Below the pieces are notes generated by a model. The model saw nothing but the letters and a program-made list of their open reading frames with translations. It was not told the DNA's origin and did not search any database. This document shows positions 1 through 24,508 of a stretch of 24,508 nt of DNA, piece after piece. A program made the translations under genes and the position numbers. The DNA lies in IMG/VR virus record IMGVR_UViG_3300043399_000098, positions 1 through 24,508 of that record; one strand, given 5' to 3'. Each line of letters begins with the position of its first letter. Within the stretch, counting starts at the first letter, position 1. Origin of the DNA: a virus.

Positions 1-1070
1 TTGATGTCTTTGGTGTTAATGTGGTTCAGTCTGATATCATAAGCGTTGAGGTTAGTAGTAATATAGTTTCTTATCAATCTTTTGGGGGACAATTTACGCT
101 TGACAGTACAGTGCCTGTTGAAGTGCCAATAGCTTACAATGATGTAATAAGGGCGAACGACTGCTTACCAAAAGGTATATTTCAGCGTGATTTCTTTTCT
201 TCTATTGTTAAGATGTTTAATCTGTATGTGGTAGAAGATAAATTTGTAGAGAAAAAGCTGGTCATAAAACCATTTATTGACTTTTATAGCTACACAGCTT
301 CTGCCCAATATGACTGGAGCAATAAGATGGACAGGAGTAAGCCGACAAGGCTTAAACCAATGTCAGAAGTAAATGCAAGATATTACCAGTTCGCATACAA
401 GCCTGATACCGATTACTACGGAGAAAACTACCGCAAAAAGTACAATGTTGGCTATGGCGATTTTATAGAAGATACTGAAAGCGAATTTGTAAAGGAGACG
501 GAAAAGGTTGAAGTAATATTTGCGGCTTCACCACTTTACCAATATTTAGGCACAGATAAGATTTACCCTGCAATCTATAAGCTATCGAATACAAAACAAT
601 CTGAAGACCCGATGGATTCGGTTATTAGGATAATGCAGGCTCAAAAGATAACTAACCGGGTAAGCTGGGCAATGAAGAACGGAGGCGCTACCCTTGCAAC
701 TTACAACGATTACGGATATGCAGGGCATCTATTTTTTAATAGCGCATCTTTCACGGCAAGTAACCTAAACCCGACATCAGACATTAATTTTGGCGCACCT
801 GCTGAAATTTATTTCCGAGTGCAGCAATATCCTTCTGCTAATTTATTTAATAGCTACTGGAGCGAATACATTGCAGAGATAACCGACAAGGATAGCAAGC
901 TATTGACGGCACAAATTAAGCTGAATGATACAGATATCTATAACCTTGATTTCGGCAAGTTGCTATATATAGACGGAAGCCTTTGGCGATTAAATCGGAT
1001 ATTAGACTATAACCCGATAGCCATGCAAACGACTAAATGCGAATTTTTAAAAGTAATTGAACTAATATAA
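1..1070 (+). CDS. Tail-tip/baseplate hub-like protein (5' partial)
   Basis: The reading frame is open to the left edge of the window, so the true start lies upstream; the GTG at 21 is probably internal. About 355 residues are visible. The protein is rich in aromatic residues and beta-type sequence. Near its visible start it has a segment of the form LPKGIFQRDFFSSIVKMFNL followed by a KLVIKP strand. I associate this arrangement with hub or tail-associated proteins of Bacteroidota siphophages, where it precedes long blocks of strands. No enzymatic motif is visible. Its stop codon shares one base with the start of the tape measure gene (TAATG), so the two are translationally coupled, which supports a tail-tip role. 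The function is inferred from context and general appearance; a minor tail protein or receptor-contacting protein would fit equally well. Confidence 0.6.
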   Translation, partial: DVFGVNVVQSDIISVEVSSNIVSYQSFGGQFTLDSTVPVEVPIAYNDVIRANDCLPKGIFQRDFFSSIVKMFNLYVVEDKFVEKKLVIKPFIDFYSYTASAQYDWSNKMDRSKPTRLKPMSEVNARYYQFAYKPDTDYYGENYRKKYNVGYGDFIEDTESEFVKETEKVEVIFAASPLYQYLGTDKIYPAIYKLSNTKQSEDPMDSVIRIMQAQKITNRVSWAMKNGGATLATYNDYGYAGHLFFNSASFTASNLNPTSDINFGAPAEIYFRVQQYPSANLFNSYWSEYIAEITDKDSKLLTAQIKLNDTDIYNLDFGKLLYIDGSLWRLNRILDYNPIAMQTTKCEFLKVIELI

Positions 1071-3049
1071 TGGCGCAGCAAGAAGCGATAAATATAAAAG
1101 TAACTGTTGACAGCAAAGATGCCCAGCAAGGGGTTGACAAGCTGCAAGAAGGTGTAAAGCAAACGGGTGAAGCTGCCAAGAAAGCGGAAGCAGGTGCAAA
1201 GAAGGCTGCAGGTGCTTTTTCTACTATCGGCAACGCTTTAAAGTCTTTAGGTATTATTGGGTTGGTTGTTCGTGGCTTCGAGTTCTTGCAGGAAGTGCTA
1301 ATGAAAAACCAAAAGGTAGCAGATGCCTTCGCTGTTGCTGGTGAGTTTATTAGTCGGGTGCTTTCTGATTTGGTGGAGTTCGTGGTTAACAATTTCGGTA
1401 AGGTTGTAGACCTATTTACGAAGGTCTTTAACGACCCGATGAAGTACGTTAAAGAATTAGGCGAGGCGATAAAAAACAACCTAATAGAAAGGGTTAAAAG
1501 CCTAATAGATGCTTACGGCTTTTTAGGTGAGATTATCAAAAACGTATTTACAGGCGAGTTTGACAAGGCAGCGGAAGCGGCAAAGAATTTCGGTAAAGAG
1601 GTAGTGGATGTATTCACCGGAGTAGACGATGCCTTTGATAAAGGAGTAGAGGTTGTAAAAAACGCAACTGCTGCCATAGTTGAGTATGGTAAAGAAACTT
1701 TAGAGGCTGCAAAAAAAGGGGTAGCGTTAAGAAATAGCGCAAAGTTGGCGGCAAGTGAGGCTGAGGTTGCAGCGGCAAAGTTTAAAAGGCAAGCGGAAGA
1801 ACAAAGGCAAATTCGGGATAATGAATTTGCAAGTTTGCAGGATAGGATTGCAGCTAATCAAAGGCTCGGTAAGATATTAGAGCAACAATTAAAGCAAGAA
1901 GAAAGAGCGGCTGAATTGGCAGTAGCTGCTGCACAGTATGAGTTTAATAAGACAAAGAGCCTTGACGACCAAATAGCATTAAATCAGGCAATCGCACAAC
2001 TTGAAGGTAAGCGTGAAGAAATTACGGGCATAAGGTCTGAACAATTGCAGAATGAAATTGCGCTAACAAAAGAACTGCAAGAACTAAACAAGACAAGGGC
2101 AGCGGCAGAAAACAAGTTCGGCATAGATGCACGCAAAGCGGCAGCGGATAGAATTAAAGACGAAAAAGAAAGGCTTGAAGTAAAGCGGCAGATTGCAGTT
2201 GACGAAGCGGCTATTGAACTTAAAAGGCTTGAAGATAACGTTAACGCTGCGACTGAAGGGACTACTGCAAGGGTAGCGGCTGAAATTGAATACAAAGAGA
2301 AAAAGGCGGCTATTGCAAACGAAATAATCGCAATAGATGAAAACATAAACAAGCTGTCTATTGACAGGGCAATGGCGGCAGCTGAAAGGCAAATAGCTGA
2401 AGCGGAAAAACTAAAAGAGAATACTGAAAGGGAATTTGATTTGAAGCGGTCAGCCTATGACCAAGAAGAAGCCCTGCTAAAACAATCGCTTGAAAATAAC
2501 CTAATCAGTCAGCAAGAATACAACGATAAGTACAAAGTATTAAGCGAGGCAAGGGTAAAGGTAGATCTTGAAGAAAAACAAGCCCGGATGGATGCGGCAG
2601 CAGCGGCAGCAGATGCGCTTTCTAATCTTGCCAATATCATTGGCGAGCAGACGGCAGCAGGTAAAGCGTTAGCCATTGCAAGCGCAACCATTAACACAAT
2701 CAACAGCGCAGTTCTTGCATATCAGAGGGGTTTAGAAGTGCCTTTTATTGGCACAATCCTTGCGCCTATTAACGCAGCCATAGCAGCAGCGGCAGGTATT
2801 GCGAATATAAAGAAAATAGCAGCTGTAAAGATACCCGGACAAGGTAGCGGAGGCGCAGCAGTACCTTCGATAAACACAGGAGCTGCACCAATAGCACCAC
2901 AGGCGGCATTGCCAACAGTTACCCAATTGGACAACCAAACTATTAACCGGATGGGTAGCGCAACCAATAGGGCATACGTTTTGGAATCAGATATTAATAA
3001 CAATCAGGAAAGACTTATAAGAATAACAAGAGCGGCAAGGCTCGGATAA
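1070..3049 (+). CDS. Tail tape measure protein
   Basis: 659 residues. The N-terminus (to about 50) is Ala/Lys/Gly-rich and amphipathic. A hydrophobic stretch follows (about 55-75, around IIGLVVRGFEFLQEVL), then further amphipathic helices. Residues about 220-515 form a long, highly charged Ala/Glu/Lys/Gln coiled-coil region. Residues about 530-585 are an Ala/Ile-rich membrane-like hairpin (ALAIASATINTINSAVLAYQ, then PFIGTILAPINAAIAAAAGI), followed by a Gly/Pro/Ala-rich tail. Coiled-coil body plus hydrophobic hairpin is the usual build of tape measure proteins, which set tail length and are ejected with the DNA. At the usual 1.5 angstrom per residue, 659 residues would give a tail of roughly 100 nm (inference). 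The gene is coupled to the hub-like gene upstream by a one-base overlap. Unusually, it lies before the head genes. Confidence 0.85.
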   Translation: MAQQEAINIKVTVDSKDAQQGVDKLQEGVKQTGEAAKKAEAGAKKAAGAFSTIGNALKSLGIIGLVVRGFEFLQEVLMKNQKVADAFAVAGEFISRVLSDLVEFVVNNFGKVVDLFTKVFNDPMKYVKELGEAIKNNLIERVKSLIDAYGFLGEIIKNVFTGEFDKAAEAAKNFGKEVVDVFTGVDDAFDKGVEVVKNATAAIVEYGKETLEAAKKGVALRNSAKLAASEAEVAAAKFKRQAEEQRQIRDNEFASLQDRIAANQRLGKILEQQLKQEERAAELAVAAAQYEFNKTKSLDDQIALNQAIAQLEGKREEITGIRSEQLQNEIALTKELQELNKTRAAAENKFGIDARKAAADRIKDEKERLEVKRQIAVDEAAIELKRLEDNVNAATEGTTARVAAEIEYKEKKAAIANEIIAIDENINKLSIDRAMAAAERQIAEAEKLKENTEREFDLKRSAYDQEEALLKQSLENNLISQQEYNDKYKVLSEARVKVDLEEKQARMDAAAAAADALSNLANIIGEQTAAGKALAIASATINTINSAVLAYQRGLEVPFIGTILAPINAAIAAAAGIANIKKIAAVKIPGQGSGGAAVPSINTGAAPIAPQAALPTVTQLDNQTINRMGSATNRAYVLESDINNNQERLIRITRAARLG

Positions 3050-3058
3050 ATTAACCAC

Positions 3059-3937
3059 ATGGAAAAGGAATTACCGATTTACGAATTACAAATAGATGAG
3101 GCTATTGACGGAAGCGCAGAAGTTGACTTTGTGGCTTTGGTTGACCGCCCTGCTGTACAGCGCAACTTTTTAAAGTTTGCAGAGGATAGCTGGAATGATT
3201 ACCCTGAAGCAGCGGTTAACAATGCCAAGCGTGCGTTAAAATGGGCAGATGAAAATGGATGGGGTAGCTGTGGCGAGGCAACAGGCAAGGCAAGGGCTAA
3301 CCAAATCGCTAATAAAGAGAATCTAACAAGAGAAACCATCGCCCGTATGGCATCATTCAAAAGGCATCAGCAAAATAAAGATGTGCCATATTCAGAAGGC
3401 TGTGGCGGTTTAATGTGGGATTCTTGGGGAGGCGATGCAGGAATAGAGTGGGCAATCAGAAAGCTAAAGCAAATTGATAGGCAACGTTTCCAAATAGATG
3501 ACGAAGAACAGCGGATAATTTCAGGCGTTCTGATGTTGGCAGATACGCCAATTTACAGAAATGACGGGGTACAGGAGTATTACGTTGTTTTCAGTCCGCA
3601 AACTATTGCAGAGATAGCGCAAAAGTTCTTCCGAAAAGGGTATCAAAGTAATGTTAACCTTATGCACGATAGTGGTCAGCAGCTTGAAGGTATTACCATG
3701 TTCGAATCATGGATAAAAGACAGCAAGCGTGGAGTTAGGGCTATGAAGGGGTTTGATGACGTACCTGATGGTAGCTGGTTCGGTTCTTACAAGGTTTACG
3801 ATGATGCAACGTGGGAAAAGATAAAAAGTGGTGAGGTTTTAGGTTTCAGCGTGGAAGGTGATTTCATTTACAAGCAGAAAGTCAGCAAAGAGGAGGAGAT
3901 GATGCAAAAGATTATTGAAATCCTGCAATCAGTATAG
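3059..3937 (+). CDS. XkdF-like head maturation protease with an inserted domain
   Basis: 292 residues. The N-terminal strand (YELQIDEAIDGSAEVDFVAL, then VDRPAVQ) and the C-terminal part match the XkdF-like phage serine protease family (Peptidase_S78_2). The likely catalytic His is H203 in NLMHDSG and the likely catalytic Ser is S264 in LGFSVEGDF; a region with the spacing GSWFGSYKVYDDATWEKIK lies between them. Residues about 48-133 are an unrelated insert beginning YPEAAVNNAKRAL and ending SWGGDAGIEWA. It contains a conserved-looking RANQIA...ETIARMASFKRH...KD core and resembles a small domain seen alone or fused in many phage proteins. The enzyme would cleave scaffold and capsid precursors during prohead maturation. 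A terminator hairpin follows the gene, then the scaffold-like gene. Confidence 0.82.
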   Translation: MEKELPIYELQIDEAIDGSAEVDFVALVDRPAVQRNFLKFAEDSWNDYPEAAVNNAKRALKWADENGWGSCGEATGKARANQIANKENLTRETIARMASFKRHQQNKDVPYSEGCGGLMWDSWGGDAGIEWAIRKLKQIDRQRFQIDDEEQRIISGVLMLADTPIYRNDGVQEYYVVFSPQTIAEIAQKFFRKGYQSNVNLMHDSGQQLEGITMFESWIKDSKRGVRAMKGFDDVPDGSWFGSYKVYDDATWEKIKSGEVLGFSVEGDFIYKQKVSKEEEMMQKIIEILQSV

Positions 3938-3962
3938 TTCTGTTTTGTGTTCAGTAGGTTTT

Positions 3963-3997
3963 ACCCTGCCCATGTCTATGGGTGGGGTTTCTATTTT
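3963..3997 (+). terminator. Hairpin terminator after the protease gene
   Basis: ACCCTGCCCAT (3963-3973) can pair with ATGGGTGGGGT (3978-3988): 11 base pairs including two G-U wobbles, with a 4-base loop GTCT, followed by the interrupted T-rich tract TTCTATTTT. It lies between the protease stop and the scaffold-like gene. Because the same-strand structural genes continue downstream, it may act as a partial terminator or an RNA-stability hairpin. Confidence 0.65.
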
Positions 3998-4041
3998 GCC
4001 GATATTCTTAATGGTTACTAATTAGGGTAAATATTTAATAT

Positions 4042-4629
4042 ATGACAGCTATCGAAGCACTTAACAAAATTAAAGCCATGTTTGCCGAAGCAGGCGAACT
4101 GCCAGCGGTTGCACCCGGCTTGGCATTGGCTGAATATGTCCTTATGGGCGGAGCAAAAGTAAACATAGACAAACTGGAAGTAGGCGGTAAAGTTGAGGTT
4201 ATCGGTAAAGACGGAAGTCTTTCACCTGCCCCTGCCGGAGAGCATGAGTTAGCCGATGGCACTAAAATCGTAGTTGACGAGGCAGGTATCATTGTTTCAG
4301 TTTCTGTACCGGAAGCAGCCCCTTCAGTTGAGGTAGAAGTGGAAGCAAAGGTGGATGAGGAAAAGGAGATGATGAAGAAAAAGATACGGCAAATGGAAGA
4401 AGAACTTGCTGCAATCAAATCTAAATTTTCAGAGGTAGAAGGTGCAGCAGTTGCACAATCTGAAAAGTTTGCTTCTGCGATAACACAACTGACTGATGTA
4501 GTAGTAGGACTTTGCAATACACCTTCTGTTGACCCATTGCCACAGGCTGATAAATCTTACAAGTTTGTTGAAAGCAAGCAGAGCAAGATTGACAAATTTT
4601 TGGATATGGCTAAAAATCTAAAAAAGTAG
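4042..4629 (+). CDS. Scaffold-like protein
   Basis: 195 residues. The N-terminal third contains a short beta-rich stretch (VNIDKLEVGGKVEVIGKDGS and then HELADGTKIVVDEAGII). The middle is Pro/Ala/Val/Glu-rich (about 90-110), and residues about 108-140 are a strongly charged coiled coil (KEMMKKKIRQMEEELAAIKS). The C-terminus is Lys-rich and helical (KSKIDKFLDMAKNLKK). A coiled coil plus a basic capsid-binding tail, encoded between the maturation protease and the major capsid gene, is the usual profile of a head scaffolding protein. No sequence motif proves it; a minor capsid or decoration protein is the alternative. Only 34 bases separate it from the capsid gene. Confidence 0.6.
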   Translation: MTAIEALNKIKAMFAEAGELPAVAPGLALAEYVLMGGAKVNIDKLEVGGKVEVIGKDGSLSPAPAGEHELADGTKIVVDEAGIIVSVSVPEAAPSVEVEVEAKVDEEKEMMKKKIRQMEEELAAIKSKFSEVEGAAVAQSEKFASAITQLTDVVVGLCNTPSVDPLPQADKSYKFVESKQSKIDKFLDMAKNLKK

Positions 4630-4663
4630 TATCACTTTTAATAACAAATAAAAATTCAATAAC

Positions 4664-5617
4664 ATGGCTTTTGACGTTTCAACTTTGGCAGCGTATACCA
4701 AAGACAACTGGAAAGAACTGGTTACCAGTTCAGTATTGGGCAGCAAGACTGCAAATTTGATTAAGAATCAAGGTAACGTTCTCGTAGGTGTTAAATCTGC
4801 TGAAAACATTACAATCATGGACACCGATGCTTTCTTCCAATCAGGAGCAAGCTGCGGATTTAACGCTTCAGGTACTACCACTTTTACACAGCGTGCTGTA
4901 ACTGTTGGTAAAATCAAAATTAACGAAGCACTTTGCTTGAAGGATTTGGAAAGCAAGTTTTTGCAGAACGCACTCCCTCAAGGTTCACGCTACACCGACA
5001 TGATTTTTGCTGAGCAGTACAGCAACAGAAAAGCTGAAAAAGTTGCCGAGCAAATGGAAATTGCCCTGTGGCAAGGTGATACTGCTTCTGCAAATGGCAA
5101 CCTGAATAAGTTTGATGGTTTGCTGAAACTCATCACCGCTGCTGGTGGTTCTGTTGTTAACGCTAATACTTCTACTTACATTTCAGGTGGTCCGATTGCT
5201 TCTATCACTGTCGCTAACGTTATCAGCGTATTTGATGCAATCTACACTGCAATACCTGCAAAGGTTGTAGCAAAGGATGATATCACTATCTTCTGCGGTA
5301 TGGATGTTTTCAGGCTGTACACCATCGCCCTGAAGAACGCTAACCTGTTCGCTTATAATCTTGATATCAAAGCTGATAGCGAATTCTTCCTTCCCGGCAC
5401 CACTGTGAAGGTTGTAGCTGTACAAGGTTTGAATGGTACAAATGATTTGGTAGCTGCAAGGATTAGTAATCTTTACATGGGTACTGATTTGCTTAACGAA
5501 GAAGAAAAGTTCGAAATCTTCTACGCTAAAGAAGCTGACCAAATCCGTTACGTTAACGAGTTCAAAGCTGGTGTAAACTTCGCCTTCCCTGATGAGATTG
5601 TGAAGTTCTTCATCTAA
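4664..5617 (+). CDS. Major capsid protein (HK97-type fold expected)
   Basis: 317 residues, soluble, with no signal or membrane segment. The start (MAFDVSTLAAYTKDNWKEL), the long central helix region (FAEQYSNRKAEKVAEQMEIALWQG, split as FAEQYSNRKAEK and VAEQMEIALWQG), the segment CGMDVFRLYTIALK and the C-terminal GVNFAFPDEIVKF resemble major capsid proteins of Bacteroidota phages. The length is typical for an HK97-fold capsid protein without a large delta domain, and the separate scaffold-like gene upstream fits that. The gene sits directly after the scaffold candidate and before a hairpin terminator, a placement often used to boost output of the most abundant virion protein. Assignment as major capsid is by similarity of appearance and position. 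Confidence 0.82.
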   Translation: MAFDVSTLAAYTKDNWKELVTSSVLGSKTANLIKNQGNVLVGVKSAENITIMDTDAFFQSGASCGFNASGTTTFTQRAVTVGKIKINEALCLKDLESKFLQNALPQGSRYTDMIFAEQYSNRKAEKVAEQMEIALWQGDTASANGNLNKFDGLLKLITAAGGSVVNANTSTYISGGPIASITVANVISVFDAIYTAIPAKVVAKDDITIFCGMDVFRLYTIALKNANLFAYNLDIKADSEFFLPGTTVKVVAVQGLNGTNDLVAARISNLYMGTDLLNEEEKFEIFYAKEADQIRYVNEFKAGVNFAFPDEIVKFFI

Positions 5618-5625
5618 AGATAAAC

Positions 5626-5655
5626 GGGGGCAGCTAATAACTGCTCCCACTTTTT
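5626..5655 (+). terminator. Hairpin terminator after the major capsid gene
   Basis: GGGGGCAG (5626-5633) pairs with CTGCTCCC (5641-5648), 8 base pairs with one G-U wobble and a 7-base loop, followed by AC and TTTTT (5651-5655). It starts 8 bases after the capsid stop codon. The next gene starts 20 bases after the T run, so some read-through is expected. Confidence 0.7.
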
Positions 5656-5675
5656 AAATTAATAAATCATAAGAT

Positions 5676-6176
5676 ATGCCCTGCGTACTTACACAAGGTT
5701 TTACGTTAGATTGCCGGGATAGTATCGGAGGCGTGAAAGCTGTTTGGTTTATCGCTCATGCCAATGTTACAACTGTAACACAGGCTTCAGGAGTGGTAAC
5801 TGCAATAACCGATACTTCGAACTGGTATAAATATGTTTTGGTAAAAAATACTGCAAGCCTTACCGAAAATATCACAGGCACAGTAGAAAACGGGACTGTT
5901 CAGTATGCTCCCGAGCTGAACATTATCATTAACAAGATGCAGGCTAACACCCGTAACGAGATTTTGCTTCTTGCTCAAAATACGCTTATGGCTATTGTGC
6001 AAGACCAAAACAATAAGTACTGGTTGCTTGGTTTGCAAAATGGCATAGACCTCACTACTGGTTCAGCTGCCACAGGTGTAGCAGGTGGTGACCGTAACGG
6101 TTACAGCTTGACTTTCACAGGTACAGAGACGGCACTTGCTCCTGAAGTTCAGGCTTCAGTTGTTACAGGCTTGTAA
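5676..6176 (+). CDS. Virion structural protein, candidate tail tube protein
   Basis: 166 residues. The start is of the form MPCVLTQGFTLDCRDSIGG. A strand-rich body follows, then a helix-like stretch (ELNIIINKMQANTRNEILLL), a segment NKYWLLGLQNG, and a Gly-rich end with GGDRNGYSLTFTGTE. The overall pattern (beta sandwich, single helix, GDRNGYxLTFxG near the C-terminus) fits the tail-tube/major tail protein class. I associate this family with the gene directly behind the capsid gene in Bacteroidota phages. It is flanked by terminator hairpins on both sides, so it may be expressed at a level set independently of its neighbours, as expected for an abundant tail subunit. A decoration or head-completion protein cannot be excluded. 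Confidence 0.55.
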   Translation: MPCVLTQGFTLDCRDSIGGVKAVWFIAHANVTTVTQASGVVTAITDTSNWYKYVLVKNTASLTENITGTVENGTVQYAPELNIIINKMQANTRNEILLLAQNTLMAIVQDQNNKYWLLGLQNGIDLTTGSAATGVAGGDRNGYSLTFTGTETALAPEVQASVVTGL

Positions 6177-6200
6177 TAGCTATCCCATGAAATACTAAAG

Positions 6201-6227
6201 GGCTGTCCAAATCGGGCAGCCTTTTTT
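6201..6227 (+). terminator. Intrinsic terminator after the tube-candidate gene
   Basis: GGCTGTCC (6201-6208) pairs with GGGCAGCC (6214-6221), 8 base pairs with one wobble and a 5-base loop, followed directly by six T (6222-6227). This is a textbook rho-independent terminator and the third in the capsid region. Confidence 0.82.
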
Positions 6228-6261
6228 GCGTAAATTAGCCCGATACACTATTTAGAGATAG

Positions 6262-6642
6262 ATGATAACGCTAAAGAAAGGCAATACTGAAGCAGTAGTA
6301 CTAACGCTGACGGAGAAACAAACGTTAGCAAGTCCTAACTATTTGTTTGTTTTCAAAAGCAGGATGCCTGAACAGGTAATTAGTTTTGTGTTGCTGAACG
6401 CTGCCGATACGAGTGCCTATAAGTATAGGTACAACCAATTCAGCCTTGTAGTGAATAACTACTTCAGCAATAGCCCACAGGGCGAATGGAGATACTATAT
6501 TTACGAGCAAGCAAGTGCAACGAATAGAGATGAGGCGAAGACAGGCGGCTTGTTAGAGGAAGGGATAATGCGATTAAATGATGCAGAGGCATTCGAATAT
6601 GTTAGCTATGAAACAGAAACGGAATTTGTAACACATGGATAA
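6262..6642 (+). CDS. Small structural protein, BppU-like beta domain
   Basis: 126 residues, predicted all-beta. The start MITLKKGNTEAVVLTLTEKQ followed by NYLFVFKSRM, with an acidic, beta-rich C-terminus, resembles the N-terminal domain found in BppU-type baseplate or fibre-attachment proteins. This is a resemblance in pattern (xFxLxxGxTxxVxLTLxE), not a demonstrated match. The gene overlaps the portal gene by 8 bases (6635-6642), so it is coupled to a head/neck gene rather than to the fibres. It could therefore be a neck or whisker component. A second protein of similar build is encoded at 9760-10110. Confidence 0.5.
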   Translation: MITLKKGNTEAVVLTLTEKQTLASPNYLFVFKSRMPEQVISFVLLNAADTSAYKYRYNQFSLVVNNYFSNSPQGEWRYYIYEQASATNRDEAKTGGLLEEGIMRLNDAEAFEYVSYETETEFVTHG

Positions 6643-8635
6643 TCTATTTATATTAAAGTTTGCAGAGGCAAGGCAGCCGGAGTACCGAGAGAAAAAAGGT
6701 ACTTATGGCGGTTACATGGAATTTGGTTATCATAACGACTACCCTAAATACCTGCTTGACCTTTACAACAAATCAGCGAAGCATAACGCCATAGTAAAAG
6801 GTAAGGTTAATTATATTATCGGAAACGGCTGGAAGGCTACCGAGCCTGACCCTGTTGCAGAATCTTTTATCAAAAAGCCTAACCAATACGAAAGTTTAGC
6901 AGACTTGACCCGTAAAGTTAGCACTGATATTGAGGTTTTCGGTGGTGCATATTTGGAGGTAATTTGGAGCGCAGCAGGTGGGCAGCTTTATTCTGTTGGG
7001 CATATTGACTATACAAAAATCAGAACGAACAAAGACAATACCCAGTTTTGGTTTAAGAATGACTGGCAGGACAGGAAGGAAGAAGCAGTTGTTATTAACG
7101 CATTTAATAGTCAATTAAGGCAGGGAAGGCAGATTCTGTACATGAAGGAATACCGACCCGGATTAGAAACGTACAGCCTGCCTGGTTACATGGGTGCGTT
7201 AAATTACATCGAATCGGATATAGAAGTATCAAAGCACGTTTTGGGCAATGCTCAAACCGGTTTTAGTGCTTCAAAGATGGTAACGCTTCCAAACGGAGAG
7301 CCTACACCTGATGAGAAAAGAAATATAGAACGCAGGTTTACAGATAGGTTTACTGGTAGCGATGGAAAGAAGTTAATCCTTTCTTTTGTTGACAGGGTAG
7401 ACCAAAAGCCTATTGTTGACGATTTAGGGCAAAGCGATTTAACCAAAGAAGACTTTGCAAATGTTGATACGTTGATTCAGACTAATATTTTCGCAGGTCA
7501 TCAGATTGTCAGCCCGATGTTATTCGGTATCAAGACTGAAGGTCAGCTTGGTGGTACAACGGAATTGCAGTCAGCCTTTGAGATATTTAAAAACACCTAC
7601 GCAAACGATAAACAGCGGTTTATTGAATCGGTTTTCAATGAGTTAGCTACCATTAAAGGTGCAACTTCTGAAATTGTAATTATTCCCGTAGAGCCTATCA
7701 GCTTTCAGTTGACCGAAGCCGCTTTATTGCAAATTGCACCAAAAGAATACCTGCTTGAAAAAGCTGGAATAGACCTTACAAAGTATGCGCTCGTTGAAGG
7801 CAATACAGGCAATTTGGCGGCATCACCTGAAAACGTGAATGAATCCTTGAAGAACTTAACAGGGCGGCAATATCAGCAGCTTATGAGGGTTGTGAGGCAA
7901 TTCAGTCAAGGTAAGATAACAAAGCAGCAGGCAAGCGTTATGCTTTCGGGTGGTTTGGGATTAAGTGAGGCTGAAATCAACACCATGCTTGGCGTGGATG
8001 ATGACCCTGAAACTGAACACCAATTTAGTGAGCATGAAGATGAAGCGGTAAAGATTTTTGAAGAATACGGGGAGCAAAGGGAGTTTTTTAACATCTTCCG
8101 AGATAAGCCCGTTTATAGCAGCTTTGAGGCTTTTGTAATGGATAACAGCATAGATGGGGCAAGTGATAAGAAGATATTAGAACTGATTAAAAAAGACCCG
8201 TTAATACCTGCCGCTGTACTTGCAAAGGCTATCGGAAAAGAAGTTGATTTTGTTTACGACAGGTTGCAGCACTTGCAGGATATTGGGGCTATTGTAAAGG
8301 ATGAAGTGACACAGGCAAGAACGCTAACCAAACCCATTAACGAAATCATAGACGAGCCTTTGCGGACTACTATTGAGGTGCGCTATTCTTATGAGTGGAA
8401 GAAGGTAGTGCCACAAGGTCAAAGAAATACGGCAGCGCATCCTTCACGCCCATTTTGCGCAAGGCTGATGCAGTTGGATAGATTATATACGAGGCGAGAG
8501 ATTGAGGCGATAAGTGCAAGGCTTGGGTATTCCGTTTTTGACCGAGGAGGTGGATGGTGGACAAGACCAAGCGGTTACCATAGCCCATCATGTAGGCACG
8601 AATGGAGAGCCAATGTAGTTGTAAAGAAAAAATAA
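6635..8635 (+). CDS. Portal protein with C-terminal winged helix and MuF-like tail
   Basis: 666 residues, longer than a plain portal of about 400-500. Residues 1 to about 400 look like a phage portal: VKGKVNYIIGNGW, a clip/wing region with DIEVFGGAYLEVIW, and a stem/crown part with FAGHQIVSPMLFGI and ELQSAFEIFKNTYAND. A linker with DKKILELIKKDPLIPAAVLA (about 507-555, continuing KAIGKEVDFVYDRLQHLQDI) looks like a winged helix-turn-helix. The last 62 residues, with C608 in RPFCARLM, LYTRREIEAIS, GGGWWTR and C653-R-H in SPSCRHEW, look like the Cys/His end of Mu gpF-type minor head proteins. The portal forms the dodecameric DNA gate at the capsid vertex. The fusion suggests that the minor head protein functions are carried on the same chain. 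Coupled to the upstream gene by an 8-base overlap. Confidence 0.82.
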   Translation: MDNLFILKFAEARQPEYREKKGTYGGYMEFGYHNDYPKYLLDLYNKSAKHNAIVKGKVNYIIGNGWKATEPDPVAESFIKKPNQYESLADLTRKVSTDIEVFGGAYLEVIWSAAGGQLYSVGHIDYTKIRTNKDNTQFWFKNDWQDRKEEAVVINAFNSQLRQGRQILYMKEYRPGLETYSLPGYMGALNYIESDIEVSKHVLGNAQTGFSASKMVTLPNGEPTPDEKRNIERRFTDRFTGSDGKKLILSFVDRVDQKPIVDDLGQSDLTKEDFANVDTLIQTNIFAGHQIVSPMLFGIKTEGQLGGTTELQSAFEIFKNTYANDKQRFIESVFNELATIKGATSEIVIIPVEPISFQLTEAALLQIAPKEYLLEKAGIDLTKYALVEGNTGNLAASPENVNESLKNLTGRQYQQLMRVVRQFSQGKITKQQASVMLSGGLGLSEAEINTMLGVDDDPETEHQFSEHEDEAVKIFEEYGEQREFFNIFRDKPVYSSFEAFVMDNSIDGASDKKILELIKKDPLIPAAVLAKAIGKEVDFVYDRLQHLQDIGAIVKDEVTQARTLTKPINEIIDEPLRTTIEVRYSYEWKKVVPQGQRNTAAHPSRPFCARLMQLDRLYTRREIEAISARLGYSVFDRGGGWWTRPSGYHSPSCRHEWRANVVVKKK

Positions 8636-8639
8636 TGCA

Positions 8640-9239
8640 ATGAGCAGAAACATACTTTTTATATCGGTTGATACCATAAAAGACAGGACGGGGTTGCATT
8701 TTAATGTTGACCCGAAGCTGGTTTATCCTGACATTCTATTTGCACAGGATGCCTACATTTTGCCAATGTTGGGGACTGCTTTATACAATAGGCTGCAAGA
8801 TGGGATAGATTGCAAAGACCTTACCTGTGATGAAGAAACGCTATTAAATGAATATATAACGCCTACTTTGGTTTATCAAGTTATGGCAGAGTTGCCAATG
8901 GCGTTATCTTATCAGTACTACAACAAAGGGGTTGTAAAAAAGACGGGCGAAGGACAGACCGAGCCAAGCGCATCAGAACTTACAGAAGTAGCGCAAAGAT
9001 ATCAGGCAAGGGCAGAATTTTACAGGCAAAGGCTGATGAAATACCTAAAGCAGAACGCAAGTCAAAACGTGGTAAGCTGGGCTTCGCTTTATCAGAATCC
9101 CGGCAGCGGATTTGATACTATCGTACCCGATGCTGAAGCCTATACCATAAGCGTATGGTTAGGAGATGATGACTGCTGTGCAGGTAAGACTTTTGAAGAA
9201 AAATATCAAGGAAACATAAACAGGTGCTGTGGCAAATAA
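8640..9239 (+). CDS. Head-tail adaptor-like protein
   Basis: 199 residues, mostly helical, starting 5 bases after the portal stop. The first part (LFISVDTIKDRTGLHFNVDP) and the DILFAQDAYILPMLGTALYN helix are of the type seen in Bacteroidota phage neck proteins encoded behind the portal. The central part is a long helical block (QRYQARAEFYRQRLMKYLKQ). The C-terminus contains a CC pair in DDDCCAGKTF and another in INRCCGK, which may bind metal or be incidental. Head-tail connector proteins of the gp6/gp15 class are small, helical and encoded after the portal, so position and build agree. The exact family is not recognised with certainty. Confidence 0.6.
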   Translation: MSRNILFISVDTIKDRTGLHFNVDPKLVYPDILFAQDAYILPMLGTALYNRLQDGIDCKDLTCDEETLLNEYITPTLVYQVMAELPMALSYQYYNKGVVKKTGEGQTEPSASELTEVAQRYQARAEFYRQRLMKYLKQNASQNVVSWASLYQNPGSGFDTIVPDAEAYTISVWLGDDDCCAGKTFEEKYQGNINRCCGK

Positions 9240-9298
9240 GACCTTTCATAAAAAGAATCAAGAAAAGCTGAAAATCTATTTAGCTAAAATCGAAAAGA

Positions 9299-9742
9299 AT
9301 GCTAACATTAAACCAATTAGTAAAGAAGATACAGGAAATAGGGGAAGCGCACAAACAGATAAAGACAACGTACAACGGCAGCGTATTTGATTTTTTGAGT
9401 AAGGGTAGTGATAACATTTACCCTGCTTTCGTTTACGATGTTTCACAGGGGAATATTAACGGCACTGTATTAACTATTGATTTTTTGCTTTTCTTCTTTG
9501 ACAGGGTTTTACCGGAGCAATACAATGAAACGGAGGTACTTTCTGACCAAGTGCTTATATGTACGGATATTATCGCCCAGTTACGTTATCAGCTTTTTGA
9601 TTTTTACGTAACAGGTAATAACAACATCCAATTTTTCAGGGAAGAAACGCCTGATGTTTTAGCTGGTGTTAGGGCTACTGTCAGCTTTGAAATTCCATAC
9701 GATGCTGATAGGTGTGCAGTACCGACAACTTTTGAATATTAA
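9299..9742 (+). CDS. Tail-terminator/neck-like protein
   Basis: 147 residues. An N-terminal helix (MLTLNQLVKKIQEIGEAHKQ) is followed by a strand-rich domain (IYPAFVYDVSQGNINGTVLT), a conserved-looking NETEVLSDQVLICTDIIAQL helix, and an end with GVRATVSFEIPYDADRCAVP. The alpha-beta arrangement, the PAFVYDV strand and the closing D-x-C-A-V-P motif match a protein I associate with the neck region of Bacteroidota phages, probably equivalent to tail terminator or head-closure proteins. It follows the adaptor-like gene after about 60 bases. A 53-codon GTG frame (9229-9390) bridges that gap, but I do not trust it as a gene. Confidence 0.6.
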   Translation: MLTLNQLVKKIQEIGEAHKQIKTTYNGSVFDFLSKGSDNIYPAFVYDVSQGNINGTVLTIDFLLFFFDRVLPEQYNETEVLSDQVLICTDIIAQLRYQLFDFYVTGNNNIQFFREETPDVLAGVRATVSFEIPYDADRCAVPTTFEY

Positions 9743-9759
9743 CTATTTATAATTAAGAT

Positions 9760-10110
9760 ATGGCTTCAGATTTCAGACCGGGTAAAAATGACGTTCAGAT
9801 ATGGAGGAACGATACATGGCGGCAGACTTTCGTCTTGACTGCTAATAACGTAGCTATTAACTTAACGGGTGCGGTTATTACTATTCAAGTCCGTAAGGGT
9901 TGCGGTGGGACTTTGGCATTAACTGCAAGCACTACTGATGGAGCGATAACGATAGGGGGCGCAAGCAATAATGAGATAACAGTGAATAAACTCGTAAATA
10001 TCGAAAAAGGGAAATACCTATATGATATGAACGTGGTATTCGCCAGCGGTTATGTTAGGACTTATCTTGAAGGTGATTTTATTGTTTACGATGATGTAAC
10101 AAAGCCATGA
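9760..10110 (+). CDS. BppU-like N-terminal domain protein (fibre attachment candidate)
   Basis: 116 residues, all-beta. It contains FRPGKNDVQIWRNDTWRQTF, then LTGAVITIQVRKGCGG and a closing strand pair (GKYLYDMNVVFASGYVRTYL, then EGDFIVYDD). The pattern of an I-x-R-x-D-T-x-x-x-x-F strand followed by LTGAxI and a final YDxxV...GDFxV is typical of BppU N-terminal-like domains that anchor receptor-binding fibres to the baseplate. The stop overlaps the first fibre gene (ATGA, 10107-10110), which supports a role as a fibre adaptor. Confidence 0.65.
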   Translation: MASDFRPGKNDVQIWRNDTWRQTFVLTANNVAINLTGAVITIQVRKGCGGTLALTASTTDGAITIGGASNNEITVNKLVNIEKGKYLYDMNVVFASGYVRTYLEGDFIVYDDVTKP

Positions 10111-12536
10111 GTGATATCAATATAACAGTTAACGACGAGATAGTAAACATTGACATAGTAGACGAACCCGTTTTAGTCAATGTTGTAAATAGTCCCGGTG
10201 TACCCGGTGCGCCCGGGCAAGGTGTACCTGTTGGAGGTACTACGGGGCAGGTGTTGGCAAAGAATAGCGCAACAAATTATGATACTGCGTGGGTTAATGT
10301 TAGCGGTGGTGCATGGGGTACTATTACAGGCACTTTAAGCAATCAGACCGACTTGCAGAATGCGTTAAATGCAAAAGTACCCTACACAGGCGCAACGACC
10401 AACGTAAACCTTGGAGAATACGAGATTAAGGCAGGTCAACTCACGCTTGACACCTCACCCACGGGAACGGCTGCGGTAGGTACTACAAGGTGGAATGATA
10501 CAACTGGTAGCAGCGAAACCACTTTAAAAGGTGGTAATGTTATTCTTAAGAATGGCGTGGATTTGGTTGCAAGGGTTGTGAATAAGGTTTCACCGAATAC
10601 GACATTAACGAAGGCAGCCTATCAAGCGGTTCGTGTCAGCGGTGCGCAAGGTCAGAGGTTGGCGGTGGCGTTTGCTCAAGCTAATAATGACAATAATAGT
10701 GCCGATACAATTGGACTTATTACGGAGACCATAGCGACTAACCAAGAGGGATTCATTATCACAGTTGGTCAGTTGGAAGGAATCAATACCACAGGTTCAT
10801 TACAAGGAGAAACGTGGGCAGATGGTGATGTATTGTATTTGTCACCCACTACGGCAGGAGCATTGACTAATGTCAAGCCAAACGCCACAATAGGGCATAT
10901 TGTAGTTGTAGGATATGTTGAGTACGCTCACGCTATAAATGGTAAGATATATGTGAAGGTTATGAACGGTTGGGAATTAGGCGAACTTCATGACGTCTAT
11001 GTACCAACGCCTTCCAATAACGATGTCCTAACATACGAAACAAGTAGCGGACTTTGGAAGAGCAAGTCAGTAGGAACGGCTTTAGGCTACACCCCTGCGA
11101 ATGCAGCGACTACAATAACAATCAATGGTGTCACATTCGACCTATCGGCAAATCGCACATTCACTGTGGGTAGCGTTACAGGCAGCGGTGCGAGTGGGCA
11201 GGTGGCGTATTGGACAGGAACGAGTAGTCAGAGTGGAGATTCAGGGTTGACTTGGGATTCTACAAATAAAAGACTAACTATTAGCACAAGTGGACAAGGT
11301 AGGACTATAAGCACATTCCACCCTACGGGTGCAGTTGGTGGTAATATTTGGATAGGTAATGGAGGTAATTTAACGCAATACACTTCAGGTTTTACAGGTT
11401 CTTACAATACATCTATTGGTGTAGATGCTTTATTATCAAATACAACAGGTCGTCAAAACAGTGCAGTTGGCGTAAATGCACTTTATTCTAACACTACAGG
11501 GTACTACAACTCTGCAATTGGATTGAATGCCCTCCGTTCTAATAATATTGGGCATAGTAACTGTGCCATAGGCTCTGATGCGCTCTATTCTAACACTACA
11601 GGGTACTATAATTCAGCCAATGGGGTCAATGCACTATATACTAACACTACTGGATACGGAAACTCTGCCATTGGATTGAGTGCCTTATTTTCTAACACTA
11701 CAGGGTACTACAACTCTGCAATTGGGGTGAATTCTCTATTTTCCAACAATAGTGGCTACCATAACACATCATTAGGTTACCAAGCTGGTCACGGAACAGG
11801 AACTAATGCAAATACAACAGGAAATAATAATATATTTATTGGAGCTTTATGTGTCGGAATTAGTTCGACCGAATCAAATAGAACTTGGATAGGTAACTCT
11901 TCTACCACTTCAACTTGGTTGGCCGGAAATCTCCTCCTCGGCTCAACCACCGACTCAGGCGAACGCCTTCAGGTGACGGGTACAATGAAGGTGACGGGGA
12001 ATATAACAGCTGGGGGGCAATATGATAATACTGTTGGTTTATCCTATACACGTATATCTGCCACAGTCAATCCAGGTTATGCAAGAAGAATTTTAATTGA
12101 CCAACCTAATTCAAGAATACAATTAACACAAGGCAATTCAGATGGAAATTATTTTTTAACAAGAGAAAATAATGTTTCAACAACTACATACGATTCAACA
12201 TTTGGGGCAGGTTCTTCTGGGGGACATAATGGAAGGCATTTATTTCAATGTAATTCAGTAAATACTTTTTCTATATCTGGAAATAATGGGTTAACAATTT
12301 TTGATGGAATAAATATTGTTACAGGAACAACAACAGGAACAAAGATAGGCACATCAACTTCTGAAAAATTAAGTTTTTGGAATGCAGCCCCTATTGTTCA
12401 ACCTACAACTGCAATAGCAGAAGCTACATTTGTAGAAAATTTTGGTGGAAGCATTGTTAATGTAGATAGCACTTTTGCAGGATATACATTACAACAAATT
12501 GCTCAAGCATTAAAAAATACAGGCTTACTTTCTTAA
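10107..12536 (+). CDS. Large tail fibre 1 with 17-residue repeats
   Basis: 809 residues. The N-terminus is a short beta segment (INITVNDEIVNIDIVDEPV) followed by a small collagen-like stretch (PGVPGAPGQGVP) and a segment GQVLAKNSATNYDTAWVNV common in phage fibres. The middle includes a domain around residues 170-300 (RLAVAFAQANNDNNSADTIG ... VGYVEYAHAINGKIYVKVMN), then TITINGVTFDLSANRTFTV, which recurs in fibre 2. Residues 435-553 are seven 17-residue repeats of the form SAIGxNALxSNTTGYYN, likely a beta-roll or trimeric helix similar in style to YadA-type heads. The C-terminal part (about 560-809) is coded by much more AT-rich DNA and probably carries the receptor-binding head. I see no S74 chaperone domain. 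Starts by ATGA overlap with the BppU-like gene. Confidence 0.75.
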   Translation: MSDINITVNDEIVNIDIVDEPVLVNVVNSPGVPGAPGQGVPVGGTTGQVLAKNSATNYDTAWVNVSGGAWGTITGTLSNQTDLQNALNAKVPYTGATTNVNLGEYEIKAGQLTLDTSPTGTAAVGTTRWNDTTGSSETTLKGGNVILKNGVDLVARVVNKVSPNTTLTKAAYQAVRVSGAQGQRLAVAFAQANNDNNSADTIGLITETIATNQEGFIITVGQLEGINTTGSLQGETWADGDVLYLSPTTAGALTNVKPNATIGHIVVVGYVEYAHAINGKIYVKVMNGWELGELHDVYVPTPSNNDVLTYETSSGLWKSKSVGTALGYTPANAATTITINGVTFDLSANRTFTVGSVTGSGASGQVAYWTGTSSQSGDSGLTWDSTNKRLTISTSGQGRTISTFHPTGAVGGNIWIGNGGNLTQYTSGFTGSYNTSIGVDALLSNTTGRQNSAVGVNALYSNTTGYYNSAIGLNALRSNNIGHSNCAIGSDALYSNTTGYYNSANGVNALYTNTTGYGNSAIGLSALFSNTTGYYNSAIGVNSLFSNNSGYHNTSLGYQAGHGTGTNANTTGNNNIFIGALCVGISSTESNRTWIGNSSTTSTWLAGNLLLGSTTDSGERLQVTGTMKVTGNITAGGQYDNTVGLSYTRISATVNPGYARRILIDQPNSRIQLTQGNSDGNYFLTRENNVSTTTYDSTFGAGSSGGHNGRHLFQCNSVNTFSISGNNGLTIFDGINIVTGTTTGTKIGTSTSEKLSFWNAAPIVQPTTAIAEATFVENFGGSIVNVDSTFAGYTLQQIAQALKNTGLLS
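11409..11765 (+). repeat. Seven in-frame 51-bp repeats in fibre 1
   Basis: Seven units of 51 bases, each coding a 17-residue motif such as SAIGLNALRSNNIGHSN. Units are diverged, but two 35-base stretches (11487-11521 and 11691-11725) are identical and lie exactly 204 bases (four units) apart. This gives the array the potential to expand or contract by homologous recombination without breaking the frame. Confidence 0.85.
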
Positions 12537-12545
12537 TTTAAAAAT

Positions 12546-12839
12546 ATGAAACAAATAACCCCTTTCCCAGTATGGTTCAACGGAGCAAACGTTGACGCAG
12601 AGTATTTCGCAATGAAGTCTATTGATGACAATTTGGAAGATTCAGCACAGTTTTATTGGCAGCTATTCGCAAAAACACAGGATGCTGAAGGTAATGATAT
12701 CGTAGGTCAGGCATTGAGCCAAGGTAACCTCACGATGACAGGCACAGACTACACAGATTGGGGTAATCAAGGCGGTTCTGATATCAACAATTGGGCGTAC
12801 ACATGGGCAGCTAATCTGTTGAATATCACTTTGATTTAA
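12546..12839 (+). CDS. Small protein between the fibres, virion-associated candidate
   Basis: 97 residues, acidic, without membrane segments or signal peptide. It begins MKQITPFPVWFNGANVDAEY and contains DNLEDSAQFYWQLF and a Gly/Asn/Trp-rich end (YTDWGNQGGSDINNWAYTWA). Its stop overlaps the start of fibre 2 by one base (TAATG). I associate short proteins with this opening with fibre loci of Bacteroidota phages, but no function is known to me. A fibre-assembly or fibre-tip accessory role is inferred from position alone. Confidence 0.6.
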   Translation: MKQITPFPVWFNGANVDAEYFAMKSIDDNLEDSAQFYWQLFAKTQDAEGNDIVGQALSQGNLTMTGTDYTDWGNQGGSDINNWAYTWAANLLNITLI

Positions 12840-15205
12840 TGGCGGTAGGGAATCCGATAACTGAATTAAGCACTACGGGGAATTTTGTACCTGTAACACG
12901 AACGCTAACAATAAATGGTGTCAGCTATGACCTTTCGGCTGATAGAAGCTGGAGCATAGCCTCACCCGGTGGCGGTTCGGTTACATCGGTTGCACTCACA
13001 GCCCCCGTTGGATTTTCAGTTTCCGGCTCTCCCGTAACTTCAGCCGGAACGCTTGCCATATCTTTTGCGGCAGGTTATTCTTTGCCTACAACAGTAAAGC
13101 AGTCAAATTGGGATGATGCCTACACCTTCGTTTCTAACTTTCCTTCCCAAACGGGTAACAACGGAAAATTTCTTTACACAAGTGGAAGCGTTTTAAGTTG
13201 GCAACCTGCTTTGCAGAATCCGATGACTGCGGTAGGTGACATGATTTATGGCGGTGTATCCGGAGCGGTTACTGTCCTAACCGGCAATCAAAGTGCTGTA
13301 AGGCAATACCTTCAACAAGTTGGAACGGGTAGTGCATCAACTGCTCCTGTATGGGGTGGCATTGTTTCAACAGATATCAGCGGTCAGGCAATCACAAGGG
13401 TGAATGATACTAACGTAACCCTTACGCTAACAGGTACGCCCGGAAATAGCGTTCTAAACGCTGTTGGGTTGACTTTAGGATGGAGTGGAACGCTGACAGC
13501 GGCAAGAGGTGGGACTGGTACAGGTGGTGTAACAGGCATCATGCTCGGCAATAGTACTGCACCCGTTACGGGGATAACGGGCATAGGTGGTCAAATATTA
13601 CGGGCAAACCCTTCTACTGGTGTTTACGAGTTTTGGACACCTACTTATTTAGAATCACCAATGACCCAACTCGGTCAGATAATCTATTCCGGTGCAGGTG
13701 GTCAGCCTTTAGCATTAAACGCAAATAGTACTGCAAACAATATGTACCTGCGTTCTGTGTCATCCGGAACTCCTTCATGGGCATCCATTCAAGGCGGTGA
13801 TATTGTAGGCGCAGCGATAACAACTGCCAATGACACAAACATACAGATAACTGCATCAGGCAATACAGGTAGCGCATTGCTTCGCACTTTAACACTAACA
13901 GCAGGATGGACAGGAAGCCTTTCTGTTGCTCGTGGCGGTACAGGTACTTCAACGCTTACAGGAGTTTTAATAGGCAATGGAACAAGTGCGGTAACAGGTG
14001 TAACAGGTACGGCTTCGCAATTATTAAGGCGTAACGCTGCTAATACAGCTTATGAGTTTTTCACTCATAACTTTATCAGCAACCCAATGACTACTTTGGG
14101 GGATATTATTTACGGTAATGCAGCAGGCGCACCTTTACGGCTTGGGGCTAATGCAACAAGCGTAAATAAATTTCTCCGCAGCGTTTCAAGTGGCACGCCT
14201 TCATGGGAGCAAATAACGGCAGCGGATGTAAGCGGATTGCTTTCGGGTAGTGGTACATCTGGTAAACTTACTAAATGGACAGGATCGGCAACCCTTGGCG
14301 ATTCAATAGTAACAGAATCGGCTAGCGCTTTGGATGTTTCCGCTTCGGTTGCAAGTACACTAAAGATTGCCAATTTTAGGAATACTAACGCTTCAGGATT
14401 TACATCCATTGGTATAGATAGGTCAGGGGCTGCGAGGTATTCATTTATTGAGCATTCCACTGCTGGCACTACTGATTGGTACGTGGGTACGGCTTACAAT
14501 GCAGGTGGTGGAAATACGAACTATTCGATAGGCACAGGAATCAATCTTTCTGATGCAAAGTTTAATGTACTAACCACAGGGCAGATAAAATTAAACGCGT
14601 ACACATCAAGCCTTTCTTTTTCAGGAATAGTTGCAGGATATTTGGCTTTTACAAGTGGTGGGTCAATTATTACAACAGCTGCACCCGGTGGCGTATCGGG
14701 AACACAAAACTATTTAGCAAAGTTTGATAGCACAGGTCTTGCAGTTGGTAACTCACGCTTTGTAGATGACGGCACAAACTTTTTATTAAATGGCGCATCT
14801 TCATACGTTACAGGGTTTAATCTGATTGGTGACATAGCAATACAGAATACTTCTTCTGCCGCTTTAGTTATGCGCAGAAATGCAATACCTGCAAGCGGTA
14901 ATGAGATAGCGTTTATAGATGCCTATGCAGTTACTACGGGTACAACTTTTACCCGTTCAGCAGGCATTGACTTTGTCGCTTCACAGGCATGGAATAGCAC
15001 AAGCGCAGGAACAGACATAGCAATAACGACAACTCCTGACAATACCATAGCACCAGCGGAGATGTTTAGATTTTTAAATAATGGAGCGGTTAGGTTTATT
15101 GGTAGGACTTCAAACCCATTAAGCCCAGCAGCAGGAACGATGTATTATAATAGTTCAGCAAATCAGATGCGATACTACAACGGAACGACTTGGATATCTT
15201 TTTAA
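12839..15205 (+). CDS. Large tail fibre 2 with ~140-residue internal repeats
   Basis: 788 residues, Ser/Thr/Gly/Asn-rich, no signal peptide. Near the N-terminus is TLTINGVSYDLSADRSWSI, closely similar to a segment of fibre 1. Residues 129-274 and 275-416 are two full copies of a 142-146-residue unit. Each starts like MTxLGxIIYG, carries ARGGTGT in the middle and ends with YEF...SNP/ESP. A third, shorter copy starts at 417. ARGGTG motifs are common in phage fibre shafts. The region after about 470 contains GSGTSGKLTKWTGSATLGDS, similar to a fibre 1 segment, and the protein ends with GTMYYNSSANQMRYYNGTTW, a type of short C-terminal beta motif frequent in fibres. This is probably a second adhesion protein or the distal part of the same fibre complex. 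Confidence 0.72.
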   Translation: MAVGNPITELSTTGNFVPVTRTLTINGVSYDLSADRSWSIASPGGGSVTSVALTAPVGFSVSGSPVTSAGTLAISFAAGYSLPTTVKQSNWDDAYTFVSNFPSQTGNNGKFLYTSGSVLSWQPALQNPMTAVGDMIYGGVSGAVTVLTGNQSAVRQYLQQVGTGSASTAPVWGGIVSTDISGQAITRVNDTNVTLTLTGTPGNSVLNAVGLTLGWSGTLTAARGGTGTGGVTGIMLGNSTAPVTGITGIGGQILRANPSTGVYEFWTPTYLESPMTQLGQIIYSGAGGQPLALNANSTANNMYLRSVSSGTPSWASIQGGDIVGAAITTANDTNIQITASGNTGSALLRTLTLTAGWTGSLSVARGGTGTSTLTGVLIGNGTSAVTGVTGTASQLLRRNAANTAYEFFTHNFISNPMTTLGDIIYGNAAGAPLRLGANATSVNKFLRSVSSGTPSWEQITAADVSGLLSGSGTSGKLTKWTGSATLGDSIVTESASALDVSASVASTLKIANFRNTNASGFTSIGIDRSGAARYSFIEHSTAGTTDWYVGTAYNAGGGNTNYSIGTGINLSDAKFNVLTTGQIKLNAYTSSLSFSGIVAGYLAFTSGGSIITTAAPGGVSGTQNYLAKFDSTGLAVGNSRFVDDGTNFLLNGASSYVTGFNLIGDIAIQNTSSAALVMRRNAIPASGNEIAFIDAYAVTTGTTFTRSAGIDFVASQAWNSTSAGTDIAITTTPDNTIAPAEMFRFLNNGAVRFIGRTSNPLSPAAGTMYYNSSANQMRYYNGTTWISF
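13223..14240 (+). repeat. Two and a half ~430-bp repeats in fibre 2
   Basis: Unit starts are at 13223, 13661 and 14087, each coding a segment beginning MTxxGDMIYG-like. The repeats are well diverged at DNA level but aligned over their length; the third stops after about 50 residues (RSVSSGTPSW shared by copies 2 and 3, coded near 13750 and 14175). Confidence 0.75.
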
Positions 15206-15231
15206 TGCTTAAATTTGTATAAATAAAAACC

Positions 15232-15621
15232 ATGACATACAGGGAACTTATCCAAACCATGAACATTATCAGCCAAAACATTGGGCAACAGGAAACCAAA
15301 ACACAAAAGAAACTTTTTAAGATTTACGAGAGGCTAAAAAAGTACCACGAAGAATATCAAGAGCAGTTTCAAGAAATCAGGCTGGATGCTGCGTTAGTAG
15401 ATGACAAAGGTGCTTTGGTATTGGATGAAAAAGGAGAGTATAAATTTACAAAAGACGGGGTAAGGCAAGTTGAGAAAGCGGTAAAGGAATTGCTTGCAAA
15501 AGATTTCTACTACACCAAAATAGAAGTCCTGAACGCTAACGGTTTGGAAAATCACACATACTTGAAAGATTGGTTAATTGGTGTTGAGTTTATCAGCGAA
15601 GAAGATGCCGAAATTTTGTAA
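15232..15621 (+). CDS. Uncharacterised helical protein upstream of the lysis genes
   Basis: 129 residues, charged and mostly helical. The first 55 residues form a long amphipathic helix or coiled coil (QQETKTQKKLFKIYERLKKY). A short beta hairpin around AALVDDKGALVLDEKGEYKF follows, then a helix with VRQVEKAVKELLAKDFYYTK and an acidic end (GVEFISEEDAEIL). No membrane segment or catalytic motif is seen. The AT-rich leader contains TAAATTTG (15210-15217), matching the -7 element of Bacteroidota promoters but with no good upstream TTTG. Located between the fibres and the holin candidates, it may be a fibre-assembly chaperone or a lysis-related protein; I cannot tell which. Confidence 0.6.
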   Translation: MTYRELIQTMNIISQNIGQQETKTQKKLFKIYERLKKYHEEYQEQFQEIRLDAALVDDKGALVLDEKGEYKFTKDGVRQVEKAVKELLAKDFYYTKIEVLNANGLENHTYLKDWLIGVEFISEEDAEIL

Positions 15622-15632
15622 TAAATCTATTT

Positions 15633-15827
15633 ATGAGTAGAATGGCAGACATCCCAACACATAGCCTTGATGCACGCAGTATATGGCTCTGCATCGGCAC
15701 TATATTCATGAAGTTCATTGCTGAAATGAATACTTCAGATTTTGCTAATATCATTGCAGCGATTGCAGGATTAAGTACAATAGTCTACAACGTGGTTGCC
15801 TTCTATAAAAAGTTTATCAAAAAATAG
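15633..15827 (+). CDS. Small membrane protein, holin candidate 1
   Basis: 64 residues. It has a hydrophobic segment SIWLCIGTIFMKFIA (about 17-31) and a second one, FANIIAAIAGLSTIVYNVVA (about 37-56), ending in a basic tail (KKFIKK). Two membrane segments, a very small size and a basic C-terminus fit a class II-like holin. The start may be the second Met (15642). It directly precedes another small membrane protein and the spanin/endopeptidase pair. In Bacteroidota phages such proteins are often annotated only by position, so the holin function is inference. Confidence 0.6.
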   Translation: MSRMADIPTHSLDARSIWLCIGTIFMKFIAEMNTSDFANIIAAIAGLSTIVYNVVAFYKKFIKK

Positions 15828-15831
15828 ATAT

Positions 15832-16005
15832 ATGGGTAAATTACTGGGTATTAATTGGAAGACTTCATTAGTTGGTTTGATTGGTGCAGTAGCCTTGTTG
15901 GTTATTGACTATATCAACCCCGGTGATGTTCAACTGAAGACTTTTGTAGAAGCTGCGGTATTGTTTTTGGGCGGTCGAATGGCTGCCGATAGCAAAGCAG
16001 AGTAA
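15832..16005 (+). CDS. Small membrane protein, holin candidate 2
   Basis: 57 residues from the ATG at 15832, which starts 4 bases after the previous stop; a TTG further upstream in the same frame is unlikely to be used. It has one clear membrane segment (SLVGLIGAVALLVIDYI, about 12-28) and a second weaker hydrophobic stretch (FVEAAVLFLGGRMAAD). The pattern of a WKTSLVGLIGA start and a GRMAADSK end resembles short holin-like proteins of Bacteroidota phages. Together with the preceding gene it could form a holin/antiholin pair (inference). Confidence 0.6.
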   Translation: MGKLLGINWKTSLVGLIGAVALLVIDYINPGDVQLKTFVEAAVLFLGGRMAADSKAE

Positions 16006-16010
16006 GTAAC

Positions 16011-16033
16011 AAAGGGGGCTAAAAACCCCCTTT
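16011..16033 (+). terminator. Hairpin with weak U tract within the lysis region
   Basis: AAAGGGGG (16011-16018) pairs perfectly with CCCCCTTT (16026-16033) around a 7-base A-rich loop. Only three T follow the G/C part, so it may be a weak terminator or a transcript-stabilising hairpin separating holin candidates from spanin and endopeptidase. Confidence 0.6.
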
Positions 16034-16045
16034 AAAATTTGTCTT

Positions 16046-16492
16046 ATGCGTTATTTATTTATCCTACTGATATTTGCAAGCTGCAACCCTGTCAAGCAGG
16101 TTTTAAAAGACCCTGTTAAGTTTGAAGTGGTTGCCGATGAAATGGTAAAGCGAGGCTATTGCCTAAACGATACAATCTATAAGCACAGCACAGATACCCT
16201 TGAATTTCATGATACTACTTTGGTAGTTGATACATTGGTAGAGGTGCGAAACGATACCACATATTTTTGGGAAACGAAATATTTAACTGTCGCAAAAGTT
16301 GTCAAAATTAGAGACAGCGTTAAGGCGGTTGTTATTGATTCGGCACAAGTTCAGGTACTACGAAAGCAATTAGCAGAGGCAAACGGGCTAAAGAATGCTG
16401 CAATGTCGGAAATGAAAGGGCTGCGTAAAATATTGCATTTTGGTGCTGCTGCTGTTGCTGTTTTCTTCCTATTACTTTTTAAATTGAAATGA
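16046..16492 (+). CDS. Lipoprotein with C-terminal membrane segment, unimolecular spanin candidate
   Basis: 148 residues. The N-terminus (MRYLFILLIFASCNP) is a lipoprotein signal with lipobox FASC, so Cys13 would be lipidated and anchored in the outer membrane. A periplasmic domain of about 110 residues follows, with many Asp/Thr/Val strands (TLEFHDTTLVVDTLVEVRND) and a helical stretch QVQVLRKQLAEANGLKNAAM. The C-terminus ends with one hydrophobic segment (LHFGAAAVAVFFLLLFKLK, about 129-147). A lipid anchor in the outer membrane plus a C-terminal inner-membrane helix on one chain is the known topology of unimolecular spanins, such as T1 gp11, which fuse the two membranes in the last step of lysis. 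It sits between the holin candidates and the endopeptidase, overlapping the latter (ATGA). Confidence 0.7.
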   Translation: MRYLFILLIFASCNPVKQVLKDPVKFEVVADEMVKRGYCLNDTIYKHSTDTLEFHDTTLVVDTLVEVRNDTTYFWETKYLTVAKVVKIRDSVKAVVIDSAQVQVLRKQLAEANGLKNAAMSEMKGLRKILHFGAAAVAVFFLLLFKLK

Positions 16493-16980
16493 TGGCAGGC
16501 GATGCGATAACATTAAAAAGAATACAACTACTTCACCCAGTCCTGCGTGATGAGGTTAGTGAACTTTACGAAGCAATCTGCATAAGATTAAAAGGAAGGG
16601 CTTCCTGTCGCTTTACGCATACCTTGCGGACATTTAAAGAACAGGAAGAACTTTACGCACTCGGAAGAACAAAGCCCGGTAAAATTGTTACTAATGCCAG
16701 AGCAGGAAGGTCATGGCATAATTACGGTTTAGCAGTTGATATAGTTTTAATTGTTGGCGGTGGGGTTAATTGGGATATTAGTACTGACTTTGATAATGAC
16801 GGGAAAAGCGACTGGATAGAAGTAGTGCAGGTGTTTAAAGAATATGGCTGGGAGTGGGGCGGTGATTGGCGTTTTAAAGATAACCCGCACTTCCAAAAAA
16901 CATTAGGATTGAATATTAACGAGATGCACAAAAAATATTTGTACGGCAAACGTGATGCAAACGGATATGTATTAATATGA
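16489..16980 (+). CDS. M15-family peptidoglycan endopeptidase (endolysin)
   Basis: 163 residues. It contains the zinc-binding motif SWHNYGLAVD with H77 and D84 as ligands and a second motif DNPHFQ with H134. Between them is a GWEWGGDW segment, as in L-alanyl-D-glutamate (CwlK/T5 endolysin-like) M15 peptidases. The upstream part LRTFKEQEELYALGRTKPGK is also typical of the family. It would cut the peptide stems of peptidoglycan during lysis. No signal peptide is visible, so release through a holin is expected. Its start overlaps the spanin candidate stop by 4 bases (a second ATG at 16492 is an alternative), and its stop overlaps the next gene by 4 bases. Confidence 0.9.
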   Translation: MMAGDAITLKRIQLLHPVLRDEVSELYEAICIRLKGRASCRFTHTLRTFKEQEELYALGRTKPGKIVTNARAGRSWHNYGLAVDIVLIVGGGVNWDISTDFDNDGKSDWIEVVQVFKEYGWEWGGDWRFKDNPHFQKTLGLNINEMHKKYLYGKRDANGYVLI

Positions 16981-17957
16981 ACAAGACAAATTTGGTTCGT
17001 GAGTATCGGGATAAGTACGGCATGGATATGCCCAACCTAAAGCTGGCTCGTATTATTTTTAAAGAGAATCCTTTGTTATTCCCAACCATAGAGGCTGTCC
17101 GAACCACATTACGGGAAATTCAAAATAATAGAGGTAGAGGGATAAAGGCAACACATCCATATCAACAACGACCTTTGAACCCGTACAAGCTGCCTGAATC
17201 ATACAAGAAAGACCCACAGCTTTTAAAGTTGCCAACGGGTTGTAATAACATTCTTGTCATATCTGACCTGCACATACCATACCATGATATCGAAAGTATT
17301 AGCATAGCTATTGAATACGGAATCAATTCCGATGTTAACACTGTTTTTATTAATGGCGACTTAATCGATTTCCACGGCATCTCACGCTTCGAAAAAGACC
17401 CACGCAAGCGAAGCGTAAAGCAGGAGTTTCAGGCGGCTAAATCGTTTCTAATAGCGTTAAGGGATGCCTTCCCTAATCAGGAGATTTACTGGTTATTGGG
17501 TAATCACGATATGAGATATGAAAAGTGGTTAATGACAAAGGTGTACGAGGTTTTTGATGATGAATATTACCACTTGGAGCAAAGGTTACAACTTAATGAG
17601 CAGAAGGTAAAGCTGATAAATGATAACGTTTTAGTCAAGGCTGGAAAGTTAGCTATTACACACGGTCATCATGTAATGAAGGGCTTCTTTGCTCCTGTAA
17701 ATAGCGCAAGGGGTGCATGGATGAAAGCGAAGCAAAGCCTTTTGATTAGTCACGTTCATAAGGTAAGCAACCATGTCGAAGTGAATTTAGACGGGGATAG
17801 CTTCGGCACTTGGTCGACAGGTTGCCTTTCAGAACTGAAGCCCGATTATAATCCTTTGGTTTCCAATTACCAGCATGGCTTTGCTCATGTATTAATTGAC
17901 GGGGCTGGAGATTTTCAAGTTAAAAACTATCAGATAATAAATGGCAAAATTCACTGA
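16977..17957 (+). CDS. Calcineurin-like metallophosphoesterase
   Basis: 326 residues. It carries the complete metal-binding series of the family: D97-L-H99, G-D128 in NGDLID, GNHD at 175-178, H229 in ITHGHH, and H259-V-H261 in SHVHK. The first 75 or so residues (YRDKYGMDMPNLKLARIIF ... TIEAVRTTLREIQNN) form a separate helical domain that looks like a small DNA-binding or partner-binding module often joined to such enzymes in phages. The active site binds two metals and hydrolyses a phosphoester; the natural substrate (protein, nucleotide or nucleic acid) cannot be predicted. It overlaps the endopeptidase gene by 4 bases and the next gene by 17 bases, so it is expressed with the late genes. 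Confidence 0.88.
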   Translation: MNKTNLVREYRDKYGMDMPNLKLARIIFKENPLLFPTIEAVRTTLREIQNNRGRGIKATHPYQQRPLNPYKLPESYKKDPQLLKLPTGCNNILVISDLHIPYHDIESISIAIEYGINSDVNTVFINGDLIDFHGISRFEKDPRKRSVKQEFQAAKSFLIALRDAFPNQEIYWLLGNHDMRYEKWLMTKVYEVFDDEYYHLEQRLQLNEQKVKLINDNVLVKAGKLAITHGHHVMKGFFAPVNSARGAWMKAKQSLLISHVHKVSNHVEVNLDGDSFGTWSTGCLSELKPDYNPLVSNYQHGFAHVLIDGAGDFQVKNYQIINGKIH

Positions 17958-18207
17958 CGAAGACCCCGAAGAAGTCCCTGAAGGCGAGTTTGCCGAATCG
18001 GAAGACTTTATTTTTGAGCCTACGGACTACAATAGCTACATAGTTGCCGCCTGCAATGTGTTGGCTACCATTGGCGAATATGAGCCACTGACAAGGGATA
18101 ATCAGGTGAAGAAGGCAAGAATCCTGCGCAAGTGCCTGCGCATAATAGACTATTCCATTGGTGAAATTTATTCAGAAATATTTGAAGATGAGCCTGAAGA
18201 AGGCTAA
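17941..18207 (+). CDS. Small acidic protein, uncharacterised
   Basis: 88 residues. Both ends are very acidic (DEDPEEVPEGEFAESED and EDEPEEG) and a helical core (NSYIVAACNVLATIGEYEPL, VKKARILRKCLRIIDYSIGE) lies between. No membrane segment is present. It overlaps the phosphoesterase by 17 bases and is the last gene before the strong terminator at 18244. Such acidic proteins can act as DNA mimics or protein inhibitors, but nothing here proves this. Confidence 0.65.
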   Translation: MAKFTDEDPEEVPEGEFAESEDFIFEPTDYNSYIVAACNVLATIGEYEPLTRDNQVKKARILRKCLRIIDYSIGEIYSEIFEDEPEEG

Positions 18208-18243
18208 ATTAGCCCTGTAACATTTTGTAATTTGTTTGTGTTT

Positions 18244-18277
18244 ATCCCGGTGGTATCAACCTTCGGGATTTTTTTTT
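18244..18277 (+). terminator. Strong intrinsic terminator ending the late unit
   Basis: ATCCCG (18244-18249) pairs with CGGGAT (18264-18269) around a 14-base loop, followed by nine T (18269-18277). It lies 36 bases after the acidic protein stop and 20 bases before the regulator promoter, marking the boundary between late and early/regulatory regions. Confidence 0.82.
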
Positions 18278-18289
18278 AAAAAAAAGTAT

Positions 18290-18338
18290 CAAAATATTTT
18301 GTAGTTTAATATTTTCAGTTTACTTTTGATATATCAAA
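18290..18338 (+). promoter_or_regulatory. Bacteroidota promoter with two palindromic operator candidates
   Basis: TTTG (18298-18301), 19 bases, then TACTTTTG (18321-18328) is an exact match to the TTTG-N19-TAnnTTTG promoter of Bacteroidota; transcription should start near 18335. A perfect 12-base palindrome CAAAATATTTTG (18290-18301) covers the -33 element, and a perfect 14-base palindrome TTTGATATATCAAA (18325-18338) covers the end of the -7 element and the start site. TATCAAA occurs in both (18287-18293 and 18332-18338). The first downstream gene starts at 18357, and a Cro/XRE-type regulator follows at 18598, so autoregulation is likely (inference). Confidence 0.75.
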
Positions 18339-18356
18339 CAAAGCAAAACACACACA

Positions 18357-18485
18357 ATGTACACACCACAGCTTATATTTCTTTATCAACGCTACCACTT
18401 TAGTAAGGACATTGGCGATGTAGCAAGAGCAAACTACTGGATGGCAAGAATTAACGAGTACAAAAAAGAACACAACATACAATGA
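18357..18485 (+). CDS. Tiny protein, first gene of the regulator operon
   Basis: 42 residues beginning MYTPQLIFLYQRYHFSKDIG and ending NEYKKEHNIQ. It is helical and charged, with no membrane segment. It begins about 22 bases after the predicted transcription start, with an A/C-rich leader (ACACACACAATG) like that of other genes here. The stop overlaps the next start (ATGA), which supports translation. The function is unknown; sequence such as DVARANYWMARINEY suggests a small helical binder. Confidence 0.5.
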   Translation: MYTPQLIFLYQRYHFSKDIGDVARANYWMARINEYKKEHNIQ

Positions 18486-18589
18486 AACCAAAGCACACCC
18501 CCGAAGAAATCAAAAGCGCAAAAATCACAGCGTTAGTAGTAGCGATAATCTTAATAGTATGCACTGCGGATAGTTGGTTTAACTTTTAA
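18482..18589 (+). CDS. Tiny single-pass membrane protein
   Basis: 35 residues: a basic/acidic N-terminus (MKPKHTPEEIKSAK) and one hydrophobic segment (ITALVVAIILIVCTA, about 15-29), ending DSWFNF. It is coupled to the preceding tiny gene by ATGA overlap and followed after 8 bases by the regulator. Small membrane proteins beside a repressor may have host-exclusion or lysis-control roles, but nothing specific is visible. Confidence 0.5.
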   Translation: MKPKHTPEEIKSAKITALVVAIILIVCTADSWFNF

Positions 18590-18597
18590 AAATCTAC

Positions 18598-18765
18598 ATG
18601 AAAGAAGCACTTATTAAATTGAGGAAAGAGAAAGGGTTGACACAAAAAGAATTAGCCGATATTAGTGGCGTATCCCTGCCAACTGTTAACCGAGCAGAAA
18701 AGCAAGGGGTAAAGCTGAAGACCTATGAGGTACTATTTGAGGCAATAAATAAGCATCGGGTTTAA
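18598..18765 (+). CDS. Cro/XRE-type HTH transcriptional regulator
   Basis: 55 residues. It contains a complete HTH_3 core: LRKEKGLTQKELADISGVSL then PTVNRAEKQG, with the usual T-Q-x-x-L-A and G-V-S-x-x-T-V-x-R-x-E positions. It has almost no C-terminal extension, so it is probably a small dimeric Cro-like protein rather than a cleavable repressor. It is the third gene behind the promoter with two palindromes, so binding there and repressing its own operon is the simplest model. A candidate terminator follows at 18785-18812. Whether it is a Cro-type switch protein or a simple repressor cannot be decided, because no opposing divergent repressor gene is present. Confidence 0.8.
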   Translation: MKEALIKLRKEKGLTQKELADISGVSLPTVNRAEKQGVKLKTYEVLFEAINKHRV

Positions 18766-18770
18766 TTTTG
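18763..18770 (+). promoter_or_regulatory. Weak promoter candidate overlapping the regulator stop
   Basis: TAATTTTG matches the -7 element TAnnTTTG. The nearest TTTG (18736-18739) is 23 bases upstream, longer than the usual 19. If active, transcription would start near 18777 and immediately run into the terminator at 18785-18812 before reaching the operon starting at 18838. Confidence 0.35.
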
Positions 18771-18784
18771 GAATAGGCAATCCC

Positions 18785-18812
18785 GCCCGGTATTTCCATG
18801 CTGGGCTTTTTT
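18785..18812 (+). terminator. Terminator or attenuator before the recombination operon
   Basis: GCCCGG (18785-18790) pairs with CTGGGC (18801-18806), one G-U wobble, 10-base loop, followed by six T (18807-18812). It ends the regulator operon but lies just 25 bases upstream of the next gene start, so it may also attenuate read-through into the recombination operon. Confidence 0.7.
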
Positions 18813-18837
18813 AAAACACAAACAAAACACAAATAAA

Positions 18838-19113
18838 ATGGAAATTACAAAAACAATCAAAGTCCCATCCGAATGGGTAGGCGGTCATCTTACGCCTGTA
18901 ATTCTAACAGTTACCTGCGAAATTTTCACACATGAAAGCAGGATTGTCCCAATCCTAAAGACAGTAACGAGCCGAGGCTTTGAACTTATGCTTGTAAGAA
19001 ATGAGCATATATGGGATTTGCATAACTTAATAGAGATGGAGGTTATTAATGAGTACGCTACCATCAAACTCAATTCAGCGGAATCAAATCTTTACGACTA
19101 TGCAGGGGCATAA
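18838..19113 (+). CDS. Uncharacterised small protein
   Basis: 91 residues, mixed alpha/beta, beginning MEITKTIKVPSEWVGGHLTP and containing VILTVTCEIFTHESRIVPIL. No catalytic motif, zinc motif or membrane segment is visible. The start is preceded by an A/C-rich leader (ACACAAATAAAATG) and is the first gene after the terminator at 18812. It probably belongs to the recombination/replication operon. The function is unknown. Confidence 0.6.
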   Translation: MEITKTIKVPSEWVGGHLTPVILTVTCEIFTHESRIVPILKTVTSRGFELMLVRNEHIWDLHNLIEMEVINEYATIKLNSAESNLYDYAGA

Positions 19114-19123
19114 ACGCTGCATC

Positions 19124-19567
19124 ATGCAGTTAGTTATCAAGGGGGATATAGTGATAGAAAACTTTGTTAGGCTTGAAACCCCATACCTTGTTAAGCTCCG
19201 AAACAAATGGTTTTACAGCTACGGGTTAGCTTCCAAAGATGACTGGCAGATTTACATAAAGATGCCGAGCAAAATGGAAGAATGGAGAAAAACTATAACT
19301 TTTCCGAAGAAAAATGTTATCTTTGAAATTCAAAACCAAACACAAAACAATGAAACAAATGACACAACAGACGGACAGCAGTCTTGTGAGCCAACTATTG
19401 CTGAACGGGGATTTGGGGAGATTGACCCCACAGGAGAAGGTGACGTATTACAACGGCTATTGCCAAAGGCTCGGTTTAGACCCCTTCACGAAACCTTTCG
19501 ACTTATTGAAACTGAACGGCAGGGAGATTCTTTATTGCACGAGGTCGGGGGCGCAGCAACTGAATAA
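19124..19567 (+). CDS. Uncharacterised ORF overlapping the annealing-protein gene
   Basis: 147 residues from the ATG at 19124; upstream in-frame starts at 19100 or 19049 would overlap the previous gene. The N-terminal half (MQLVIKGDIVIENFVRLETP, then VKLRNKWFYSYGLASKDDWQ) looks like a real alpha/beta protein. The second half, from about 19350, overlaps the next gene by 218 bases in another frame and has low-complexity, shadow-like sequence. The likely reading is a genuine short protein whose stop codon has been lost so that it now runs on into the next gene, or a real long overlap. I give the longest plausible span. Confidence 0.4.
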   Translation: MQLVIKGDIVIENFVRLETPYLVKLRNKWFYSYGLASKDDWQIYIKMPSKMEEWRKTITFPKKNVIFEIQNQTQNNETNDTTDGQQSCEPTIAERGFGEIDPTGEGDVLQRLLPKARFRPLHETFRLIETERQGDSLLHEVGGAATE

Positions 19568-20045
19568 GTTGCACAATGTAAGCCATGCAATTACAAGCCG
19601 GGAAACTAACGCAGATGCAGGTGTTTACCTTGTAACTTCACGGGCTTGCCTTCCTGATGGTCGATGCACTGAATCCATAGGGGCTGTAAACATTCAGAAC
19701 CTTAAAGGCGAGGCTTATGCCAATGCTATCATGAAAGCGGAAACGAAAGCCAAACGCAGGGCAACACTTGACCTATTAGGATTGGGAGTACTGGATGAAT
19801 CCGAAATGGACACCTTGCCAATTGTTTCAGGTGTTGAAGTATCTGCCGAGGTTATGAGTGAAGCGGATATATCCTGCCGCACTACTTACAAGACTGAAGG
19901 AGAGGTGGTAGGTGCTTTGGATTTGGTGGAAACTTTGCAACACTTGGGTAGCCTTTACAGGTCTAACAGCGTGATAGTTGACGCCAACCCGGAGATTAAA
20001 GAAATGTTTTCTGCACTCAAAAAAGAATTAACCGATGGAAAATAA
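19350..20045 (+). CDS. Single-strand annealing recombinase-like protein (RecT/Rad52-like, tentative)
   Basis: 231 residues from the ATG at 19350. That start has an ACAAAACAATG leader like its neighbours; an in-frame ATG at 19314 gives 12 extra basic residues. It contains LTPQEKVTYYNGYCQRLGLD, PFTKPFDLLKLNGREILYC, then a region VSHAITSRETNADAGVYLVT and a conserved-looking NAIMKAETKAKRRATLDLLG followed by LGVLDESEMDT. The series (E-K-x-x-Y-Y-x-x-x-C-x-x-L-G-L-x-P-x-x-x-P-F, then N-A-x-M-K-A-E-T-K-A-K-R-R-x-T-L) is of a type I associate with phage annealing/recombination proteins, but I cannot name the family firmly. Position ahead of the replication genes fits. It overlaps the next gene by 11 bases. 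Confidence 0.55.
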   Translation: MKQMTQQTDSSLVSQLLLNGDLGRLTPQEKVTYYNGYCQRLGLDPFTKPFDLLKLNGREILYCTRSGAQQLNKLHNVSHAITSRETNADAGVYLVTSRACLPDGRCTESIGAVNIQNLKGEAYANAIMKAETKAKRRATLDLLGLGVLDESEMDTLPIVSGVEVSAEVMSEADISCRTTYKTEGEVVGALDLVETLQHLGSLYRSNSVIVDANPEIKEMFSALKKELTDGK

Positions 20046-20460
20046 CGCACTAATAATCCTGCAACAGAACCCGTCTAAAGAGAACATTACAAAGCTGGTG
20101 GAATCTTTCCGCCAGCAAATAGATGACGGGAATATGAACCCTTTGAGCATAGCGGTTAGCATCGCAGCACTTGAAACGCTTGTGAAGGAATTACGTGCTG
20201 TTATTTCGGGTTATGTTATGGATGAGGTAGCAAAGTATCCCAAAAGCAAAGCAGATCATTTAGGGGCATCTGTGAGCATTGTAGATACCATCCGCCATGA
20301 CTTCAGCCATATTGAGGCATGGAGCGACCTTGAAGAGGTAATTATTGCAGCCCGTAATAATCAGAAAAGAATTGAGGAGGAGGAGAAAAAGTGGAGGCGT
20401 GGAGAGTTACCTGTTAAAACATCATCCAGCACGTTTAAAGTCCAACTTCCTAAATCATGA
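20035..20460 (+). CDS. Uncharacterised recombination/replication-module protein
   Basis: 141 residues, mostly helical. The N-terminal half is two amphipathic helices (SKENITKLVESFRQQIDDGN, LETLVKELRAVISGYVMDEV). A middle segment KSKADHLGASVSIVDTIRHD follows, then a basic/acidic helix (NNQKRIEEEEKKWRRGELPV) and a short tail. No known motif is recognised. It overlaps the annealing-type gene by 11 bases and the next gene by 4 bases (ATGA), so it is tightly co-translated with them. An accessory role in recombination is inferred from position. Confidence 0.6.
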   Translation: MENNALIILQQNPSKENITKLVESFRQQIDDGNMNPLSIAVSIAALETLVKELRAVISGYVMDEVAKYPKSKADHLGASVSIVDTIRHDFSHIEAWSDLEEVIIAARNNQKRIEEEEKKWRRGELPVKTSSSTFKVQLPKS

Positions 20461-20684
20461 ATGCGCATTTAGAAAACGCAATATCTTACCTGCTTTATGA
20501 CCTTTCACTACCGATAGAAGAACGACCTGCCAAAGCGGTATTTTTCAAAACAGGCATAGACCTTGCCAATTATCTTGGAATCAATAGCACCCGTTTGCCT
20601 TATGTTCGTGTACCGGGTAAGAAGGTAACAGGTAAAGACGGCAAAATATATGCGGTAAGAATTGCACCTGATAAGAAAAAATAA
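20457..20684 (+). CDS. Small basic protein, uncharacterised
   Basis: 75 residues with net positive charge. An N-terminal helix (LENAISYLLYDLSLPIEERP) is followed by a small alpha/beta part with FFKTGIDLANYLGINSTRLP and a basic end (KVTGKDGKIYAVRIAPDKKK). It is coupled to the upstream gene by ATGA. Size and charge would allow nucleic-acid binding, but no named domain is recognised. It is the last gene before the structured RNA region. Confidence 0.6.
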   Translation: MNAHLENAISYLLYDLSLPIEERPAKAVFFKTGIDLANYLGINSTRLPYVRVPGKKVTGKDGKIYAVRIAPDKKK

Positions 20685-20686
20685 AT

Positions 20687-20694
20687 TATATTTG
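20687..20694 (+). promoter_or_regulatory. Candidate promoter (-7 element) for the structured RNA
   Basis: TATATTTG matches the -7 element of Bacteroidota promoters and would place the transcription start at about 20700, right at the base of the first RNA hairpin. The -33 element is poor (ATTG at 20661-20664, 22 bases upstream). Confidence 0.5.
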
Positions 20695-20699
20695 TGTTG

Positions 20700-20808
20700 C
20701 AACTAATGACGTGAGACCCATTAGTGATGGAAAACATTTAATGCCCAAAATGGCAGGGAGGCTGTGTAAGAACATAGTCGGTTTCACCCCTGCTGTTTTG
20801 GGTTTTTT
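20700..20808 (+). ncRNA. Structured leader RNA / attenuator before the replication gene
   Basis: Hairpin 1 is ACTAATG (20702-20708) with CATTAGT (20719-20725), perfect 7 base pairs. Its 10-base loop contains GTGAGACC (20711-20718), which is complementary (8 pairs, one G-U) to GGTTTCAC (20780-20787), so a long-range pseudoknot is possible. Hairpin 2 is CCCAAAATGGCAGGG (20744-20758) with CCCTGCTGTTTTGGG (20788-20802): 15 base pairs with two wobbles, a 29-base loop that contains the pseudoknot partner, and six T (20803-20808). This is an intrinsic terminator ending 4 bases before the replication gene start. The arrangement fits a cis-acting attenuator/riboswitch-like leader or a small terminated RNA. 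No known RNA class is recognised. Confidence 0.65.
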
Positions 20809-20812
20809 ATTT

Positions 20813-21613
20813 ATGAAAAAGGATGCGTTTTACTTTCCGCATTTTTCTAATGCAAGCAAGGACAACAAGATTAGAAGACTTGAAAAAGAATTAGGGCTTG
20901 AAGGCTATGCTATATATTTCAAGCTGTTAGAAGTCCTGCGTGAATCTTCAGAATACAAGTATCCGATGGATGACGTAGACCTGCTTGCTGATGACTTTGG
21001 AACAAGTGAGCAAAAGGTCAGGGTTGTAATTTGTAATTACGGGCTTTTTAATATTGACGAGGCTAATAATTTCTTCAGCATAAAGCAGATTTATTACCTT
21101 CAGCCATACATTGAAAAGACGCAAAGAGCAAGGGTTGCAGCACAAAAGAGATGGGATAAGGTCGAAGGTGATGCAAATGCAATGCAAATGCATAGCAAAT
21201 GCAATGCTGATGCAATGCAAATAAAGGAAAGTAAAGTAAAAGAAAGTAAACTAAAGGAAACAAAAGAAGAAAGTACTTTGGTTTTTATTTCTAATGAATG
21301 GCAGGAGTTATGGCAGGGATGGGTTGAGCATAAGCGAAGCCAATTTAAAGACAAGTACAAAACAGCACAATCAGAACAGATAGCCATTAACCAACTTGTT
21401 GAAATGTCAGGAGGCGAAATAGAAACGGCTCGTGAAATAGTAAAGGCTTCCGTTAGCAATCTTTGGAAAGGTTTATTCAAATTAAAAATCAATAACAATG
21501 CTTCCACTCAATCAGGCAATCAATCAGGCACTTTCGACAAGTACAGGGACAGGCTCGAACAATCCCGGAAGTTTGCAGAAGAACTTGACAAGCAGCGAGG
21601 CTTTAGACCTTGA
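20813..21613 (+). CDS. DUF4373-type (Lin1244/Lin1753-like) replication protein
   Basis: 266 residues from the ATG at 20813. The family start MKKDAFYFPHFSNASKDNKI follows directly; the frame stays open upstream to a GTG at 20711, but that stretch coincides with the structured RNA and I reject it. The N-terminal domain (RRLEKELGLEGYAIYFKLLE, then EVLRESSEYKYPMDDVDLLA and FGTSEQKVRVVICNYGLFNI) is the DUF4373 winged-helix type related to phage and plasmid replication initiators. The middle is a low-complexity linker with short Asn/Ala/Met/Gln repeats and Lys/Glu-rich sequence, and the C-terminus is helical (TFDKYRDRLEQSRKFAEELD). It probably binds the origin and recruits replication proteins. The expression of this gene may be controlled by the terminator immediately upstream. 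Confidence 0.82.
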   Translation: MKKDAFYFPHFSNASKDNKIRRLEKELGLEGYAIYFKLLEVLRESSEYKYPMDDVDLLADDFGTSEQKVRVVICNYGLFNIDEANNFFSIKQIYYLQPYIEKTQRARVAAQKRWDKVEGDANAMQMHSKCNADAMQIKESKVKESKLKETKEESTLVFISNEWQELWQGWVEHKRSQFKDKYKTAQSEQIAINQLVEMSGGEIETAREIVKASVSNLWKGLFKLKINNNASTQSGNQSGTFDKYRDRLEQSRKFAEELDKQRGFRP

Positions 21614-22280
21614 ACGATTCCAGCTGGCACGTTCTTCCGCTATGTTTAAAGACGTTAGCATGGCAATGGCTTTTGAGTTGCTTTTGGGTGGAATGTATAA
21701 ACTGGGCGTAAAACCCGAAAAAGCACCAAATGACCACGATTTGGCTTTAATGCAGGCTGCCATAGTTGAGGAATACCCGAACATCAAAGTAGGCGAAATT
21801 GGGCTTGCTTTCGATTTGGCAAGCAAAGGGAAGCTGGACATGGATGCAGAAACTTATCAAAATTTTTCCCTGCTATACCTGCACAGGATTCTGCGAGCCT
21901 TTGCCCGTTATGGATTGGCAAAGCTAAACGAAGTTAAACCTATCCAGCAGGAACAGAAATGGAATCCGAGGCCTGTTTCCGATGATGAAAAGCTGAAAAC
22001 GGCATGGCAATGTTATAACAGATTCAGGCAATGGGATGCTATTGTATTCGGTTTAGACTGCTTTTGGATTCTTTACAAGCGTGGTAAAATTATCGTAACT
22101 CCTGAAGCTACGCTGCAAAAGGTTAAAAAGGCAATGAATGACCAAATGATAACGGGAAGTAGTAGGAGAAAGGCGGAAATTGCAGGGCTATTAAATGATG
22201 ATGAATACATGGAAAACCAATGTAAGCGTATGGCAGTCGCTGACTATTTTGATACTTTTTTAAAAAAAGATGGAAAATAA
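21498..22280 (+). CDS. Replication-module protein, uncharacterised
   Basis: 260 residues from 21498, with a 116-base overlap of the previous gene; an ATG at 21642 would give 212 residues without overlap. The region LDLERFQLARSSAMFKDVSM before that ATG looks like real coding helix, so an upstream start is plausible. A core segment NDHDLALMQAAIVEEYPNIK and VGEIGLAFDLASKGKLDMDA resembles proteins I associate with Bacteroidota phage replication regions. It is mostly helical, with no ATPase motif, and is followed by a basic end (GSSRRKAEIAGLLND, KRMAVADYFDTFLKKDGK). A helicase-loader-like or replication-accessory role is inferred from its position behind the DUF4373 gene; I do not recognise a named family. 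Confidence 0.65.
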   Translation: MLPLNQAINQALSTSTGTGSNNPGSLQKNLTSSEALDLERFQLARSSAMFKDVSMAMAFELLLGGMYKLGVKPEKAPNDHDLALMQAAIVEEYPNIKVGEIGLAFDLASKGKLDMDAETYQNFSLLYLHRILRAFARYGLAKLNEVKPIQQEQKWNPRPVSDDEKLKTAWQCYNRFRQWDAIVFGLDCFWILYKRGKIIVTPEATLQKVKKAMNDQMITGSSRRKAEIAGLLNDDEYMENQCKRMAVADYFDTFLKKDGK

Positions 22281-22281
22281 A

Positions 22282-22312
22282 TTTGCCATTTAAAATAATC
22301 CCCTTAATTTTG
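22282..22312 (+). promoter_or_regulatory. Bacteroidota-type promoter for the early gene cluster
   Basis: TTTG (22282-22285), 19 bases, then TAATTTTG (22305-22312): an exact TTTG-N19-TAnnTTTG match. The -7 element continues as TTTTGATA, identical to that of the 18298-18328 promoter. It overlaps the end of the previous region by only a few bases and lies 20 bases upstream of the gene at 22332, with a leader ACACAAACAAATG. Confidence 0.8.
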
Positions 22313-22331
22313 ATACACAAAACACAAACAA

Positions 22332-22793
22332 ATGAACAGGGTAAATCAATTATTTTTAGAAAGCGGAAGAACAGAACAGGGCGATAATAGGAACTACTTT
22401 GTTAAGGCTTTAGATAAGGTTTTGGCAGATGGCTTTATTTCGGTTAAAATTCAACAGGCTGGTAAAATTTGGACTAATCCAAAGCACAAAGATTTAAATG
22501 GTAATTTAATAAAGTTTAATATTGAAATTGCTGGTTATGGATGGAGGCGCAGAGTTTACTTAAGTAGTTTTTCAGCAAAGGATTTGCTTAAAGAGGTTGG
22601 TTCATTTATACAAATCCCATCTGTCTTTGATGCACATTCTAAATCTATTTCCGTTAGTGGTCTTGAAGTTTGTCAATGTGAAAGGTGTAACGGGAAAGGT
22701 ATAATACCGCAATTTGATTATTACTGTGGAGGTATTTGTTTTGAGTGTTACGGAAGCAAATATTCTGTAAAAAAAATAACAATAACTGTATAA
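22332..22793 (+). CDS. Uncharacterised protein with a C-terminal Cys-rich zinc motif
   Basis: 153 residues. The N-terminal two thirds are alpha/beta, with VKALDKVLADGFISVKIQQA and LIKFNIEIAGYGWRRRVYLS. The C-terminus has Cys pairs CQCERCNGKG and CGGICFECYGSKYSVKK, reminiscent of the CxxCxGxG zinc modules of DnaJ-like proteins, spaced as two CxxC-type knuckles. Codon use is AT-rich compared with the replication genes. It is the first gene behind the perfect promoter at 22282. A DNA-, RNA- or protein-binding role is possible; nothing more specific is visible. Confidence 0.65.
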   Translation: MNRVNQLFLESGRTEQGDNRNYFVKALDKVLADGFISVKIQQAGKIWTNPKHKDLNGNLIKFNIEIAGYGWRRRVYLSSFSAKDLLKEVGSFIQIPSVFDAHSKSISVSGLEVCQCERCNGKGIIPQFDYYCGGICFECYGSKYSVKKITITV

Positions 22794-22831
22794 AACTAAC
22801 GGGGTGCAGCATCCGAACAACTGCAAACAAA

Positions 22832-23011
22832 ATGAACACAAGCCTAACAGATTACGAAAGGGCATACCTGCGAGTGCTGATTAACAACAAGATTAAAGAA
22901 TTGCAGCTGTTATCAGAAAACAGGCACTTGGTACAGTTGCAGGAGCATATCGGTAAAGAGATTAGCGAACTGATTACGATGAAAGAAAAACTAACCTACA
23001 ATGGAGAATAA
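22832..23011 (+). CDS. Small helical protein, uncharacterised
   Basis: 59 residues from the ATG at 22832; an in-frame ATG at 22745 lies inside the previous gene and gives an improbable basic N-terminus. It is almost entirely helical (YERAYLRVLINNKIKELQLL, QLQEHIGKEISELITMKEKL), charged, without Cys or membrane segments. A coiled-coil dimer is likely. Preceded by an A/C-rich leader (CTGCAAACAAAATG) and directly followed by the zinc-ribbon gene at 23013. The function is unknown. Confidence 0.6.
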   Translation: MNTSLTDYERAYLRVLINNKIKELQLLSENRHLVQLQEHIGKEISELITMKEKLTYNGE

Positions 23012-23012
23012 A

Positions 23013-23192
23013 ATGAAAACCTGCCGAACCTGTAAGATAGAAAAGCCTTTGAGCGAGTATAGTAACCATAAGGAGTATTTAGACGGGAAGTTTCATATCT
23101 GCAAAAAATGTAGTTACGAGGCGCAGAAGAAAAGAACGGAAGAAAAGAAGAAAAACGACATAGATTATTCATCCTTTTATATGCCGATATGA
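23013..23192 (+). CDS. Small zinc-ribbon protein (paralogue 1)
   Basis: 59 residues from the ATG at 23013; an ATG at 23001 overlaps the previous gene, and the paralogue at 23619 supports MKTC as the start. Two CxxC knuckles, C-R-T-C near the start and C-K-K-C about 30 residues later (GKFHICKKCSYEAQKK), with an aromatic spacer between them, match the N-terminal zinc ribbon of HNH-type phage proteins, but no HNH core is present. The remainder is a Lys/Glu helix. It shares the layout and local DNA similarity with the protein at 23619-23801. The next gene starts by a 4-base overlap. Confidence 0.7.
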   Translation: MKTCRTCKIEKPLSEYSNHKEYLDGKFHICKKCSYEAQKKRTEEKKKNDIDYSSFYMPI

Positions 23193-23425
23193 AAGCTATT
23201 TTGGAATATGACCTATCCAATCCGGAGCAACAGGCGGAACATTACCGGGCAATTATGAGCCTAAAAATGGCTATTGCAATTCATGAGGTCGCTAACCTAT
23301 TGCGAAGCAAAGTAAAGTATGGGGATGATTCGCAGGAGGTATATGATGCACTGGATTCTGTACGGGAAGAATTCCACCAAATACTGCATGAAAATGGTTT
23401 AATACTTGACAATCTTTTACAATGA
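23189..23425 (+). CDS. Uncharacterised small phage protein
   Basis: 78 residues, acidic and mostly helical. It starts MKAILEYDLSNPEQQAEHYR and continues AIMSLKMAIAIHEVANLLRS, KVKYGDDSQEVYDALDSVRE and an amphipathic end. The pattern (M-K-A-x-L-E-F/Y-x-L, then a helix ending with H-E/D-V-x-x-x-L-R-x-K-x-K-Y) is one I associate with short proteins common in tailed phages. The role is unknown. Overlaps its neighbours by 4 bases on both sides (ATGA). Confidence 0.65.
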   Translation: MKAILEYDLSNPEQQAEHYRAIMSLKMAIAIHEVANLLRSKVKYGDDSQEVYDALDSVREEFHQILHENGLILDNLLQ

Positions 23426-23622
23426 CACTACAAGAATCTGTTGAAATACTTAAAACACTCAAGTCTTATCATTTAGTATCAGAATTTAAAGATGCTATCG
23501 GTGTCGTACTTGATGCCATTGAAAGCTCAATAGACATTGAACAATGGGATGCAGAAGAAAGACAAATAGAAGAAATATGCAATAGGTGCAATGGTCAAGG
23601 ATGCTCAAAATGTTCCAAATGA
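23422..23622 (+). CDS. Small protein with a C-terminal Cys cluster
   Basis: 66 residues. The first 45 form an acidic amphipathic helical bundle (LQESVEILKTLKSYHLVSEF, then VVLDAIESSIDIEQWDAEER). The end is ICNRCNGQGCSKCSK: four Cys in CxxCxxxxCxxC spacing, a probable zinc knuckle that resembles the CERCNGKG motif of the protein at 22332. Coupled to both neighbours by ATGA overlaps. The function is unknown. Confidence 0.6.
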   Translation: MTLQESVEILKTLKSYHLVSEFKDAIGVVLDAIESSIDIEQWDAEERQIEEICNRCNGQGCSKCSK

Positions 23623-23801
23623 AAACCTGCCCAACCTGTAACCAAACCAAGTCATTAACCGAGTTCCATAAGGACTGCCAAAAGCCTGACGGGTTGCGGT
23701 TGTACTGCAAAAAATGTCGGAATGCGAGGGTACTTGAGATAAAAAAGGCGAGGCTGATGGGGAAGCAGATAGTATTGAATAGAACAATTAAAAACAAATA
23801 A
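23619..23801 (+). CDS. Small zinc-ribbon protein (paralogue 2)
   Basis: 60 residues from the ATG at 23619, which overlaps the previous stop (ATGA); the in-frame ATG at 23586 is rejected because it lies inside the previous gene. It starts MKTCPTCNQTKSLTEFHKDC and has CKKC about 30 residues later (LRLYCKKCRNARVLE), then a basic helix (IKKARLMGKQIVLNRTIKNK). It is related to the protein at 23013: both begin ATGAAAACCTGCC, both carry a TGCAAAAAATGT stretch at the second knuckle, and spacing is similar. Probably a nucleic-acid-binding ribbon. Confidence 0.7.
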   Translation: MKTCPTCNQTKSLTEFHKDCQKPDGLRLYCKKCRNARVLEIKKARLMGKQIVLNRTIKNK

Positions 23802-23876
23802 ACTATGACACACAAACTGATTAAAACAGACAAAGGAAATAAAGGTATCGAATTCGCTACCTTTAAAACAAATAAC

Positions 23877-24110
23877 ATGGCACAAGAAACAGCAGTAGAC
23901 TTTTTGGTTAAGAAATTTCACGACTATGGCACATTGTATTATTCTGACATCACGGAAGCGAAAGAGATGGAAAAGGCGCAGATAATAACTGCAATGATTT
24001 ATAAATTTAATCAAGAAAATACATTACCATACGGTATGGAATACCTTCTCAAGCGTGACGGAATGCTTGAGGATTTTGAAAATTACTACGATGAAACCTA
24101 TAATAAATAA
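23877..24110 (+). CDS. Tandem small-protein family, member 1
   Basis: 77 residues from the ATG at 23877, chosen because both paralogues start at the same AATAACATGG context; an ATG at 23805 in the same frame would add 24 residues (THKLIKTDKGNKG...). It is acidic and helical: AVDFLVKKFHDYGTLYYSDI, EAKEMEKAQIITAMIYKF and the end YYDETYNK. The layout (AV-x-W/F-L near the start, A-K-x-M-E-K-x-Q-x-I in the middle, Y-x-x-T-Y-N-K at the end) is shared with the next two genes and is common among short proteins of Bacteroidota phages. The function is unknown. Confidence 0.65.
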   Translation: MAQETAVDFLVKKFHDYGTLYYSDITEAKEMEKAQIITAMIYKFNQENTLPYGMEYLLKRDGMLEDFENYYDETYNK

Positions 24111-24427
24111 CATGGAAAAGACCGCAGTAGAATGGTTAGAATGGTTATACAAAGAAGGCATACTCAACCAAAAATCTTTTGAGATAGCAAAAGAAATGGA
24201 GAAGCAGCAGATGATTGATTTTGCTAAAAAATGGGAGGAAAGACAAAACGATGGTAATTTAGATACTATTGAAATGCTTTATGAACAAACCTATAATAAA
24301 TAACATGGCAGCAGTAGAATGGTTACAAGAAAAATACAATAGCAGACAGGTTTATGAGGAATCTATTTTTGATGAAGAATTCGAACAAGCCAAAGCAATG
24401 GAGAAGCAGCAGATGATTGATTTTGCT
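24094..24427 (+). repeat. Direct repeats marking recent duplication of the small-protein genes
   Basis: A 22-base stretch around the gene junction is identical at 24094-24115 and 24287-24308, and a 31-base stretch inside the genes is identical at 24195-24225 and 24397-24427. Offsets of 193 and 202 bases match one gene unit. Confidence 0.8.
24112..24303 (+). CDS. Tandem small-protein family, member 2
   Basis: 63 residues from the ATG at 24112, one base after the previous stop; the upstream in-frame ATG at 24055 lies inside member 1 and is rejected. The start KTAVEWLEWLYKEGILNQ, the middle IAKEMEKQQMIDFAKKWEER and the end LYEQTYNK align with members 1 and 3. Acidic and helical, no cysteines. 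Confidence 0.7.
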   Translation: MEKTAVEWLEWLYKEGILNQKSFEIAKEMEKQQMIDFAKKWEERQNDGNLDTIEMLYEQTYNK

Positions 24428-24508
24428 TATAAAGTATTAACTGAAGCACATTTTGATTCTCATAGACAATGCAATGTAGAAAAACTTTATAACGAAAACT
24501 ACACCAAT
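24305..24508 (+). CDS. Tandem small-protein family, member 3 (3' partial)
   Basis: 68 codons are visible and the frame is open at the right window edge. It begins MAAVEWLQEKYNSRQVYEES and contains QAKAMEKQQMIDFAYKVLTE, near-identical to member 2 in the middle, and LYNENYTN at the edge, matching the usual family end, so only one to a few residues are probably missing. It starts one base after the stop of member 2. Confidence 0.7.
   Translation, partial: MAAVEWLQEKYNSRQVYEESIFDEEFEQAKAMEKQQMIDFAYKVLTEAHFDSHRQCNVEKLYNENYTN

Follow-up and report, generated by a model that had tools for sequence, protein, structure and literature searches.

The window, by which is meant the whole stretch of DNA analysed, is a 24,508-base IMG/VR virus record in which genes for tail, capsid, portal and endolysin are present. 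The product of the gene at 20813-21613 matches Pfam PF14297 Lin1244_N (E 4.8e-15) and a PHROG annotated as replication initiation protein (E 8.7e-20), and it is referred to here as the rep gene. The open reading frame upstream ends at 20684, and the gap up to the rep gene is filled by the parts of a leader, which from 20687 to 20812 follow one another as a Bacteroidota promoter, a first hairpin (P1), an A/T-rich linker, an intrinsic-terminator hairpin (P2) and six U, with the rep ATG 4 nt further on. The features are as follows:

20662..20664, + strand: TTG, possible -33-type promoter element (sequence)
20687..20694, + strand: -7 box TATATTTG, of the Bacteroidota TAnnTTTG type (sequence; consensus and spacing from PMC6847099)
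20702..20725, + strand: P1 hairpin, perfect 7 bp, 20702-20708 with 20719-20725 (sequence, folding; covariation in relatives)
20709..20718, + strand: P1 loop, 10-mer ACGTGAGACC (sequence)
20711..20718, + strand: kissing segment GTGAGACC in the P1 loop (pairs with 20780-20787; covaries in relatives)
20726..20743, + strand: A/T-rich linker between P1 and P2 (sequence)
20744..20802, + strand: P2 intrinsic-terminator hairpin, 15 bp with two G-U pairs, 20744-20758 with 20788-20802 (sequence, folding)
20760..20779, + strand: inner P2 hairpin, 8 bp, 5' of the kissing partner (folding)
20780..20787, + strand: kissing partner GGTTTCAC, adjoining the P2 right arm on its 5' side, no gap (sequence, pairing)
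20803..20808, + strand: T6 tract of the intrinsic terminator (sequence)
20813..21613, + strand: replication initiation gene, ATG 4 nt past the T tract (Pfam PF14297 Lin1244_N; PHROG 2562)

The end of the rep gene is overlapped by a gene at 21498-22280, which has no Pfam match and phrog_26016 (function unknown) as its sole PHROG, and which is possibly a replication partner.

A preliminary description of this DNA had placed a -7 promoter element at 20687-20694 and the start of transcription right at the first hairpin. The box is present and, since the G of the -7 box lies at -5 according to the promoter rule of F. johnsoniae (PMC6847099), +1 is predicted near 20699, so that P1 would be the first thing transcribed. 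Among the core elements having such a box, P1 starts 1-6 nt past TTTG in 29 of 38, and the sense -33 TTG is enriched (24/35 core-set promoters compared with 10.2 expected).

The perfect 7-bp hairpin at 20702-20725, the 15-bp hairpin at 20744-20802 with its two G-U pairs, the six T ending at 20808 and the protein start at 20813 were all found as previously described. P2, with its 15 bp followed by T6 and ending 4 nt before the ATG, thus has the sequence of an intrinsic terminator or attenuator. The pairing of the P1 loop with 20780-20787 was also recovered, not by the whole loop as had been claimed but by the 8-mer 20711-20718 of the 10-mer, the resulting GTGAGACC/GGTTTCAC helix including one G-U pair. 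Two features were absent from the first account, namely the inner P2 hairpin at 20760-20779, with similar inner hairpins in L001, L019 and L047, and the zero gap by which the kissing partner abuts the P2 3' arm. The pseudoknot postulated beside the right arm of the terminator is real, and it is better termed an intramolecular kissing-loop complex, its kissing helix covarying in relatives. The leader folds with an MFE of -40.2 kcal/mol (z = -4.1), a value equalled by none of 200 shuffles, and the combined score of P1, kiss and P2 reaches -54.5 compared with a best of -35.7 among 300 shuffles. As to the linkers, that of the window (20726-20743) and those of most relatives are A/T-rich with recurring AAAACATTTAAT, AAACTTATT or AAGAAATTA.

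Relatives of the rep protein are encoded by 54 viral loci, and for these the 170 nt upstream were taken and searched for P1, a match between loop and terminator, and a T run. Leaders of Lin1244_N homologs display the same architecture in unrelated sequence, the kissing pairs being ATGCGAC/GTCGCAT in L002, GTCGGAT/ATCCGAC in L004, GTAGTGTG/CACACTAC in L005, GTGGAACA/TGTTCCAC in L019, AGTAAGGAGT/ACTCCTTACT in L033, CTACGAA/TTCGTAG in L044, GTAGAACA/TGTTCTAC in L047 and GTAGCAG/CTGCTAC in L053. Despite these very different sequences, a T run stands directly past the P2 3' arm in most of the relatives' leaders. Many homologous genes are without such a leader, among them the rep relatives L006, L031 and L052. 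Conservation of the protein frame upstream of 20813 had been named as an outcome that would speak against an RNA element; in the homologs, the protein is kept only from the ATG. A frame started by GTG at 20711, which would make the leader protein-coding, was rejected because the homologs' protein starts at the ATG at 20813 and the leader sequences are unrelated.

The leader changes far more than the gene that it precedes. Over the first 200 nt of rep and over the leader respectively, identities are 95% and 68% for L027/L004 (shuffled leaders 66%), 95% and 69% for L004/L025 (shuffled 63), 90% and 61% for L002/L004 (shuffled 63) and 87% and 62% for L024/L025 (shuffled 66), all taken from gapped alignments and therefore inflated alike. 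Complementary loops that vary between related phages, a feature of the P4 CI, c4 and IsrK RNAs, are thus found here as chance-level leader identity beside a rep gene 87-95% identical. Such turnover in front of a near-constant gene could be due to recombinational replacement, diversifying selection or loose constraint. Moreover, where two elements occur in one genome (L158, L306, hattifnatt9-1, FCV-1, L111), their kissing sequences are different.

For statistical support, 43 leaders of four families (Lin1244_N, a second Lin1244_N group, DUF6291 and DExD helicase) were chosen without any pairing criterion, by a suitably spaced TAnnTTTG, with up to one additional spacer base, together with a T run before the ATG. 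Their own dinucleotide shuffles were beaten by 32 of the 43 at p<=0.05 and by 27 at p<=0.01, compared with about 2 and 0.4 expected. The two descriptors used are rigid, in that they miss elements visible by eye and sometimes take the wrong helix (as for the window and L001 in the 43-leader test), and some weak single matches are due to chance.

Covariation of P1, kiss, inner P2 and outer P2 was followed in two plain, sequence-only MAFFT alignments. In A3, whose rows come from homology alone except L111b, 90.1% of cells are paired vs 70.4 after shuffling, with 36 double-changed cells vs 14.4; in A2, whose rows were partly found by a pairing scan, the values are 96.4% vs 77.3 and 47 vs 15.0. When the partner is slid by one column, pairing drops to 35-46% in both. 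The preliminary description had proposed covariation of the helices as a check and an absence of compensatory changes as the refuting outcome; double-sided changes were seen in all four helices. The kissing helix is 89-100% paired, with double changes in 3/7 and 5/8 of its pairs in the two alignments, the latter being A2, where every counted cell of this helix is paired. A clean example is given by the nearly identical L373 and L382, which carry the kissing pairs CGTCTGAC/GTCAGACG and CTTCTGAC/GTCAGAAG respectively. Thus, as in a kissing loop, six to eight complementary bases are kept by compensatory changes, and the order promoter, P1, kiss, P2, U tract and ATG is conserved along with all its helices. 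Covariation does not separate pairing in cis from pairing in trans. In A3, AAACTTATT in the linker is nearly invariant, although the helices vary.

The geometry was described on 48 non-redundant elements, kept from 64 automatic hits after chance-looking ones had been dropped by eye. Since this core set was picked by pairing, a comparison of own and cross pairing within it is partly circular, and weight is therefore placed on the 43-leader test, the alignments and the host control given below; likewise, how often core-set elements have a T run carries no independent weight, since the descriptor requires one. Among the 45 parsable elements, the kiss measures 6 (5 elements), 7 (27), 8 (12) or 10 bp (1), that is 6-8 bp in 44 of them; the gap between the partner and the P2 3' arm is zero in 38, the 5' gap at the partner is 0-2 nt in 41, and the linker has a median of 15 nt, with the middle half at 11-16 nt. 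As a test of pairing in cis, linker length was compared with stem length and no positive correlation was obtained (rho -0.26, p 0.09), partly because RNAfold pairs some linkers. Across the 48 elements the letters of helices and loops are nearly free, while pairing, spacing and the A/T-rich linker are kept.

The element had been proposed to control phage replication. Replication genes are indeed its commonest position, but this description is too narrow, the same leader also heading genes of other kinds; family membership was tested on one or two representatives per kind of downstream gene, the rest being named by sequence similarity. It precedes DUF6291 genes (L236, L245, L361, L393, L400, L403, L412), DExD helicase genes (L134, L300, L306, L308, L321), HNH/NUMOD4 genes (L111, L141, L154, FCV-1), a GIY-YIG-like gene (T5orf172/MUG113, L118), a ParB-like gene (L148), for which a homolog scan gave one new relative only, and ABC-GNAT genes (L139, L228). 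The HNH or NUMOD4 endonuclease genes (L330, which is FCV-1, and L111, L141, L154), homing type in appearance, come with their own promoter and kissing terminator.

The complete succession of promoter, P1, kiss, P2, T run and open reading frame occurs at 28.7, 37.5, 104.5 and 45.5 per Mb in four phage-locus sets, which are not genome averages since the sets are centred on genes often carrying the element, while the shuffled sets gave 0-3 hits. Genome loci surrounding Lin1244_N genes give 9.3 per Mb, and the 865 kb of Bacteroidota chromosomes that serve as host control, similar in G+C (0.339 vs 0.345), give 4.6 per Mb, the same as after shuffling.

Taken together, the leader is probably best read as a kissing-loop transcription attenuator with a translational component, whose default product would be an RNA of ~110 nt and which would represent a widespread phage class. 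Transcription from the promoter at 20687 would yield an RNA in which P1 folds at once, and the inner unpaired segment of P2 would then kiss the P1 loop by 7-8 bp, stacked on the P2 right arm. The default outcome for many RNA polymerases would be to halt in the U tract, 4 nt short of the rep ATG, and to free a compact short RNA, so that rep mRNA would arise only from read-through. Translation should also be lowered by the P2 arm lying next to the ATG, general data on Flavobacterium suggesting such an effect of structure near the start (PMC6847099). Such an attenuator would make the expression of replication genes and others weak or conditional, with the kiss setting the ease with which the terminator closes. 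We infer that P2 terminates in vivo, that read-through is partial, that the leader is regulatory and which way the kiss acts. For the last of these, we lean to a kiss that would nucleate and stabilise the terminator, because it abuts the P2 right arm and extends the right-arm strand, while a taut linker could act in the opposite way, against P2 formation. Against the attenuator reading stand the many homologous genes that lack such a leader and the fact that no alternative antiterminator helix was noticed.

The kissing-type leader is kept in L406, L410 and L419 with no U tract right behind P2, and termination may therefore not be the essential function in all members. This bears on a quite improbable reading of the element as mainly one of translation or stability, in which the 5' hairpin and the kissing complex would shield the 5' end of the mRNA and hide the start region, the U tract being minor. 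The variants just named and the position of P2 and the T tract, which in the window end 4 nt before the ATG where structure would lower Flavobacterium translation (PMC6847099), are in its favour, whereas the T run that most leaders, very different as their sequences are, have right behind the P2 3' arm argues against it. In L406, L410 and L419 the variant leader lies ~150 nt upstream of a DUF6291 gene, its 5' strand pairs into the P2 loop, and a hairpin with the conserved loop TTTAGCGG stands between that strand and P2. The preliminary description had also suggested a riboswitch-like element, and kissing or pseudoknot contacts combined with a terminator are a common riboswitch plan. A metabolite riboswitch, in which P1, kiss and P2 would form a binding pocket that controls P2, is nevertheless highly improbable: no conserved nucleotide core was noticed in an informal look at the 48-element set, where helix and loop letters vary almost freely, and the downstream phage genes share no common pathway. 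The suggestion is not supported since no conserved ligand-binding core was seen. The analogy proposed earlier with the attenuation of plasmid rep genes fits the position before a rep gene and the attenuator-like terminator, but it breaks down where a countertranscribed RNA is called for. In the element or at the gene start, antisense -7 boxes show no enrichment (7/48 vs 8.3 expected), which makes copy control of the pT181, pIP501 or ColE2 type scarcely credible, and this candidate was rejected on that count.

Action of the terminated RNA in trans seems to us possible rather than probable. The ~110-nt RNA would then be the main product and would kiss the leader as it is being made, or read-through mRNA, where the specificity matches, with the effect of a dosage feedback, or of replication control in superinfection or incompatibility, as with P4 CI RNA, P1/P7 c4 and Gifsy-1 IsrK; the loops would therefore be specificity determinants. 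The chance-level leader identity in the four pairs of near-constant rep genes, the differing kissing sequences among elements of one genome and the majority of elements at replication genes are all consistent with such a role, and loops of 6-8 nt are typical for intermolecular kissing RNAs. On the other hand, the loops are already occupied in cis, the linker has a fairly constant length, which pairing in cis needs and pairing in trans does not, several carriers are presumably lytic isolates, and it is not obvious why HNH and GIY-YIG genes should need immunity. Precedents for the order promoter, RNA, terminator and gene are IsrK and P4 (PMC4825925). An unlikely extension of the same idea is that of phage specificity RNAs, in which short kissing-loop RNAs released from replication-operon leaders would form a new class and silence the same operon of like phages in trans, their hypervariable self-matching loops serving as a recognition code across Bacteroidota phages; if true, it would mean dosage control together with RNA-based superinfection exclusion or incompatibility.

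Compared with known systems, the attenuator reading preferred here shares parts with several, of which the phage RNAs IsrK and P4 come nearest in function. Like P1/P7 c4 RNA (Rfam C4), in which loop differences set heteroimmunity, it is a phage leader whose loops are complementary to a stretch further down its own transcript; the c4 target is the icd/ant start region and, to our knowledge, c4 has no terminator-embedded kissing hairpin. In the repZ leader pseudoknot of IncB/IncI-alpha plasmids (ColIb-P9), a hairpin loop also pairs downstream before a replication initiator gene, but that plasmid leader acts on translation, is opposed by an antisense RNA and is not known to have an intrinsic terminator. 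Kissing-loop riboswitches with an intrinsic terminator, such as those for purine, likewise combine a loop-loop contact and a terminator in a 5' leader, whereas in the phage leader the terminator hairpin is itself one partner of the kiss, and a conserved aptamer core was not seen. As PMC4825925 describes it, IsrK of the Salmonella prophage Gifsy-1 has its own promoter, a short RNA that is also mRNA leader sequence, an intrinsic terminator and a fraction of transcripts reading through into a phage gene, and its short form acts in trans; it differs in acting on an antirepressor gene in Salmonella, and no kissing-loop architecture was seen in its description there. According to the same paper, the P4 replication genes are under premature leader termination via RNA-RNA pairing (CI RNA and SeqA leader), CI being processed from an untranslated transcript and pairing with seqA and seqC, whereas here two loops of one leader pair and a single terminator stands directly before the ATG.

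No known class had been assigned to the leader, and in agreement with this Rfam 15 gave no family at the gathering cut-off for the window and 18 further loci (nearly all with elements), a permissive search yielding chance-level matches only. Within the limited open-access literature searched, the element is not described. Its parts are of known kinds, while no account seems to exist of their combination, geometry, sequence hypervariability and spread among Bacteroidota phages. Because the fold recurs before many genes of these phages with its letters almost free, the leader appears to belong to a so far undescribed family of gene switches in phages. Conventional RNA searches would tend to miss it since structure and geometry are conserved and letters are not. 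Little is understood of how Bacteroidota phages control transcription, and the element is a common, apparently unlisted leader class among them. Its dozens of matched 6-8-nt kissing pairs lend themselves to studies of loop-loop recognition and are possible orthogonal RNA parts.

The element also offers testable control points heading phage replication modules, including those of isolated Flavobacterium and Olleya phages. In Flavobacterium phage hattifnatt9-1 (MN812207), one element (9372-9458) precedes the helicase gene and a second (14346-14441) precedes the unit gp044-gp045-primase, before which the element is also found in phages hemulen9-1 and tooticki6-1. Phage FCV-1 has an element at record positions 40365-40450 and a probable second one upstream of CDS 35995, GTAGAGAG/CTCTCTAC, read by eye. 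In Olleya phage Harreka_1, the element at 30081-30169 of the record heads a run of genes, the third of which is an annotated replication protein. The annotated start of the hattifnatt9-1 helicase (9441; L329, 9441-9480) falls inside the terminator hairpin, and homology and the leader point to an ATG near 9477. At 13901-13986 of L097, a good kissing-terminator element follows a TATTTTTG promoter with no clear open reading frame right behind it, and is possibly a free-standing short RNA.
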